From NCBI RefSeq assembly GCF_001421015.2, contig NZ_CP013023.1:5190001-5254000 (forward strand): 64,000 nucleotides of DNA. Direction: 5' to 3'. The position numbers and the translations under genes are program-made. The notes beneath the pieces are model-generated. The model was not told the DNA's origin and did no database searches. It saw only the letters and a program-made list of their open reading frames with translations. Below, in pieces: positions 1 to 64,000 of the stretch (positions within the stretch are counted from its first letter, which is position 1; each line of letters starts with the position of its first letter). This stretch comes from Paenibacillus bovis. Lineage in GTDB: Bacteria > Bacillota > Bacilli > Paenibacillales > Paenibacillaceae.

Positions 1-97
1 ATTGATGGGTTGATTCCTTTGGTATAGGTTGCAAACCTGATGTATTGCATAAAGAGATAGAGATAACTCGAAAAGTTCAAAATTAGTGCTTATCAAC

Positions 98-141
98 AAA
101 AAGACGAGATTACCTCCTGATAGAGGCATCTCGTCTTTTTT
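98..141 (-). terminator. Intrinsic terminator downstream of ligA
   Basis: A 13-bp inverted repeat (AAAAAGACGAGAT at 98-110, ATCTCGTCTTTTT at 128-140) encloses a 17-nt loop and has an A run on one side and a T run on the other, so it can work in both directions. It lies about 140 bp past the ligA stop. The first ~90 bp of the window hold no gene I can support. Confidence 0.8.
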
Positions 142-277
142 GATTATATATAGATATTACAACATTTATTCGAGTATCCGGTTCTCGGATGATAAGTTCG
201 GTCACTGTATTGTGAAGCAGATACTTGAATGCATGCATAGCTTGATGGCTCTTTCTAAATCCACCCGCTTTGTTCGA

Positions 278-2335
<2,058 letters not shown>

Positions 2336-2404
2336 CTATCCGCCAGCATATAGACAATAGGGACTCGGTTATTTCATTTGGTCATGCACATATATCCCCG
2401 TATT

Positions 2405-2442
2405 CGAAAAAATAGAACCGAATCATAAAGTATCCGGTTCTA
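2405..2442 (-). terminator. Intrinsic terminator of pcrA
   Basis: The stem ATAGAACCG (2412-2420) / CGGTTCTAT (2434-2442) is followed on the minus strand by a run of six T. It lies 75 bp past the pcrA stop and upstream of ligA. Confidence 0.8.
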
Positions 2443-2516
2443 TGAAGAGATATACTATACGGTCAATCATACAATCGATAAGGCAATCACCTTGCGCTGT
2501 AGATGAATTTGTTCCA

Positions 2517-4856
2517 TTATTCCACTTTGGTAATCGGGGCAAAGCCTGCCAGCAGGCGCTTCAGTCCTGTAGGCGCAGGGAAAGCAATCTGCAGTTCCAT
2601 ATCATTGCCGGTTCCTTTGACAGCAACGATCGTACCGATACCCCATTTACCATGGGACACTTTGTCTCCTGCCTGGAAACCTTCGCTGCTACCGCTGGCT
2701 GCCGGCTTCGGCGCCGATCCATTGCCTGTAGTGACAGTTACGCCGGAAGAAGTCGGTGTCTGGCGCGGAACCGCACGTGCGGAAGATCCACTACCAAAGG
2801 CGCTGGAATTATCCCGTTTGCCGCCAAAACTGCTGGTCGATCCGCCGAATCCACGGCTTCCGCCTCCATAGCTGCTGGTGCCGCCACGACGATAATTGTT
2901 CGGTGCCACTTTGGTATCTTCCTTGTATTCTTCCGGAATCTCTTCCAGGAAACGGGACGGTGGATTCGCCGTAGTGCGTCCAAACAGTGTACGCATCTGG
3001 GCACAGGAGAGGAACAGCTGCTTCTCTGCCCGGGTGATGCCTACATAAGCAAGACGACGCTCTTCTTCGAGCTCATCATTATCCATAAAGGCACGACTGT
3101 GCGGGAAAACTCCTTCTTCCATACCGATAATGAAGACGGTCGGGAATTCCAGACCTTTGGCGCTGTGCATGGTCATCAGTACGACCGCATCCTCCTGCTC
3201 CTCCGGCTTGTCTCCTACGGTATCGATATCTGCAATCAGAGCCAGATCGGTCAGGAAGGAAATAAGCGACTTATCCTCATTGTTCTTCTCGAACTCCATT
3301 GTTACCGACAGGAACTCTTCGATATTCTCTACCCGCGCTTTGGATTCCAGCGTATTCTCGCGCTGCAGCTCGACCCGATATTCGGACATTTCCAGAATCT
3401 TCTCGGTCAGCTCCGTTACAGACAGATAGTCTACCATCTGATGCAAAGCGGCAATCATATCGTAGAACTCTACCAGCGCATTACGCGTACGACCGGCAAA
3501 GCCCAGATCATCCACAATCTCCAGCACCCGGAAAATAGAAATTCCGCGCTCACCTGCAGCCGCAGCCAGCTTGGCTACACTGGTATCGCCGATACCGCGC
3601 TTCGGCACATTAATAATACGCGTCAAGCTGATATCATCATCCGGATTGGACAACAGACGCAGATATCCGAGGATATCCTTGATCTCTTTGCGATCGTAGA
3701 ACTTGATGCCGCCGACGATTTGGTAAGGGATATCCGATTTGATCAGAATTTCCTCTATTACCCGGGACTGGGCATTGGTACGGTACAAAATTGCATGATC
3801 CTGATACGGCCGGCCTGTTTTTACACTTTTATGAATTTCCGAAGTAACGAAATATCCTTCATCATGTTCGGAGTCGGCACGGTATACCTTGATCTTGGCG
3901 CCGCCTTCTTTGTCGGTCCACAGTTTCTTGGGCTTACGACCGCTGTTGTTGCCAATAACTTCGTTGGCTGCACTCAGAATATTAGACGTGGAACGATAGT
4001 TCTGTTCCAGCAGGATCGTTTTGGCTTCCGGATAATCTTCTTCAAAATTCAGAATGTTCGTAATATCTGCTCCACGCCAGCGGTAGATCGATTGATCGCT
4101 ATCGCCGACTACACAGATGTTATGATGCGCATCCGCCAGCATTTTACACAGCATATACTGCGCACGGTTGGTATCCTGATACTCATCGACATGGATGTAG
4201 CGGAATTTCTTCTGGTAAAATTCCAGCACTTCCGGTACTTCCTTGAACAGCTGGATCGTCGTCATGATCAGATCATCAAAATCGAGCGAGTTGTTGGCAC
4301 GAAGCTTGCGTTGGTACATCGTGTATACTTTGGACGCCAGACCTTCAAAATAGTCACCGATCTTCTGCTCATACTGGGCAGGCGTTACCAGTTCGTTCTT
4401 GGCAGCGCTGATCATCGCCTGAACGGCTTTCGGTTCGAATTTCTTGGTGTCCATATTCAGATCTTTCATACAGGAACGGATTACCGACAGCTGATCGCCG
4501 GAATCCAGAATGGAAAAGTTGGAAGTAAAACCGATCCGTTCGATATCTTTGCGCAAAATACGGACGCACATGGAGTGAAAAGTAGATACCCAGATCTCGC
4601 GACCGTCACGGCCGACCAGCTGGGCAACACGATCCTGCATCTCGCGTGCAGCCTTATTGGTAAATGTGATCGCCAGTATGCCCCACGGTGCAGACTTGCG
4701 GGAATCAATAATATGGGCGATACGGTGTGTCAGTACCCGGGTCTTACCGCTACCTGCACCTGCCATAATGAGCAGTGGTCCATCTGTGGTGAGCGCAGCT
4801 TCTTTTTGTCTGGGATTCAGGCGGTTGATTGCATCCTGTATATTTACAGTCGTCAT
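2517..4856 (-). CDS. pcrA: ATP-dependent DNA helicase PcrA (UvrD/Rep family, SF1A)
   Basis: 3'-5' DNA helicase for repair, rolling-circle replication and removal of RecA and stalled RNA polymerase. 779 aa. Visible: Q-motif (LNPRQKEA, 13-20), Walker A AGAGSGKT with Lys38, motif Ia ([10 protein letters not shown]), Walker B DEYQDTN, motif III ([13 protein letters not shown]), motif IV (LEQNYRS), motif V ([11 protein letters not shown]) and motif VI ([10 protein letters not shown]). A Gly/Ser-rich linker (about 660-710) joins the helicase core to a C-terminal Tudor-like domain ([16 protein letters not shown]), which in this family binds RNA polymerase. An 813-codon open frame on the opposite strand is a shadow of this gene. 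Confidence 0.97.
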
Positions 4857-5148
4857 GTAGAAGTCTTGCCCCTTTCAGAATAGAAATAGGATATAAAAAA
4901 TAAAGAGTCAGCCGATTGGCTTGCTTGATAAAGGCCTGTATATGTTGAACCATGTTATGTGGTGTGTACGAATCAAAGCGTGGATAGTGAGTCAAGTATG
5001 GTTAAACGTTAATGAGCCGCCTGTTGTAACAAGAACAGGCATTATTGCGATACATTGCATTAAACTGTGTAAGCAGTTCGTATGATCATCATTGGAATCA
5101 TATTGTATTTTGAATCATCCGTATCAATGATTCCGGTAAACGGAATAT

Positions 5149-5838
5149 TCAGCTTTTCACTGCCGCTACTGTCTCCAGCGCGTGATCCAAATCGCTGTAG
5201 AGGCTGTTGCCCACAATAATTGTATCACAGACCTGCCGGGCTATTCTGGCCGTCTCTGCATTATGAATACCTCCACCGTAAAAAACGCTGGCTTCACCGG
5301 CAGCACGCCGAATATCCGCTGCCAGCTCCATATCTCCAAACCGGCCGCTGTATTCGATATAGATGATCGGCAGCTTGAGCAGACGGTCTGCTACCTGTGC
5401 ATATGCCGCAGCACGATCTCTATCAATAGCAGTCAATGCGTCCGTCAGACGGGCTACTGTCGAATCGGGATTCAGTACAATATACCCTTCCGGCACCATC
5501 AGCTCCCAAGGGATCAGATGGCTGTACTGCTCAACCGCTTGTACATGCTGCCCGAGCAGCCATTTGCTATGATCGGTATTCAGTACCATCGGGATCATGT
5601 ACAGGTCAAATCCGGGTACTACAGCTTCCAGATCGGATACTTCGAGTACACAGGGAAGTTCGTACCGGCGTACACGGGACATCAGATCCACCGTATTATC
5701 ATAGGTTACTCCGGACGAACCACCAATCATAATGGCATCGGTACCGGACAGACAAATACGATCCAGATCTTCGTCCGAGATCAGACGGTCGGGGTCCAAT
5801 TTGAATACGTGCTGCCACGCTTTAATTTCATCTCTCAA
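5149..5838 (-). CDS. pcrB: Heptaprenylglyceryl-phosphate synthase PcrB
   Basis: TIM-barrel prenyltransferase that joins heptaprenyl diphosphate to glycerol-1-phosphate, giving an archaeal-type ether lipid precursor in Bacillales. 229 aa, the usual length. Recognisable segments: phosphate-binding GGSSGVTYDN near 38-47, YIEYSGRFGD, and the late GGGIHNAETA and IIVGNSLY loops. The start is TTG at 5836-5838, preceded by GGAGG with 8 nt spacing; no in-frame ATG fits. A clear sigma-A promoter lies just upstream (5875-5903). About 290 bp separate it from pcrA, and the gene pair is conserved in Bacillaceae. Confidence 0.93.
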   Translation of the reverse strand: MRDEIKAWQHVFKLDPDRLISDEDLDRICLSGTDAIMIGGSSGVTYDNTVDLMSRVRRYELPCVLEVSDLEAVVPGFDLYMIPMVLNTDHSKWLLGQHVQAVEQYSHLIPWELMVPEGYIVLNPDSTVARLTDALTAIDRDRAAAYAQVADRLLKLPIIYIEYSGRFGDMELAADIRRAAGEASVFYGGGIHNAETARIARQVCDTIIVGNSLYSDLDHALETVAAVKS

Positions 5839-5874
5839 CCTTCATTCCTCCGTCTTTCTGCAACCTTCAGAATA

Positions 5875-5903
5875 AGTCTATGACAGTGCTTGTACAGTGT
5901 CAA
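5875..5903 (-). promoter_or_regulatory. Sigma-A promoter of pcrB
   Basis: On the minus strand there is a perfect -35 TTGACA (5898-5903), a 17-bp spacer and a -10 TAGACT (5875-5880, 4 of 6). The predicted start of transcription is about 30 bp upstream of the pcrB TTG codon. Confidence 0.7.
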
Positions 5904-5977
5904 TTTTTTGTTCGTATTTGATGGGAACAAAGTTATATTATACGATATTTCATAGCATGTTTGCACCTTAATTTGCA

Positions 5978-6011
5978 AATAAAAATGCCCCGTCTGTTCA
6001 AACGGGGCATT
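5978..6011 (-). terminator. Intrinsic terminator of the sugar-transferase transcript
   Basis: A perfect 10-bp stem, AATGCCCCGT (5984-5993) / ACGGGGCATT (6002-6011), is followed on the minus strand by a T-rich tail. It lies 70 bp past the stop of the gene at 6082 and ends the glycan locus. Confidence 0.85.
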
Positions 6012-6081
6012 GGCATACAAAGCTCTTTTCTGGGGTCAGTCAACTGCGCTGTATCTTGATCCATTATGTTGATACCGAATC

Positions 6082-7506
6082 TTAATACGCATTTTTATTT
6101 ACAAATCCATTGCGGATCGTTTTGCAAATAATCTTGATATCGAATAACAGCGACCAGTTCTCGATATAAAAAATATCGTGATTGATCCGTTCCTCGATCG
6201 ATGTGTCTCCGCGCAGTCCGTTGCTCTGCGCCCAACCGGTGATTCCCGGACGGACATGGTGTTTGACCATGTATTTGGGGATCTCCTCCCGGAACTGCTC
6301 CACGAAATAAGGACGTTCTGGCCGTGGTCCGACTACGCTCATATCACCGATCAGTACATTAAAGAACTGCGGCAGCTCATCCAGACTCGTACGCCGGATA
6401 AAGGAACCAAACTTGGTCTTGCGCGGATCATCGGCTGTCGTCCATCCGGTATCGATCTGTCCTTCCGGGATAACCCGCATAGAGCGGAACTTGAACATCA
6501 TAAATGTCCGCCGGTTAAGTCCAACGCGTTCCTGCTTGAAAATGATCGGTCCTGACGAAGTCAGCTTCACTCCGATAGCCACAAACAGCATGATCGGTGA
6601 AGTGATAATAATAGCTGCCAATGAAAACACAATATCGAACAGCCTTTTGAAAATCCGATTGGCTGCAATATCCAGCGGAATATCACGTACATTGATCATC
6701 GGCATTCCCGCAAAATTATCAAAGTAAGGACGTGCCGGCAAATAGTCAAAGAAGTCGGGAATAATCAGCGTTCGTACACCGGCTTTTTCGCATTCGGCAA
6801 TAATCAGTGGATACTTGTTATGCGCATCCAGCGGCAGTGCCAGAATGACTTCATCGATCATCATCTCCTGCAGCTTGCGCCCCAGATCATCGATTTTGCC
6901 CAGTACCGGCTTATACTTTTTCAATTCGATGCCATCAAAGGTACGATAGTCATCGAGGAAACCGACAATTTCGTAGCCCATCTCCGGATACTGCATCAGA
7001 TTGTCGTAGAACCGCTTGCCGAGCGAACCGGCACCCAGGATCAGCACAAACTGCTTGTTAAATCCCTTTTGACGGGCACGCTTGAGCCCCAGCTTGATCA
7101 CATAGCGATATGCCATAATGAGCAGCAGATTCAATACAACATACAGCAGCAGATAGTAACGCGAGATATTGATCTCTTTGAAAAAGAACAAAGCGCCAAG
7201 CAGCATAAAAATGCTGACTGCATGGGTCTGTACAATTTTCAGCAGCTCATCGGCAAAACGCTTTTTGCGCTTGGGAGAATACAGACTGCTGATAACCCCG
7301 ATCAGAATAGCGATAACACCATAGATCAGGCTCCATTTGCCATACGTCTCGAACGGCAGTGCTCCATAGCCAGCCGGAGGGCTGTCATACGGAAGAATAT
7401 CACTCTGGAATTTGATAAACCAGGCGATCAGAAAGGAAATTTGAATCACAGAGAAATCCGCCAGAATATACAGTCTGGTCAAAAAGCGCTGATTTTTGCG
7501 GATCAC
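6082..7506 (-). CDS. Undecaprenyl-phosphate sugar-1-phosphate transferase (WcaJ/WsaP type)
   Basis: Membrane enzyme that starts a surface glycan by moving a hexose-1-phosphate from UDP-sugar to undecaprenyl phosphate. 474 aa with the three-part build of long polyprenyl glycosylphosphotransferases: four to five N-terminal helices (to ~130), a Rossmann-like middle domain (LILGAGSLGKR, ~150-270), and a catalytic domain from ~285 with a membrane helix after KRLFDI. Catalytic motifs FKFRSM, TSLDELPQ, VVGPRPERP and RPGITGWAQ are intact. Start is GTG at 7504-7506 with AAGGAG 9 nt upstream, overlapping the stop of the preceding glycosyltransferase by 4 bp. WsaP/WsfP enzymes play this role in slg clusters; whether Glc or Gal is moved cannot be read from sequence. 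Confidence 0.93.
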   Translation of the reverse strand: MIRKNQRFLTRLYILADFSVIQISFLIAWFIKFQSDILPYDSPPAGYGALPFETYGKWSLIYGVIAILIGVISSLYSPKRKKRFADELLKIVQTHAVSIFMLLGALFFFKEINISRYYLLLYVVLNLLLIMAYRYVIKLGLKRARQKGFNKQFVLILGAGSLGKRFYDNLMQYPEMGYEIVGFLDDYRTFDGIELKKYKPVLGKIDDLGRKLQEMMIDEVILALPLDAHNKYPLIIAECEKAGVRTLIIPDFFDYLPARPYFDNFAGMPMINVRDIPLDIAANRIFKRLFDIVFSLAAIIITSPIMLFVAIGVKLTSSGPIIFKQERVGLNRRTFMMFKFRSMRVIPEGQIDTGWTTADDPRKTKFGSFIRRTSLDELPQFFNVLIGDMSVVGPRPERPYFVEQFREEIPKYMVKHHVRPGITGWAQSNGLRGDTSIEERINHDIFYIENWSLLFDIKIICKTIRNGFVNKNAY

Positions 7507-8408
7507 GTATGGACTCTCCTTTCTGAATCGGATACCGACGCCGGCGTGGCACGCAGCAGTTTATTTTTGAGTAGGGAAAGCATCAGTTTGACACCGATCC
7601 CCGTGTAGACAATCCCATTGGTGATAAATGAATACTTTTGCTGGTAATGCTTGCGGTGAAACAACCACATCGCCCGGTGGAATTCATAAATGATCTTGAA
7701 CGGCTTGCGCCGGCTGCTGGCACCTTTGTGATGCACGATGAATGTGTCTGCGCGGTAGTGGATCTCCCAGCCTGCTTCTTTGATCCGGTAGCACCAGTCG
7801 ATATCTTCCCCGTACATAAAGAATTCTTCATCCAGCCCGCCGATCTGCTCGATCACCTCGCGGCGTACCAGCATAAAAGCACCAACCAGCGAATCCACCT
7901 GATACGATTCATCCGGGCTCAGATAGCCCAGCTGGTAACCGTTGAACTTCGGATTGTTCGGAAACAGCTTCGAAAAGCCGAATGCATAATAGAACGATGC
8001 CGATGGTGTCGGGAATCCGCGCTTGCACGCTTTATCCAGTGAGCCATCCGGAAGAATAATTTTGCAACCGGATGCTCCTGCACGAGGATGATTATCCATA
8101 AAAGACACCATCGTCTCCAGGGTGTCCGGCTGAACGATGGTGTCGGAATTAAGCAGCAATGTATATCGTCCCCGGGCAATCTTCATCCCGATATTATTGC
8201 CTTTGGCAAAGCCACCATTATCCTGATTAGCGATGAAGACAATATTCGGGTAAGCTGCTGGAATACGCGTAGTGGAATCATCGCTCGAATGATTATCCAC
8301 GACGATGATTTCGTAGGAATATTGAGTCTGTGAGTTGTATACGGATTGAATGCAATCCATAGTCAGCTGACATGTATTGTAATTTAAAATTAAAACGCTA
8401 ACGTCCAT
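7503..8408 (-). CDS. GT2 glycosyltransferase, rhamnosyltransferase-like
   Basis: Cytoplasmic glycosyltransferase adding a sugar to the lipid-linked glycan, probably rhamnose given the nearby rml genes. 301 aa. GT-A features: start strand VSVLILNYNT, VVDNHSSDDS, metal-binding LLLNSDT, and the late FFMYGEDIDWCYR motif typical of family-2 rhamnosyltransferases. The ATG at 8408 has a GGAG 7 nt upstream; the open frame extends 21 codons further but without a ribosome site. It overlaps the sugar-transferase gene by 4 bp, so both are translated from one mRNA. Confidence 0.88.
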   Translation of the reverse strand: MDVSVLILNYNTCQLTMDCIQSVYNSQTQYSYEIIVVDNHSSDDSTTRIPAAYPNIVFIANQDNGGFAKGNNIGMKIARGRYTLLLNSDTIVQPDTLETMVSFMDNHPRAGASGCKIILPDGSLDKACKRGFPTPSASFYYAFGFSKLFPNNPKFNGYQLGYLSPDESYQVDSLVGAFMLVRREVIEQIGGLDEEFFMYGEDIDWCYRIKEAGWEIHYRADTFIVHHKGASSRRKPFKIIYEFHRAMWLFHRKHYQQKYSFITNGIVYTGIGVKLMLSLLKNKLLRATPASVSDSERRVHT

Positions 8409-8608
8409 AATAACGCTCCTGCTCTGTATTGAAAGCTTCCGCTGCAGACAGAACCTTTGTCGCTGCTGCATACTTTCTGAAAAATTTCAATATTGTGATC
8501 TAATCGCATTATAGCATAGATGTACTACCGAAAGGCAATTTCAAAACTATTCCAATAGCAATCCGAAAAATACTAGGCTCGTACCTGACTCTATCGCACA
8601 TTTCTTGA

Positions 8609-9568
8609 TTAAAGATATCCGATCAAAATCAGGAAGCGGAACAGATTCTGCTCTGCTGCTGACTGTCGATATAAACGGCACTGTCTGAGATATCGAACCC
8701 GATCCAGCAGATGATGCCGTGGAGCGATAAAAGCATCCAACTGCTGGATCATCTGTGGATCTGTCATCTGTTTACCATATATCCGTTTGAATTCCCGAGC
8801 CTGTTCGACAAGCATTTGCTGATTCTGATGTTTACGGAAGCTTTTCCATTTCTTTTTTATTTTCTGGGAAATAGTCGACTCGCCGCCTACTGCATTATTG
8901 CCATGCTGTCTGTAATAAATAGATGGCTGAGGATCAAAATATACTTTGCCAAAACAGGAAATGGTAAGATACATCCACCAGTCGTGCATCAGTATACGGG
9001 TTATATTCAGCTCTGACTCTCTCAGCAGAAATAATGCCTGACGGTTAATAGTAACGGTCGCACCGACCGCAACATTCTGGAACAACGCATTGTAAAAGGA
9101 AACATCCCGCTGCAGATTCGCAGGCCAGACCGTTGTAGGATTCAAATCTGCATCTGTCAGCTGGGTAGCCGTAAAGATCATTGCCGGAAGCCGTTCTTTC
9201 TGCTGAAGATGATGGCTCCCTGTCGGCTGCTCCATCCTATGCAGCTGGGCTACTGCTCTGGCTACCTTTTCAGGCATCCAGACATCATCCTGGTCACAAA
9301 AGCAGTAATAAGCCGCTTTCGAATCTGCATGCTGCATAAGTGTCCAAAAACTCGGAATAACCCCTATATTCGTTCCTTCTATCCAACTGATCTGTGCCGG
9401 ATATTGCTCTGTATACTGTTTTAATATCGATCGGGTATCATCACTGGAGCCATCATCCCGAATCAGAATCTGGATATCTCCATAAGTCTGATTCAATAGA
9501 CTGTCCAGCTGTTCTCTTATGTATTGGGCTCCATTATAAGTGGAAAGAAGTACCTGTACTGTCTCCAT
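8609..9568 (-). CDS. GT2 glycosyltransferase, alpha-1,3-rhamnosyltransferase-like
   Basis: 319-aa GT-A enzyme with LLSTYNGAQYIREQLDSLL at the N terminus, RDDGSSDDT in the nucleotide-binding part, and CDQDDVWMPEK carrying the acidic metal-binding residues. This pattern is common in rhamnan and O-antigen rhamnosyltransferases. The C terminus (RYLRQCRLYRQSAAEQNLFRFLILIGYL) is basic with a hydrophobic end, as in membrane-associated glycosyltransferases. Start ATG at 9568 follows GAGGT with normal spacing. It lies 200 bp upstream of the next glycosyltransferase and downstream of a hairpin that probably ends the rml transcript. Confidence 0.87.
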   Translation of the reverse strand: METVQVLLSTYNGAQYIREQLDSLLNQTYGDIQILIRDDGSSDDTRSILKQYTEQYPAQISWIEGTNIGVIPSFWTLMQHADSKAAYYCFCDQDDVWMPEKVARAVAQLHRMEQPTGSHHLQQKERLPAMIFTATQLTDADLNPTTVWPANLQRDVSFYNALFQNVAVGATVTINRQALFLLRESELNITRILMHDWWMYLTISCFGKVYFDPQPSIYYRQHGNNAVGGESTISQKIKKKWKSFRKHQNQQMLVEQAREFKRIYGKQMTDPQMIQQLDAFIAPRHHLLDRVRYLRQCRLYRQSAAEQNLFRFLILIGYL

Positions 9569-9694
9569 GCGTCTACCTCATCTGCTCTTCTGTAGTATGT
9601 ATCTGCCTTATTGTATCAGAAAGAATAGGTGCCGGATATCCCGTAGCCTGCAGCTGATTTCCATGCTATCTATATATTATATGTACATATCAAA

Positions 9695-9738
9695 ATAGAC
9701 AGTGCTTCCCTATACAAACCGGGAACCGCACTGTCTAT
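9695..9738 (-). terminator. Probable terminator of the rml transcript
   Basis: The outer stem ATAGACAGTGC (9695-9705) / GCACTGTCTAT (9728-9738) and an inner TTCCC/GGGAA pairing form a long hairpin. On the minus strand it is followed by a short T run (TTTT). It sits between rmlD and the next glycosyltransferase. The short T tract lowers confidence. Confidence 0.6.
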
Positions 9739-9855
9739 CGAAATATCTAAATTATATTGCGAGTCATGTCCATCTCACAGGAAGGAACAAGCCAAGACGC
9801 TTATCATGTCCTGTACTCTGCTAAAACAGCGAGCGGCTGGATATTCCTGTTGTTT

Positions 9856-10740
9856 TTACTCCGTCTTCGACTGCATGCTTGCCTGGTACTCCAGTAAAAA
9901 AGCATTCAGCCCTTCCTGCCATGACCGGATATCGGTAAATCCATTGGTTCGGATCGACAGATGCTCCATCACCGAATTGGCCGGACGTGGTGCGGGGCGA
10001 GGAAATTCTGCTGTTGTACATGGTTCCAGCTTCGCCTGGAAGCTGACTCCGAGAACGTCTGCCGCCTGCGCAAAAATAGACTGCGTAAACTCGTACCAGG
10101 TGCAGGCTCCGCTATTGGATGCATGATAGACACCATATTTCTCTGTCAGCATCAATTCCGACAGGAATTCTGCCAGATCCACTGTATAAGTAGGTGAACC
10201 TTTTTGGTCATCCACTACTTTGAGCTGTGGCTTCTCTTGCCCTAGCTTGAGCATTGTTTTGACAAAGTTATTGCCATGCATGCCATATACCCAAGAAGTA
10301 CGCACAATGAAATAACGCGATGACAAGGTCTGTGTCAGTACTTCACCTGCACGCTTGGATTTGCCGTAAATCCCCTGCGGATCCGTATTGTCGTATTCAT
10401 GATAAGGCACTGTACCCTTGCCATCAAATACATAGTCTGTACTGATATATATGATTTTGGCCTGAACAGCTTCTGCGGCGACTGCCAGATTACGGCTACC
10501 GATCGCATTGACCAGATAAGCACCATCTACATCCGTCTCGGCTGCATCTACTGCAGTATACGCTGCACAATGAATAATCGTATCCGGCTGGAAGGATAGG
10601 ATCGCCTGCTTGCACTGTTCTGCATCGGTAATATCCAGTTCACTGCGTCCGCAGCCCATAACCGTATGGCCTTTATGCTTTAGTACAGTGACTACATCTT
10701 GCCCTAGCTGTCCGGATGCTCCGGTGACCAGTACACGCAT
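9856..10740 (-). CDS. rmlD: dTDP-4-dehydrorhamnose reductase RmlD
   Basis: Last step of dTDP-L-rhamnose synthesis: NADPH-dependent reduction of dTDP-4-keto-L-rhamnose. 294 aa, normal length. SDR features: TGASGQLGQDV nucleotide-binding loop at 7-17, YISTDYVFDG, and the catalytic YGKSK (YxxxK). The start codon overlaps the rmlB stop by one base (TAATG), showing translational coupling. The gene order rmlA-rmlC-rmlB-rmlD matches the rmlACBD order of S-layer glycan loci. Confidence 0.95.
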   Translation of the reverse strand: MRVLVTGASGQLGQDVVTVLKHKGHTVMGCGRSELDITDAEQCKQAILSFQPDTIIHCAAYTAVDAAETDVDGAYLVNAIGSRNLAVAAEAVQAKIIYISTDYVFDGKGTVPYHEYDNTDPQGIYGKSKRAGEVLTQTLSSRYFIVRTSWVYGMHGNNFVKTMLKLGQEKPQLKVVDDQKGSPTYTVDLAEFLSELMLTEKYGVYHASNSGACTWYEFTQSIFAQAADVLGVSFQAKLEPCTTAEFPRPAPRPANSVMEHLSIRTNGFTDIRSWQEGLNAFLLEYQASMQSKTE

Positions 10741-11759
10741 TATTCGGTTCCCAGGCGGCTGCCGTATTGCTTCTGGTAATAAGCCTGATATTCACCAGAT
10801 GCAATACGGGTCCACCATTCTTTATTATCGAGATACCACTGGATCGTTGCCTGGATACCTGTCTCAAAGTTATGTTTTGGTTTCCAGCCAAGTTCTGTCA
10901 TGGTCTTGGTCGGATCGATACCGTAGCGGCGGTCATGGCCAGGACGATCTTCTACATACTTGATCAGGGATTCCGGTTTGCCCAGCTGCTCCAGAATCGT
11001 TTTGACGATATGGATATTGGTGCGCTCGTTATTGCCACCGATATTATAGACTTCACCGTTTTTGCCTTCATGAATGACAAGGTCAATTGCGCTGCAGTGG
11101 TCTTCCACATACAGCCAGTCACGGATATTGAGTCCATCGCCGTATACCGGCAAGGCTTCATCAGCCAGGGCACGGGAAATGATCAACGGGATCAGCTTTT
11201 CCGGGAATTGGAATGGACCATAGTTGTTAGAACAACGTGTAATATTCACCGGCAGTCCGAATGTCTCATGGTATGCACGTACAATCAGATCTCCGCCTGC
11301 TTTACTCGCAGAGTAAGGGCTGTTTGGCGTGAGCGGTGTTTCTTCTGTGAACAGACCCGTCTCGCCCAACGTACCGTATACTTCATCGGTAGAGACCTGC
11401 ACGAATTTGGTGATATTGTGTTTCTTGGCTGCATCGAGCAGCACTTGAGTGCCCAGTACATTGGTTTTGACGAATACATCCGGTTCCAGAATACTGCGAT
11501 CCACATGGGATTCTGCGGCAAAGTTAACTACCACATCCACACCCTGGGATACCAGCTCATCCATTTTGGCAGTATCGCAAATATCTGCTTTGACAAAGGT
11601 ATGATTCGGGTTATTCTCGATCGATTTCAGATTTTCCAGATTACCCGCATAGGTCAGGGCATCTACATTGATAATCTGATATTCAGGATGTTCACGCAGC
11701 ATATAGAGAACAAAGTTACTTCCGATGAACCCGGCTCCGCCAGTGACAAGTAATTTCAT
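10740..11759 (-). CDS. rmlB: dTDP-glucose 4,6-dehydratase RmlB
   Basis: Second step of dTDP-L-rhamnose synthesis: NAD+-dependent conversion of dTDP-glucose to the 4-keto-6-deoxy sugar. 339 aa. Features: TGGAGFIGSNFV glycine-rich loop at 6-17, FAAESHVDRS, STDEVYG, the catalytic YSASK, and the RCSNNYGP loop. Ribosome site GGAGG is 6 nt before the ATG. A small hairpin (11782-11810) lies in the 140-bp gap to rmlC; its role is unknown. Confidence 0.96.
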   Translation of the reverse strand: MKLLVTGGAGFIGSNFVLYMLREHPEYQIINVDALTYAGNLENLKSIENNPNHTFVKADICDTAKMDELVSQGVDVVVNFAAESHVDRSILEPDVFVKTNVLGTQVLLDAAKKHNITKFVQVSTDEVYGTLGETGLFTEETPLTPNSPYSASKAGGDLIVRAYHETFGLPVNITRCSNNYGPFQFPEKLIPLIISRALADEALPVYGDGLNIRDWLYVEDHCSAIDLVIHEGKNGEVYNIGGNNERTNIHIVKTILEQLGKPESLIKYVEDRPGHDRRYGIDPTKTMTELGWKPKHNFETGIQATIQWYLDNKEWWTRIASGEYQAYYQKQYGSRLGTE

Positions 11760-11781
11760 AAGTTGCCTCCTATATCAATGA

Positions 11782-11810
11782 ATAAGATTCAGCAGCATGC
11801 TGAACCTTAT
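11782..11810 (-). repeat. Hairpin between rmlC and rmlB
   Basis: ATAAG-a-TTCAGC (11782-11793) pairs with GCTGAA-c-CTTAT (11799-11810) around a 5-nt loop. No T tract follows on the minus strand, so it is not a standard terminator. It could stabilise or process the rml mRNA. Confidence 0.4.
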
Positions 11811-11899
11811 CATACGAATTATTTTTATTGTGTACAAAACAGATCATACAAACGTTGAATAATGTTCAATTACCTGTCTCTTTTGTAAATGATGAGTTC

Positions 11900-12445
11900 T
11901 TAAAAGTTAATATCCGCATCTTTGAGCAGCGGATGACGAGTATCCTTGTCAGACAAAATCGGAGAAGATACCGGCCAATCGATACCCAGAGCAGGATCAT
12001 TCCAGAGTATACCACGGTCATGTTCCGGGGAGTAGTACTCGTCCACTTTATAAATGACCTGTGTATTCGGCACCAGTGTGCAGAATCCATGGGCAAATCC
12101 CTGTGGTACCAGCAGCTGATGCTTGTTGTATTCTGTTAAAATAAATCCCTGCCATTCGCCGAATGTCGGAGAATCCTTGCGAATATCCACGATCACATCA
12201 TAAATGGCTCCGGAGATTACCCGAATCAACTTGGTCTGAGCTTTGGGACTGAGCTGGTAATGCAGTCCGCGCAGTACACCCGGTTCTGCAGACAACGAGT
12301 GATTGTCCTGGATAAATTGGTGCGTTACACCAGCGGCATGCATGGTCTGTTCATTATAGCTTTCCATAAAGAAACCGCGGTGATCTCCATGCACTACAGG
12401 TTCCAGCAGCTTGGCACCGCTTAATTTGAGAGAAGTGGCTTTCAT
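11900..12445 (-). CDS. rmlC: dTDP-4-dehydrorhamnose 3,5-epimerase RmlC
   Basis: Cupin-fold epimerase, third step of dTDP-L-rhamnose synthesis. 181 aa, normal length. Visible: DHRGFFMESYN, catalytic His in GVLRGLHYQ, DVIVDIRKDSPTFG, and VPQGFAHGF. Start ATG has GGAGG 5 nt upstream. Only 15 bp separate it from rmlA. Confidence 0.95.
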   Translation of the reverse strand: MKATSLKLSGAKLLEPVVHGDHRGFFMESYNEQTMHAAGVTHQFIQDNHSLSAEPGVLRGLHYQLSPKAQTKLIRVISGAIYDVIVDIRKDSPTFGEWQGFILTEYNKHQLLVPQGFAHGFCTLVPNTQVIYKVDEYYSPEHDRGILWNDPALGIDWPVSSPILSDKDTRHPLLKDADINF

Positions 12446-12460
12446 AGGTTCCTCCTGTAT

Positions 12461-13204
12461 TTACAGCTTGAGTTTGCCGAATTCTTCACCAAAAATGATA
12501 TCTTTGGCAAGTTCATTGGCTTTGGCGAGGGAAGCGTGCGTACCTGCATCGGTCCACCAGCCATTCAGAATATCAAAGGACAGTTCGCCGCGCTGGATAT
12601 AAGCGTTGTTCACATCCGTAATTTCGAGTTCGCCGCGTGCGGATGGTTTGAGTGTTTTAACGATATCAAACACATTGCTGTCGAACATATAAATGCCGGT
12701 TACCGCATAATCGCTTTTCGGTACTTTTGGTTTCTCTTCGATCGATACGATGCGTTCGCCATCCAGCTCGGCTACACCATAGCGCTGTGGATCGTGAACC
12801 TGCTGCAGCAGCAGCTTGGCACCTTGTTTTTGCGCACGGAAATTTTCTACAAAAGAAGCAATATCATCTTCAAATACATTGTCGCCCAGAATAACGATCA
12901 TCTGATCATCGCCTACAAAATGCTCGGCAAGATCAAGTGCCTGAGCGATACCGCCTGCTTCGTCCTGTACCTTGTATGTAAAGGTTACACCCATCTCACG
13001 GCCGCTGCCCAGCAGGTTAACGACATCACCCATATGGTCTTTGCCGGTTACGATCAGGATATCAAGAATACCTGCCTGCTTGAGTTTGTATACGGAATAG
13101 AAAATCATTGGATATTTACCTACGGGTAAAAGGTGTTTATTGGTTACTTTGGTCAAAGGGTAAAGGCGTGTACCTGTACCTCCTGCGAGAATAATACCTT
13201 TCAT
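12461..13204 (-). CDS. rmlA: Glucose-1-phosphate thymidylyltransferase, short form (RmlA/SpsI-like)
   Basis: Makes dTDP-glucose from dTTP and glucose-1-phosphate, the entry step to dTDP-rhamnose. 247 aa; the enterobacterial RmlA is ~290 aa, so this is the short form lacking the C-terminal allosteric extension, like Bacillus SpsI. Motifs: LAGGTGTRLYPLT at 6-18, K in HLLPVGKYPM, metal-binding LGDNVFEDD, EEKPK, and GWWTDAGT. Three ATG codons follow each other (13210, 13207, 13204) after AGGAGG; the third, with 8 nt spacing, gives the family N terminus MKGIILAGG. The rml set downstream supports rhamnose as the product. Confidence 0.92.
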   Translation of the reverse strand: MKGIILAGGTGTRLYPLTKVTNKHLLPVGKYPMIFYSVYKLKQAGILDILIVTGKDHMGDVVNLLGSGREMGVTFTYKVQDEAGGIAQALDLAEHFVGDDQMIVILGDNVFEDDIASFVENFRAQKQGAKLLLQQVHDPQRYGVAELDGERIVSIEEKPKVPKSDYAVTGIYMFDSNVFDIVKTLKPSARGELEITDVNNAYIQRGELSFDILNGWWTDAGTHASLAKANELAKDIIFGEEFGKLKL

Positions 13205-13224
13205 CATCATTTCCTCCTGTTTGG

Positions 13225-13590
13225 TTAATCGGTAGCTATAAACAATACTCCAATAACAATAATTGCTGCGCCAATCCATTTCATTGTAGAAACCGTCTCA
13301 TGGAACATCATAATGGATAATACAATTCCCAGTACATAGGCGAGACTCTGGATCGGATAAGCTACAGAGAGTGGCAATCTCGATAAAACGACAAACCACA
13401 CCAGCGTGGCTACAGCATACAGTCCAAGACCAATAATGATGGTAGGTGACAATAGTGCCTTCCACGCATTGCCCAGATTGACGCCGCCCAGCTTTTCAAG
13501 CCCCAGTTTGAAAAAAGCCTGGCCGCTTACCAGCATCAATATATTTAATAATAACAATGTATAACTGATAAATGTATCGGACTTAAACAT
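13225..13590 (-). CDS. Small four-helix membrane protein, EamA/SMR-like (candidate lipid-linked sugar flippase)
   Basis: 121 aa with four hydrophobic helices (about 10-30, 45-68, 75-93, 98-118) and the pattern AYPIQSLAYVLGIVLSIMMFHE, which belongs to the drug/metabolite transporter superfamily that includes SMR pumps and ArnE/ArnF-type undecaprenyl-phosphate-sugar flippases. It sits directly downstream of a DPM1-like GT2 and a DUF2304 protein, so a flippase for an undecaprenyl-phosphate monosaccharide is the likely role by context. A drug pump cannot be excluded. Strong GGAGGGGTG site before the ATG. Confidence 0.7.
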   Translation of the reverse strand: MFKSDTFISYTLLLLNILMLVSGQAFFKLGLEKLGGVNLGNAWKALLSPTIIIGLGLYAVATLVWFVVLSRLPLSVAYPIQSLAYVLGIVLSIMMFHETVSTMKWIGAAIIVIGVLFIATD

Positions 13591-13614
13591 TTCACCCCTC
13601 CATTGAACCGATCG

Positions 13615-13986
13615 TTAAGGATTTTCTTTACGCATCTGTTCTTTTATTTTTTCCATTTCATGCTTCAGGATGCCGACTTCCTGGGATAATTCCTTAATCT
13701 TGGTTGTTGATTTGGACAACTCCAGGGTTAGAGAAAGGATAATCATAATCAGTCCCAGGAATGTCAGCAGGAAGAGTGCATTAACAGGAAGTTCAATGCC
13801 CATTAAATGGGATATGCCGTTCAGAATCGTTGGGAAAATGGATAATACCACACTGATAATAGTAACGACAAACCAGAGCATGGAATATTTCAGTTCCAGT
13901 CTGTATTTACGGATAAAGTTAATTAATAAAACCAGACAAATAAGTGACCCTGCCAACAGGATAAGTTGTAATTTTAGGGATACCAT
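13615..13986 (-). CDS. DUF2304 small membrane protein (GacJ-like)
   Basis: 123 aa with three hydrophobic stretches (about 5-24, 34-55, 66-88) and a charged coiled-coil tail (KIKELSQEVGILKHEMEKIKEQ), the layout of DUF2304. In group A Streptococcus the DUF2304 protein GacJ binds and stimulates the GT2 enzyme GacI, which makes undecaprenyl-phosphate-GlcNAc. Here the neighbour 8 bp upstream is also a DPM1-like GT2, so the same partnership is inferred. Ribosome site AGGAG is 5 nt before the ATG. Confidence 0.82.
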   Translation of the reverse strand: MVSLKLQLILLAGSLICLVLLINFIRKYRLELKYSMLWFVVTIISVVLSIFPTILNGISHLMGIELPVNALFLLTFLGLIMIILSLTLELSKSTTKIKELSQEVGILKHEMEKIKEQMRKENP

Positions 13987-13994
13987 ACCTTCTC

Positions 13995-14705
13995 CTATAC
14001 CAATTCTTTCCGAAGTTTATCAATCATTATAGCAATAGAAACCTTGATCATATAATATACCGATTTAAAAGCGGTAATCGAGGAAGTTCCACTTGCCCTG
14101 TGTTCCATCACAACCGGAATCTCCACGATACGGTAAGCTTTCCGTTTCAGGTACATGATCGATTCCGGCTCCGGATAATCTACCGGATATCTTTTGGAGA
14201 AAAGTTCAATCACTTTCCGATTACAGGCTCTGAAACCGGATGTCGGATCAGTAATCAGCTGGCCTGTCAGCGTAAGCAGCAATTTGGAAAAGTAATTGAT
14301 ACCGACTCTACGCAAAAAGGTGGACTGGAAGCCTACTTTCTCGATATAGCGGGAACCGATCACCAGATCAGCTTCTTCATTGATGAGCGGCTTGATCAGT
14401 TCACTGATATAGGATGGGTTATGCTGTCCATCGCCGTCAACCTGTATGGCAATATCAAACCCGTTCTCATACGCATATTTGTAGCCGGTCTGCACCGCTC
14501 CCCCAATCCCGAGGTTGCACGGCAGATTGATAACGGGGATATCCAGTTCTTTGCAGACAAAAGCCGTATTGTCTGAAGAACAATCATTAATAATAATAAA
14601 ATTTATGTTTGGATTGTTCAGGGCGCGGATAGATTGAACCAGATTCTCCAGATTCTTCTCCTCGTTATACGCCGGAATGACAATCAAAATTCTCTGATTA
14701 ATCAC
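13995..14705 (-). CDS. DPM1-like GT2 glycosyltransferase (undecaprenyl-phosphate sugar synthase candidate)
   Basis: 236-aa GT-A enzyme: ILIVIPAYNEEKNL at the N terminus, NDCSSDNT, QVDGDGQHNP (DxD motif), IGSRYI and PTSGFRACNRKVIE. These belong to the dolichyl-phosphate-mannose-synthase branch, whose bacterial members charge undecaprenyl phosphate with one sugar. Unlike GtrB it has no pair of C-terminal helices, only one hydrophobic patch (YYMIKVSIAIMI), so it may depend on the DUF2304 partner for membrane attachment. Two GTG codons are possible; the second (14705) has AAGG 9 nt upstream. Confidence 0.85.
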   Translation of the reverse strand: MINQRILIVIPAYNEEKNLENLVQSIRALNNPNINFIIINDCSSDNTAFVCKELDIPVINLPCNLGIGGAVQTGYKYAYENGFDIAIQVDGDGQHNPSYISELIKPLINEEADLVIGSRYIEKVGFQSTFLRRVGINYFSKLLLTLTGQLITDPTSGFRACNRKVIELFSKRYPVDYPEPESIMYLKRKAYRIVEIPVVMEHRASGTSSITAFKSVYYMIKVSIAIMIDKLRKELV

Positions 14706-14725
14706 AATCACTCACCTTCCAATAT

Positions 14726-16165
14726 CTAGACAACAGGAATCCAGTAACGAACAATAATAAAGAATAACATCAAGACCGAGCTGAATGTGCAGAACGTAAT
14801 CAGAACATTATCGCTGAAATCCTCTTGTTTGGCTTTCAGGTATCGAGGCAGCTTATGATTATACAACACGGTCAGCAGCAGAATAACAACCGGTATAAAA
14901 TACCTGCCCTGTACACCCGAGACTGTCGGATAGCCCACTCCGCCAATTTCCGGAATGGATGTCCATGTTAAATAAAGCCCTGTCTCAATTAGAACAACCG
15001 AGATAACAAAGGTCGCCAGCGTGATCAGCTTGTGCTTTACAGTGATCGTTATATTCCGGTTGCTGTCCAGAATGGCGAATACCAAAATCAAAAGACAGTA
15101 CATATAAATAAATATTGGCGGGAAGTTCGTATCCAGCCAGCCCAGATTACCAACAAAACTGTTGGTATAAAAGAAACTGAGCTCATAAAACGTACGTATC
15201 AGAATTTCAACATATTCAATCGGATGACTGATAATAAAAGCCAGCTGACCTGATGAATTGCCATTTGTATCAAATTTACCATGAATCTGGCTCAGGAACG
15301 ACCAAATTCCGTAACTAACCAGTCCGGACAGCAAAATTAATACAAATTGGGTGATTCTGGTTTTCATATTCAGAAACTTTGCTTTGGGTATTAAGGCGAA
15401 TAGCAGAATCAGCGGGAAATATACCTGCTTCAACTGAATTAATACAAAAGACAGAATACATAATACAATGACATGCTTTCGTTCCAGCGATTTTGCTTCT
15501 GGATTAAATGCCAGATGGAATACCAGACCGATAAACAGAAGACAAATGCCGATTACCATACCATCGTAGCTGGTAGAAGATACCAGCCCCAGTGTCATTG
15601 GCATACAGGCAATTAGGAACACGACTCTTTTGTAAAATGGAATCAGCTTGAGCGCCATATAGCTACAGAATATAAAGAACAACAGATTACCGATGCGTCC
15701 TGCATACATGTAACTCACCGGTGTAAGCAGCTCCGCTTTGCCGAGTGAGAAAATGTACATGAATACTTTAAAGAAAATCATAGCAGCTGCCTGCGGAACA
15801 TACAGCAGTGGATTGGTCTCCACCGTACTGAACTCGCTAAACACCTTCTCCGAATAATCCGTTGGCGTCGAAATCGCCGTGTAATACTGCTGATAGTTAA
15901 ATTTCTGTTTGGTATCAGCTTTCATATAGCGATAGCTCGCTTCAAAATCCACAATCGCTTTGGGCAGATAAAAACCAAGTTCCCCCTGCTGATTGGCCTG
16001 CGGAATCAGATCAACCATCGCTACGGTATACGCCCGTTTGAAATGACTATCTTCATCGGCCATTTGGAACGGAGGCGTAATAAATACACACAGTAGACCA
16101 AATAACAGCAATATACTCAACAATTTTTTTTCAATATTAAATGTTCGTGCCTGTTCTCGCTCCAT
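14726..16165 (-). CDS. DUF2142 polytopic membrane protein (GT-C-like)
   Basis: 479 aa with about ten to twelve hydrophobic helices. The first loop holds PPFQMADEDSHFKRAY, matching the P-DE-H-RAY motif of DUF2142, whose acidic pair resembles the catalytic loop of GT-C glycosyltransferases. With the adjacent GT2, DUF2304 and flippase-like genes it is a good candidate for the extracytoplasmic transferase that moves a sugar from undecaprenyl phosphate to the glycan. The substrate is unknown. Codon use here is AT-rich compared with the rml genes. Confidence 0.8.
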   Translation of the reverse strand: MEREQARTFNIEKKLLSILLLFGLLCVFITPPFQMADEDSHFKRAYTVAMVDLIPQANQQGELGFYLPKAIVDFEASYRYMKADTKQKFNYQQYYTAISTPTDYSEKVFSEFSTVETNPLLYVPQAAAMIFFKVFMYIFSLGKAELLTPVSYMYAGRIGNLLFFIFCSYMALKLIPFYKRVVFLIACMPMTLGLVSSTSYDGMVIGICLLFIGLVFHLAFNPEAKSLERKHVIVLCILSFVLIQLKQVYFPLILLFALIPKAKFLNMKTRITQFVLILLSGLVSYGIWSFLSQIHGKFDTNGNSSGQLAFIISHPIEYVEILIRTFYELSFFYTNSFVGNLGWLDTNFPPIFIYMYCLLILVFAILDSNRNITITVKHKLITLATFVISVVLIETGLYLTWTSIPEIGGVGYPTVSGVQGRYFIPVVILLLTVLYNHKLPRYLKAKQEDFSDNVLITFCTFSSVLMLFFIIVRYWIPVV

Positions 16166-16199
16166 TCTAAATAGATTCCCCTTCTATACCATGATTTGA

Positions 16200-16730
16200 C
16201 TAAAATAATGTACGATTACATACCACTTTAAAGGCCAGGTCTCCCGGCTCTTCCTTGCCATTGCGGATCAGACTGCCGCCGGCATAAGTATCCTTTTTGG
16301 ACATATAGGCTGTAATGGAATGATCTTTCGTACTGGACTCGGAACTTACATAGATGTAGTATTTTTTATCTTTCGAAAACTTGATAGGCGGGAAACGCAT
16401 ATCGTAGTATGCATTATCCGCCAGACTTTCTGCCTTGATCCGGGTAGAGTAGATTGGCTGGTCGTCGCCGTAGTTACGAATCCCAATCGTTACATGACCG
16501 TCGTTTTTACGTGCATACGTAGCCAGTTTGATCGAAAATCCGCTTAAATTGTTCATGGAAGAGACAAATGTCTGACCCACTTCGGTTCCGCCTGTAATCT
16601 CCCCGACTGGCTGGGTGCCGTCTGTAGAAATAACCTCGGTCATTTTACCGATATTGCCTCCATACACATAAATGAACAAAACAATCAGAATAATAGGAAT
16701 CAAAAAGCGCTTAAACCGATTTTGCTTCAT
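16200..16730 (-). CDS. Membrane-anchored extracytoplasmic protein of unknown function
   Basis: 176 aa: a basic start, one N-terminal helix (FLIPIILIVLFIYVYGG) and an extracytoplasmic domain rich in beta strands (GQTFVSSMNNLSGFSIKLATYA, HVTIGIRNYG, YYIYVSSES). The pattern resembles jelly-roll carbohydrate-binding folds, but I do not recognise a family. It overlaps the upstream tandem glycosyltransferase gene by 20 bp and precedes the DUF2142 gene by 34 bp, so it is co-expressed with the extracytoplasmic glycosylation module. An alternative GTG start lies 9 bp upstream (16739). Confidence 0.7.
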   Translation of the reverse strand: MKQNRFKRFLIPIILIVLFIYVYGGNIGKMTEVISTDGTQPVGEITGGTEVGQTFVSSMNNLSGFSIKLATYARKNDGHVTIGIRNYGDDQPIYSTRIKAESLADNAYYDMRFPPIKFSKDKKYYIYVSSESSTKDHSITAYMSKKDTYAGGSLIRNGKEEPGDLAFKVVCNRTLF

Positions 16731-18954
16731 ATTTTTCACCGTTATTTTCTATAGGTTGTAGTTGATAGTCATACAGGGCCAATACATCGCCTTCGAGCTG
16801 CTTCCATTCTTTGCGCTGTGCCGTTTTCAGACCGTTGGCGATAATGCGCTCACGCATACTTGCATCGCTGCATACCGCTTCGATCATCTCGAGTGCATTG
16901 GCTGTATTTCCCTGTTCGTACAGCAGGCAGTTGTCATTATGCACCAGGTATTCGATATTGCCTTCATTCGGTGCCACAACAGCTACACCACCGGTAGCCA
17001 TCATTTCCAGTGGAGGATAGGAAAAGCTCTCCAGGAGACTGGATTTAAGCAGAATATCGCACTGTGCGTACACTTTACCGACCTCATCATGAGGCACTTT
17101 ATTCAGGAAATGATCAACTCTGTACCAGTCTTTCGGCTTGCCGCTATAGGATAGATACCAGATCTCAAAACGGTTGGGATCGAGTTGATTGGTAATCTTG
17201 AAGCTCTCATCCACGTTTTTGTAGTAATCGCTGGAGTTCCCTTCCACGAGGATCTTGATCTTGCCTTCAAACGTGCGCGGTTGATACTGGAAGACCGACA
17301 GGTCGATCCCGTTCTCTACATAGGCTGCCTGCTTGTTGTAACGATCTGCCAGCCATTGTTCACACCATTTGGATATGGTTATATATTTAATATTCGAGAA
17401 GAAATTATAGGTCAGGTTGGCCCATATGCGCATATGGTTGCCTGGTTCATAGAAGTTGGTCTCAAAATTTTGCACCAGATAATACTTCTCTGTAATTTTG
17501 GAATACATATTCAGGAACTCGGTTGTAGACCAAAGCGTAGCTACACATTTACGGAACAATCCATGGAAGCTATGTCTATGGTAAGAAATGACGTTGATTT
17601 CCCCATCTTTGTTAATGATATTTTTATCATCTTCACTCATCGAGATAATCGTGACATCCTTGCCATGATCCCGCAAAATATTACAATGCTTGATGACTAC
17701 GTTCACGCCACCGCTGATCTGTGTAGAAGGAAGCACAAAAGCAATATTGTCATGCAGCTTGGATTCGATAAATTCAAACAGCTTGTATCCGTTGCTCATC
17801 GTCGTCCAGCCATTGATAACGGTAGTATGAGCCTGCTTACCGATCTGATTACGATAGTTTGCATCAGCAATCAGCTTATCCAGATACAATGTCCAGTCTT
17901 CAATTGTATCGCACAGGATGCCATCCACCTCATGTGTCATTACGTCTTTGAATGCGCCGATATTGCTGGCGATTGTCGGAACTTTAACCAGTCCGGCTTC
18001 GGTCCACTTGTTCTCCGATTTGGCTTCATTGAAGATCGTATCTACCAGTGGTGCCAGGTTGATATGCACATTGGCAATCAGATCCGGCAGATTAGTCCAG
18101 TCGGTAAATTTCTCAAAAATGATCCGGTCTTTGTAATCGCTCAGTTCGGTTGGAATATCCAGAATACCTACTACTTTCAGATAGGCGTTTGGATGCTTTT
18201 CGAACATTTCTCTGACAACATTAATGATCAGGTTAAAATCTTCGTTATGTGTAATACTGCCGCTAAAATAACCCATAATGACACGGTTATCCGGAGCAGT
18301 ATTGGCTTCTGCCATCTTCAATTCTTTGGCTTTGAGTGCTTTTAGGGAAAGATCTACCATTTTCTCGGAAGCTACATTTCGGTTTACAAATACCTCATCT
18401 ACATAATTGCCAAGCTCTGCCGCCAGTCTTCCGGTTGTTGTAATCGCATAATCACACATTCTCAGTGTCTTTTGCGTACGATTTACACCATCCATATACT
18501 GATCCAGCTCGTCCTTGCTCATCGTATTCAGATAATCAATTTCTTTGACATACTTATGATCAATAACCAGATCATCGATATCAAAAAAGACAGTTTTATT
18601 AAAGTATTTGGCTTTTTGGATTAATTCTTCAACGACTGGAGTGTGCGGGCAGCGAAAAAAAACAAATGTTCTGTAGTAACGTACCATTTCGATATCAAGT
18701 TCTTCATAATACACGCTATCACAGGAATATCCGTTGAAATGAAGCTGCTCAATCTGATGATCTACACGGTAACGGGGCGGATGCGGAAGAGAACAGCCAT
18801 TTATAAAGAGTATGTCTTTAAAATGGTATTTGGAGGGGATATGTTTTTTTAATACTCTTTTTTTCGTGTAATTATAGGCCTTCCGAACAAGCGATTTACT
18901 CCCTTCATACTTCATGGTAGAAATCGTTTTTTTCATAAGCGCATTTATACCCAA
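16711..18954 (-). CDS. Large tandem GT-B glycosyltransferase (two GT4-like halves)
   Basis: About 747 aa. Two GT-B-type units are visible. The first half (to ~405) has FFDIDDLVIDH, MGYFSGSITHNEDF, a donor-site segment (INLAPLVDTIFNEAKSENKWTEAGLVKVPTIAS, abbreviated here by its key residues E..K..E) and VDGILC. The second half (from ~410) starts with FVLPSTQISGGVNVVIKH and ends with the GT4 donor motif SSLLESFSYPPLEMMATG and VVAPNEGNIEYL. Such double transferases occur in rhamnan and S-layer glycan loci, where one polypeptide makes two linkages. Start is uncertain: a GTG at 18969 lacks a ribosome site, while TTG at 18954 has AAGGTGAT 4 nt upstream. Confidence 0.85.
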   Translation of the reverse strand: MGINALMKKTISTMKYEGSKSLVRKAYNYTKKRVLKKHIPSKYHFKDILFINGCSLPHPPRYRVDHQIEQLHFNGYSCDSVYYEELDIEMVRYYRTFVFFRCPHTPVVEELIQKAKYFNKTVFFDIDDLVIDHKYVKEIDYLNTMSKDELDQYMDGVNRTQKTLRMCDYAITTTGRLAAELGNYVDEVFVNRNVASEKMVDLSLKALKAKELKMAEANTAPDNRVIMGYFSGSITHNEDFNLIINVVREMFEKHPNAYLKVVGILDIPTELSDYKDRIIFEKFTDWTNLPDLIANVHINLAPLVDTIFNEAKSENKWTEAGLVKVPTIASNIGAFKDVMTHEVDGILCDTIEDWTLYLDKLIADANYRNQIGKQAHTTVINGWTTMSNGYKLFEFIESKLHDNIAFVLPSTQISGGVNVVIKHCNILRDHGKDVTIISMSEDDKNIINKDGEINVISYHRHSFHGLFRKCVATLWSTTEFLNMYSKITEKYYLVQNFETNFYEPGNHMRIWANLTYNFFSNIKYITISKWCEQWLADRYNKQAAYVENGIDLSVFQYQPRTFEGKIKILVEGNSSDYYKNVDESFKITNQLDPNRFEIWYLSYSGKPKDWYRVDHFLNKVPHDEVGKVYAQCDILLKSSLLESFSYPPLEMMATGGVAVVAPNEGNIEYLVHNDNCLLYEQGNTANALEMIEAVCSDASMRERIIANGLKTAQRKEWKQLEGDVLALYDYQLQPIENNGEKYEAKSV

Positions 18955-18992
18955 CTTTATCACCTTCACACAATTTATTTTACGCGATTAAC

Positions 18993-19865
18993 TCAGTTCT
19001 TATGATCCTGCAGCAGCATGCGTTGTTTGTCTTTGATATAACTTTTCTGGCGTTCGCCTCCGGCTGTCGACGTTGGAGATATTCTCCAGTGATACAATAC
19101 CTTGGACACATGCCTCATTCTGGCCCCTTTTTGCACAGCACGGATAGCCAGATCCCAATCCTGCACACCTTCATAACCTGATCTGAAGCCTCCGATGCTC
19201 TGCACCAGGGCAGTCCGGTATACCGCAAGATGGCAAATATAATTCATGGCAAACAGCAGCGGCAGTCCCCATTCTTTTTTGAAAAATGGCTGTACTCTTT
19301 TACCGTCGAGCCATTTGTCCTCATCACTGAACAGAAGATCTGTATCCCGATGCTGGTTTAATGTTTTGACTACTTCATACAGGGCAAAATCAGCCAGCGC
19401 ATCATCATTGTCCAGCAGTACGATATATTCGCCACTCGCCATAGAGAGTGCCGTATTGCTGCACTCCGAGATATGACCGTTCTGGCTGCGATATGTCACA
19501 TGAATTCTGTCATCCAGCTGTTTGTATTCTTCCAGTACCTTCCGTATATGAGGCATGGTGGAATGGTCATCTGCAATACAAAGTTCCCAGTTGGTATAGT
19601 ACTGTCGCCGAACCGATTCTATGCATTCTCGCAAATATTCTTCCTGTACATTATATACAGGAAGAATAATGGATAGCAGCGGCTGATAGTCAAACCGGGT
19701 ACATTCCTGACGAGCCGCTTCAATATCATACTGCTCGTTGGATTGGATCCACTTGTCATACCAGCTGCTCCCCTGTAGTTTCCGGAAAGGATGATATTTG
19801 ATCTGAAATCGAATTACATACTTAGCTATAGTGTAGTACAATCCAGGAAACACGAGTGAATCCAT
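18993..19865 (-). CDS. GT2 family glycosyltransferase
   Basis: 290-aa GT-A enzyme. An N-terminal extension of ~60 residues precedes LLSIILPVYNVQEEYLRECIESV; then IADDHST, VLLDNDDALADFAL (DxD-like metal site), SDEDKW and GYEGVQDWDLAIRAV. The ...VQDWDLAIR motif is frequent in glycosyltransferases acting on rhamnan-type chains. Start ATG at 19865 has AGGA 6 nt upstream; it is 8 bp from the ABC ATPase stop, so part of the same operon. Confidence 0.87.
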   Translation of the reverse strand: MDSLVFPGLYYTIAKYVIRFQIKYHPFRKLQGSSWYDKWIQSNEQYDIEAARQECTRFDYQPLLSIILPVYNVQEEYLRECIESVRRQYYTNWELCIADDHSTMPHIRKVLEEYKQLDDRIHVTYRSQNGHISECSNTALSMASGEYIVLLDNDDALADFALYEVVKTLNQHRDTDLLFSDEDKWLDGKRVQPFFKKEWGLPLLFAMNYICHLAVYRTALVQSIGGFRSGYEGVQDWDLAIRAVQKGARMRHVSKVLYHWRISPTSTAGGERQKSYIKDKQRMLLQDHKN

Positions 19866-19873
19866 CCCCTTTC

Positions 19874-20617
19874 CTAGCTGTACTTGGAATAATAAAAGTC
19901 ACACAATTCTTCGATATTGCCTTCCTTGATCAGCTGCCCTTTTTCCAGAATAATTCCTCTGCTGCAAAGACTGCGAATCTGCTCAATAGAGTGGGAAACA
20001 AGCAGTACGCTCGTTCCTTCCTGAACCATCTGACTGATCTTGGCTTCACATTTCTGCTGGAACTTGAAGTCACCGACAGACAAAATCTCATCGACAATCA
20101 GAATATCCGGTCTGGTCGACGTTGCAATTGCAAATCCCAGACGTGCATACATACCGGAAGAGTAGTTTTTGACAGGTACATCAATAAAATCCTGCAGTTC
20201 CGAGAATTCCACAATCTCTGCAAAACGGGCATTCATTTCCTTTTTGGAATAACCCAGTATTGCACCATTGAGGTAAATATTCTCGCGCGCAGTCAATTCA
20301 GCATCAAATCCGGCACCCAATTCGATAAGTGGAGCCATTCTGCCACTGATATTGACAGAGCCTTTGGTCGGCTTCAGAACACCAGCCACCGTTTTGAGCA
20401 GTGTACTTTTACCTGCTCCGTTCAGACCGAGTACGCCGAACAATTCTCCTCGATTCACCCGAAAACTGACGTCACTCAGTGCCCAGAATTCAGTATAACT
20501 GATCTGGTTTTTGAGTCTTTTGATCAAAAACTCTTTTAGACCGCTGATTTTCTCGGTGGTCATGTTAAAACACATTGAAACATGTTGAACATCTATAATT
20601 ATGTTACTTGTTTCCAT
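19874..20617 (-). CDS. Polysaccharide ABC exporter ATPase (Wzt/TagH type, no sugar-binding tail)
   Basis: 247-aa ATPase of an ABC-2 exporter that moves lipid-linked glycan across the membrane. Walker A GLNGAGKSTLLK, signature YSSGMYARLGFA and Walker B ILIVDEILSVGD are intact. It ends soon after the ATPase fold, so it lacks the ~150-200-aa C-terminal carbohydrate-binding domain that recognises capped chains in some Wzt proteins. It pairs with the permease 11 bp upstream. AAGGAG lies 7 nt before the ATG. Confidence 0.93.
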   Translation of the reverse strand: METSNIIIDVQHVSMCFNMTTEKISGLKEFLIKRLKNQISYTEFWALSDVSFRVNRGELFGVLGLNGAGKSTLLKTVAGVLKPTKGSVNISGRMAPLIELGAGFDAELTARENIYLNGAILGYSKKEMNARFAEIVEFSELQDFIDVPVKNYSSGMYARLGFAIATSTRPDILIVDEILSVGDFKFQQKCEAKISQMVQEGTSVLLVSHSIEQIRSLCSRGIILEKGQLIKEGNIEELCDFYYSKYS

Positions 20618-20628
20618 TATAAAACTCC

Positions 20629-21414
20629 TTAGATGTAAAGGATAAATTTATCCTGGCGTTGTTTGAACAGATACACGCCAATCAATAAAGTGACAAATGC
20701 ATAGCTGGCACACTGAATATTTAATTCCAGCGGAGGAACATGCCCGTATAACAGCGTCTCGCGGAAATGCGTAACAAAGTAGAACATCGGATTCCCCAGA
20801 AGAAGCGGCATATAACGGTCTGGCATAATATTCATTGGATAGATAATTGGTGTAGCATACATCCATGCTGTAATCAATACTCCATAGATATGTTCAACAT
20901 CTCTGAAAAAGACAACTACACTACAAAGAATAAGACCGACACCAAGGCTGAAGATGAATACATAAAAGATAGACAGGAAACTGAATATAAATGTATATTT
21001 AAGGTCCACTCCTGTAATCACACAAACGATCAATACCGCACAGAGTGAAAACAGCATATTTACCAGCGAGTACAATACCTTGGATAAAGGGAATATATAC
21101 TTGGGTATATATACTTTTTTGATAATCTGACCGGATGAATAGATCGATCCCATAGCCAGTGATGTAGAATCAGAGAAAAAGCCAAATAGTACCTGGCCGC
21201 TAATGACATAAGCCGCGAAATTCTCAACGTTAAACTTAAAAAGCTCCTGAAATACCAGCGTAATAATAATCATCGTCAACAATGGATTAAGTACACTCCA
21301 GATAATACCAAGAACAGAACGCTTATATTTAATTTTGATATCCTTGGCCACCAGCAGCTTCAATAAATCCTTGTATTTATAAAAATTTAAAAAGTAACGC
21401 TTCAACTCATACAT
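20629..21414 (-). CDS. Polysaccharide ABC exporter permease (Wzm/TagG type, ABC-2)
   Basis: About 261 aa with six hydrophobic helices and the ABC-2 N-terminal hallmark LVAKDIKIKYKRSVLGIIWSV..P. Forms the channel for the ATPase encoded next. The ATG at 21414 (MYELKRYFLNFYKYKD) is preferred; the frame opens 14 codons earlier with no recognisable homologous N terminus. A 275-bp gap to the methyltransferase stop holds the fragment of a second O-antigen-ligase gene (21606-21672). Confidence 0.93.
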   Translation of the reverse strand: MYELKRYFLNFYKYKDLLKLLVAKDIKIKYKRSVLGIIWSVLNPLLTMIIITLVFQELFKFNVENFAAYVISGQVLFGFFSDSTSLAMGSIYSSGQIIKKVYIPKYIFPLSKVLYSLVNMLFSLCAVLIVCVITGVDLKYTFIFSFLSIFYVFIFSLGVGLILCSVVVFFRDVEHIYGVLITAWMYATPIIYPMNIMPDRYMPLLLGNPMFYFVTHFRETLLYGHVPPLELNIQCASYAFVTLLIGVYLFKQRQDKFILYI

Positions 21415-21605
21415 TTCCTTACCGCCACCTAATTGTCTCAATTTTCTGTATCTCAACGGCGATTGTCTATCTTTTTACAGACAAGGCCGGGTGTAGCACG
21501 GTTATACCTTCTTTGGCTAGCATCCTATTTGACAGAGAACCGGCAGATAACCGGTATTCTGTCAGGCACGGTACATATCCATGCACAGCGCCCGCATTAT
21601 ATCAC

Positions 21606-21672
21606 GGCTAATCCAGTATACGTTAAACCGTATAAAGCGTCCACCGCAGGCGGGCAGCAGTCAAATCACTGA
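21606..21672 (+). pseudogene. Remnant of the 5' end of an O-antigen-ligase-like gene
   Basis: Read on the plus strand this codes for ANPVYVKPYKASTAGG... and then stops at TGA (21670-21672). The intact ligase at 23124 begins (M)ANPVYGKQFKASTED; 10 of 13 residues match, and 35 of the first 40 bases match (21606-21645 against 23126-23165 by block). The start codon is lost (ACG context) and no ribosome site is present. It appears to be the broken N terminus of a second ligase paralog, on the other side of the methyltransferase gene. Confidence 0.6.
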
Positions 21673-21689
21673 TACTGCCCTGCAGATAG

Positions 21690-22997
21690 TCATGTATTCT
21701 TTTTGGGGCGCTTGACTACTCGGCTAATTGCACGCAGTGGTTTGGTGATCTGCCATGAAGTAGAACTGGTCACCAGAACATTTTCGTGCTCCAGCTCCTG
21801 CTTGGCAACCAGCAGACCATCACGCTCATGCAGAGTGGCCAGCAGCAAATTATGCAAGTGCTGCTTTTCCTCGCGTTCTGTCTCAAGCTGGGCCTCCAGC
21901 CTGTCAATCCGCGGCTTCATCATCTTGAAGACGCTCTCTCCATTCAGAATTTGGATATGTCCCTGGATTGTTAATGCACTTATGTCGTTATGCTCCAGCT
22001 CAACAGCGAATTGCGGATCAAGCTCATGGAACTCTGCATACTCTTCTGTCTGGCTGAATGCATTTAAAGGTACAAACCGGGCCGGCTCCGAAGAGGATAC
22101 GATATGAAGTCGAGTGATATATCCATCTACAGGCTGCCATTTGACACTATGGATCGAATCCAGATGATCCATATGATCGAAACAGACTTTGAACTCCCTG
22201 CCTTCAATCGTAAGTTCACCGGTAAAACAGCTTTCCTCTGTCCCGTCTTGCCCATACTTCACAAACAGCTTGCTTGGAAATACCTGCTCTGTCTGGGATG
22301 GCATAATGCTGTTGATTTTTTCCGTATCGGATATTTCCTGATCCGAACACAACGCAATCAAATACTTGCCATTATTCGGAGTATCATGAATATCATGAAG
22401 TCGGTAATAATCACCTGTACGTGCCTGAACCTCTGCCGAACTCAAATAGCTGAATGTACAGAATCCCTGGCGAAACATATGAATATGCTGAAATTTCGTT
22501 TTTAAAAAGTCTTCAAATTCCGAATAATAAAATTCTCTAATATGGAAGTGATTTGTGAAACCAACGATATCCGAGTATAATCTCTTGTCGGGCGTAGACA
22601 TAATCAACATGCCGCCCGGCGTCAATACTCGCTTGATCTCATGCAGGAACCGCTCCTGTGCTGCTGAATCCACATGTTCAATCGTCTCAAAGCTGACGAC
22701 TACATCAACCGAATGGTCCGGCAAAGGAAGTGTCTGTATATCCGAGACGATAAATTCGGTATTGTCTGATCGGTAGGTCCCCGATGCCCAGCGAATAGAA
22801 TCTTCCGATATATCGATTCCTGTAACATGGGTAGCATACTGGGATATCAGATTGGTGCCATAGCCTTCTCCGCACGCGGCATCCAGAACTTTCTTGTTTT
22901 TTACAAAATCAAGAATGGCATGATATCTTTGTTTATGTTCAACTTCGATTTCGCCAAAAACTTTGTCAGGAATATACCTTTCGCCCGTAAAGTCCAT
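21690..22997 (-). CDS. SAM-dependent methyltransferase with C-terminal coiled coil
   Basis: 435 aa. N-terminal class I methyltransferase domain: VLDAACGEGYGTNLIS (motif I, ~38-53), VSFETIEHVD (motif IV) and GGMLIMSTPDK. A middle region of beta strands follows, then a ~45-residue coiled coil (RLEAQLETEREEKQHLHNLL...) and a basic tail. The layout recalls methyltransferases that cap polysaccharide chains, where a coiled coil acts as a length ruler; this is inference. It is the first gene of the minus-strand glycan operon. AAGGAGG precedes the ATG by 5 nt. Confidence 0.85.
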   Translation of the reverse strand: MDFTGERYIPDKVFGEIEVEHKQRYHAILDFVKNKKVLDAACGEGYGTNLISQYATHVTGIDISEDSIRWASGTYRSDNTEFIVSDIQTLPLPDHSVDVVVSFETIEHVDSAAQERFLHEIKRVLTPGGMLIMSTPDKRLYSDIVGFTNHFHIREFYYSEFEDFLKTKFQHIHMFRQGFCTFSYLSSAEVQARTGDYYRLHDIHDTPNNGKYLIALCSDQEISDTEKINSIMPSQTEQVFPSKLFVKYGQDGTEESCFTGELTIEGREFKVCFDHMDHLDSIHSVKWQPVDGYITRLHIVSSSEPARFVPLNAFSQTEEYAEFHELDPQFAVELEHNDISALTIQGHIQILNGESVFKMMKPRIDRLEAQLETEREEKQHLHNLLLATLHERDGLLVAKQELEHENVLVTSSTSWQITKPLRAISRVVKRPKKNT

Positions 22998-23082
22998 TTT
23001 GTCCTCCTTCGTTTCGCTATCCTCAATAAAGTATTAAATGGAGCTATCCTATTTGAGAATAGTTCCTGCAATTAAAATGTGC

Positions 23083-23088
23083 TAAAAT
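23083..23088 (+). promoter_or_regulatory. Extended -10 promoter of the O-antigen-ligase-like gene
   Basis: TGCTAAAAT (extended TGn plus TAAAAT at 23083-23088) lies ~36 bp upstream of the TTG start. No good -35 is visible at 17 bp. The divergent operon starting with the methyltransferase must also be transcribed from this 126-bp gap. Confidence 0.45.
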
Positions 23089-23123
23089 AGCTTAGAATTA
23101 TAACTTAAAAGGAGTATATAACA

Positions 23124-25586
23124 TTGGCTAATCCAGTATACGGCAAACAGTTTAAAGCGTCCACTGAGGACGAAAAACGTAATGGCATGTTCTGGGTCGT
23201 TAACATCTGTCTTATTTTGTTCCTGTTATGGACCCCATTTCAAATTGCATTGTTTAATGGTCTCGGCGTAAGTTTTGAGCAACCGATTTTCTGGGCAGTC
23301 ATGGCTGCCGGCGTCCTGTTGATTCTGGGAATGATTCAATTCCACAAAAAAATCAAACTGGAAGATCAAAGAGATATGGTGGCACTGCTCATTATTCTGC
23401 TGCCCATCTCGTATATGATCTCCATGTTTTCGGCCGCCTCTTGGCATTATGCCGTAAATATGGTGCTAATACAATGGATGTATGCATTTATTTTCGTGAT
23501 TGGTGTGTACATGCTGCGTGATCGTTTGTCCAACAAAATTATTCAAATTACCATCATGGGTTCCGCGTACTTGATTATTCTGTTCGGATTCCTCAACTGG
23601 TTCGGCCAGGGGATTCTGGGTGGACATCTGGTATCCTGGTTCTCAGTAGCTGTAAGCAACGGCGTATACGTCGATGCAGTTATGAGCGATTCCAACGGCT
23701 GGCGTCTGACTTCCGTATTCCAGTATGCGAATACATATGCGGCCTTCCTGATGGCGATCCTGTTCGCAGGACTCTTTAATGTAAGCCGTCTGAAAAGATC
23801 GTATGATCACTTTATCCACGGCTTTATGCTGGTACCGATTATTCTGTCCCTGATCCTGACGCTGTCACGCGGTGGTCTTGTAGTGCTTCCATTTGTGCTG
23901 CTGATCCTGCTGCTGATGCTGCGTCCTGCCCAACAGATTCTCTGGGTTGTTTATATTGTAATCGCCGGTATCGCATCTGCTGTGATCCTGAATCCGGTAA
24001 CGGCTATCGGTCTGCAGGTTATTGCCAAGTATGATGGCGGTGTAGCTGCCAAAGGCTGGGCTTACCTGCTGGTTACATCGCTGATCGTCGGATTGATTGC
24101 GGTAGTAATTGGTCGTTTTATTGCTCCAAAACTGGAGCATGGCGTAGAAGGCTGGACCGCAAAGCGTTTCTCCAGCATCTGGCTGCCGATTGGCTCGGCT
24201 GTCGTCGGTGGTATTATTCTGGTTCTATTGATTGCAACGAATCTGCGTAATCTACTGCCGGAAAATATCCGTGTTCGTTTTGAAAATATCAACTTCCAGC
24301 AAAGTAGTGTATTGGAGCGTTTTACGTTTTATCGTGATGCCATGAAACTGCTGCGTGACTATCCGTTCTTCGGTGGCGGTGGCGGTGCATGGGGTGCGGC
24401 TTTTGAAGCGTACCAGAATAACCCGTATGTCAGCCGTCAGGCGCATAACTTCTTCGTACAGTATCTGGTCGAAGTCGGGGTGATAGGATTTATTATTTTC
24501 ATTTTGTTCGTTGGTTTTATTTTCTACAAATATATTCGCGGTTATATCAAATCGGAACGCGAGAAAAAGGAATCTCATTTCCTTTACTTTATACTCGTTG
24601 TATCGATTCTGATGCACAGTCTGCTCGACTTTAACTTGAGTTATGTGTATATGAGTATTCTGGTATTCCTGGGTCTTGGCGGTATGGCTGCTGCAATGGA
24701 TGCACAGCCGCTCAAACGTCTCAAACTGGGCGCCGGAACAATCCGTGGTATTTATGTATCGCTGATGGGGATAGCCGTGATTGCAGTTGTGTTTACGGCG
24801 CTGCGCTTCAAGGAAGCTTCCGCTGATGTAATGGAAGTAACCACCATGGCAAATACTCCGCAGGCTACGTATGAAGGATTGCGCAAGCCGCTGGATGACG
24901 CATTGTCGATCCGCAGCACGTTCCCGGATGCAGCAGTCTTCCTGAGTTCACTGCTTGTACAGGGTTACCAGCAGACCAAGGACGACCAATTCTATAATGA
25001 GGATATGACTCTGTTGACCAAAGCTCATGAAAAAGAGCCATTCAACAAGGATATTCTCAAGCAGATGGTTACTCTGTATCAGGTGCATGGAGATACCGAT
25101 CAGGCGTTCAATCTGATGGTCGATAATATTCCGAAATATAAATGGGATATTTCCTGGTACGAAGGTGTTATTTCCCAGGCTTATATTCTGGGTAACCAGG
25201 CACACGAGAAAAAAGACACGGCTGCTGAACAGAAATACTTCCAGGCCGGTCTCACGATTTACCAGCAAGTACTGGATGGTATGCAGTACCTGACCACCTT
25301 GCCGGAAGGTCAGCTGCAAGGTCGCGAATTCGATGTGACTCCTAAGATTGCTCTGAGTATCGGTCAGATTCAGCTGATGCAAGGCAAGAATGCCGATGCG
25401 GCAGCAACACTGAAACGCGGACTCAAAGACGATCTGAGCGATGAAACGAACAAACAGGTAGCACGTTACTATCTGGCTGCCCTGCAAAAAGAAGGGCAAA
25501 AAGATCAGGCTGTCTATGACAAATTGATCGCTGTTGATGCCAAGGAAAAAGAACAAATTGATCAGCTGGCCAAAACAACTTACTAA
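23124..25586 (+). CDS. O-antigen ligase (Wzy_C) family protein with C-terminal TPRs
   Basis: 820-aa membrane protein. About 12 hydrophobic helices fill residues 25-560; the large external loop near 390-450 has the Wzy_C hallmark RFTFYRDAMKLLRDYPFFGGG...AHNFFVQYLVEVG. After ~590 a soluble TPR-like tail follows (KAHEKEPFNKDILKQMVTLYQVHGDTDQAF and similar). Family members transfer or polymerise lipid-linked glycans outside the cell; WsfB-like members in Paenibacillus attach S-layer glycans to protein. That role here is inference. Start is TTG at 23124 with AAAAGGAG 9 nt upstream. It is the only plus-strand gene in the glycan locus. Confidence 0.88.
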   Translation: MANPVYGKQFKASTEDEKRNGMFWVVNICLILFLLWTPFQIALFNGLGVSFEQPIFWAVMAAGVLLILGMIQFHKKIKLEDQRDMVALLIILLPISYMISMFSAASWHYAVNMVLIQWMYAFIFVIGVYMLRDRLSNKIIQITIMGSAYLIILFGFLNWFGQGILGGHLVSWFSVAVSNGVYVDAVMSDSNGWRLTSVFQYANTYAAFLMAILFAGLFNVSRLKRSYDHFIHGFMLVPIILSLILTLSRGGLVVLPFVLLILLLMLRPAQQILWVVYIVIAGIASAVILNPVTAIGLQVIAKYDGGVAAKGWAYLLVTSLIVGLIAVVIGRFIAPKLEHGVEGWTAKRFSSIWLPIGSAVVGGIILVLLIATNLRNLLPENIRVRFENINFQQSSVLERFTFYRDAMKLLRDYPFFGGGGGAWGAAFEAYQNNPYVSRQAHNFFVQYLVEVGVIGFIIFILFVGFIFYKYIRGYIKSEREKKESHFLYFILVVSILMHSLLDFNLSYVYMSILVFLGLGGMAAAMDAQPLKRLKLGAGTIRGIYVSLMGIAVIAVVFTALRFKEASADVMEVTTMANTPQATYEGLRKPLDDALSIRSTFPDAAVFLSSLLVQGYQQTKDDQFYNEDMTLLTKAHEKEPFNKDILKQMVTLYQVHGDTDQAFNLMVDNIPKYKWDISWYEGVISQAYILGNQAHEKKDTAAEQKYFQAGLTIYQQVLDGMQYLTTLPEGQLQGREFDVTPKIALSIGQIQLMQGKNADAAATLKRGLKDDLSDETNKQVARYYLAALQKEGQKDQAVYDKLIAVDAKEKEQIDQLAKTTY

Positions 25587-25616
25587 TTCAAACTTTATTC
25601 CACATAGTCTGATCAT

Positions 25617-25658
25617 AAAAAAGAGGCTTCTCCTACACGGGAGAAGCCTCTTTTTTTA
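25617..25658 (+). terminator. Bidirectional terminator after the O-antigen-ligase-like gene
   Basis: AAAGAGGCTTCTCC / GGGAGAAGCCTCTTT forms a strong stem (25619-25654) with A and T runs on either side. It serves the plus-strand ligase gene and the convergent galU copy ending at 25768. Confidence 0.88.
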
Positions 25659-25767
25659 AATCTAATGACGCATGATTTTTGCCACACTCTATTATTCAAT
25701 CACACTATCCACCGCTTATAGTATATCTGGGTTGAAACGATTATCGCTGTACCTCACAGAGATTACG

Positions 25768-26664
25768 TTATGCAGTAGGGTGATCAATCTCATTTATTAC
25801 TTTACGCAGATACTCAATAGTGCTTTCCCGCAGCTCCGGATGTTTGAGCGCATAGTGGATCGTCGTCTCGATAAAGCCGCTCTTCTCGCCTACGTCGTGG
25901 CGCAATCCGTCGAACTGATACGCCAGAATATCCTGCTGATCGCCGAGCTTGGAAATCGCATCGGTCAGCTGGATCTCACCGCCTGCTCCGGCATCCTGGT
26001 TGCCCAGAATATCAAAAATCTCGGGAGTAAGAATATACCGACCCATGATCGCCAGATTAGATGGCGCATCTTCACGTTTTGGTTTCTCCACGAGACCGGT
26101 GGCTTTGTACAGACGGCCGGATTCATCGCCAGGCATCTGATCTCCTGCTACCAGACCGTAGCGGGATACATGTTCCCAGGGTACTTCTTTGACCCCTACC
26201 ACAGAAGACTCATGCTGCTCGTATACATCCATCATTTGCTTGAGACAAGGAACATCGGATTCTACAATATCATCCCCGAGCAGTACGGCAAACGGTTCGT
26301 TGCCGATAAACTTGCGGGCACACCAGATGGCATGTCCCAGTCCTTTGGGTTCTTTCTGACGAATGTAATGGATATCTGCCATCTCGGAGGATTCGCGAAC
26401 CGCATCCAGCAGCTTCCATTTTTCTTTTTCTTCCAGATTCTGCTCGAGTTCAATCGAGTAATCGAAATGATCTTCAATGGCCCGTTTGCCTTTACCGGTA
26501 ACGATAATGATGTCCTCAATACCGGAAGCAACCGCTTCTTCGATAATGTACTGGATCGTCGGTTTGTCTACGATCGGCAGCATTTCTTTGGGCATGGCTT
26601 TGGTAGCTGGCAGAAAACGGGTTCCGAGTCCTGCAGCTGGAATAATCGCTTTGCGTATTTTCAT
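25768..26664 (-). CDS. galU: UTP-glucose-1-phosphate uridylyltransferase, copy 1
   Basis: Makes UDP-glucose for surface glycans and glycolipids. 298 aa. Motifs: [20 protein letters not shown] at 11-30, [28 protein letters not shown] and GGEIQLTD. The ATG at 26664 has AAAGGAG 8 nt upstream; the open frame starts 7 codons earlier. Copy 2 lies directly upstream at 26941-27828; the proteins differ at only about 13 of ~295 positions plus the C-terminal end (DHPTA here). This one is called galU (gtaB in Bacillus). Confidence 0.95.
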
Positions 26665-26857
26665 TACTGGATCTCCTTTAGCCATTTAGGCAGCGATACT
26701 TTGAGACTACACTATACTATATTCATACGGGAATTTATACCTGAGAGGCAGGTAACTCCGATTATCCTTACTGAAGACAGGTGATTGGTATGATTTAAAG
26801 AATAATTCATACGAACCAGCAAGTCCCCTGTGCAAATCATAAGCGAATCTTTGGTAT

Positions 26858-26902
26858 CAAAAAAAGATACACCGTTCTCTATCTATAACAGAAAACGGTG
26901 TA
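26858..26902 (-). terminator. Intrinsic terminator of galU copy 2
   Basis: A perfect 9-bp stem, TACACCGTT (26868-26876) / AACGGTGTA (26894-26902), is followed on the minus strand by a seven-T run. It separates the two galU genes, so copy 1 probably has its own promoter in 26665-26857. Confidence 0.82.
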
Positions 26903-26940
26903 CCTTTTATATATTTTTACTTCCTATTTGGCAAGGTGAT

Positions 26941-27828
26941 TTATTTATCGATCTCTGCCATAACTTTACGCAGATAGTCTACGGTAGAATCACGCAGCTC
27001 CGGATGCTTCAGTGCATAGTGGATCGTCGTCTCGATAAAGCCGCTTTTCTCCCCTACGTCATGACGCAGTCCTTCGAACTGGTAAGCCAGAATATCCTGC
27101 TGCTGACCCAGTTTGGAAATCGCATCGGTCAGCTGGATCTCGCCACCTGCTCCGGCATCCTGGTTGCCCAGAATATCAAAAATTTCCGGTGTCAGGATAT
27201 ACCGACCCATAATCGCCAGATTGGATGGCGCATCTTCACGTTTTGGTTTCTCCACAAGACCAGTCGCTTTATACAGACGACCAGAGTCATCACCAGGCAT
27301 CTGATCACCCGCAACAAGACCATAGCGGGATACATGTTCCCAAGGCACTTCTTTGACCCCTACCACAGAGGACTCATGCTTCTCGTATACATCCATCATC
27401 TGCTTCAGACAAGGAGTATCCGACTCTACAATATCATCCCCGAGCAGTACGGCAAATGGCTCGTCACCGATAAACTTGCGGGCACACCAGATCGCGTGGC
27501 CCAGTCCTTTGGGTTCTTTCTGGCGGATATAGTGAATGTCAGCCATCTCGGACGGTTCACGAACCGCATCCAGCAGCTTCCACTTTTCTTTCTCCTCCAG
27601 ATTCTGTTCCAGTTCAAAGGAATAGTCAAAGTGATCTTCAATCGCGCGTTTGCCTTTACCGGTAACAATAATGATATCCTCGATACCGGAAGCAACCGCT
27701 TCTTCGATAATGTACTGGATCGTCGGTTTGTCTACGATCGGCAGCATTTCTTTGGGCATGGCTTTGGTAGCTGGCAGGAAACGGGTTCCGAGTCCTGCAG
27801 CTGGAATAATCGCTTTGCGTATTTTCAT
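26941..27828 (-). CDS. galU: UTP-glucose-1-phosphate uridylyltransferase, copy 2
   Basis: 295 aa, with the same catalytic motifs as copy 1 ([29 protein letters not shown]). The ATG at 27828 follows GGAGG with 8 nt spacing; 144 bp from the ATG inward differ from copy 1 at a single base, while the next 50 bp differ at about five, a sign of local gene conversion. The two copies have separate terminators and different upstream DNA, so their expression may differ. Different C termini: DK here versus DHPTA. Confidence 0.95.
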
Positions 27829-28432
27829 TATTTCTTCCTCCATCTCGAATGTATTGGATATAGTCTACAGCAGAATCTGCTTCCGCTGTAGAATCCTAAG
27901 TAGTGTACAGCCGCTTAACCGCCTGCACGCTGATGGGTTGGTGGCAGTGCTATGTAAGCCGGCAACTCGTCAATCTCACTCTGATATCTTACCCAATTCC
28001 ACAGGATTTTACCCAGCAGATTCTTTTCTACAGATGGAAGCAGTTACATATGTGGATAACCTGTGAAAAAGACACATTTGTGCTTATCCATATCGTTTGA
28101 TCGATAATTTACGGATTCAGTCATTCGCAGCTTTATGATGAAACGATAGGTTATTCTCCTCTATTCCCGGCTTTTACTATTATATTTGCTGCTATGTTCA
28201 CTATTGTTTTGATTAATTTGTGGATAGGCTGAGGATAATATTTTTATTTCATCAGATAATATAGCATCAAAAAGAAGAAATCCGTAGCTATATTGGGGAT
28301 AAATCAAAAAGAGGATGCCATAAATGACACCCTCCTGTAGATAATGTGGATGATTTGCGGATAACTTCTCCGCAGATATACATTTGCTGTATATCATTTT
28401 GGTCTATCCACATATTTATCCAGTTCATCTGT
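27829..28432. other. Gene-free AT-rich stretch containing a DnaA-box cluster
   Basis: No gene, RNA or terminator I can support lies in these ~600 bp. The right two thirds (28051-28424) carry at least eight 9-mers within one mismatch of the DnaA box TTATCCACA, listed in the separate entry. The promoters of galU copy 2 (reading left) and possibly of other transcripts must lie in the left part. Confidence 0.7.
28051..28424. promoter_or_regulatory. Cluster of DnaA-box-like sites
   Basis: Sites (as read on plus): TGTGGATAA 28051 (exact box on minus), TTATCCATA 28084, TGTGGATAG 28219, TGAGGATAA 28230, TGGGGATAA 28294, TGTGGATGA 28345, TGCGGATAA 28356, CTATCCACA 28404, and weaker TTATCCAGT 28416. 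By base counting, a 9-mer within one mismatch on either strand is expected about once per 4.7 kb in random sequence, so eight in 374 bp is a large excess. Most read in the minus orientation. DnaA clusters outside oriC exist in Bacillus subtilis and E. coli (datA). No dnaA or dnaN gene is in the window, so this is not evidently the main origin. Confidence 0.75.
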
Positions 28433-30943
28433 TTATTTTACCAGTTGACCGCGTGTAACGCCCAGCTGGTTGGTTGCTTTGAGACTGCGCCATACCTGAG
28501 TACCGCTAATCTCGCCGCGCAGCGCTTTGCTGTACAGTTCGATAACTTCCAGAACCTGCTCTGGCGTCTCTTCCAGGAACTCTACACGGTATCTAGGCAC
28601 ACCCAACTCCAGGAAATCCTTCAGGTATTCTGCTCCGGACTGCTCGATTGCATTGTATACCGTATTACGGCAACCTTCATCGACACGTACCGGATGAGAC
28701 ATACCGATCCGATCCTGCAGGGAAACCCGGCTGTCTTCACATGGACGTCCACAATTGGTGAAGTCGGTACCTTCACTCAGGAACGTACAATATACACAGT
28801 GCTCGGTATGGAACATCGGCAGATGCTGGTGGATAACCACTTCCATCCGGGAAGTCTGACTACGTCCCAGCAGATCGACCATTTGCTGGATATTCAGATC
28901 ATAGGATGGAGTGACCATATCTACGCCGGAGTCCAGGAATAGGCTTACCGCTTTGTGGTTCGCAATGTTCAGCGAGAAATCACCGATCAGCTGTGGATGG
29001 TTCTCCTGCGGATGACTCTGGCGACGTGCCAGATAGTAGTACAATGCACCCGTATTACGTACCAATACCGCATCCGGCTGCAGACGCAGAATATTGGCAT
29101 GATAGCCATTTTCACCAGGCATATGAATACGCGGCGTTGCCAGCGCAATCTTTTTGCCGGCTGCGCGTACAGCGGCTACAGCTGCCGGGAACTGCTTGAT
29201 AAACTCAAAGTCCGCATAGATCATCTCTACATCGGTCTTCACAACAGCTTCCACTTGCTCCAATGTACGGCACAGTGCTGTCAGCATCGCTTCGGTACCT
29301 TGGACCGGAGCTGTAGCCGGAGCAATATCCTCGTAAGTCGCAATATCACGCTTGATATAGACTGGCGGTTTTGGACGTTCGCCTTCCAGCTGTTCTACCG
29401 CCTGGCGGCGAATCGCATTCAGTTCACGCATCGGGATGATAATATCGCCATGCAGCTGTACTTCCAGTTCATCCAGTTGGAAAATGGTACCGCCCAGGCG
29501 ACCAAACTGTTCTTCCAGCAGTTCGGCAGTCATCGGACGCTTGGCTGCGATTTCCAGTTCCATCTCGGAATCTACGCGGATCGTTACACCTTTTTGCACA
29601 TCGGTCCAGTAAGTGACCAGTGGCTGACCGGCATGACCGATCGCTTTGACATGTACCGGGAATACGCGGTACGGCTTGTCGGTCTCATACGTCTGTCTCA
29701 TGCGTTTATCCAGCGCAGGATCGTTGGTTTTCCAGATCTTGTCCCCAACGTGTACCTTTTTGAGGTTTACATCGCTGCGACCTGGTACGATATCCACAAT
29801 CCAGCTTTCTCCCGCTTCGCCTTCGAGCTTAACGCCCTGACGACGCAGATCATAGATCCGTCCGCCTTCTTCTTTTTGCGTTGGGTCGCCGGCATCGAAT
29901 ACGATACCGTCGCCGCGCTTCACCGGAGCTTCCAGACGGCAGACAACGCCGTCACGCAGGATTTTCTCGACGCGACCGAGGTATACGCCGCGGCTTTTCG
30001 GGAAAGTACCATCTACCAGCTTTTTGTTGTTGGTTCCATCGAGGAAGCCATGGGTAAATCCGCGGGAAAAGCTCTGTTCCAGCTCACGAATATCTTCGCG
30101 GCTGATCGGTGTGCTGTCCCCTTCAAAGTAACGATCAATCGCTTTGCGATATTTGCTGACCACGTTCGCTACATACGTCGGGCTTTTCAGACGACCTTCG
30201 ATTTTGAAGGATGTTACGCCTGCTTCGATCAGCTCCGGCATGATATCGATCGCTGCCAGATCTTTTGGTGACAGCAGATAAGTTACGTCGCCCATGATCT
30301 TCTGCTCGCCATCTACGATCAGATCATACGGCAAACGGCAAGCCTGCGCACATTCCCCGCGGTTGGCAGAGCGTCCGCCCCACATTTCCGAGGTCAGGCA
30401 TTGTCCGGAGTACGATACACATAATGCGCCGTGTACGAATACTTCCATCGGCAGACGAGCCTGTTCGCCGATTTTCTGGATCTGCTTGAGGTTGTTCTCG
30501 CGGCCCAGTACGACACGTTCCATATTGAACGGCTTGGTGAATTCCACCGCTTCCGGTGAAGTGATCGTCATCTGGGTCGAACCATGAATCGGGAAGTCCG
30601 GCGAGATCTCACGGATCATTTTGACCAGACCCAGATCCTGTACGATAACCGCATCCACACCTGCATCCACGCAGGCATCGATCAGTTCCTTGGCATCTTC
30701 CAGTTCGTTCTCGAAAACAAGTATATTAAACGTCAAAAAGCCTTTGACTCCATAGCTATGCAAAAACGCCATGATCTCCGGCAATTCATCCATACGGAAA
30801 TTATTCGCCCGCGCACGCGCGTTAAATTTCTCCACGCCAAAAAAGACTGCGTCTGCTCCATTAGCTACCGCCGCCCGCATGCAGTCCCAGTCGCCTGCCG
30901 GCGCCAGAAGCTCCACGTCTTCTCTTCGTAATGCTGTAGTCAT
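28433..30943 (-). CDS. U32-family protein, long form (RlhA/YhbU-like)
   Basis: 836 aa. N-terminal U32 domain: ELLAPAGDWDCMRAAVANGADAVFFG at the start, HGSTQM, VFVHGALCVSYSGQC and GECAQACRLPY, with the Cys set that binds an iron-sulfur cluster in this family. A second unit follows with a DUF3656-like middle and a late Cys group (HCVYC...NCGRPC). Related proteins (RlhA, TrhP) act in hydroxylation of 23S rRNA or tRNA bases rather than as peptidases; which of these applies is not clear. The ATG at 30943 has GGGAGG ~12 nt upstream; the open frame starts 30 codons earlier without family homology. Confidence 0.85.
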   Translation of the reverse strand: MTTALRREDVELLAPAGDWDCMRAAVANGADAVFFGVEKFNARARANNFRMDELPEIMAFLHSYGVKGFLTFNILVFENELEDAKELIDACVDAGVDAVIVQDLGLVKMIREISPDFPIHGSTQMTITSPEAVEFTKPFNMERVVLGRENNLKQIQKIGEQARLPMEVFVHGALCVSYSGQCLTSEMWGGRSANRGECAQACRLPYDLIVDGEQKIMGDVTYLLSPKDLAAIDIMPELIEAGVTSFKIEGRLKSPTYVANVVSKYRKAIDRYFEGDSTPISREDIRELEQSFSRGFTHGFLDGTNNKKLVDGTFPKSRGVYLGRVEKILRDGVVCRLEAPVKRGDGIVFDAGDPTQKEEGGRIYDLRRQGVKLEGEAGESWIVDIVPGRSDVNLKKVHVGDKIWKTNDPALDKRMRQTYETDKPYRVFPVHVKAIGHAGQPLVTYWTDVQKGVTIRVDSEMELEIAAKRPMTAELLEEQFGRLGGTIFQLDELEVQLHGDIIIPMRELNAIRRQAVEQLEGERPKPPVYIKRDIATYEDIAPATAPVQGTEAMLTALCRTLEQVEAVVKTDVEMIYADFEFIKQFPAAVAAVRAAGKKIALATPRIHMPGENGYHANILRLQPDAVLVRNTGALYYYLARRQSHPQENHPQLIGDFSLNIANHKAVSLFLDSGVDMVTPSYDLNIQQMVDLLGRSQTSRMEVVIHQHLPMFHTEHCVYCTFLSEGTDFTNCGRPCEDSRVSLQDRIGMSHPVRVDEGCRNTVYNAIEQSGAEYLKDFLELGVPRYRVEFLEETPEQVLEVIELYSKALRGEISGTQVWRSLKATNQLGVTRGQLVK

Positions 30944-31264
30944 GTAGATTGTTATCCTCCCGGATTGCCTGATGCCCAGGCAATACTCTATTCGCGGATG
31001 AAAGTTCATCCTGATGGTTATGGTATTCGACATACGCCGGTGCTGAATCCGCTTTATGGACCGCTGGGTTCTTGCACCTCAATTTAAAATGATTCTAATT
31101 CAGTGTAACAGACATGGAGCGGGGTATCTACAGTATCGTTTAAATTTGTATGAAAATTAATGAAATATTGTGGAGTTTGCAAATGCGGAGCAATAATCGA
31201 CTTATTGAGTTGTAAAGATGGGGATACAAATGACGGTGTGGTGTTTTGTGCTTCATTCACTCCA

Positions 31265-31371
31265 GAAAGGAATAAGGGGACGTCCTCCGGTTAAGCCTGG
31301 AGATCTTTGGGATGGTAAAGGGAAGGGTGACCTCCAGGCTTAAATGTTGTCCTTTCCCCTTATTTCCTTTC
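31265..31371. repeat. Long interrupted inverted repeat, possible structured RNA or miniature element
   Basis: Outer arms GAAAGGAATAAGGGGA (31265-31280) and TCCCCTTATTTCCTTTC (31355-31371) pair with one bulged T; inner arms TTAAGCCTGGAG (31291-31302) and CTCCAGGCTTAA (31332-31343) pair perfectly over 12 bp. The spacers between arms are 10 and 11 bp and the apical loop is 29 nt. No T tract follows on either strand, so it is not a simple terminator. No matching repeat was seen elsewhere in the window. Confidence 0.75.
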
Positions 31372-31426
31372 TTGCGTTATGTGCGTGTGCAAGCACTTTG
31401 CGCGTGAGTTCGTAGTAAGTGAGTGT

Positions 31427-31456
31427 GTTACATGCAAGTTCGTTACATACAAGTTC
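31427..31456 (+). repeat. Tandem 15-bp repeat
   Basis: GTTACATGCAAGTTC is followed directly by GTTACATACAAGTTC (14 of 15 identical). Further degenerate copies (AAGTTC, TTTATATATGAATG) continue to about 31470. It lies in an AT-rich segment with short GTRCGT-like words. Confidence 0.6.
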
Positions 31457-31475
31457 TTTATATATGAATGTGGTA

Positions 31476-31518
31476 TATAAAAACTTTATATAAGCACGTT
31501 GTATGTAAAGTTTTTATA
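31476..31518. repeat. Perfect 13-bp inverted repeat
   Basis: TATAAAAACTTTA (31476-31488) and TAAAGTTTTTATA (31506-31518) are perfect complements with a 17-bp spacer. It could be a cruciform, a hairpin or an operator. No gene starts nearby on either strand. Confidence 0.6.
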
Positions 31519-31607
31519 CGAGTACGTTATAAATTCCTCTGGCAGACTGTATGTATACTACGGCAAGCTTGCAGGGCAAGTGGATGCATAGGTACGTTTA
31601 AAAGCAT

Positions 31608-31670
31608 GAAAAAATACCGTTCTATCGTGCTGCACTCTGTCATTAAAACAGAGGCAGTATGATAGAACGG
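31608..31670 (-). terminator. Intrinsic terminator of the stalk-domain gene
   Basis: CCGTTCTATC (31617-31626) / GATAGAACGG (31661-31670), with an inner CTGCaCTCTG / CAGAGGCAG pairing, is followed on the minus strand by a T run (TATTTTTT). It lies 60 bp past the stop at 31731. Confidence 0.82.
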
Positions 31671-31730
31671 CATTCTGGATAAGATTTGGAGCAGACACGC
31701 TTTATATTGTCATCGATGTAGGAAATAAGC

Positions 31731-33668
31731 TTATTTGCTTAACCATTGGAACGAATTCATTACTTTGGAGATTTCAGCCTGATGGAATGGTGTATTGTTG
31801 GCTGTATTGAGTTCGCTGGACAAAATGTAAGTTCGTTTGCCTTTATTAAAGATGGTGTAGTTAGCCTGATATGGTGTTGAAGCGTCCGGATAGGATACTG
31901 TAAACGTATAGGCGGGTACACCGGCAAATGTCGTTGCTGTACCTTCCGGAATTTGACTGTTGGCAGTAGCTGCAGTGCCATTTTTGGAAAGGCTCGCTTT
32001 CCATTTGGCTACAGCTTTATCCAGAGAACTGGCATAATCCACAGTAATATCGAAACTGCCACCGCTATGCTGGAAGCTTACGCTTGTGGATTCATAGTTA
32101 TTGCTGGCACTGACCCAGTAACGCGGTACCTGTAGACTGTAGCCGTAATTTTTGGATGTACGGGTCACTGTTTTGCTGCGGTCTTCGGAATAATAATCCA
32201 CCGGCAGCTTGCCGAAATTCTCCTGCAAGGCATCAAAATCCAGTGAAACGGTCGACAGAATAGCTTCCAGATCGGAAGTGAGTGTCGGCGAATCGGACAT
32301 TCCGCCATATTCCATATAATAGCGGTATCCATCACGCTGGAACAGAATCTGGTACTCGGTATACCAGATATCACCATCATACGTATATTGCATCTGATTC
32401 ACTGTCGCTGTCTGGTTGCCAACCTGGCGTTCTGTCGTGCTCACATAGCGATAGTGATCCGATGTAAAGTTGTCGCCAAACCAGGTCTGGATCTGCTTGG
32501 CCCAGTCCTGAACGGTTGCGCCAGCCGGGGCACTATAAGCATAGATTCCGGTATAGCCGCCATCTGCTGTTCCTGCCTCCAGCGTATCACTGTTAAGTGA
32601 CCAGTTGGATGGCAAGGACGCCGAGATACCATACTCTTCATTGGACAGCATATTATCGCTGGCTACTGGCTCTTCGCCGGATTCGGTAGAGGCGATATCC
32701 TCTATTGTTTTATTGCCGCTATCAAAGGACATCCGGAACGAATCCAGCAGATCTGCTGCTCCATCAAAGTCTTTGTAGCTGTACGCTTCGGAATCAACAT
32801 ACATCACATAATACAAATTGCCATTACCCGAATATAGTCTGTTCTCGGACAAATAACCTTCTTCGGAGCGACTGATCACTCTGGCATAATCTCCAGCCGG
32901 ACTGTTCATGACCTGCTGATCCAGTACAGTCTCGCCCAATTCTTCGTTGTATCCAACGAGATAATCCAGCAGATCTTCGGGATCGGACTGTCCATAGACG
33001 GAAGAACTGACGGTATCCGGTTGTACCGATATCTGCAGCAGATACGTACTTTTCTTATCCATAAAATTGACTGTGCCGCTGCTCGAACCTTCCATATAGA
33101 CCAGGTCTTCCGGATAATTGATTGTCCATTGGTACTGGCTGCTACCTACCAGCTTTTTATCCGCGTGTTCACTTGCGCTGCTGCTATCGCCTGTCTGCGC
33201 AGCAGATGCAGGCAGTGTAATAATAATCTGGCCGGAGACAACTTTCATTTTGCCACCGATACCCTGCACCAGTGAACGCAGAGGCACCATCAGTGTATTG
33301 GATTTCATTACCGGTGCTGCGTCCAGCGTTACTTTTTTGCCATTAATCGTCGCGGCTTTACTACCGATTTTCATGGAAATGATATGTTTGCCCGAAGTGA
33401 GCTGGACGATGTTATTCTCATGCAGCTGTACATCGGCATGGAAGGCACGGGAAAACAATCCCAGCTGCACCATGGTAACTCCACCCGCTTCATACGGTTT
33501 GACGATCGTTTCTTTTTCACCGTTGATCGCAGCGGCAGTGCTGCCTTTTTTGATTTTGAGTTCCAGCAGTTCAGCTGCAGCTGCTGTATGTACTCCGGCA
33601 TACGCCGTTGTGAGTGTAATTATGGAAGCCAGCAGGCCGGTGGCAGCGATACGCACCCATTTGTTCAT
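31731..33668 (-). CDS. Secreted protein with stalk domain (copper-amine-oxidase N-like)
   Basis: 645 aa. A Sec signal peptide (about 1-32, ending AAAAE) is followed by a stalk domain with INGKKVTLDAAPVMKSNTLMVPLRSLVQGIGG, the motif of the copper-amine-oxidase N-terminal-like fold common in Paenibacillus secreted proteins. Three similar downstream units (about 175-310, 345-485 and 505-640) each contain a PsbP/Mog1-like pattern with Y..P..W and FDITVDYASSLDKAVAKW-type segments. No enzyme motif was seen; a wall-associated role is inferred. The ATG follows GAGGAA with normal spacing. It lies 54 bp downstream of the HtrA-like gene and may be co-transcribed with it. Confidence 0.75.
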   Translation of the reverse strand: MNKWVRIAATGLLASIITLTTAYAGVHTAAAAELLELKIKKGSTAAAINGEKETIVKPYEAGGVTMVQLGLFSRAFHADVQLHENNIVQLTSGKHIISMKIGSKAATINGKKVTLDAAPVMKSNTLMVPLRSLVQGIGGKMKVVSGQIIITLPASAAQTGDSSSASEHADKKLVGSSQYQWTINYPEDLVYMEGSSSGTVNFMDKKSTYLLQISVQPDTVSSSVYGQSDPEDLLDYLVGYNEELGETVLDQQVMNSPAGDYARVISRSEEGYLSENRLYSGNGNLYYVMYVDSEAYSYKDFDGAADLLDSFRMSFDSGNKTIEDIASTESGEEPVASDNMLSNEEYGISASLPSNWSLNSDTLEAGTADGGYTGIYAYSAPAGATVQDWAKQIQTWFGDNFTSDHYRYVSTTERQVGNQTATVNQMQYTYDGDIWYTEYQILFQRDGYRYYMEYGGMSDSPTLTSDLEAILSTVSLDFDALQENFGKLPVDYYSEDRSKTVTRTSKNYGYSLQVPRYWVSASNNYESTSVSFQHSGGSFDITVDYASSLDKAVAKWKASLSKNGTAATANSQIPEGTATTFAGVPAYTFTVSYPDASTPYQANYTIFNKGKRTYILSSELNTANNTPFHQAEISKVMNSFQWLSK

Positions 33669-33722
33669 TCCGTTTCCTCATTTCTATAGTCAAAGTAGAT
33701 AATCTCTCCGGTCAATCGCTTA

Positions 33723-34889
33723 TTACTGTTCAGGAGAAGCTTCCTCGTCTGCCTGGCTGCTATCGATCAGATCTTCAGGCTGCGCCTGGGTCAGCTTCAG
33801 CGTGCGGCTTACAATATCTCCTCCGGATTGCATCATCAATTTGACGGTCTGGCCGGGAGCATATGCTTTGAGCAGCTCATTTAATTCAACCGTTGTATGG
33901 ACTCTTTTACCATTAATGCTGTAGAGCACATCGCCTTCTTTGATGCCTGCTTTTTTGGCAGCTGCGGATCGTACTTCGGTGACGGTCATCGCATCATTGG
34001 TCGGCATACCGATCAGTGCGTCTTCGCTCTCCTGCAGCTGTACTCCGATAGAAGCGCGGCGTACTTCGCCATACTCGTACAGCTGGTCGATAATGTATTC
34101 TACAGTGTCGGCCGGAATAGTGAAGCCCAGATTATCGACACCCAGTGCTTCATATTTCATCGTATTGATGCCGATTACTTTGCCGTCCATATTCACCAGC
34201 GGGCCGCCGCTGTTACCGGGGTTAATCGCTGCATCTGTCTGAAGCAGGCTGTAAGAAGCATCCACCGCACGGTTTACACCGCTAATAATACCGGATGTAG
34301 CCGAGTTGCGAAGAGAGAGAGACAGCGGCGTACCGATAGCGATTACCTGCTCACCCACTTCGGGCTTCTGGTTACCGGAGACAAACGAAGCTGTTTTGAG
34401 TCCGGTCGCATTAATCTTGATCAGCGCCAGATCGCTTACGGTGTCGCTGTAGATTTCTTTGACCAGATAGGTCTTGCTCTGTCCATTTGCTTCGGACGTA
34501 ATGACCTTGGCGCCTTCCTGCATGCTGTCGATAACATGGGCATTGGTCACGATCCAGCCGTTGGAGGCAATAATTACGCCCGAACCAAAAGCAATGCCTT
34601 CTTTGTCCTGACCGTAACCGCCATCGTCACTGTCATCACTGCTGCTTTCTTCAGCCATTGCTTCCGGTGTTGGTATACCAACGATGCCAACAACAGAAGG
34701 AGATACCTTGGCGATAATTTTGCTGTATCCGGGATGGGTGGAAGAAGCACCCAATTGTGGTGCCTGGTATGTATAATGAGAAGTCCAATCTGCTGCAGAA
34801 GCCATAGTCGCATAAGGGGCAGACACGGTAAAAGCCGAAGCCAGTAGTACAAGTGCAGGTATTTTCGAGGAAAACATTTTCAAATTCAT
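33723..34889 (-). CDS. Secreted HtrA-like trypsin-fold serine protease with PDZ domain
   Basis: 388 aa. A signal peptide (about 1-32, AMASAA region) precedes an S1C protease domain with the triad His in VTNAHV, Asp in SDLALIK and Ser in GNSGGPL. A C-terminal PDZ domain follows (IGVQLQES... EGDVLYSINGKRVHTT). An acidic Ser/Asp-rich loop (EESSSDDSDDGG) sits before the protease core. Unlike Bacillus HtrA, there is a cleavable signal rather than a long cytoplasmic anchor. Likely cell-surface quality control. The start ATG has AAGG 4 nt upstream; a second ATG at residue 5 is possible. Confidence 0.88.
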   Translation of the reverse strand: MNLKMFSSKIPALVLLASAFTVSAPYATMASAADWTSHYTYQAPQLGASSTHPGYSKIIAKVSPSVVGIVGIPTPEAMAEESSSDDSDDGGYGQDKEGIAFGSGVIIASNGWIVTNAHVIDSMQEGAKVITSEANGQSKTYLVKEIYSDTVSDLALIKINATGLKTASFVSGNQKPEVGEQVIAIGTPLSLSLRNSATSGIISGVNRAVDASYSLLQTDAAINPGNSGGPLVNMDGKVIGINTMKYEALGVDNLGFTIPADTVEYIIDQLYEYGEVRRASIGVQLQESEDALIGMPTNDAMTVTEVRSAAAKKAGIKEGDVLYSINGKRVHTTVELNELLKAYAPGQTVKLMMQSGGDIVSRTLKLTQAQPEDLIDSSQADEEASPEQ

Positions 34890-35020
34890 CCAGCCTTTCT
34901 ATAGTTGCTTGCGTGTCCACCATTTAACTGGTAATTACAGTAAAATGAGTCTGAATCCAGAGTACCATATTCCTGTATTCAGGCACAATTACCCAGAAGC
35001 CTATCTTTATGTATAAATAA

Positions 35021-35067
35021 GCAGGCTGTTGAATACAAAGAAAGCTTATTTGCCTTCAACAGCCTGC
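35021..35067 (-). terminator. Probable terminator of uvrA
   Basis: A perfect 13-bp inverted repeat, GCAGGCTGTTGAA (35021-35033) / TTCAACAGCCTGC (35055-35067), with a further AATAAGC/GCTTATT option. The T tract on the minus strand is weak (TTATTTAT). It lies 30 bp past the uvrA stop. Confidence 0.65.
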
Positions 35068-35096
35068 TCAAACTAAAAAGATGAAGCAGAAAAAGA

Positions 35097-37958
35097 TTAG
35101 ACCTGACTGCTCTCTAGTTCACGACTACGTGCCGTGTCGCGTTCAAGCACAGGTTTGAGGTAATGGCCGGTATAGGATCCTTCTACCCTGGTGATATCCT
35201 CCGGCGTACCGGAAGCGAGAATCGTACCGCCACCACTACCGCCCTCTGGTCCCAGATCGATCAGATAGTCGGCTGTTTTGATCACATCCAGATTATGCTC
35301 GATAACCAGTACCGATTCGCCGGAATCAACCAGACGATGCAGCACAACCAGCAGACGATCGATATCATCCACATGAAGACCGGTAGTCGGCTCATCCAGG
35401 ATATACATTGTTTTGCCGGTACTGCGGCGATGCAGTTCGGAAGCCAGCTTCACGCGCTGCGCTTCACCACCGGACAATGTAGTGGCCGGTTGACCCAGCT
35501 TCACATAGCCCAGACCTACATCGAGCAGGGTTTGCATTTTGCGGTGAATACGCGGGATGTTCTGGAAGAAATCCACAGCATCTTCAACCGTCATATCCAG
35601 CACATCGGCGATATTGCGGTTTTTGTATTTCACTTCGAGGGTCTCGCGGTTATAACGCTGACCTTTGCAGACTTCGCACGGAACGTATACATCCGGCAGG
35701 AAGTGCATCTCGATTTTGATAATACCGTCACCGCGGCAGGCTTCACAGCGGCCGCCCTTGATATTAAAGCTGAAGCGGCCTTTTTTGTAACCACGTACTT
35801 TGGCTTCATTCGTCTGTGCGAACAAGTCACGAATATCATCGAATACGCCGGTATAGGTCGCCGGGTTGGAACGAGGCGTGCGGCCGATTGGCGACTGGTC
35901 GATATCGATTACTTTCTCAATATGCTCCAGGCCACGAATTTCGCGATACTGTCCCGGAATAACGCGTGCCTTGTTCAGATCGCGTGCCAGTGTTTTGTAC
36001 AGAATCTCGTTGACCAGTGTTGATTTACCAGAGCCGGATACTCCGGTTACTGCGGTAAAGACGCCAATTGGAATTTTGACATTAATATTCTTGAGGTTGT
36101 TTTCCTTGGCACCGCGAATCTCCAGCCAGCGATTATCCGTTTTACGACGTTCCAGCGGCACAGGAACGAATTTGCGGCCGCTCAGATACTGTCCGGTCAG
36201 TGAGTTGGGATCTTCCATAATCTCCGCCGGTGTACCCTGGGCAATGACCTGACCGCCATGGATACCGGCTCCCGGACCAATATCGATAATATGATCCGCT
36301 GCCATCATCGTATCCTCATCATGCTCTACGACGATCAGCGTATTGCCCAGATCACGCATATGCTCGAGCGTCTTGATCAGACGATCGTTATCGCGCTGGT
36401 GCAGACCGATACTCGGCTCATCCAGAATATACAGTACGCCGGTCAGACTGGAACCGATCTGGGTCGCCAGACGAATCCGCTGGGCTTCCCCACCGGACAA
36501 CGTGCCTGCTGCACGGGACATGGTCAGATACTCCAGACCGACATTCACGAGGAATCCAAGCCGGCTGCAGATTTCCTTGAGGATCAGGCGCGCAATACTC
36601 TGTTCCTTTTCACTCAGATGAATATGCTCAAAAAATTGCTTGGCTTCACCAATAGGCAGATCGGTAATATCAGCGATATTTCGCTTGTCCACACTCACGG
36701 CCAGAATTTCTTTTTTGAGACGCTTTCCTTTACATACCGGACAAGGCTTGGCACTCATATAACCTTCGATATATTCGCGCATACTCTCGGATGAAGTATC
36801 CTTGTAGCGGCGTTCCAGATTGGGAATAATGCCTTCGAATACGACATGAGCTTCCTTGACCCGTCCAAAATCACTTTCGTAGCGGAAACGAATCTTTTGT
36901 CCATCCGAGCCATTCAAGATCAGATTGATCTGTTCTTCTTTTAGTTCGGAGAGCGGTACATCTGTCGGAATCTTATAGTGCTGACAGACCGATTTCAGGA
37001 ACTGTGGATAGTAGTTGGATAATCCGCCGCTCCATGCCTGGAAAGCACCTTCTTCGATTGTTTTGCTGCGATCGGGAATCAGCAGATCACGATCTACCAC
37101 CATACGGATACCCAGACCATCACATTCCGGGCAAGCACCAAATGGGCTGTTAAACGAGAACATCCGCGGTGCCAGCTCTTCGATACTGAATCCACAGATC
37201 GGACAGGCAAAGTTGGAGCTGAAGCGCAGCTCTTCCTGACCGATAATATCGACCAGCAGCTGACCACCGGACATTTTGAGCGCCATCTCGATCGAGTCGG
37301 CCAGACGTACGGCTACGTCTTCCTTGACCACGATCCGGTCAACTACGACTTCAATCGTATGTTTTTTGTTTTTTTCCAGCTGAATATCTTCGGACAGATC
37401 ACGCAGTTCCCCGTTTACACGGACACGGACAAAGCCCTGCTTGGAGATTTCCGAGAAAATACTTTTGTGTTCACCTTTGCGACCGGAGATGACCGGAGCC
37501 AGAATCTGCAGACGGGTACGTTCCGGATATTCCATAATCCGGTCTACCATCTGCTCGACCGTCTGGGATGTGATCTCGACACCATGATTCGGACAATGCG
37601 GATGACCCACACGTGCGAACAATAGACGCAGATAATCATAAATCTCGGTTACGGTTCCGACTGTAGAACGAGGGTTACGGCTCGTCGTTTTCTGGTCGAT
37701 CGAGATTGCCGGAGACAGACCTTCGATCGAATCCACGTCTGGTTTGTCCATTTGTCCGAGGAACTGACGTGCATAGGCAGACAGAGACTCGACATAACGA
37801 CGCTGACCTTCGGCATAAATGGTATCAAATGCCAGTGAAGATTTACCCGAGCCGCTCAGACCGGTCAATACGACAAAGCGGTCACGCGGGATGCTGATAT
37901 CAATATTTTTAAGATTATGCGCTCGCGCGCCCTTAATTTCAATATGTTTATTCGACAA
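35097..37958 (-). CDS. uvrA: Excinuclease ABC subunit A (UvrA)
   Basis: DNA-damage recognition ATPase of nucleotide excision repair. ~953 aa, the usual size. Two ABC ATPase modules: Walker [13 protein letters not shown] (~30) and [12 protein letters not shown] (~640), signatures [12 protein letters not shown] and [12 protein letters not shown]. Two zinc sites: CPIC...CPEC (~250-280) and CEAC...CEVC (~740-765). The start is likely TTG at 37958 (GGAGG with 9 nt spacing); a TTG three codons earlier (37967) sits directly on the ribosome site. uvrB lies 213 bp upstream. Confidence 0.97.
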
Positions 37959-38070
37959 ATAATCCAACCTCCAAATCCGGTGCTTCCGGAATAATCACAA
38001 CGCCGCCCGTCATTTTGTAGTGTATCTGCAAAATGTAAGAGCTGTGCGCATAAACGGCCCAACTATGATA

Positions 38071-38119
38071 AAGGTTGCCGGGAATTCCGGTTCTGTATCC
38101 GGAATTACCCAACAACCTT
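38071..38119 (-). repeat. Hairpin between uvrB and uvrA
   Basis: AAGGTTG..AATTCCGG (38071-38090) can pair with CCGGAATT..CAACCTT (38099-38119) with one internal loop. No T tract follows clearly. It may be a weak terminator or an RNA-stability element, so uvrA may be only partly cotranscribed with uvrB. Confidence 0.4.
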
Positions 38120-38180
38120 GGATTGTGTATCATGTTCATGCTGTAGGAGTCCAGCTGTCAACATTCAGGAACGACAGAAA

Positions 38181-40181
38181 TTAGCTGATTTCTGCCCGCA
38201 GTTCCAGTACCGCATCACGCAGTTCGGCGGCACGTTCGAACTGAAGCTCTTTGGCAGCAGACTTCATCTCGTTCTCCAGACGCTGAATCAGCGCCATCCG
38301 GTCGCGCTTGGACATCTTGGCTTTGCCTGCTTCCGCCATATAGTCCGCTTTGCCTTCAGCCACTTTGGTCGCTTCAATGACATCACGTACTTTTTTGCGG
38401 ATCGTTTGTGGGGTAATGCCATGTTCTTCGTTATAGGCAATCTGGATCGTACGGCGGCGTTCGGTTTCCCGCATGGCGCTAGCCATGGAGTCGGTCACTT
38501 TGTCACCGTACATAATAACCCGGCCTTCGGAGTTACGCGCTGCCCGTCCAATCGTCTGTATAAGCGAACGCTCCGAACGCAGGAATCCTTCCTTGTCGGC
38601 ATCCAGAATAGTGACCAGCGAAACTTCCGGCAGATCCAATCCTTCCCGCAGCAGGTTGATCCCGACAAGCACATGGAATGTACCCAGCCGCAGATCCCTC
38701 AGAATAGCCATACGCTCCAATGTCTTGATATCGGAGTGCATATACCTGACCTTGATTCCGACTTCTTTGAGATAATCGGTGAGATCTTCGGACATTTTCT
38801 TGGTCAGCGTCGTAACCAGTACGCGCTCATCCCGTTCAATCCGAATACGAATCTCATTGATCAGATCATCAATCTGTCCTTTGGTCGGACGCACTTCGAT
38901 AATCGGATCCAGCAAGCCGGTAGGACGGATAATCTGCTGAGTCGTTGTCTCGCAGTGCTCTAGCTCATAAGGTCCCGGCGTAGCCGATACGAAAATGATC
39001 TGATTGATCTTGTCCTCAAACTCTTCAAATTTCAATGGACGGTTATCCAGTGCAGATGGCAGACGGAATCCGTGATCCACCAGCACATTTTTGCGCGCCT
39101 GGTCACCATTGTACATCGCCCGGATCTGCGGCAGGGTCACATGCGACTCATCGACCACAATCAGCATGTCATCCGGGAAATAGTCCAGCAGGGTAAACGG
39201 CGTATCTCCACGTTCACGGAAAGTCAGCGGCCCGGAATAGTTCTCGATACCGGAGCAGAAACCGACTTCTTTCATCATCTCGATATCATAGCGGGTACGC
39301 TGTTCGAGCCGCTGCGCTTCTAGCAATTTGCCCTGCTCATTGAGCACGGCGAGGCGGTCTTCCAGTTCACGCTCGATATTTTTGAGCGCGACTTTCATCG
39401 TCTCTTCTTTGGTAACAAAGTGAGACGCCGGGAAAATCGCAATATGTTCGCGTTCACCGATCAGCTCGCCGGTCAGTACATCAATCTCGGTAATCCGTTC
39501 GATCTCATCCCCGAACAGTTCGACCCGTATAGCATGCTCACTTTTGGAAGCCGGGAAAATCTCGATAACGTCGCCCCGTACCCGGAAAGTACCGCGCACA
39601 AAATTGATATCATTGCGCTGATACTGGATATCGACCAGACGCGACAAAATCTCGTTGCGTGACTTTTCCATGCCTACACGCAGAGACAGCAGCATGCCAC
39701 CATATTCCTGCGGCGAACCGAGACCATAGATACAGGATACGCTGGCTACAATAATAACATCACGGCGTTCAAACAGTGAGCTAGTCGCCGAGTGACGAAG
39801 CTTGTCGATCTCTTCATTAATACTGGAGTCTTTCTCGATATACGTGTCGGAAGACGGAATATACGCTTCCGGCTGATAATAATCATAATAGCTGACAAAA
39901 TAATCGACCGAGTTATTGGGGAAAAATTCCTTGAACTCGCTCGCCAGCTGGGCTGCCAACGTCTTGTTATGTGCAATAACCAGTGTAGGACGCTGGAGCT
40001 TGGAAATCGTCTGTGCAACAGTAAAGGTCTTTCCTGTACCGGTCGCGCCCAGCAGTGTCTGGAACTTCTTGCCCTGCTGTACGCCCTGTACGAGCTCTTC
40101 AATCGCGGCAGGCTGGTCACCCTGCGGAGTGAATTCCGACTCTATCTCGAATTTTTTGGAGCTGACAACAATATCGTTCAT
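38181..40181 (-). CDS. uvrB: Excinuclease ABC subunit B (UvrB)
   Basis: Damage-verifying helicase-like subunit of nucleotide excision repair, loaded by UvrA. 666 aa. Motifs: Walker [13 protein letters not shown] (~45-56), damage-clamp hairpin [26 protein letters not shown], helicase motifs V and VI ([19 protein letters not shown]), and the C-terminal UVR domain ([22 protein letters not shown]). Ribosome site AGGGTGAT before the ATG. A promoter and a LexA-like site are upstream. Confidence 0.97.
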
Positions 40182-40372
40182 TGCCCTGCATCACCCTATC
40201 GTCTAAAATATATATTACGCTTGCCCGATAATAACAAAAGAGACCGTTCATCAGAGTGCCGGACACATAATACTTTACCCAACGTTGGCTGTAATGGCAC
40301 ATCCTGAATAGACGAATCTCATTATTGGTTAATACTTATATAACATAATTTAACAACCTAATGTTCCAAATA

Positions 40373-40386
40373 GGAATGTTTGTTCC
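40373..40386 (-). promoter_or_regulatory. LexA (SOS) box candidate of uvrB
   Basis: GGAATGTTTGTTCC has symmetric GGAA/TTCC arms and is close to the Firmicute LexA box (GAAC-N4-GTTC; one half has GAAT instead of GAAC). It overlaps the predicted transcription start of uvrB, a normal operator position, and uvrB is a known SOS gene in Bacillus. Confidence 0.55.
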
Positions 40387-40391
40387 CTTCT

Positions 40392-40420
40392 ATTATACTC
40401 TCCAAATTTTACTTATGCAA
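40392..40420 (-). promoter_or_regulatory. Sigma-A promoter of uvrB
   Basis: On the minus strand -35 TTGCAT (40415-40420, 4 of 6), 17-bp spacer, -10 TATAAT (40392-40397, perfect). It starts the transcript ~200 bp upstream of the uvrB ATG. Confidence 0.7.
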
Positions 40421-40427
40421 TTGAAAC

Positions 40428-40464
40428 ACGTCTGTAAACGACAAATTTTTCAGACGTTTTTTTC
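40428..40464 (+). terminator. Orphan terminator-like hairpin upstream of the motA-like gene
   Basis: ACGTCTG (40428-40434) / CAGACGT (40451-40457) is followed by a seven-T run on the plus strand. No plus-strand gene precedes it. It could end antisense transcription towards uvrB or act as an attenuator in a leader of the stator genes. Confidence 0.6.
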
Positions 40465-40552
40465 ATATCAAGGCATGGCCTGCTTTCTTTCCAGGGGGCT
40501 GGCACACAGTTACAGCTAACTACTTCCCAGACGCAGAACAGGAGATGGATAC

Positions 40553-41338
40553 ATGGATTTAACAACGATTATCGGTATTATTGCAGGGATCGCTGCATTG
40601 ATTGGGGGGTTTTTATGGGAAGGCGGCGACGCGGGAGGATTGCTTCAGGGAGCGGCTGCACTGATCGTGTTTGGTGGTACAGCCGCCGCTGTCGCTATCA
40701 GTTTTCCGGCTTCGCGTCTGAAAAGACTGCCGCAGGCTATCCGGACGGTACTTGTTCCGGTTCGCTCGGATAATGAGCAGCTGATCGAAGATGTGGTTAA
40801 TATGTCCATGCATGCCCGGCGCGCCGGAGTACTCGCTCTGGAGCCGCAAGCGGTATCGCATGAAAATGCTTTTCTACGCGAAGGTCTGCAGCAGGTTGTG
40901 GATGGCACGGACCGGGACGTTATCCGTCAGATTCTTGAACTGGAGATGGCCAAAGTCGAGCAGGAATATGAACAGCATGCCAAAATTTTCGATTCGGCCG
41001 GTGGTTACGCACCGACTATGGGGATTATCGGTACGGTCATGGGTCTGATCCAGGTACTGGGCAGTCTCAGTGAGCCTACCGGTCTGGGCAGTTCGATAGC
41101 TGTAGCTTTTACCGCTACCCTGTACGGTGTAGCCAGCGCCAACCTGATTTTCCTGCCGCTCGCTTCCAAGATCCGGGCGCGCAGTGAACTGGAGACGCTG
41201 ACAATGGAAATGCTGCTCGAAGGTATCCTTTCTATCCAGAATGGAGAAAATCCTCAGTTGGTACGACGCAAACTGGAGACCTTCCTGACAGATACAGATG
41301 GTTATTCCGATAACGAACCACGAATGAGGGAGGAATAA
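40553..41338 (+). CDS. Flagellar stator subunit A (MotA/MotP type)
   Basis: 261 aa, four predicted helices (about 3-22, 30-50, 150-172, 180-202) with the proton-channel/ExbB-family motif GGYAPTMGIIGTVMGLI, whose Pro is conserved in MotA, followed by SSIAVAFTATLYGVASANLIFLPLA. Together with the next gene it forms a flagellar stator that couples ion flow to rotation. Whether it uses H+ or Na+ (MotP) cannot be decided from these motifs. GGAG lies 8 nt before the ATG; the spacing to motB is 2 bp. Confidence 0.88.
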   Translation: MDLTTIIGIIAGIAALIGGFLWEGGDAGGLLQGAAALIVFGGTAAAVAISFPASRLKRLPQAIRTVLVPVRSDNEQLIEDVVNMSMHARRAGVLALEPQAVSHENAFLREGLQQVVDGTDRDVIRQILELEMAKVEQEYEQHAKIFDSAGGYAPTMGIIGTVMGLIQVLGSLSEPTGLGSSIAVAFTATLYGVASANLIFLPLASKIRARSELETLTMEMLLEGILSIQNGENPQLVRRKLETFLTDTDGYSDNEPRMREE

Positions 41339-41340
41339 CG

Positions 41341-42147
41341 ATGCGACGTTATTCTCGCCGCAACAAAAATACCGGACATGATCACAAAGATCGTTGGTTG
41401 ATTACTTATGCCGATTTGATTACACTGCTGCTAATTTTCTTTGTCGTGATGTATTCGGTCAGCCAGATTGATTCCGATAAATACAAAGTGTTGACCGAGT
41501 CGCTGCAGCTCACTTTCCAGAGTGCCAACTCGGTGCTGGACGGCGGCAAGGGCGTTACCGGTACCGCTGGTCAGAATGTGAACAACGGTGGTACCGACTC
41601 CGAGCAGAATCAGGCAGGACAGCAAGGCGGCGACAAAGGGCAGGAACAGCTGACCAGCCGCGAAGAAGCTTTTCGCAAGCAGGAGCAGGAACTTGCCAAT
41701 CTGATGCAGGTTATTGAAAATTATGTAGATACCAACAATCTGCAGAATCAGGTATCGGTAGTGGATAAGCCGCAGGGGATCTCTATTACCCTGAGCGACC
41801 AATTCCTGTTCGACGAAGGTCAAGCCGATCTCAAAGCGCGTTCACTGGGCACATTGGCTCGGCTCGCCAGCCTGTTCCAGTCGATCAATACAACTATCAG
41901 TATCGAGGGGCATACAGACAATCTGCCGATCGTCTATGCTTCCCGATATCAGGATAACTGGGAGTTGTCAGGCGCACGGGCCTTGTCCGTACTGCGTTAT
42001 TTTATTGATACAAAGAAACTGGATCAGGCCAATTTTCAGTATGCGGGTTATGGAGCGACGCGTCCTTCAGCCGACAACTCTACCGCTGCCGGACGCCAGA
42101 AAAACCGGCGCGTGGAAATTATCGTGCTGCGCCAGCTGCAAGAATAG
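41341..42147 (+). CDS. Flagellar stator subunit B (MotB/MotS type, OmpA-like)
   Basis: 268 aa. One N-terminal helix carries the ion-binding Asp in YADLITLLLIFFVVMYSVS; a Gln/Gly-rich linker (90-115) precedes the OmpA-like peptidoglycan-binding domain with SIEGHTDNLPI, NWELSGARALSVLRYF and RQKNRRVEIIVL. Anchors the stator to the wall. GGGAGG is 7 nt before the ATG. The pair lies beside cell-division genes rather than in a flagellar operon, as for many Paenibacillus motor genes. Confidence 0.9.
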   Translation: MRRYSRRNKNTGHDHKDRWLITYADLITLLLIFFVVMYSVSQIDSDKYKVLTESLQLTFQSANSVLDGGKGVTGTAGQNVNNGGTDSEQNQAGQQGGDKGQEQLTSREEAFRKQEQELANLMQVIENYVDTNNLQNQVSVVDKPQGISITLSDQFLFDEGQADLKARSLGTLARLASLFQSINTTISIEGHTDNLPIVYASRYQDNWELSGARALSVLRYFIDTKKLDQANFQYAGYGATRPSADNSTAAGRQKNRRVEIIVLRQLQE

Positions 42148-42170
42148 CCGGATACAAGCCAGATATAGCA

Positions 42171-42220
42171 AAAGCACACGGACAGCGGGATACTCCCGGA
42201 TAGTCCGTGTGCTTTTATTA
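42171..42220 (+). terminator. Bidirectional terminator after the stator genes
   Basis: AGCACACGGAC (42173-42183) / GTCCGTGTGCT (42203-42213) is perfect over 11 bp and followed by TTTATTATTG. The A run before it lets it serve the convergent minJ-like gene too. Confidence 0.85.
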
Positions 42221-42349
42221 TTGTTCATACGACCGTAATGATTGTAAATCATAGGCTTCATAGTCATATGATTCATAGTATGGATAATGTCATGATCTGC
42301 TGAATAGTATTATGATCCGCTTTATGGATTCCCTTGTTTATAGATCGTC

Positions 42350-43792
42350 TTAGTGCTTGTTGTTATCTGTACGGCGTTTTCGTTTCGGAAGACTATAGTT
42401 ATCATCAGACAGTGCAGATTGATGATCTTCGGGCGCTGTATCTAGCTTTTCTGCCGGAGAAACAGGTTCTTCTGACAAAACTGCTGATTCGGCAGCCAAT
42501 AGCAAGTTGCCGGATGATTCCGTATTTCCCGAGGAAAGACGCCGCGTTCGCGGACGAACCAACAAATGAAAAGCAGACAGTTGCTGAATATCAGGAGAAA
42601 CAGGTGCGTGATCATCGGGAGCAAAAATCATGCCCAGCTGATGATGATCCCCGGCGTAAATCGCTCGCTGCAAAAACTTGCTTTCTCCATGAATATTGAG
42701 GATTTCCAGCTTGCAAAAAGCCGGATTCATTCGCAGTGCTTCATGCAGAGATTGCGGATGATGTACAGGTATGCCGTTTACTTTATAGACCGTCTCCGCA
42801 GCTCGAATGCCCAGTTCATGCGCCGGGCTGCCGGGAATAACATCCAGTATCCGCAGACCGCGCAGTGTCTCGGTATACAGCGGTATACTCTCCAGTTCTT
42901 CACGTCTGCTCAGATAGACAACCACCTCGCGCCAGATCACAGCGATACAGATAGCGGGCACAGCCAGTGGCGGCCACCAGAGTGCGCCGGCAGCCAGCAC
43001 CAGCAGTGCCAAGCTGCCGAGCAGCAGCCGCTTGGATACGATACGTGCCTTGTCTCCAGGCAGTCGGCTCTGGGTCAGGATACTGCAGCCAATCATCACC
43101 GGCAGCGCGGTAACTACTGCTCCGCCGCTCCAGAATTCACCGTTATGCAGCGGCGTCCAGGGTAAAATAAACCCACCAGCCGCCGGCATCAGCAGCCAGA
43201 GCGGTACCGGCCAAAAAGCTTCCATCGCATAGGCCCCTACCGGCTTGCCCCGCTTGCCCTCGATCACTACCGGCGAAGACAAAGCAGGTCCCTGCAGACG
43301 GAACAGTACCGCTTCGGCCGCCTGCAGCAGCACGGCAATCATCAGCAGGCCCGGCAGATCCGCCTGACGAATAGCTATTACCGTCTGTCCAATCCAGCCT
43401 TGCGGTTGCCATGACGGGAAAAGCAGTAACGCTACATGAACTACCATCAGCACAGCGAGCGCATCCATCAGGTGCGCCAGACGCAGGCGAATCAGCGACA
43501 GCAGCACGATGATGATACCGAGGCACCAGACGATTTCCTTTTCGATATGTATACCAATTCCAAGCATGACTGCCGACAGAATACACCCAATAACCAGTCC
43601 GGTAAGAACGGTACGAACTACCCTGCCGGCATAAATATGTACACGTATATTAAACAGTTTGCGTTCCAGTATTCCCTGCCGCCGATAATGCAGCAGCAAT
43701 CCAATCAGAAATATATAGTAAAATGGCTGCGAAAGCAGCTGTCCTATCGCCCCACCAGTGATACGGAGTGCTTCTCCCAACACTGCCATCAC
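42350..43792 (-). CDS. PDZ-domain polytopic membrane protein, MinJ-like
   Basis: 480 aa with about eight hydrophobic helices (to ~300) and a C-terminal PDZ domain (GLRILDVIPGSPAHELGIRAAETVYKVNG), then a charged, low-complexity tail. Bacillus MinJ (397 aa) has the same build and sits in the same neighbourhood (ftsE-ftsX-ctpB-minJ), where it bridges DivIVA and MinD in septum placement. The assignment rests on architecture and synteny. Start GTG at 43792 with AAAGGAG 8 nt upstream. A terminator (43860-43886) separates it from ctpB. Confidence 0.75.
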   Translation of the reverse strand: MMAVLGEALRITGGAIGQLLSQPFYYIFLIGLLLHYRRQGILERKLFNIRVHIYAGRVVRTVLTGLVIGCILSAVMLGIGIHIEKEIVWCLGIIIVLLSLIRLRLAHLMDALAVLMVVHVALLLFPSWQPQGWIGQTVIAIRQADLPGLLMIAVLLQAAEAVLFRLQGPALSSPVVIEGKRGKPVGAYAMEAFWPVPLWLLMPAAGGFILPWTPLHNGEFWSGGAVVTALPVMIGCSILTQSRLPGDKARIVSKRLLLGSLALLVLAAGALWWPPLAVPAICIAVIWREVVVYLSRREELESIPLYTETLRGLRILDVIPGSPAHELGIRAAETVYKVNGIPVHHPQSLHEALRMNPAFCKLEILNIHGESKFLQRAIYAGDHHQLGMIFAPDDHAPVSPDIQQLSAFHLLVRPRTRRLSSGNTESSGNLLLAAESAVLSEEPVSPAEKLDTAPEDHQSALSDDNYSLPKRKRRTDNNKH

Positions 43793-43859
43793 GCTTCACA
43801 CTCCTTTGCTTTCCATACCTGCCAACTTGCTGTCCAACATTCTTTATTGTACATAAAAA

Positions 43860-43886
43860 AAGAAGGCTGTGACAGCCTTCTTTTTA
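43860..43886 (-). terminator. Intrinsic terminator of the ctpB-like gene
   Basis: AAGAAGGCTGT-GA-CAGCCTTCTT (43860-43883) is a near-perfect stem with A and T runs on both sides; on the minus strand it is 73 bp past the stop at 43959. Confidence 0.9.
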
Positions 43887-43958
43887 CAATCCATCGTCTT
43901 ATTACTCAGATGCAATTCCGACGGTTCCATGCTGTTATAGCATTATACTCCGTGGACT

Positions 43959-45416
43959 TTACTTTGTTGCGCTCAACTGCTGCTTCACGCCGGCGATGGC
44001 TTTATTCAGTTGTACATCGTATTGCGGGTCCTGGATATGCTTGATCAGTTCGGCTTCCAATTCAGCTGCTGTTTTGGCATCCAGTGTACCGTTAACAACA
44101 AGCTTGTGATCTTTTTGGAAAGTTTTCACTGCTATTTCGGTACTGCGATCAAAATAGCCATCTTTACGATCTACTTTGTAATCCAGTCCGGCAAGCATAA
44201 TCTGCGCACTTTTCACATCATTGTTATTCATATCGTACTTGAGGGTTTTATCCTTGTTGATCGGTGTCACCGTGTAATAATCCGGTGGAGCCACTTTTAC
44301 GTCGGGCTTGATTCCTTTTTTGTGAATCCAGTCACCGTTAGGTGTCAGCCACTTGGCAATCGTAATCTTGATCAGACTGCCATCATTGAACAGATTATCC
44401 ATACTGGTCTGCACGGTGCCTTTACCGTAGGTCGTTTCTCCATACAGCGTAGCGCCGGCAGACTGCTTGAGGGCACCTGCCAGAATCTCGGAGGCACTCG
44501 CACTGCCACCATTGGTTACAACCGCGATCGGATAGTTTACTCCCTGACCGTTCGAGTTGGTTACCTGACGCTGACCGTTTTTGTCCTCGACCTGTACCAG
44601 AGCTTTGCCTTTGGGTACAAATTGTTCTGCCATTTCTTCAACGACAGACAATACACCGCCTGGATTGTTACGTACATCGATTACAAGTCCCTTCATGCCC
44701 TGGGCATCCAGCTTGTGCAGCTCCTCTTCGAAGCGCTGCGCTGTATTCAGGGAGAACTGGGTAATCTCGATTACACCGATTTTATCCTTGGTCATACGTG
44801 CGTATACCGTCTCCATCGCGATATCATCACGTACAATATCGAATGTCATCGTATCACTGCTGCCGGCACGTTTGACTTCCAGCTTAGCCGTTGATCCTTT
44901 TTCGCCGCGGATTTTGGCAACAGCTGCATTGAGTTCTTTGCCGGACAGACTTTCTCCATTGACGGAGACAATAATATCCTTGGCACGCAGTCCGGCTTTT
45001 TCTGCCGGCGAACCTTTGATCGGAGATACAATAACAACATTACCGTTATCCTCAGACACTTCCGCGCCAATTCCGGTAAAGGAACCTGCGATCGATTCAG
45101 AGAATTGTCCGGCAGTATCGGTATCCATATAACTGGAGTAAGGATCACCAAGCGCTTCGAGCATCCCGTTGATCGCTCCATCCACCAGTTTATTTTCATC
45201 TACATTCTGGTAATAATTATTTTCAATCAGACTGGCTACCGTACTCAGCTTGCTTTGTTCCTGGTCGGTGAGTCCACCGCCACTCAGCGCGCCGATTACG
45301 CCCTGTCCCATTGAAGCTCTTTGCACAAAAGACGGTAGATTGACTACAGCCAGCGTCAGTACGCTGCTGAGCACCATCATGGCAATAATGAGCAGTGCCA
45401 CCGTGCGTTTTCTCAT
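43959..45416 (-). CDS. S41 C-terminal processing protease (CtpB-like)
   Basis: 485 aa. N-terminal helix (1-27), helical segment, PDZ domain (about 90-170: VVIVSPIKGSPAEKAGLRAKDIIVSVNG), S41 core with catalytic Ser in TNGGSASASEILAGAL and Lys in GETTYGKGTVQT, then a C-terminal peptidoglycan-binding domain (YDMNNNDVKSAQIMLAGLDY...). Members cleave C termini of exported proteins; CtpB in Bacillus cleaves SpoIVFA in sporulation. It follows the M23 gene closely (44 bp). Confidence 0.9.
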   Translation of the reverse strand: MRKRTVALLIIAMMVLSSVLTLAVVNLPSFVQRASMGQGVIGALSGGGLTDQEQSKLSTVASLIENNYYQNVDENKLVDGAINGMLEALGDPYSSYMDTDTAGQFSESIAGSFTGIGAEVSEDNGNVVIVSPIKGSPAEKAGLRAKDIIVSVNGESLSGKELNAAVAKIRGEKGSTAKLEVKRAGSSDTMTFDIVRDDIAMETVYARMTKDKIGVIEITQFSLNTAQRFEEELHKLDAQGMKGLVIDVRNNPGGVLSVVEEMAEQFVPKGKALVQVEDKNGQRQVTNSNGQGVNYPIAVVTNGGSASASEILAGALKQSAGATLYGETTYGKGTVQTSMDNLFNDGSLIKITIAKWLTPNGDWIHKKGIKPDVKVAPPDYYTVTPINKDKTLKYDMNNNDVKSAQIMLAGLDYKVDRKDGYFDRSTEIAVKTFQKDHKLVVNGTLDAKTAAELEAELIKHIQDPQYDVQLNKAIAGVKQQLSATK

Positions 45417-45460
45417 CGTGTATTACCGCCTCTCTCCATTCAACCCGTCGATCCGATAGC

Positions 45461-46765
45461 TTACAGATAACCCATCGGATCGACCGCTGTTCCATTTACC
45501 CGTACTTCAAAGTGACAGTGTGGTCCGGTAGAATTACCGGTCGAACCTACTTCGGCAATCTTTTGGCCTTTGCTAACACTCTGGCCTGAAGATACCATCA
45601 CACCACCATTACGGATATGACCGTACAATGTCTGAATACCATTGCCGTGATCGATAATAACAGCATTACCATAGCCGCTCATTGCTCCTGCTACGACTAC
45701 TGTACCACCGTCTGCTGCAATAATAGGCGTGCCCTGAGGTGCTGCAAAATCCACACCCGCGTGCAATTTGTAAATACCGGTAACCGGGTTGGTCCGATAA
45801 CCAAACGGAGAAGACAGACGAGCGCCAATAACAGGCACACCCAGCAGTCCAGTACCGCTGGCCTGGTAACCCCCGCCTCCACCACCGCTGCTACCGCCCG
45901 AAGAACTTCCTCCACCGGATGCCGCCGCTGCGGCAGCGGCTGCTGCAGCTTCTGCGGCCGCACGCGCTTCGGCTGCTGCTCGTTCTTGGGCTTCGGCAGC
46001 TGTTTTCTCACGATACAGAGCTGCACGTCTGTCAGCCAGATCCCACAGTGCCTGCTCCTGCTCTGCTGTTGCTTCTTCGGCATTCTCGATCTGCAGGTCG
46101 TATTTGGCAATCAGACGCTGTTTTTCGTTTTCTTTGGCATTCAGTTCACCTTTGCGTTCTGCTTTTTCAGCATACAGGCTTTTGGCATAGGCATACTGTG
46201 CTTTTAATTTATTTTGAGTCACAATGACAAATTGTTTGTCTTTCTCATGCTGTGCCAGGATATCCTGATCCTGGTCTACAATCATACGCAGCGAATCTGC
46301 GCGCTCTACAAAATCGGAAAAGCTGGTGGAAGACATCAGTACATCCAGATAGGATACTCTGCCATCCGTATACATCAGTCTTACGCGCGTATCAATCATG
46401 CCTTCACGTGCCTTGATACGTTCTTTGGCTTCGGCCAGATCTTTTTTGGACTGACGCAGACCCGATTCGGTCTTCGTTATATTATTGGACACCCGTGACA
46501 GCTGGCTGTTCACTTCATTAATCGCCTGCAGTACGTTACTCAGGTTTTTTTGAGCGCTTTTCTTCAGTGCTGCCGATTTTTGCTTTTGAGCCTGTGCTTT
46601 TTTCTGCTGCAGTTCAGCCTTGTGAGCCTTTTGCTCGACGGCGTTCAGTTCTTTTTGAATCTCGCTCGAAGATTTGGCAGCATATCCGTGTCCAGGTTGT
46701 ACCACTGCAGCGGCCAATAACATGATGGCCATGACTGATGCGACTTTTTTCAATTGTTTTCCCAT
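45461..46765 (-). CDS. M23 peptidoglycan hydrolase with coiled coil (EnvC/PcsB-like FtsEX partner)
   Basis: About 434 aa: signal peptide (to ~30), long coiled coil (about 35-260, rich in KKAQAQKQK and EE/AE repeats), Ala/Gly/Ser linker, and an M23 LytM domain. Zn-binding residues are all present: HAGVDFA (HxxxD), LYGH and GPHCHFEV (HxH), so it is predicted active, unlike E. coli EnvC. It lies directly after ftsE-ftsX, where FtsEX in other bacteria controls such hydrolases. The start is uncertain: ATG at 46765 sits right at an AAAAGG site; TTG at 46753 (8 nt from AAGGATGG) may be real. Confidence 0.85.
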   Translation of the reverse strand: MGKQLKKVASVMAIMLLAAAVVQPGHGYAAKSSSEIQKELNAVEQKAHKAELQQKKAQAQKQKSAALKKSAQKNLSNVLQAINEVNSQLSRVSNNITKTESGLRQSKKDLAEAKERIKAREGMIDTRVRLMYTDGRVSYLDVLMSSTSFSDFVERADSLRMIVDQDQDILAQHEKDKQFVIVTQNKLKAQYAYAKSLYAEKAERKGELNAKENEKQRLIAKYDLQIENAEEATAEQEQALWDLADRRAALYREKTAAEAQERAAAEARAAAEAAAAAAAAAASGGGSSSGGSSGGGGGGYQASGTGLLGVPVIGARLSSPFGYRTNPVTGIYKLHAGVDFAAPQGTPIIAADGGTVVVAGAMSGYGNAVIIDHGNGIQTLYGHIRNGGVMVSSGQSVSKGQKIAEVGSTGNSTGPHCHFEVRVNGTAVDPMGYL

Positions 46766-46891
46766 CCTTTTAACATTTATAGGTTGTTTGAAATAGTCGA
46801 TTCCGGCATTCAGCAATTACGTCAACTTTATTATCGGCAGCCTGAGTGGATACCTTGATAGTTTTCAAACATTTTCTGGTAAATTATTGAA

Positions 46892-47812
46892 TTAAACTTT
46901 CAGGAAACGGCGAATCGATACCGTACTTCCCCATACTCCGATCACAATGCCCAGTGCAAGCAGCAATCCGCCGAGCCACAGCCAGATTTGCTGCAGCGGG
47001 ATCAGTGTGACCATGGAGGCCATGCTGAGTGAAGTCACCGAAGCGACAACCAGCTGATGATACCCGACAAACAGAATAATAATAGTCACGATCGATCCAA
47101 TCCCGCCCAGCAGTGCCCCTTCTATAAAGAACGGCCACCGGATAAACTGATTGGTCGCACCGACAAGCTTCATAATACTGATCTCCCGGCGGCGTGCCAG
47201 GATCGTCACACGAATTGTATTGGCAATCAGGAACATCGCCATCAGTGCCAGAGCCGCAACCAGGATCAATCCAATATTGCGGATCAATGCTGTAACCTTG
47301 AACAAGGTCTGTACCGTCTCACCACCATAACGTACTTTGAGAATCGGCTTCTCTACATGCTCCGTATTGAGTGCTTCGATCTTTTGAGCAACAAAAGGTA
47401 CAGTGGTTGCTTCGATTACCTGCACCCGGAAAGCATCCGGCAGCGGGTTGTTATCTTTGGCATAGCCTTCAAGGAAGCTTTCGCCGCCCTCGCCGAGGTT
47501 CTCACGCAGCTCTTCCAATCCCTTATCCTTGGGGATATAACGGATATTGCTGACTTCCGGCATTTTGCTAATTTCGTCCTGCAGCTGTTCGCGCAGGTCT
47601 TGATTCACATTCAGTTCCAAAAATACATTGACTTCTACCTGACTGTCAGCCTGGTCTGCCAGGTTATTGACATTAAAAACGAGCAGTATAAATACGCCCA
47701 AAATAAACAGGGACACAATAATCGAGGTGATGGACGCTATCGACATCCATCCGTTGCGGAATACGCTTCTAAACCCTTCCCGCATGTGCCGCAAGAAGGT
47801 ACTAAAATTCAT
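46892..47812 (-). CDS. ftsX: Cell-division ABC transporter permease FtsX
   Basis: ~306 aa with four helices (about 25-50, 175-200, 220-245, 275-298) and a large external loop (about 55-165), the FtsX layout. With FtsE it transmits signals to a cell-wall hydrolase. The ATG at 47812 ([14 protein letters not shown]) has GGGGAG 7 nt upstream; it overlaps the ftsE end by 11 bp, supporting coupled translation. The open frame starts 11 codons earlier without homology. Confidence 0.95.
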   Translation of the reverse strand: MNFSTFLRHMREGFRSVFRNGWMSIASITSIIVSLFILGVFILLVFNVNNLADQADSQVEVNVFLELNVNQDLREQLQDEISKMPEVSNIRYIPKDKGLEELRENLGEGGESFLEGYAKDNNPLPDAFRVQVIEATTVPFVAQKIEALNTEHVEKPILKVRYGGETVQTLFKVTALIRNIGLILVAALALMAMFLIANTIRVTILARRREISIMKLVGATNQFIRWPFFIEGALLGGIGSIVTIIILFVGYHQLVVASVTSLSMASMVTLIPLQQIWLWLGGLLLALGIVIGVWGSTVSIRRFLKV

Positions 47813-48488
47813 AACCGTACTCCCCTCTGATCTGGTCTCTGACAATCATACCGTTCTCAATCGCCAGTACGCGTCGACGCATGGAATTGACGATATCTCT
47901 ATTATGTGTAGCCATAATGATCGTGGTCCCCCGAAAATTAATTTCGTCCAGCAGCTGCATAATCCCGTAGGATGTCTCCGGATCAAGGTTACCTGTCGGC
48001 TCGTCCGCAATAATCACAGAAGGATTATTGACGATCGCTCTGGCAATCGCGATCCGCTGCTGTTCCCCGCCGGACAGATGGTCCGGATAACGATTGGCTT
48101 TGCTTTGCAGACCGACAAGATCGAGCACTTCCATGACCCGCTTTTTGATCTGCCGTCTTGGCGCTTCGATAACTTCCATGGCAAAAGCGACATTCTCGTA
48201 GGCAGTCAGCTTGGGCAGCAGACGGAAATCCTGGAAAATGACGCCTATATTCCGGCGCAGCAGCGGAATTTTGCGCTGCTTGAGCTTGCTCAAATTAAAG
48301 CCGTTTACCGAAATCTGTCCTTTGGTCGGCTGTTCTTCGCGGTACATTAATTTCATAAAGGTGGACTTGCCGGCTCCGGAAGGCCCGACCACGTATACAA
48401 ACTCATTACGGTCAATTTTTACGGAAACACCTTGCAGGGCATGAGCACCATTCGGGTACGTTTTCCATACGTCTTGCATCTCTATCAA
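47802..48488 (-). CDS. ftsE: Cell-division ABC transporter ATPase FtsE
   Basis: 228 aa. Walker [16 protein letters not shown] (~35-49), [15 protein letters not shown] and [16 protein letters not shown]. The start is TTG at 48488: it gives (M)[13 protein letters not shown], as in other FtsE, and follows AGGAAGTGAT at a good distance; the frame opens 9 codons earlier. Operon order ftsE-ftsX-M23-ctpB is typical for Firmicutes. Confidence 0.95.
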
Positions 48489-48662
48489 TTCATCACTTCC
48501 TAAGCACAGGTTCAATTATGACAATAACATTCGCTTCATAGGTAACGGGAAACGCAATAATCATAAGGTTTTGACCAGATTTATGAACAATTCAACAATC
48601 TCTATTGTAACAAATTCGTTACCTCTTGAGTACTATAATAACGCGAAAATATCCACAGAATC

Positions 48663-48702
48663 AAAAAAGCCCGATTTCATTTTGACAATGAAACCGGGCT
48701 TT
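48663..48702 (-). terminator. Intrinsic terminator of the efflux pump gene
   Basis: AAAGCCCGaTTTCATT (48666-48681) / AATGAAAcCGGGCTTT (48687-48702) with one mismatch, followed on the minus strand by a TTTTTTGA tail. Confidence 0.85.
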
Positions 48703-48730
48703 CTGCTGTGTTCTTAGGCTGCTAACGGGC

Positions 48731-50287
48731 TCAGCCCTTTTTCATATTCGGTTTGGCAGTGGCTGAATCGGAAGATATCGCCCGGCTGCCACCCATCAGT
48801 GCCACGGCAATCAACGCACCGATCGCCGGGATAATCGCCCAGCCAAATGTACCGGCGACCGATACCGTCAATGCCTGACGGATCATTTCCAGAACAGCTG
48901 CCGGTATCCGCGACTGCATTTCTTCCGATAAAAGGGCTCTCGGATCAATAGCCGAAAGATCCATGCCGGCCGGCTGCGATCCGCCTGTGCCTATCTGCTC
49001 GTTGATTCTGCCGCTGAGCAGACTGCGCTGTACCAATCCGAATACAGTCACGCCAATCGACATGCCCAGCGAACGGACAAAGGAAAGCGTGGAATTGGCT
49101 GCACCGCGCTGCCGGAAATCAAATTCCTGAATTCCGCTAATCCCCAGCACGGAAAAGGAGAATCCGATACCAAACCCGGTGATCGCCAGATCGGTTACCA
49201 GCAGCCAGGTAGGAGTATCTGCTGTCAGACGACTGAGCAGGAACATGCCAAAGGTAAATACAACCGCCGAGAACAGCATAATTCGGCGAAACGGCATTTT
49301 ATTAACCAGAATACCACCCATCATCGCAGCAATCACCGAGCCAATCGTCATCGGCATCAGCGTCAGACCGGAGTTCACTGCTGTGCCTCCGGTAACTCCC
49401 TGTACATAAATAGGAATATATAATGTAACCGTAATAAAGGCGGCTCCATAAAAGAACGATGCCGCTACACTGCCTGCAAACAGCTGCTTGCGGAACATCG
49501 GGAACGAAATAATCGGCTCTGCCGCACGGCGCTCCACCAGTACAAAAGCAGCTGCCAGCACAATAAAACAGCTGAACAAACCGATAATCACTGCCGAATT
49601 CCACGCATACGTGCCCCCGCCCAGCTCCAGCGCAAACATCAGGGATACAACCGCACCAACGAGCAGACCGGCACCTGCCCAGTCAATCTTTTGCCGCGAA
49701 CGTTCCAGGGATTCCTTGTAAAAGATAACGATCAGCAGCAAGGATACAATGCCTAATGGTACATTGATATAGAATACCCACCGCCAGCTGAAATACTCGG
49801 TAATATAAGCGCCCAGCAGGGGCCCAAACAAACTGGACATTCCAAATACCGCTCCCAGTAGACCTGTCATTTTGCCCCGTTTTTCCGGTGGAAACGTATC
49901 AAACACGATTGTAAACGCAATCGGTACCAGCGCGCCGCCTCCAATTCCCTGGATCGCCCGGTAAATACTGAGCTCTACAATCGAATGCGCAGTTCCGCAC
50001 AAGATCGAACCGATCATAAACATTACCAGTCCAAAAATAAAAAATCGTCGCCGTCCATACATATCGGATAATTTACCGAAAATCGGTGTTCCTGCCAGCG
50101 AAGCCACCAGATAAGCAGAAGTCACCCAGACAAACTGATCAAACCCGCCCAGATCGCCAACAATCGTCGCGATGGCAGTCGCTACAATCGTGTTGTCGAT
50201 TGAAGCGATAAATATACCCAGCAGCAGTCCTGCTACAATCCAGCCGGTTTTTAACGTGCTTTTTTGAGCTACCGCTCTTTGAGCCAT
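48731..50287 (-). CDS. DHA2-family MFS drug efflux transporter
   Basis: 518 aa with 14 predicted helices. N-terminal motif IFIASIDNTIVATAIATIVGDL (motif D1), GKLSDMYGRRRFF (motif A), YRAIQGIGGGALVPIA (motif B) and SSLFGPLLGAYI (motif C) match EmrB/QacA-type H+ antiporters. The exact substrates are unknown. A palindromic TetR-type site lies ~90 bp upstream (50375-50390). No adjacent regulator gene was found. AAGGGG is 9 nt before the ATG. Confidence 0.93.
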   Translation of the reverse strand: MAQRAVAQKSTLKTGWIVAGLLLGIFIASIDNTIVATAIATIVGDLGGFDQFVWVTSAYLVASLAGTPIFGKLSDMYGRRRFFIFGLVMFMIGSILCGTAHSIVELSIYRAIQGIGGGALVPIAFTIVFDTFPPEKRGKMTGLLGAVFGMSSLFGPLLGAYITEYFSWRWVFYINVPLGIVSLLLIVIFYKESLERSRQKIDWAGAGLLVGAVVSLMFALELGGGTYAWNSAVIIGLFSCFIVLAAAFVLVERRAAEPIISFPMFRKQLFAGSVAASFFYGAAFITVTLYIPIYVQGVTGGTAVNSGLTLMPMTIGSVIAAMMGGILVNKMPFRRIMLFSAVVFTFGMFLLSRLTADTPTWLLVTDLAITGFGIGFSFSVLGISGIQEFDFRQRGAANSTLSFVRSLGMSIGVTVFGLVQRSLLSGRINEQIGTGGSQPAGMDLSAIDPRALLSEEMQSRIPAAVLEMIRQALTVSVAGTFGWAIIPAIGALIAVALMGGSRAISSDSATAKPNMKKG

Positions 50288-50374
50288 AGTTACACACCCC
50301 TTATTTTGCTTTCACCATTGCCTTGTGATCACATGCAACAATACATATGTTGATATTAACACAATTTTAATAAA

Positions 50375-50390
50375 ATGACCCATCGGTCAT
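50375..50390 (-). promoter_or_regulatory. TetR-type operator candidate of the efflux gene
   Basis: ATGACC-CATC-GGTCAT is an inverted repeat with 6-bp arms and a 4-bp centre, the usual form of TetR/QacR operators. It lies next to the TAATAT -10 candidate (minus strand, 50352-50357), over the expected -35 position. Confidence 0.5.
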
Positions 50391-50432
50391 AAAATATATT
50401 TAGATACTAATCTTCATTCTCAATTTCCACAG

Positions 50433-50470
50433 AAAAAGAGACGCTCTCTAGAGAAAGCGTCTCTTTTTTT
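50433..50470 (-). terminator. Bidirectional terminator between efflux promoter and lipoprotein gene
   Basis: AAAAGAGACGCT (50434-50445) / AGCGTCTCTTTT (50456-50467) with A and T runs. It ends the minus-strand lipoprotein transcript, 15 bp past its stop at 50485. Confidence 0.88.
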
Positions 50471-50484
50471 GATTTTTTTTCTTA

Positions 50485-50871
50485 CTATTTTTGTTTTTCG
50501 AAATATTGACGTATGTCTTCCGGCTTATCAGGTTCCAACAGCACATCGTTGTTTTGGAAAAGAATAATCTGTGGATCTCGCTGAAGGCCAAAGATTTTTT
50601 CGTAATTATAAGTCTGATCATCTTTTATATTGATCAAGGATACATTTACTATAGGATCCTCAATTCGGATATGATTATTAATGTAGTCGACATTAGTTTG
50701 TAAATCCCTAATAAATGATTCTTCTAGAGACTTCTTGCTGAAAACAATTATTGAAATCTCTTCACTCTTCTTTTGGCTACTTAGTAAATGCCCGATAGCT
50801 TTTTCACGGTTATTTGCACCGCAACCTGTAAGTAATACAACAAGTATTAAAAAAACGAAAATTTTACGCAT
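50485..50871 (-). CDS. Small lipoprotein of unknown function
   Basis: 128 aa. Lipoprotein signal: MRKIFVFLILVVLLTGC with the lipobox LTGC at 14-17, so the mature protein is anchored to the outer leaflet of the membrane. The rest (ISIIVFSKKSLEESFIRDLQTNVDYIN..., PQIILFQNNDVLLEP) suggests alternating beta and alpha as in thioredoxin-like folds, but there is no CxxC; no family is recognised. Codon use is AT-rich compared with the flanking genes. AAAGGGGGAT precedes the ATG. Confidence 0.75.
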   Translation of the reverse strand: MRKIFVFLILVVLLTGCGANNREKAIGHLLSSQKKSEEISIIVFSKKSLEESFIRDLQTNVDYINNHIRIEDPIVNVSLINIKDDQTYNYEKIFGLQRDPQIILFQNNDVLLEPDKPEDIRQYFEKQK

Positions 50872-51091
50872 GGATCCCCCTTTGATGAATAACTAGTTAA
50901 AATTATTATTGAGCTTTTGCATTTACAGTATAACTATAATTGTTGATAACACTAGTCTACGGTGCTGATTTATCACCACATTTTTCTCGAATCCTATTTT
51001 GCCTAGATTGCCTACATTAAATACTTAAATAAAACTCAGAAATTGACCAAGAACATTCATGTTGCCCTTTGGATCATTATTAGATAATAAA

Positions 51092-51130
51092 AAGACCATG
51101 ATCTTCTTATTATAGAAGGATCAAGGTCTT
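51092..51130 (-). terminator. Intrinsic terminator of the uxaBA transcript
   Basis: AAGACCATGATCTTCT (51092-51107) / AGAAGGATCAAGGTCTT (51114-51130), with two bulges or mismatches, is followed on the minus strand by TTTTATTAT. It lies ~30 bp past the uxaA stop. The ~160 bp between it and the lipoprotein gene show nothing clear. Confidence 0.75.
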
Positions 51131-51159
51131 ATCATTATTATGCTTCTTTTACCAACACC

Positions 51160-52650
51160 CTACAAAGTAACCCCATTTTTGAAAATGGCAATCTCGCGGA
51201 AGTTATTCTTCTCGTTATTTACCCAGCGTCCGCTGGCTACCTCGATAATGTAATCGATAAAATCAGCCAGACAGTCTTCCATTGTCGTCTCTTCTACCAG
51301 CACCCCTGCATTGTAATCAATCCAGTGCGGCTTGTTGGCGTACAGCGGCGAATTGGTGGACACCTTCATCGTAGGCACAAACGAACCAAATGGTGTGCCT
51401 CTGCCTGTCGTGAAAATCACCAGCTGGCATCCCGCAGCTCCGAGTGCCGAGGAAGCGACCAGATCATTCCCCGGCGCACTGAGCAGATTGAGCCCGCGCT
51501 TTTGCAGCCGTTCTCCGTACTGCAGCACATCCTGTACAGTAGACATACCGGATTTCTGTGTACAGCCGAGCGACTTGTCTTCCAGCGTAGTGATTCCGCC
51601 GGCTTTGTTGCCTGGCGATGGATTCTCATATACAGGTTGTTTGTAATCGAGAAAGTACTGTTTGAAGTCATTAATCAGATGCACGATTTTGCCGAATACC
51701 TGTTCATCGGCTGCACGCTCCATCAGAATCTTCTCGGCGCCGAACATTTCGGGCACTTCGGTCAGTACCGTTGTTCCGCCCTGGGCTGCCATATAATCCG
51801 ACAGTTTGCCGAGTAGCGGATTCGCGGTAATACCGGATAATCCATCGGAGCCGCCGCATTTCAGACCGATTCGGAGTTCGGACAGTGGAATCTCTTCACG
51901 TCTGTCTTGCGAAGCACTCTGATAAATTTGCCGAAGCAGCTCCACACCTGCTTCTACTTCATCCGATACGATCTGGGAGACAAGAAACTTGACTCTCGAC
52001 TCATCATAATCACCAATCGCCTTTTTGAAGTCTTCCATTATATTATTCTCGCAGCCCAGACCGAGTACAAGTACGCCGCCGGCATTCGGATGTCTGACTG
52101 CATCGGCCAGAATGGTCTGGGTATGCAGATGATCGTCACCCAGCTGGGAACAGCCGTAGCTGTGCTTGAGTACAAGCGCATTTTCAAAAGGAGCCAGCTC
52201 GTCCAGTTCTGCCTGGAACTGTTTGAGGATCATCTCGGCAATCCCATTAACACAGCCTACTGTCGGCACAATCCACAGCTCATTACGGATGCCCACTTCT
52301 CCATTCGCCCGGCGGTAGCCCTGAAAAGTACGATTTTCCAAATGATAGGGAATCGAAAACGTACGCGGTTCATACCGATATTCCTCCACACCGGTCAGGT
52401 TGGTTTTAGCATTATGTGTATGCACATGGCTGCCTGCCGGAATGCGCTGCAGAGCATGACCGATCGGATAACCGTATTTAATAATATTGTGATCGGGTTC
52501 GATCGTCTCGATTGCAATTTTGTGTCCGCGGGCTACATCTTCCTGCAGGACAATCTGACGCTCCCCTGCCGGAATGGTCTCGCCACGACGGTAATCGCGC
52601 AGAGCCACCACCACATTATCCTGTTCATTAATCTGTATCATCTCAAGCAC
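51160..52650 (-). CDS. uxaA: Altronate dehydratase UxaA
   Basis: Converts D-altronate to 2-keto-3-deoxygluconate in galacturonate catabolism. 496 aa, family length. An N-terminal SAF-like domain (about 5-95, RRGETIPAG... GHKIAIETIEPDHNIIKYGYPIG) precedes the metal-dependent dehydratase core with GYRRANGEVGIRNELWIVPTVGC, HSYGCSQLGDDH, KCGGSDGLSGITANP and the Cys/Asp residues of the Fe site. Start is GTG at 52650 with GGGAGG 8 nt upstream. 32 bp downstream of uxaB, one operon. Confidence 0.95.
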   Translation of the reverse strand: MLEMIQINEQDNVVVALRDYRRGETIPAGERQIVLQEDVARGHKIAIETIEPDHNIIKYGYPIGHALQRIPAGSHVHTHNAKTNLTGVEEYRYEPRTFSIPYHLENRTFQGYRRANGEVGIRNELWIVPTVGCVNGIAEMILKQFQAELDELAPFENALVLKHSYGCSQLGDDHLHTQTILADAVRHPNAGGVLVLGLGCENNIMEDFKKAIGDYDESRVKFLVSQIVSDEVEAGVELLRQIYQSASQDRREEIPLSELRIGLKCGGSDGLSGITANPLLGKLSDYMAAQGGTTVLTEVPEMFGAEKILMERAADEQVFGKIVHLINDFKQYFLDYKQPVYENPSPGNKAGGITTLEDKSLGCTQKSGMSTVQDVLQYGERLQKRGLNLLSAPGNDLVASSALGAAGCQLVIFTTGRGTPFGSFVPTMKVSTNSPLYANKPHWIDYNAGVLVEETTMEDCLADFIDYIIEVASGRWVNNEKNNFREIAIFKNGVTL

Positions 52651-52682
52651 GGTAACAGCCTCCCTGTTGTTTGGATATGCAT

Positions 52683-54152
52683 TTAGACGGCCAATGTGCC
52701 ATGGGTCATCAGCTCACGCAGCGCCTGGCGGATACCTTCTGTCCGGATCTGGTACAGATAGCGACTGGTCTGCTCGGTCAGCCCCGGTATTTCGTTCAGA
52801 TTCATCCCCCAAAAGGAAGTCTGTCCGAATACACTGCTTACCAGCTGCTTCATATCTTCTGCGGTATCCTGATATTGTGACCAGATCTGGCGGAAGTAAT
52901 CCAGAACAGCACTGTTATCTGCCAGTTGAATCGGCTCACCTTCACGTTCTCCACGGTAAAAGGCGATCAGGGCTGCCAGGGAGAAGGTCAGTCTTTCCGG
53001 CAGTCTACCCTGTTCCTCTACAAAAGCAGTCAGTGTAGGCAGATCCCGTGTTTTGAATTTGGAAATAGAATTCAGGGCGATGCTCATTACATAATGCTCT
53101 ACATACGGATTGCGGAATCGTTCCAGCACCGCTGCAGCAAAAGCAGTCAGTTCTTCGGCAGGCAGATCCAGTGTCGGAATAATCTCTTCATCAATCAGCT
53201 CACGGACAAAGCTGCCTACCAGTTCATCCTCTACAGCCTGTCCTACCGTCTCCAGCCCATACAGATACGCTACCGGCGTAAGCGCTGTGTGTGCGCCGTT
53301 CAGAATACGCACTTTGCGCGTCCGATAAGGGGCCATATCTTCGACGACCTTCACCTGCAGTCCCGCCGCTTCAGCCGGGAATTCCTGTGCAATCCAGGCA
53401 GGTCCTTCGATTACCCACAAGTGAAATGGTTCACCTACTACGACAAAGGAATCCTCATAACCGAGTTCTGCGGTAATGTGCGGCATACGCTGCTTGGGAT
53501 AACCCGGTACGATCCGGTCTACTAGACTGCAGCAGAATGTATTGGCTTCTTCCAGCCAGCTGACGAACTCGCTCTCCAGTCCCCATAACTTGCTGTACTG
53601 AAGCACGATATCTTTTAGTACTTCACCATTGCGATCAATCAGCTCACACGGTATGATGATGAACCCTTTGGAACGATCCCCACCGAAATGAAGATAACGG
53701 CGATATAGCAGCGCAGTCAGCTTGCCGGGATAGCTTCTCTGCGGACGATCTTCCAGTCGATCTTCCGGCTGAAAAGCGATACCAGCCTCCGTCGTGTTGG
53801 AGACGATAAAACGCAGTTCCGGTTGATACGCCAGCTCTTCGTACACTTCATAACGGGCATACGGATCAATGCCCCGTGTGACACATTCCATCACCTGATG
53901 CTCCTGCAGCGCCTGTCCATTTTGTATGCCTTCCAGATAAACGGTATACAGCCCATCCTGCTCATTCAGCTGCTCTGCCATTCCATTTGCCAGCGGCTGT
54001 ACAATGACTACGCCTCCGTTAAAATCCGCTTTGCGGTTCATCTGATCAATCTGCCAGTCTGCAAAAGCCCGTAAAAAGTTGCCTTCTCCAAATTGCAGTA
54101 CTTTCTCCGGATATCGCTCTGCCGGATGATTATTCCGATTCAGTCGTTGCAT
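52683..54152 (-). CDS. uxaB: Altronate oxidoreductase (tagaturonate reductase) UxaB
   Basis: Reduces D-tagaturonate to D-altronate with NADH. 489 aa; mannitol dehydrogenase family, with VLQFGEGNFLRAFADWQIDQ (NAD-binding) and KVRILNGAHTALTPVAYLYG (catalytic Asn and His). The ATG at 54152 (MQRLNRNNHPAERYPEKV) has GGAGG 8 nt upstream; the frame opens 45 codons earlier without homology. Transcribed from a region with a LacI-type operator. Confidence 0.94.
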   Translation of the reverse strand: MQRLNRNNHPAERYPEKVLQFGEGNFLRAFADWQIDQMNRKADFNGGVVIVQPLANGMAEQLNEQDGLYTVYLEGIQNGQALQEHQVMECVTRGIDPYARYEVYEELAYQPELRFIVSNTTEAGIAFQPEDRLEDRPQRSYPGKLTALLYRRYLHFGGDRSKGFIIIPCELIDRNGEVLKDIVLQYSKLWGLESEFVSWLEEANTFCCSLVDRIVPGYPKQRMPHITAELGYEDSFVVVGEPFHLWVIEGPAWIAQEFPAEAAGLQVKVVEDMAPYRTRKVRILNGAHTALTPVAYLYGLETVGQAVEDELVGSFVRELIDEEIIPTLDLPAEELTAFAAAVLERFRNPYVEHYVMSIALNSISKFKTRDLPTLTAFVEEQGRLPERLTFSLAALIAFYRGEREGEPIQLADNSAVLDYFRQIWSQYQDTAEDMKQLVSSVFGQTSFWGMNLNEIPGLTEQTSRYLYQIRTEGIRQALRELMTHGTLAV

Positions 54153-54208
54153 AATTATCGCCTCCGTTAATTGATTCATTGTCCACATGGATTCCTTATA
54201 AAAAGCAA

Positions 54209-54277
54209 GGCTTGCCGAATCTCGGATGAGACTGCCAGAATCGAGGAGGATCAGAGCAGATACAGATTCAACAAGCC
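54209..54277 (-). repeat. Inverted repeat in the uxaB leader
   Basis: GGCTTG-cc-GAATCT (54209-54222) / AGATTC-aa-CAAGCC (54264-54277) pairs over 12 of 14 positions with a 41-nt loop. It would fold in the 5' leader of uxaBA. Confidence 0.4.
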
Positions 54278-54305
54278 GTCTATTCATACTTTTATTCTAA
54301 ATTTA

Positions 54306-54319
54306 TGCACACGTTAACA
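54306..54319 (-). promoter_or_regulatory. LacI-type operator candidate upstream of uxaB
   Basis: TGCACACGTTAACA matches the perfect palindrome upstream of uxaC (TGTTAACGTTAACA, 58661-58674) at 11 of 14 bases, including the central CG. It lies ~155 bp upstream of the uxaB ATG, over the expected promoter. Confidence 0.5.
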
Positions 54320-54365
54320 AAATGAATTAAATCACACTTTTGAAGAAAAGAAATTCGCTGCTTTC

Positions 54366-54429
54366 CCCCGGTTCATAGAAAGTGGTAAGCAGCGAATGCA
54401 CTGCTGTAGCTGCTTTCCATGAACCGGGG
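54366..54429 (-). terminator. Probable terminator of the LacI-type regulator gene
   Basis: CCCCGGTTCAT (54366-54376) / ATGAACCGGGG (54419-54429) is a perfect 11-bp stem, with an inner AAGCAGC / GCTGCTT pairing. The minus-strand tail is T-rich but not a pure run. It lies 26 bp past the stop at 54455. Confidence 0.65.
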
Positions 54430-54454
54430 ATATAGCAGAATTCTGCTCGCCGGG

Positions 54455-55462
54455 TTAGCTGCCGGATCGAACGGCCGCGGACTGCCGCTCGATCAGCTGA
54501 GTCTCCAGAAATATCAATTCTTCCCGGTTGGCATCTTCTTCGATCCGTTCCATGATTTTCTCGGCGCCATGTGCGCTGATCTGTTCAATCGGCCGCTTGA
54601 CGGTAGTCAGTGCCGGATTCGTATAACGGGCAAAATTGATATCATCGAATCCGATAACCGACACATCTTCCGGCACGTTGTACCCCAGTGCATAGGCAGC
54701 ATTCATCGCTCCGATAGCCATATCATCATTGGAACAGAATACGGCTGTTGGCGGTGTCGGCAGCTGCAATAGCTGACGCATCGCCTGGTGACCACTCTCG
54801 GTCGTATAATCGCCGGCGATCCGGTACTCCTGCGGAACCGTTTTGCCGCTCTGTTCGATGGCTTCGAGGAATCCTGCCCGGCGCTGCTCGGTGGACTTGA
54901 ATCCTTTGATACCTTCAATAATAGCGATCCGCTCATGACCCTGCTCGATCAGATATCGTCCGGCTTCACGGGAACCTTCCCGGTCATTGGAGACGATATT
55001 GACAAAGTCTCCTCCCGGAATCAGCCGATTCAGCACAACCAGCGGAATATTCTGCTCCAGCACATGCTCGATAAACTCGTTGTCCGCGTCACTCTGACTC
55101 ATCAAAATAATGCCATCGAACCGCTTACGGTGAATCGTAGAGAAATCCTCGTAATCATCGATCCCGCGTACGAACAAATTGTAGCCGATGCCGACCACCG
55201 AGTTCACTCCCCGGATCGTCGCTGCAAAAAAGCTGCTGCTTGTACCGGTTGAAATACTTGTAAAAAACAGTCCAATCGTATGGGAACGCTGCAGTACGAG
55301 ACTTTTGGCATTGTAGTTGGGAATATAGTTCACTTCACGCGCGATTTCCATAATTTTGCGCTTGGTTACTTCCTTGATCAGCGGGCTGTTATTGAGTGCA
55401 CGAGATACTGTTGTATGAGAGACATTGGCGAGTCTGGCAATGTCCTTGATCGTAGCCGCCAT
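54455..55462 (-). CDS. LacI-family transcriptional regulator of the uxa locus
   Basis: 335 aa. N-terminal helix-turn-helix TIKDIARLANVSHTTVSRALNNS (about 4-26) and hinge NYIPNYNAKSL; ligand domain of periplasmic-binding fold (SHTIGLFFTS, FDGIILMSQS, VSVIGFDDINFARYTNPALTTV). It lies between the transporter and uxaB genes and probably represses uxa genes until a hexuronate intermediate is present. Start at the second ATG (55462), with AAGGAAGG 7 nt upstream; an ATG 6 bp earlier is possible. Confidence 0.9.
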   Translation of the reverse strand: MAATIKDIARLANVSHTTVSRALNNSPLIKEVTKRKIMEIAREVNYIPNYNAKSLVLQRSHTIGLFFTSISTGTSSSFFAATIRGVNSVVGIGYNLFVRGIDDYEDFSTIHRKRFDGIILMSQSDADNEFIEHVLEQNIPLVVLNRLIPGGDFVNIVSNDREGSREAGRYLIEQGHERIAIIEGIKGFKSTEQRRAGFLEAIEQSGKTVPQEYRIAGDYTTESGHQAMRQLLQLPTPPTAVFCSNDDMAIGAMNAAYALGYNVPEDVSVIGFDDINFARYTNPALTTVKRPIEQISAHGAEKIMERIEEDANREELIFLETQLIERQSAAVRSGS

Positions 55463-55656
55463 ATGCATACCTTCCTTTTCCGTAACTTGAGTATCGATCC
55501 GGCCGCATCCTGTAATGACGATACCGGACAGATCAGACGCTTAACTGTCGTCTGCTTTCCCCTAAGAATACCATACTATGCATATTGACCATAATAAGAA
55601 CTGCCCTGCTGCGCTATGCTTTTTCTCGCTGCATTATAAATGGCTGGTATGATGCT

Positions 55657-57048
55657 CTACTGCTGATTGCGCAGCTTCAGCTCGGCAACGATCTCTTCGT
55701 GCTTGCTGTCGGTAAGTTTGTACATGAATCCGATAATCAGCATGGCAATAGCGAGTGCGATCGCCGGATACAGACAGAGCAGACCTTTGATCCCGAGCAG
55801 CGTACCTGCGCTTTGTGCGACATTCGGAATATAACCAACCAGTCCGAGTCCGATACCGGACAAAGTACCTGCCAGCGATTGGGCCAGTTTGCGGGAGAAG
55901 TTGAACAGCGAGTAGGTAATACCGTCTTTGCGCTCACCGGATTCCCACTCCCCGTAATCGATAATATCCGATACAAATGCCCAGGTGATCCCGTTCGGAA
56001 TACTGATCCCGATAAAAGCAATACTCGCAAGAATCGTGAACAGAACTACATTGGATGGTGCCAGAAAGTTGATCGTATCCGCAATTACGCTCACTCCAAG
56101 ACCGATCATTGCAGTATTGCGTTTACCGAACTTTTTGACCAGCTTGGGCAGGAACAGCACCCCGATAAAGGAAGAACCGATAATAATAAAGTTCATGTAT
56201 GCCATCAATTCCACGTTACCCAGATTATACTGGGCAAAGTACACCAGCATCGCCGACTTGATATTGTAAGCCGAAATGGTAAATACGGTCATCAGTACCA
56301 GTACCAGCAGCGGTTTGTTGCTGATAAATGTTTTGATGATCAGCCAAGGCGTTAATTTTTCTCTCGGTGGTGACTGATTGACCACCCGTTCACGGGTTCC
56401 TTTATAACAGAAGAAGAAAGCGATTACCCCAATCAGCGACATAATCCCCATGACGACAGGATAGCCGACTTTGGGATTGGCAAAATGCACGATAATCGGC
56501 ATAACGATAACACTCGTTACGAACAATGCTCCCAGCGAACCGGCCTGTCGGAAAGAAGACAGCGAGGCTCGTTCCACTGTATCCTGCGTAATCGCTGCTC
56601 CGAGTGAACCATAAGGAATATTGACAAAGGAATAGCCGATGCCCCAGATCATATAGGAAGCATACGCATAGATCAGCTTGCCAGAGGTCGACAGATTAGG
56701 CGAAATAAAGGTCAGGATCGTCAGAATCGCCAGCGCGATACTGCCCATAATCAGATAAGGTCTGAATTTGCCGCGAGGTCCGATATTTTTGCGATAATCA
56801 ATACTGGAGCCGACAATCGGGTCACAGAATGCCGCAAACAGTTTGCTCGCTGCAAAGATACCACCGGCTGCAATCGCCGGTATGCCAGCAACGTCTGTGA
56901 AGAATTTCAACAAATACAGCTGCCCCAGGTCGAACATGAATCCGTTTCCAAAGTCGCCCATGCCATAGGATATTTTTTCCTTGAGGCTGATCTTCGTTGT
57001 CGCTGCCTGTTCCTCGACATGTACAGGCTTTAATGCTGTTGCTCCCAT
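55657..57048 (-). CDS. GPH-family sugar/H+ (Na+) symporter
   Basis: 463 aa with 12 predicted helices. N-terminal motif ISYGMGDFGNGFMFDLG (residue ~25) and later CDPIVGSSIDY, WGIGYSFVNIPYGSLG, WAFVSDIIDYGEWESGERKDGITYS are typical of glycoside-pentoside-hexuronide transporters. Context suggests import of galacturonate or a galacturonide. Start ATG at 57048 with AAGGA 10 nt upstream; a TTG 18 bp earlier is a less likely start. A perfect palindrome (57075-57088) lies just upstream. Confidence 0.88.
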   Translation of the reverse strand: MGATALKPVHVEEQAATTKISLKEKISYGMGDFGNGFMFDLGQLYLLKFFTDVAGIPAIAAGGIFAASKLFAAFCDPIVGSSIDYRKNIGPRGKFRPYLIMGSIALAILTILTFISPNLSTSGKLIYAYASYMIWGIGYSFVNIPYGSLGAAITQDTVERASLSSFRQAGSLGALFVTSVIVMPIIVHFANPKVGYPVVMGIMSLIGVIAFFFCYKGTRERVVNQSPPREKLTPWLIIKTFISNKPLLVLVLMTVFTISAYNIKSAMLVYFAQYNLGNVELMAYMNFIIIGSSFIGVLFLPKLVKKFGKRNTAMIGLGVSVIADTINFLAPSNVVLFTILASIAFIGISIPNGITWAFVSDIIDYGEWESGERKDGITYSLFNFSRKLAQSLAGTLSGIGLGLVGYIPNVAQSAGTLLGIKGLLCLYPAIALAIAMLIIGFMYKLTDSKHEEIVAELKLRNQQ

Positions 57049-57074
57049 CTGTAACACTTCCTTCAATTGATTTA

Positions 57075-57088
57075 GTGAAATATTTCAC
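57075..57088. promoter_or_regulatory. Palindrome upstream of the GPH transporter
   Basis: GTGAAATATTTCAC is a perfect 14-bp palindrome 27 bp before the ATG. Its centre (AT) and sequence differ from the LacI-type sites near uxaC and uxaB, so another regulator or an RNA hairpin is possible. Confidence 0.4.
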
Positions 57089-57116
57089 ATTATTAAATAA
57101 GACGTACCGGATTCTG

Positions 57117-57149
57117 CCCGGATACCAGCGGATATGCTGGCATCCGGCA
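57117..57149 (-). repeat. Hairpin between uxaC and the transporter gene
   Basis: GCCcGGATaCCAGC (57117-57130) / GCTGGcATCCGGC (57137-57149) forms a GC-rich stem with two mismatches. No T run follows, so it is not a terminator; it may protect the uxaC mRNA 3' end. Confidence 0.4.
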
Positions 57150-57170
57150 AGAAATGTCCGGCTTTCTAAA

Positions 57171-58598
57171 TTAAGAGCGGCTGCTGACTACTGCAGGAAA
57201 GTTGAAATACTGCTCGGCATTGTTGTAACAGATTCCCTCTACCAGGCTGCTCAGCAGCTGTGGATCATTCGGCGCTTCGCCGCTCTCCACCCAGCTGCCC
57301 AGCAGATCGCACAGCAGACGACGGAAATATTCATGCCGGGTATACGACAGGAAGCTGCGGGAATCGGTCAGCATACCGACAAAGCGGGACAGTACACCCA
57401 GGTTACCGAGAATGCGCATCTGCTCGCGGATGCCATCACGATGATCGTTGTACCACCATGAAGTACCGAACTGGATTTTGCCTGGAATGCCTCCACCCTG
57501 GAAGCTGCCTGCTGCACTAGCCAGTACGTGATAATCATTCGGATTCAGGGAATACAGAATTGTTTTCGGCAATCCGCCGGCATTCTCCATCGCATCCAGC
57601 AGGGAGACAAGCGGCTGGGCAATTACCCCGTCATTGATAGAATCATATCCGGTATCCGGTCCCAACTTGGCAAAAGCAACTGAATTGTTGTTGCGCAAGG
57701 CATGAATATGCAGCTGCATCGCCCAGCCCAATTCCGCATACAGGCTGCTCAGGAAGACCAGCGTATAGCTCTTATGCTTGGCTTCTTCTTCCGGACTGAC
57801 CTGTCCCTGTTCCAGCAGTCGGGTGAAAATCTCGCTAGCTTCTTCTTTTGTCGTATCCGCGTACATGACTTTGTCGATCGCATGGTCAGAGACGCGTCCG
57901 CCGGCTTCATGGAAGAAGCGTACTCTTTTCTCCAGAGCAGCGAGGAATTCATCATAGCTGCGTATGTCGGAACCATGTACTACGCTCAGTTTCTCCAGCC
58001 ATGGCTTGAAAGTCGCGCGGTTGACTTCCAGTGCCTTATCCGGACGGAAGCTTGGCAGCACAGCTGTCTCGAATCCGCTGATTTCGCGAATTTGAGCGTG
58101 GTACTCCAGCGAATCGACAGGATCATCTGTAGTGCACACGACAGTCACTTTGGATTTGGTGATCAGATCACGTGCGCCAAAGCCCGGTCCCTGCAGCTGT
58201 TTGTTCACCTTTTCCCAGATCGCCGGAGCAGAGTGTTCATTCAGCAGTTCATATACGCCAAAGAAACGCTGCAATTCCAGATGGGTCCAGTGATACAGCG
58301 GGTTGCCGATCAGCTGCGGTACTGTACGTGCCCAGGCCAGAAATTTGTCATAATCTTCGGCTTCTCCGGTAATATAGCGTTCCTCAATCCCATTGGCGCG
58401 CATGACCCGCCATTTGTAGTGATCGCCGTATAGCCAGGCTTCGGTTATATTTTTGAACGTTTTATTTTCAAAAATCTCCTGTGGGCTTAGATGGCAATGA
58501 TAGTCAATAATAGGCATTTCTTTGGCTGTACCATGATACAGTTGAATCGCAGTTTCACTGTTTAACAAAAAATTCTCATCCAAAAACGTTTTAGCCAT
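57171..58598 (-). CDS. uxaC: Glucuronate/galacturonate isomerase UxaC
   Basis: First step of hexuronate breakdown: D-galacturonate to D-tagaturonate (or D-glucuronate to D-fructuronate). 475 aa, normal. Features: IIDYHCHLSPQEI (metal-binding HxH), AWLYGDHYKWRVMR, VVCTTDDPVDSL, LNPNDYHVLASAAGSFQ and FGTSWWYNDHRDG. The ATG at 58598 (MAKTFLDENF) has AAGGG 10 nt upstream; the frame opens 40 codons earlier with no homology. First gene of the uxa locus, under a promoter with a LacI-type operator. Confidence 0.95.
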   Translation of the reverse strand: MAKTFLDENFLLNSETAIQLYHGTAKEMPIIDYHCHLSPQEIFENKTFKNITEAWLYGDHYKWRVMRANGIEERYITGEAEDYDKFLAWARTVPQLIGNPLYHWTHLELQRFFGVYELLNEHSAPAIWEKVNKQLQGPGFGARDLITKSKVTVVCTTDDPVDSLEYHAQIREISGFETAVLPSFRPDKALEVNRATFKPWLEKLSVVHGSDIRSYDEFLAALEKRVRFFHEAGGRVSDHAIDKVMYADTTKEEASEIFTRLLEQGQVSPEEEAKHKSYTLVFLSSLYAELGWAMQLHIHALRNNNSVAFAKLGPDTGYDSINDGVIAQPLVSLLDAMENAGGLPKTILYSLNPNDYHVLASAAGSFQGGGIPGKIQFGTSWWYNDHRDGIREQMRILGNLGVLSRFVGMLTDSRSFLSYTRHEYFRRLLCDLLGSWVESGEAPNDPQLLSSLVEGICYNNAEQYFNFPAVVSSRS

Positions 58599-58660
58599 GT
58601 TCGTCATTCCCTTCGCAATGTATGCTGGTACTTCACATGATCGTCTGTCTGAATTCAAAT

Positions 58661-58674
58661 TGTTAACGTTAACA
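58661..58674 (-). promoter_or_regulatory. LacI-type operator of uxaC
   Basis: TGTTAACGTTAACA is a perfect 14-bp palindrome with the central CG of LacI-family sites. It lies about 12 bp after the -10 box of the uxaC promoter, a position where a repressor would block early elongation. Confidence 0.7.
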
Positions 58675-58685
58675 TTTACAACTTC

Positions 58686-58713
58686 ATTGTAGCTGTTTTT
58701 GACGAATACGCAA
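58686..58713 (-). promoter_or_regulatory. Sigma-A promoter of uxaC
   Basis: On the minus strand -35 TTGCGT (58708-58713, 4 of 6), 16-bp spacer, -10 TACAAT (58686-58691, 5 of 6). Transcription would start near 58678, just before the operator. Confidence 0.6.
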
Positions 58714-58760
58714 TACAATTTCCTGTTTTTTCTTGTTACAGTTATTTGAAAATGTATACA

Positions 58761-58775
58761 CTGTTACTGTAACAG
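58761..58775. promoter_or_regulatory. Palindrome upstream of the uxaC promoter
   Basis: CTGTTAC-T-GTAACAG is a perfect 15-bp odd palindrome ~50 bp upstream of the -35; a related half site (TTGTTACAGTTA) lies at 58733-58744. An activator or second repressor could bind here. Confidence 0.45.
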
Positions 58776-59125
58776 ATATCACAGATAAAATTCGTGGATC
58801 ACGATCTATCATTTGGAGAGCGTTACATTTCCTGTACGGATATGCTTTCATTATTGTTTCTTTTCATTACATTATTTTGCTGGAGCTGGATTTTGTTTTA
58901 GGGGCGTTCTTTTTCTTTCTTCTTCCCGTTAATTATAGTAATGATATAGCTGACTGCTTGCCCAGTTTGGTTCTATTAGGGTCTGTATAATCAATATAAT
59001 TAGCATCCGGACTGTTATTATTCCTCAGAGAAGTCATATAACGTTCTTATTATTTGGCTGTTCAATATGACTTTTTGCATATAATCGGTTTCCTGCTTCT
59101 ATCGGCACAAGATGATCTGTAAGCC

Positions 59126-59158
59126 AAAAAGCAGCAGTCTTATACAGACTGCTGCTTC
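59126..59158 (-). terminator. Intrinsic terminator of the argGH transcript
   Basis: AAGCAGCAGTCT (59129-59140) / AGACTGCTGCTT (59146-59157) is a perfect 12-bp stem followed on the minus strand by a TTTTT run. It is ~140 bp past the argH stop. Confidence 0.88.
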
Positions 59159-59295
59159 TCAAATGTACTATTTAGGATGGACCTGACAGGATACACATTT
59201 GCTTTCCTGCCTGATCCATCCTATTTTCATTTCTATACAAACGCCATTATTTTCCGGCCGATTCAGCCATCTATCGATACCCGTCCAGTATGCGA

Positions 59296-60699
59296 TCAGG
59301 TATGCTGCTCCAGCCACTGTACTGTATGCTGTAGTTTGCCTCCAGCACGTTCGATAGCCTGCTCCACCTGTACGGTTGCTGTACCGCCATATACGTTACG
59401 GGCATTCACGACCGTCTCCGGCTGCAGTACCTGATAGATCGTATCGTCAAACAGCGGAGAGAAGTTCTGGAACTCGTCCAGTGTCAGATCAAGCAGATAC
59501 TTGCCTTCCTGGATGCAATACAGCACCGTTTTACCGATAACTTCATGCGCCTGACGGAAAGGCAGACCTTTACCCACGAGGAAATCCGCAATATCGGTCG
59601 CATTGGAAAAGTCCTTGTTGACCGCTTCGCGCATCCGGCCGGTATTGACCTTCATCGTCGCGATCATCGGTGCGAACAGCTGCAGGGCGCCTTCCAGCGT
59701 CGCTACCGTATCGAACATGCCTTCTTTGTCTTCCTGCATATCTTTGTTGTAAGCAAGCGGCAGGGATTTGAGTACGGTCAGCAGACCGATCAGATTGCCA
59801 TATACCCGTCCGGTTTTGCCGCGTACCAGCTCGGCAACATCCGGATTTTTCTTCTGTGGCATAATGCTGCTGCCCGTGCAGAATGCATCATCCAATTCGA
59901 CAAAGTTGAACTCGGTACTGCTCCACAGCACCAACTCTTCGCTCAAACGGGACAAATGCGTCATGATCAGCGAGGCACCGGACAGGAACTCGACGATAAA
60001 GTCGCGATCGCTGACCGCATCCAGACTGTTTTCATACACAGCATCGAATCCGAGCTGTTCGGCTACGAAATGACGATCGATCGGGAAGGTCGTCCCTGCG
60101 AGCGCACCTGCTCCGAGCGGCAGTACGTTAATACGCTTGTAGCTGTCCTTGAGACGGTCAATATCCCGTTCGAACATGGATACATATGCCATCAGATGAT
60201 GAGGGAACAGGATCGGCTGGGCACGCTGCAGATGCGTATAGCCCGGCACGATGGTGTCCATATTGCTTTTGGCCTGGGTAATCAGGGATTCCTGCAGTGC
60301 ATGCAGCAGCCCGATCAGCTCGACGACCCGCTTGCGCAGATACAGATGCATATCGGTCGCGACCTGATCGTTACGGCTACGTCCGGTATGCAGCTTGCCG
60401 CCGACAGCGCCGACTTCCTCGATCAGATGCTTTTCAATATTCATATGGATATCTTCATCCGAGACGGAGAATTGTACTTCACCCGCCTGGATCTTGGATA
60501 ATACTTTATTCAGACCGGCTTTGATCGTCTCTACATCTTCTGCAGGTACGATGCCGCATTTGCCCAGCATGGTGACATGAGCGAGACTGCCCTGGATATC
60601 TTCTTCTGCAAGTGCTTTATCGAAATGGATAGAGGCTGTATATTCCTCCACCAGATGGTTGGTTTGTTTGGTAAAACGTCCGCCCCATAGTTTGCTCAT
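59296..60699 (-). CDS. argH: Argininosuccinate lyase ArgH
   Basis: Last step of arginine synthesis: argininosuccinate to arginine and fumarate. ~467 aa. Signature [20 protein letters not shown] near residue 275-295, plus [13 protein letters not shown] and [18 protein letters not shown] segments ([16 protein letters not shown]). The ATG at 60699 gives the family start [11 protein letters not shown]; a GTG at 60711 overlaps the argG stop by 4 bp and is an alternative. Translationally coupled to argG. Confidence 0.97.
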
Positions 60700-60707
60700 G
60701 CTGTTGG

Positions 60708-61961
60708 TCACACTCCCTGTTTGGCTTGTGCTGCTGCCTGCTGTACACCTGCATTTACCTTGAGACGCAGTGCGTTCAGCTGGATAAATCCTGCCGCATC
60801 GCCCTGATCATAGGCATTGGTCGGATCGGCTTCCATTGTAGCGATATCCGGGTTGTACAGGCTGACCGGACTGCTCAGTCCTGCCGCGATGATATTGCCT
60901 TTGTACAGTTTGACTTTGACGGTACCGGTGATGTTCTTCTGGCTCTCGGTTACCAGTGCCTGAAGTGCCAGGCGCTCCGGTGCGAACCAGAATCCATTGT
61001 AGACCAGATTCGCATAACGGGTAATCAGCGAGTCGCGCAGACTCATTACTTCGCGGTCCATCGTCAGGGACTCCATTTTGCGGTGAGCGGTGAACAGGAT
61101 CGTGCCGCCCGGTGTCTCGTATACGCCGCGGCTCTTCATACCGACAAAGCGATTCTCGACCATATCGACGCGGCCGATACCATGCTTGCCGCCCAGCTCA
61201 TTGAGCTTCTCCATCACTTCCAGCGGTGTCATGGATTGACCGTTCAGAGCGATACAGTTTCCTTTTTCAAATTGCAGTTCCAGCATTTCCGGCTGATCCG
61301 GTGCATCCTCCGGCGATACGCTGAGTACGAACATATCTTTGTTGCTCTCTGCACTTGCGTCAAAGTCCGGATCTTCCAGTACGCCGCTCTCATAGCTGAT
61401 ATGCAGCAGGTTACGGTCGGTAGAGTATGGCTTGGCAGCCGATGCCGTTACCGGAATACCGTGGGACTCCGCATAAGCGATCATCTCGGCACGTCCCGGG
61501 AAGTCCTCACGGAATTTCTCCAGACGCCATGGAGCGATTACCTGAATCTCCGGTGCGAGTGCAGCAGCATTCAATTCGAAGCGTACCTGGTCGTTTCCTT
61601 TACCCGTCGCGCCGTGAGCAATAGCGATTGCTCCCTCGGCACGGGCGATCTCGACCATACGCTTGGCGATCAACGGACGCGCAATACTCGTGCCGAGCAG
61701 ATATTGTCCTTCATATAGTGCGCCTGCCTGGAACATGGGATAAATGAAATCTTCGGCAAATTCAGCACGCAGATCATCGATATAGACTTTGGAGGCGCCG
61801 GTAGCAAGTGCTTTTTCTTCCAGACCGTCCAGTTCGTCCGCTTGTCCGATATCGGCAGTAAAGGTAATAATTTCGGCGTCATACGTTTCTTTGAGCCACT
61901 TCAGAATGATCGATGTATCCAGACCGCCGGAATAGGCGAGTACAATTTTATCTTTAGCCAT
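60708..61961 (-). CDS. argG: Argininosuccinate synthase ArgG
   Basis: Joins citrulline and aspartate with ATP. 417 aa. N-terminal ATP pyrophosphatase motif [16 protein letters not shown] (8-23), then [18 protein letters not shown] and [21 protein letters not shown] precedes the ATG. Gap of 192 bp to argF shows no clear promoter or ArgR box I can defend. Confidence 0.97.
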
Positions 61962-62153
61962 AAGTAGGTTCCTCCAGTTACTGATTCGCTTTGTATTGGT
62001 TGCTGCTTTTGGTCATACTCTTTATTTCATGGGGCTTCTATGGATCGTAGCTACACTCTGTAGAATAGCAATGGCTGATAGGTTCGGCTTTCTTGTATAT
62101 CTGTCATGCACTATCCCAATAGATCGCTTGTTATTTTGCTATTTCTGCAGATC

Positions 62154-63119
62154 TTAACCGATCAGCGCAGCCATGATAGCTTTCTGTGCATGCAGACGAT
62201 TCTCTGCTTCATCGAAAATAACACTGTTCGGTCCATCAATCACACCTGCGCTTACTTCTTCGCCGCGGTGGGCCGGCAGACAGTGCAGGAATATATAATC
62301 CGGCTTGGCATGGCTAACGAGTGCTTCATTTACCTGATAGTCGGCAAATGCCTGCTCACGGATCTTCTGCTCTTCCTCAAAGCCCATGCTGGCCCATACA
62401 TCGGTATAAATCACATCTGCATCCTGCACTGCTTCCTGCGGATCGCGTACGACTTTGACCGTCGCTCCGCTCTCGGCTGCCAGCTGCTCGCACTGCTTGA
62501 TCACAGCAGGATCAGGCTCATACCCTTCCGGGCTCGCTACATACACGTCCAGGCCGACCCGTGCGCCGCCAATCATCAGGGAATGCGCCATATTGTTGCC
62601 ATCGCCGATGTAGGCTAATTTGAGCCCTTTCAGCTTGCCCTTCTGCTCCACGATCGTCTGGAAGTCTGCCAGCACCTGACAAGGGTGTCCCAGATCGCTC
62701 AGCCCGTTAATCACCGGGATGTCTGCATATTTCGCCAGTTCGGTTACATTTTCATGACCGAATGTACGGATCATGATGCCATCCAGATAACGTGACATGA
62801 CGCGTGCTGTATCGGCAATCGTCTCGCCGCGTCCCATCTGGATATCGTTTTTGCTGAGGAACAGGGCATGTCCACCCAGCTGATAGGTTCCCACTTCAAA
62901 AGAAACCCGTGTACGTGTCGAGGACTTTTCAAAAATCAGACCTACTGTTTTACCTTCCAGCGGACGGTAGACTTCTCCTGCTTTTTGCTTACGCTTCAGC
63001 TCAATCGCCAGTTCGATCAGAAAGTTGATTTCTTCCGCTGTATAATCGCTGAGTTCCACAAAATCCTTGCCTTTGAAATGACTGAGTTCCAGTTGATTCT
63101 GCTGTGCTGCATCTGCCAT
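62154..63119 (-). CDS. argF: Ornithine carbamoyltransferase ArgF
   Basis: Carbamoyl transfer to ornithine, giving citrulline. 321 aa. Motifs: FEKSSTRTRVSFEVG (carbamoyl-phosphate site, ~64-78), HPCQVLAD, YIGDGNNMAHSLM, DVWASMGFEEE and FLHCLPAHRGEEV. The gene follows argD by 42 bp in an arg operon that must begin outside the window. Confidence 0.97.
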   Translation of the reverse strand: MADAAQQNQLELSHFKGKDFVELSDYTAEEINFLIELAIELKRKQKAGEVYRPLEGKTVGLIFEKSSTRTRVSFEVGTYQLGGHALFLSKNDIQMGRGETIADTARVMSRYLDGIMIRTFGHENVTELAKYADIPVINGLSDLGHPCQVLADFQTIVEQKGKLKGLKLAYIGDGNNMAHSLMIGGARVGLDVYVASPEGYEPDPAVIKQCEQLAAESGATVKVVRDPQEAVQDADVIYTDVWASMGFEEEQKIREQAFADYQVNEALVSHAKPDYIFLHCLPAHRGEEVSAGVIDGPNSVIFDEAENRLHAQKAIMAALIG

Positions 63120-63161
63120 ACTGTTTTCCCCCTTGTCGGATATGGTCGCCTGTCCTGCTAT

Positions 63162-64000
63162 CTATACGCCGCTCGGTCCGGAAGCACTGACTACCGGAGC
63201 ATATTCATGAATAATCTCACTCAAGATCTGGACTGCCTGATCAATTTCCTGCTCGGTGATCAGCAGATTCGGCAGCAGACGAATTACGTTAGGTCCTGCA
63301 TTGACGAACAGCAGCCCTTTTTCCTGTCCGGCCATAATCAATTCGTTCACCGGTGCTGCACATTCCATCCCGATCATCAGACCCTTGCCGCGAATTTCTT
63401 TGACAAAAGAATGACCCGACAGCTTGTCATGCAGCTGCTGCATCAGATAGTCGCCCATCTGGGCGGCATGCTCGATCACGTTTTGTTCCTGCATCGTCTC
63501 CAGCGTTGCAATCACTGCTGCAGTTGCCAGTGGTGTACCACCAAAGGTAGAGCCATGACTGCCTGCTGTAAAGGCTTCTTTGAGATAATCTTTGCCGACC
63601 ATCGCGCCGACCGGGAATCCGCTCGCCAGTCCCTTGGCCAGTGTGAAAATATCCGGCTCAATGCCGTAATGTTCAAAAGAGAGCAGTTTCCCTGTCCGCC
63701 CCATACCCGTCTGAATCTCATCGATAATGAGCAGCAGTCCATGCTGCTTGCACAGCTCTGCTACTGCCTGTACATATTCCGTTTCAGCCGGATACACGCC
63801 GCCTTCCGCCTGGATCATCTCCAGCATCACTGCTGCCGTATGCGGTCCAATCGCTGACTGGAGTGCTTCCAGATCATTCAGCGCTACCGTAACGAAACCG
63901 GCCGGCAGAGGATGGAATCCTTCTTTGACCTTGTCCTGTCCAGTCGCTGTCAGAGTAGCCAGCGTACGTCCATGGAATGATTGGGTAAAGGTAATAATTT
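63162..64000 (-). CDS. argD: Acetylornithine aminotransferase ArgD, 5' end cut by the window
   Basis: Pyridoxal-phosphate aminotransferase of arginine synthesis. 279 codons are in the window; the start lies beyond 64000. Visible: SFHGRTLATLTATGQ, LLIIDEIQTGMGRTGK, the PLP Lys in FTLAKGLASGFPVGAM, HGSTFGGTPLATAAV, and RLLPNLLITEQEID. The segment usually read as VEPIQGEGG is LEMIQAEGG here. The argC, argJ and argB genes are expected further right. Confidence 0.94.
   Translation of the reverse strand, partial: IITFTQSFHGRTLATLTATGQDKVKEGFHPLPAGFVTVALNDLEALQSAIGPHTAAVMLEMIQAEGGVYPAETEYVQAVAELCKQHGLLLIIDEIQTGMGRTGKLLSFEHYGIEPDIFTLAKGLASGFPVGAMVGKDYLKEAFTAGSHGSTFGGTPLATAAVIATLETMQEQNVIEHAAQMGDYLMQQLHDKLSGHSFVKEIRGKGLMIGMECAAPVNELIMAGQEKGLLFVNAGPNVIRLLPNLLITEQEIDQAVQILSEIIHEYAPVVSASGPSGV

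Follow-up and report, generated by a model that had tools for sequence, protein, structure and literature searches.

A conserved cluster of candidate DnaA boxes between a peptidase U32 gene and galU in Paenibacillus bovis

The 589-bp spacer between a peptidase U32 family gene and a galU-like gene of Paenibacillus bovis holds nine 9-mers within one mismatch of TTATCCACA, at positions 28051-28412 of the window, the 64,000-nucleotide stretch of DNA analyzed here (C1:5190001-5254000; C1, with 5,354,277 bp, is one of two contigs in a genome of 5,517,199 bases). We lean toward reading these sites as a DnaA-box cluster like those of B. subtilis, lying outside oriC and titrating DnaA. Its most likely role would be that of a reservoir keeping DnaA off oriC, because the sites have been kept while the DNA between them drifted. 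The main rival to this reading is control of galU.

Candidate boxes in the spacer and their excess over chance

A first-pass annotation, made from the letters alone, had described at least eight near-consensus 9-mers, one of them exact, within 374 bp, mostly in one orientation, in an AT-rich stretch with no coding gene to account for them and no dnaA nearby. This description was borne out. The exact TTATCCACA occupies 28051-28059 on the minus strand, a scan with TTATNCACA allowing one mismatch adds a tenth site at 28062 (TTTTTCACA), and eight of the ten lie on the minus strand, those at 28084 and 28404 being on the plus strand. The intergenic DNA (27844-28432) has a G+C content of 38%, against 46.7% in the genome sample. 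Two plus-strand open reading frames (27650-28066 and 28346-28942) overlap the spacer, but both are mechanical, running antisense to galU and U32. The sole match to DnaA domain IV in the genome is at C1:662287.

Shuffling the 374 bp 2000 times with dinucleotide composition preserved gave a mean of 0.16 sites and a maximum of three, and nine were never reached. Similar density in other DNA of this genome, which the annotation had named as a test, was not encountered in a background sample of 56 roughly evenly spaced 20-kb stretches (1.12 Mb, about one fifth of the genome), where the densest 400-bp window held three sites with TTATCCACA or five with TTATNCACA. Together, the shuffles and the genome background rule out chance in AT-rich DNA as the source of the boxes. 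Like the B. subtilis clusters called DBCs, the spacer packs several boxes into little intergenic DNA, many more than chance would give. The remaining four fifths of the genome was covered by the exact-box and tandem scans alone. Four extra stretches, chosen for their listed exact or tandem boxes and kept out of the background sample, included three with clusters: oriC (17 boxes on the promoter side of dnaA and 6 around the dnaA-dnaN junction), DNA beside tadA (5) and a spacer flanked by MarR and GDPD genes (11). Within what was scanned, comparable clusters are present but few.

Both neighboring genes are on the minus strand, with the U32 gene (28433-31033; PF01136, PF12392) upstream of the cluster and a nucleotidyl transferase gene, named galU by inference (26941-27843; PF00483), downstream. 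The boxes nearest galU form a minus-strand tandem pair (pair 1, 28051-28070), in which TTTTTCACA (28062-28070) and the exact consensus are separated by 2 bp; both P. dauci and P. wulumuqiensis have it unchanged. Pair 2 (28219-28238, minus strand) places TTATCCTCA (28230-28238) and CTATCCACA (28219-28227) across a 2-bp gap, and is identical in P. dauci and absent from P. wulumuqiensis. A single minus-strand box, TTATCCCCA (28294-28302), and a minus-strand triple array (28336-28364) lie closer to U32, the latter consisting of TTATCCGCA (28356), a 2-bp gap, TCATCCACA (28345) and, with no gap, TTATCTACA (28336). All four of these boxes match P. dauci at 9/9 positions, and the first two of the triple are kept in P. 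wulumuqiensis. A second copy of CTATCCACA (28404-28412, plus strand), reversed relative to the others, is likewise 9/9 in P. dauci. Next to the triple there is a possible weak box, TTCTCCGCA (28366-28374, plus strand), with two mismatches, inverted relative to the box at 28356 and 8/9 in P. dauci. By contrast with the kept sites, TTATCCATA (28084-28092, plus strand) agrees with P. dauci at 4/9 positions and is probably a chance match. The set of sites that the annotation had placed at 28051-28424 stands, on its excess and its conservation, with the qualifications that this one listed member is not conserved and that a few other clusters occur in the genome.

Within the cluster, 3' of the U32 gene, lies a hairpin resembling an intrinsic terminator (28309-28336, minus strand), with a 12-pair stem and a T run and a predicted fold of -17.5 kcal/mol (z -5.4). 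Toward galU, a block at 27880-28019 (minus strand) is 97% identical to P. dauci (136/140), largely kept in P. wulumuqiensis and absent from the other 13 genomes of the genus sample; it is possibly the galU promoter or leader. A simple promoter scan of 27844-28432 found no promoter, which is weak evidence, and an Rfam scan returned no family at cut-off, the one listed match being caiA at 23.2 vs 55.5 bits. We also considered whether the 140-bp block might be a small gene. On inspection by eye it contains a frame of some 30 codons, near-unchanged in P. dauci and with few changes in P. wulumuqiensis, mostly amino-acid-changing, and coding is unsupported rather than excluded. Two adjoining galU-like genes of high similarity occupy 25768-27843, an apparent tandem duplication.

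Conservation of the boxes and range of the cluster

Against P. dauci, 85 of the 90 box bases in 28040-28432 are identical, compared with 190 of 303 other positions (Fisher p 2.7e-10), and when the boxes were shifted circularly along the alignment, only 2 of 393 shifts matched or beat the observed conservation. Nine of the ten boxes are unchanged in that species, the exception being 28084; the U32 gene is identical at 2437 of 2600 positions. The triple and pair 1 are 53 bp apart in P. wulumuqiensis, against 294 bp in P. bovis (241 bp shorter). Four sites, pair 1 and two boxes of the triple, are nevertheless kept there, with a hairpin between them in the place that corresponds to the U32 terminator of P. 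bovis, and one further box word is present. The MAFFT alignment of the three species misplaces the P. wulumuqiensis triple, which was therefore compared on the raw sequence. The boxes look selected, the sites having been kept while the intervening DNA drifted. Selection on the boxes is a property that we add to the published definition of a DBC, and on this comparison the U32-galU cluster has it.

Matching DNA was detected in three of 16 genus genomes (E up to 0.001, P. bovis included), the other two being P. dauci (G003) and P. wulumuqiensis (G015). These three share the adjacency of U32 and galU (within 1.5 kb) with one further genome, G006, which has the same gene order and zero boxes within 1.5 kb past U32. 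In the other 12 there is no galU within 1.5 kb of U32 and no cluster, only 0 to 3 scattered boxes per 1.5 kb. A wider look at U32 loci gave the same picture: among the best 80 of 529, more than two boxes (TTATCCACA, one mismatch, 700 bp past the match) were found only in P. dauci (8) and P. wulumuqiensis (4). Retention between galU and U32 in relatives, which the annotation had put forward as a check, was therefore seen in two species, with boxes kept over spacers, but is confined to one clade. Since it is present in 3 of 16 genomes, the cluster is not required by the genus.

A tree of four proteins, rooted at its midpoint, groups the three cluster-bearing genomes together at support 100/99, G006 being their nearest neighbor. 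The simplest account is a single gain in the ancestor of the three species. Alternatively, G006 may have lost or replaced its spacer, an account that keeps some standing because the next branch (G008, G009) is without the gene pair. A decayed cluster in the G006 spacer was considered and rejected, the only similarities being 18 bp next to galU and another match of 10 bp (E 0.48). The cluster-bearing clade and this relative of equal gene order form a natural pair with and without the cluster.

The same comparisons bear on the main rival reading, that DnaA sitting upstream of galU turns that gene up or down, and with it the supply of UDP-glucose, according to the state of replication, or that it limits read-through from U32. 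Every box lies upstream of galU, and some 210 bp separate pair 1 from the listed start of that gene. Pair 1, unchanged in all three species, adjoins the conserved 140-bp block, and the cluster occurs in three of the four genomes with U32-galU adjacency and in none of the 12 lacking it. Excerpts of PMC4447404 indicate that several B. subtilis clusters appear to be sites where DnaA represses or activates genes. The sites span 360 bp across the terminator, however, and the promoter scan, for what little it weighs, was empty; G006 has the same gene order yet no boxes, and the neighboring second galU-like gene has none upstream. Because the boxes flank the U32 terminator on both sides, they do not form one compact promoter site, and promoter control would not be the whole story. 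Pair 1 and the 27880-28019 block are the best-kept parts of the spacer, and for this reason we regard control of galU as a possibility to be taken seriously, if one that is on present evidence improbable.

Arrangement of the boxes and position relative to oriC

Among the nine conserved boxes eight have the same orientation, as do the essential boxes of E. coli datA (PMC5742627, as excerpted), and the cluster contains three tandem pairs with 2-bp gaps. A whole-genome scan for such tandems gave 14 matches at up to three mismatches, three of them at U32-galU, against two for a reversed control pattern; at up to two mismatches there were five matches, again with three at U32-galU. The eight conserved minus-strand boxes fall within 0.14 turn of one another at 10.5 bp (R 0.94; 0.95 in P. 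dauci). In a post hoc test, random displacement of the four units reached that phasing in 74 of 20000 trials at a fixed 10.5 bp and in 1240 of 20000 when the period could vary between 10 and 11 bp. Because of the latter figure, the phasing hints at a common helical face for these boxes but does not prove it. For the four P. wulumuqiensis boxes R is 0.98 at 10.5 bp and 0.97 at 10.75 bp, nearly equal values that therefore carry little information on the period.

For the MarR-GDPD cluster, R at 10.5 bp, taken as a descriptive value, is 0.75 in P. bovis, 0.80 in G006, 0.75 in G008, 0.79 in G009, 0.65 in P. dauci and 0.68 in P. wulumuqiensis, the last rising to 0.88 at 11.0 bp. The oriC boxes give 0.40 and 0.68 on the two strands of oriC-L and 0.71 in oriC-R, and the tadA cluster 0.59. 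Since these values overlap, phasing does not cleanly divide clusters from oriC.

A known parallel in layout is provided by the low-affinity arrays of E. coli oriC (R5M-t2-I1-I2 and C3-C2-I3-C1), in which, as described in the available portions of PMC4451416, the gaps are exactly 2 bp and the boxes all point the same way on a single helical face. The U32-galU cluster resembles these arrays in gap, direction and apparent helical face, but it is no origin and has no long trio run. Its phased 2-bp tandems amount to a concrete prediction for cooperative DnaA loading outside an origin.

The 11-bp start-to-start distance of the tandem pairs also invites a quite different reading, in which the repeats would serve another regulator that uses 11-bp direct repeats, such as a PhoP-type response regulator. 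galU is an envelope-related gene, which would suit a regulator of this type. PhoP half-sites, however, would not need the TTAT half of the DnaA 9-mer, whereas the sites in the spacer follow the full 9-mer, TTAT half included. Four of the ten site words (TTATCCACA, CTATCCACA, TTATCCCCA and TTATCTACA) also recur in the oriC clusters around dnaA. We consider such a regulator very unlikely.

Provided that C1 is circular, the cluster sits on the left arm at a distance of about 0.80 Mb from oriC. The corresponding distance in P. dauci, where a single contig (C2) carries both, is about 0.77 Mb. dnaA is at about 661-663 kb of C1, and the GC skew switches sign at 0.57-0.72 Mb and again at 3.32-3.40 Mb, being negative on both sides of the window; dnaA, its flanking boxes and the skew switch are thus all elsewhere, and the cluster is outside oriC. 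Dense DnaA boxes in AT-rich DNA might also be expected of a second or cryptic replication origin. The origin, however, sits at dnaA with its two sets of boxes, and the skew switch is not beside the window. In oriC-R, on the dnaA-dnaN side, a run of six TAN trios begins 13 nt past a box, vs a longest run of three, 36 nt past a box, in the U32-galU cluster. On the skew and trio evidence we reject a cryptic origin as scarcely credible. The dnaA frame of P. bovis is broken between domain I and the AAA+ part, and its counterparts in P. dauci and P. wulumuqiensis run uninterrupted for 452 codons; because dnaA is essential, the break is probably a sequencing error.

Titration of DnaA and other clusters in the genus

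An extra-oriC cluster that titrates or regulates DnaA, or a galU/U32 target of DnaA, had been the annotation's proposal, and the density and conservation of the boxes lend it support. We suggest the following sequence of events for titration. DnaA would bind the near-consensus boxes, a stronger box helping to fill a weaker one 2 bp away on the same face and in the same direction, and an oligomer could extend along about 310 bp. DnaA would thereby be held away from oriC, and the doubling of the sites as the fork passes, some 0.8 Mb out, might damp early or repeated initiation.

This proposal draws on the DBCs of B. subtilis (gcp/ydiF, ywcI/vpr, ywlC, sda/yqeG, yydA and trmE), which, as far as the consulted parts of PMC4447404 and PMC5295017 describe them, are likewise intergenic, outside oriC, furnished with 4-11 boxes and several to a chromosome. 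Table 1 of PMC4447404 lists six extra-oriC regions with 4-11 sites among the eight strongest DnaA regions, and the nine to ten sites of the U32-galU cluster are within this size. The P. bovis cluster differs in its flanking genes, in its restriction to one small clade and in that its DnaA binding is predicted only; its own layout is one-way and apparently phased, with 2-bp tandems. Removal of the six DBCs leads to early initiation, although in the same accounts the effect is strong only with all six gone and no single cluster has so far been assigned a significant role (PMC5295017, PMC13220808, in excerpt). Tenfold overproduction of DnaA caused no over-initiation in B. subtilis according to the excerpted text of PMC13220808, which counts against strong titration, as does, for the present cluster, the fact that only one box is exact. 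How extra rounds of replication are restrained in such bacteria is an open question, and the weight of DnaA-box clusters in it is disputed.

A more active role would be that of an element like datA or DARS, altering the nucleotide state of DnaA beyond merely holding it. The E. coli datA locus, more than 450 kb from oriC (PMC4451416, PMC5742627, as excerpted), and the U32-galU cluster are alike in being non-coding, with one-way DnaA boxes on one arm, the latter at most 0.8 Mb from oriC; the likeness is one of layout, not of sequence homology. datA, on the other hand, requires IHF, and B. subtilis is said to lack IHF, Hda and SeqA as well as datA/DARS loci (PMC13220808, in the parts available). 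We therefore think a datA- or DARS-like activity unlikely.

Titration, our preferred reading, can be set beside the other clusters of the genus, which were compared as the best 400 bp of each fetched stretch (TTATNCACA, one mismatch) in the 16 genomes. Directly upstream of tadA, about 90 kb from oriC in P. bovis (C1:751713-752025), lies a cluster with 3-7 boxes, 2-4 of them exact, in all 16 genomes; motB is on its opposite side (8 of 16 genomes inspected). The MarR-GDPD cluster (C1:1256043-1256387) has 11 boxes, all one way, and its counterparts hold 9-13 boxes in six of the 16 genomes, which form one clade, against 0-2 in the other ten. It shares with the U32-galU cluster the one-way layout, a similar footprint and boxes better conserved than the spacers, and differs in its wider range, its place on the other arm about 0.6 Mb from oriC and its neighbors. 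More tentatively still than for galU control, these clusters could be cast as a nested series (the tadA cluster genus-wide, MarR-GDPD confined to one clade, ctsR in others) whose members come and go, with the quantity of DnaA-holding DNA and its approximate place on the chromosome being kept. The U32-galU cluster would then be a recent DnaA oligomer platform of one-way, phased strong and weak pairs, gained once between genes already adjacent, selective for ATP-DnaA and datA-like without IHF; we hold this to be doubtful. Among the titles and abstract openings of open-licence articles in PMC, we found no report of Paenibacillus DnaA-box clusters of such a kind.

Upstream of ctsR, at 1.3-1.7 kb, seven of the 16 genomes have 4-7 boxes, none exact, in stretches of which several end at contig ends. 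Because ctsR is about 46-53 kb from U32 in P. bovis, G002 and G008, a cluster may occupy this chromosomal neighborhood in some relatives, at a different gene. Against this, ctsR and U32 are distant on the single contig of G011 and on different contigs in the remaining genomes, and four or five boxes were also reached in the background sample. Elsewhere in P. bovis, a tandem pair at C1:258632-258651 is flanked by DUF72 and PAS/hemerythrin genes, and P. dauci and P. wulumuqiensis have 4-5 boxes there.
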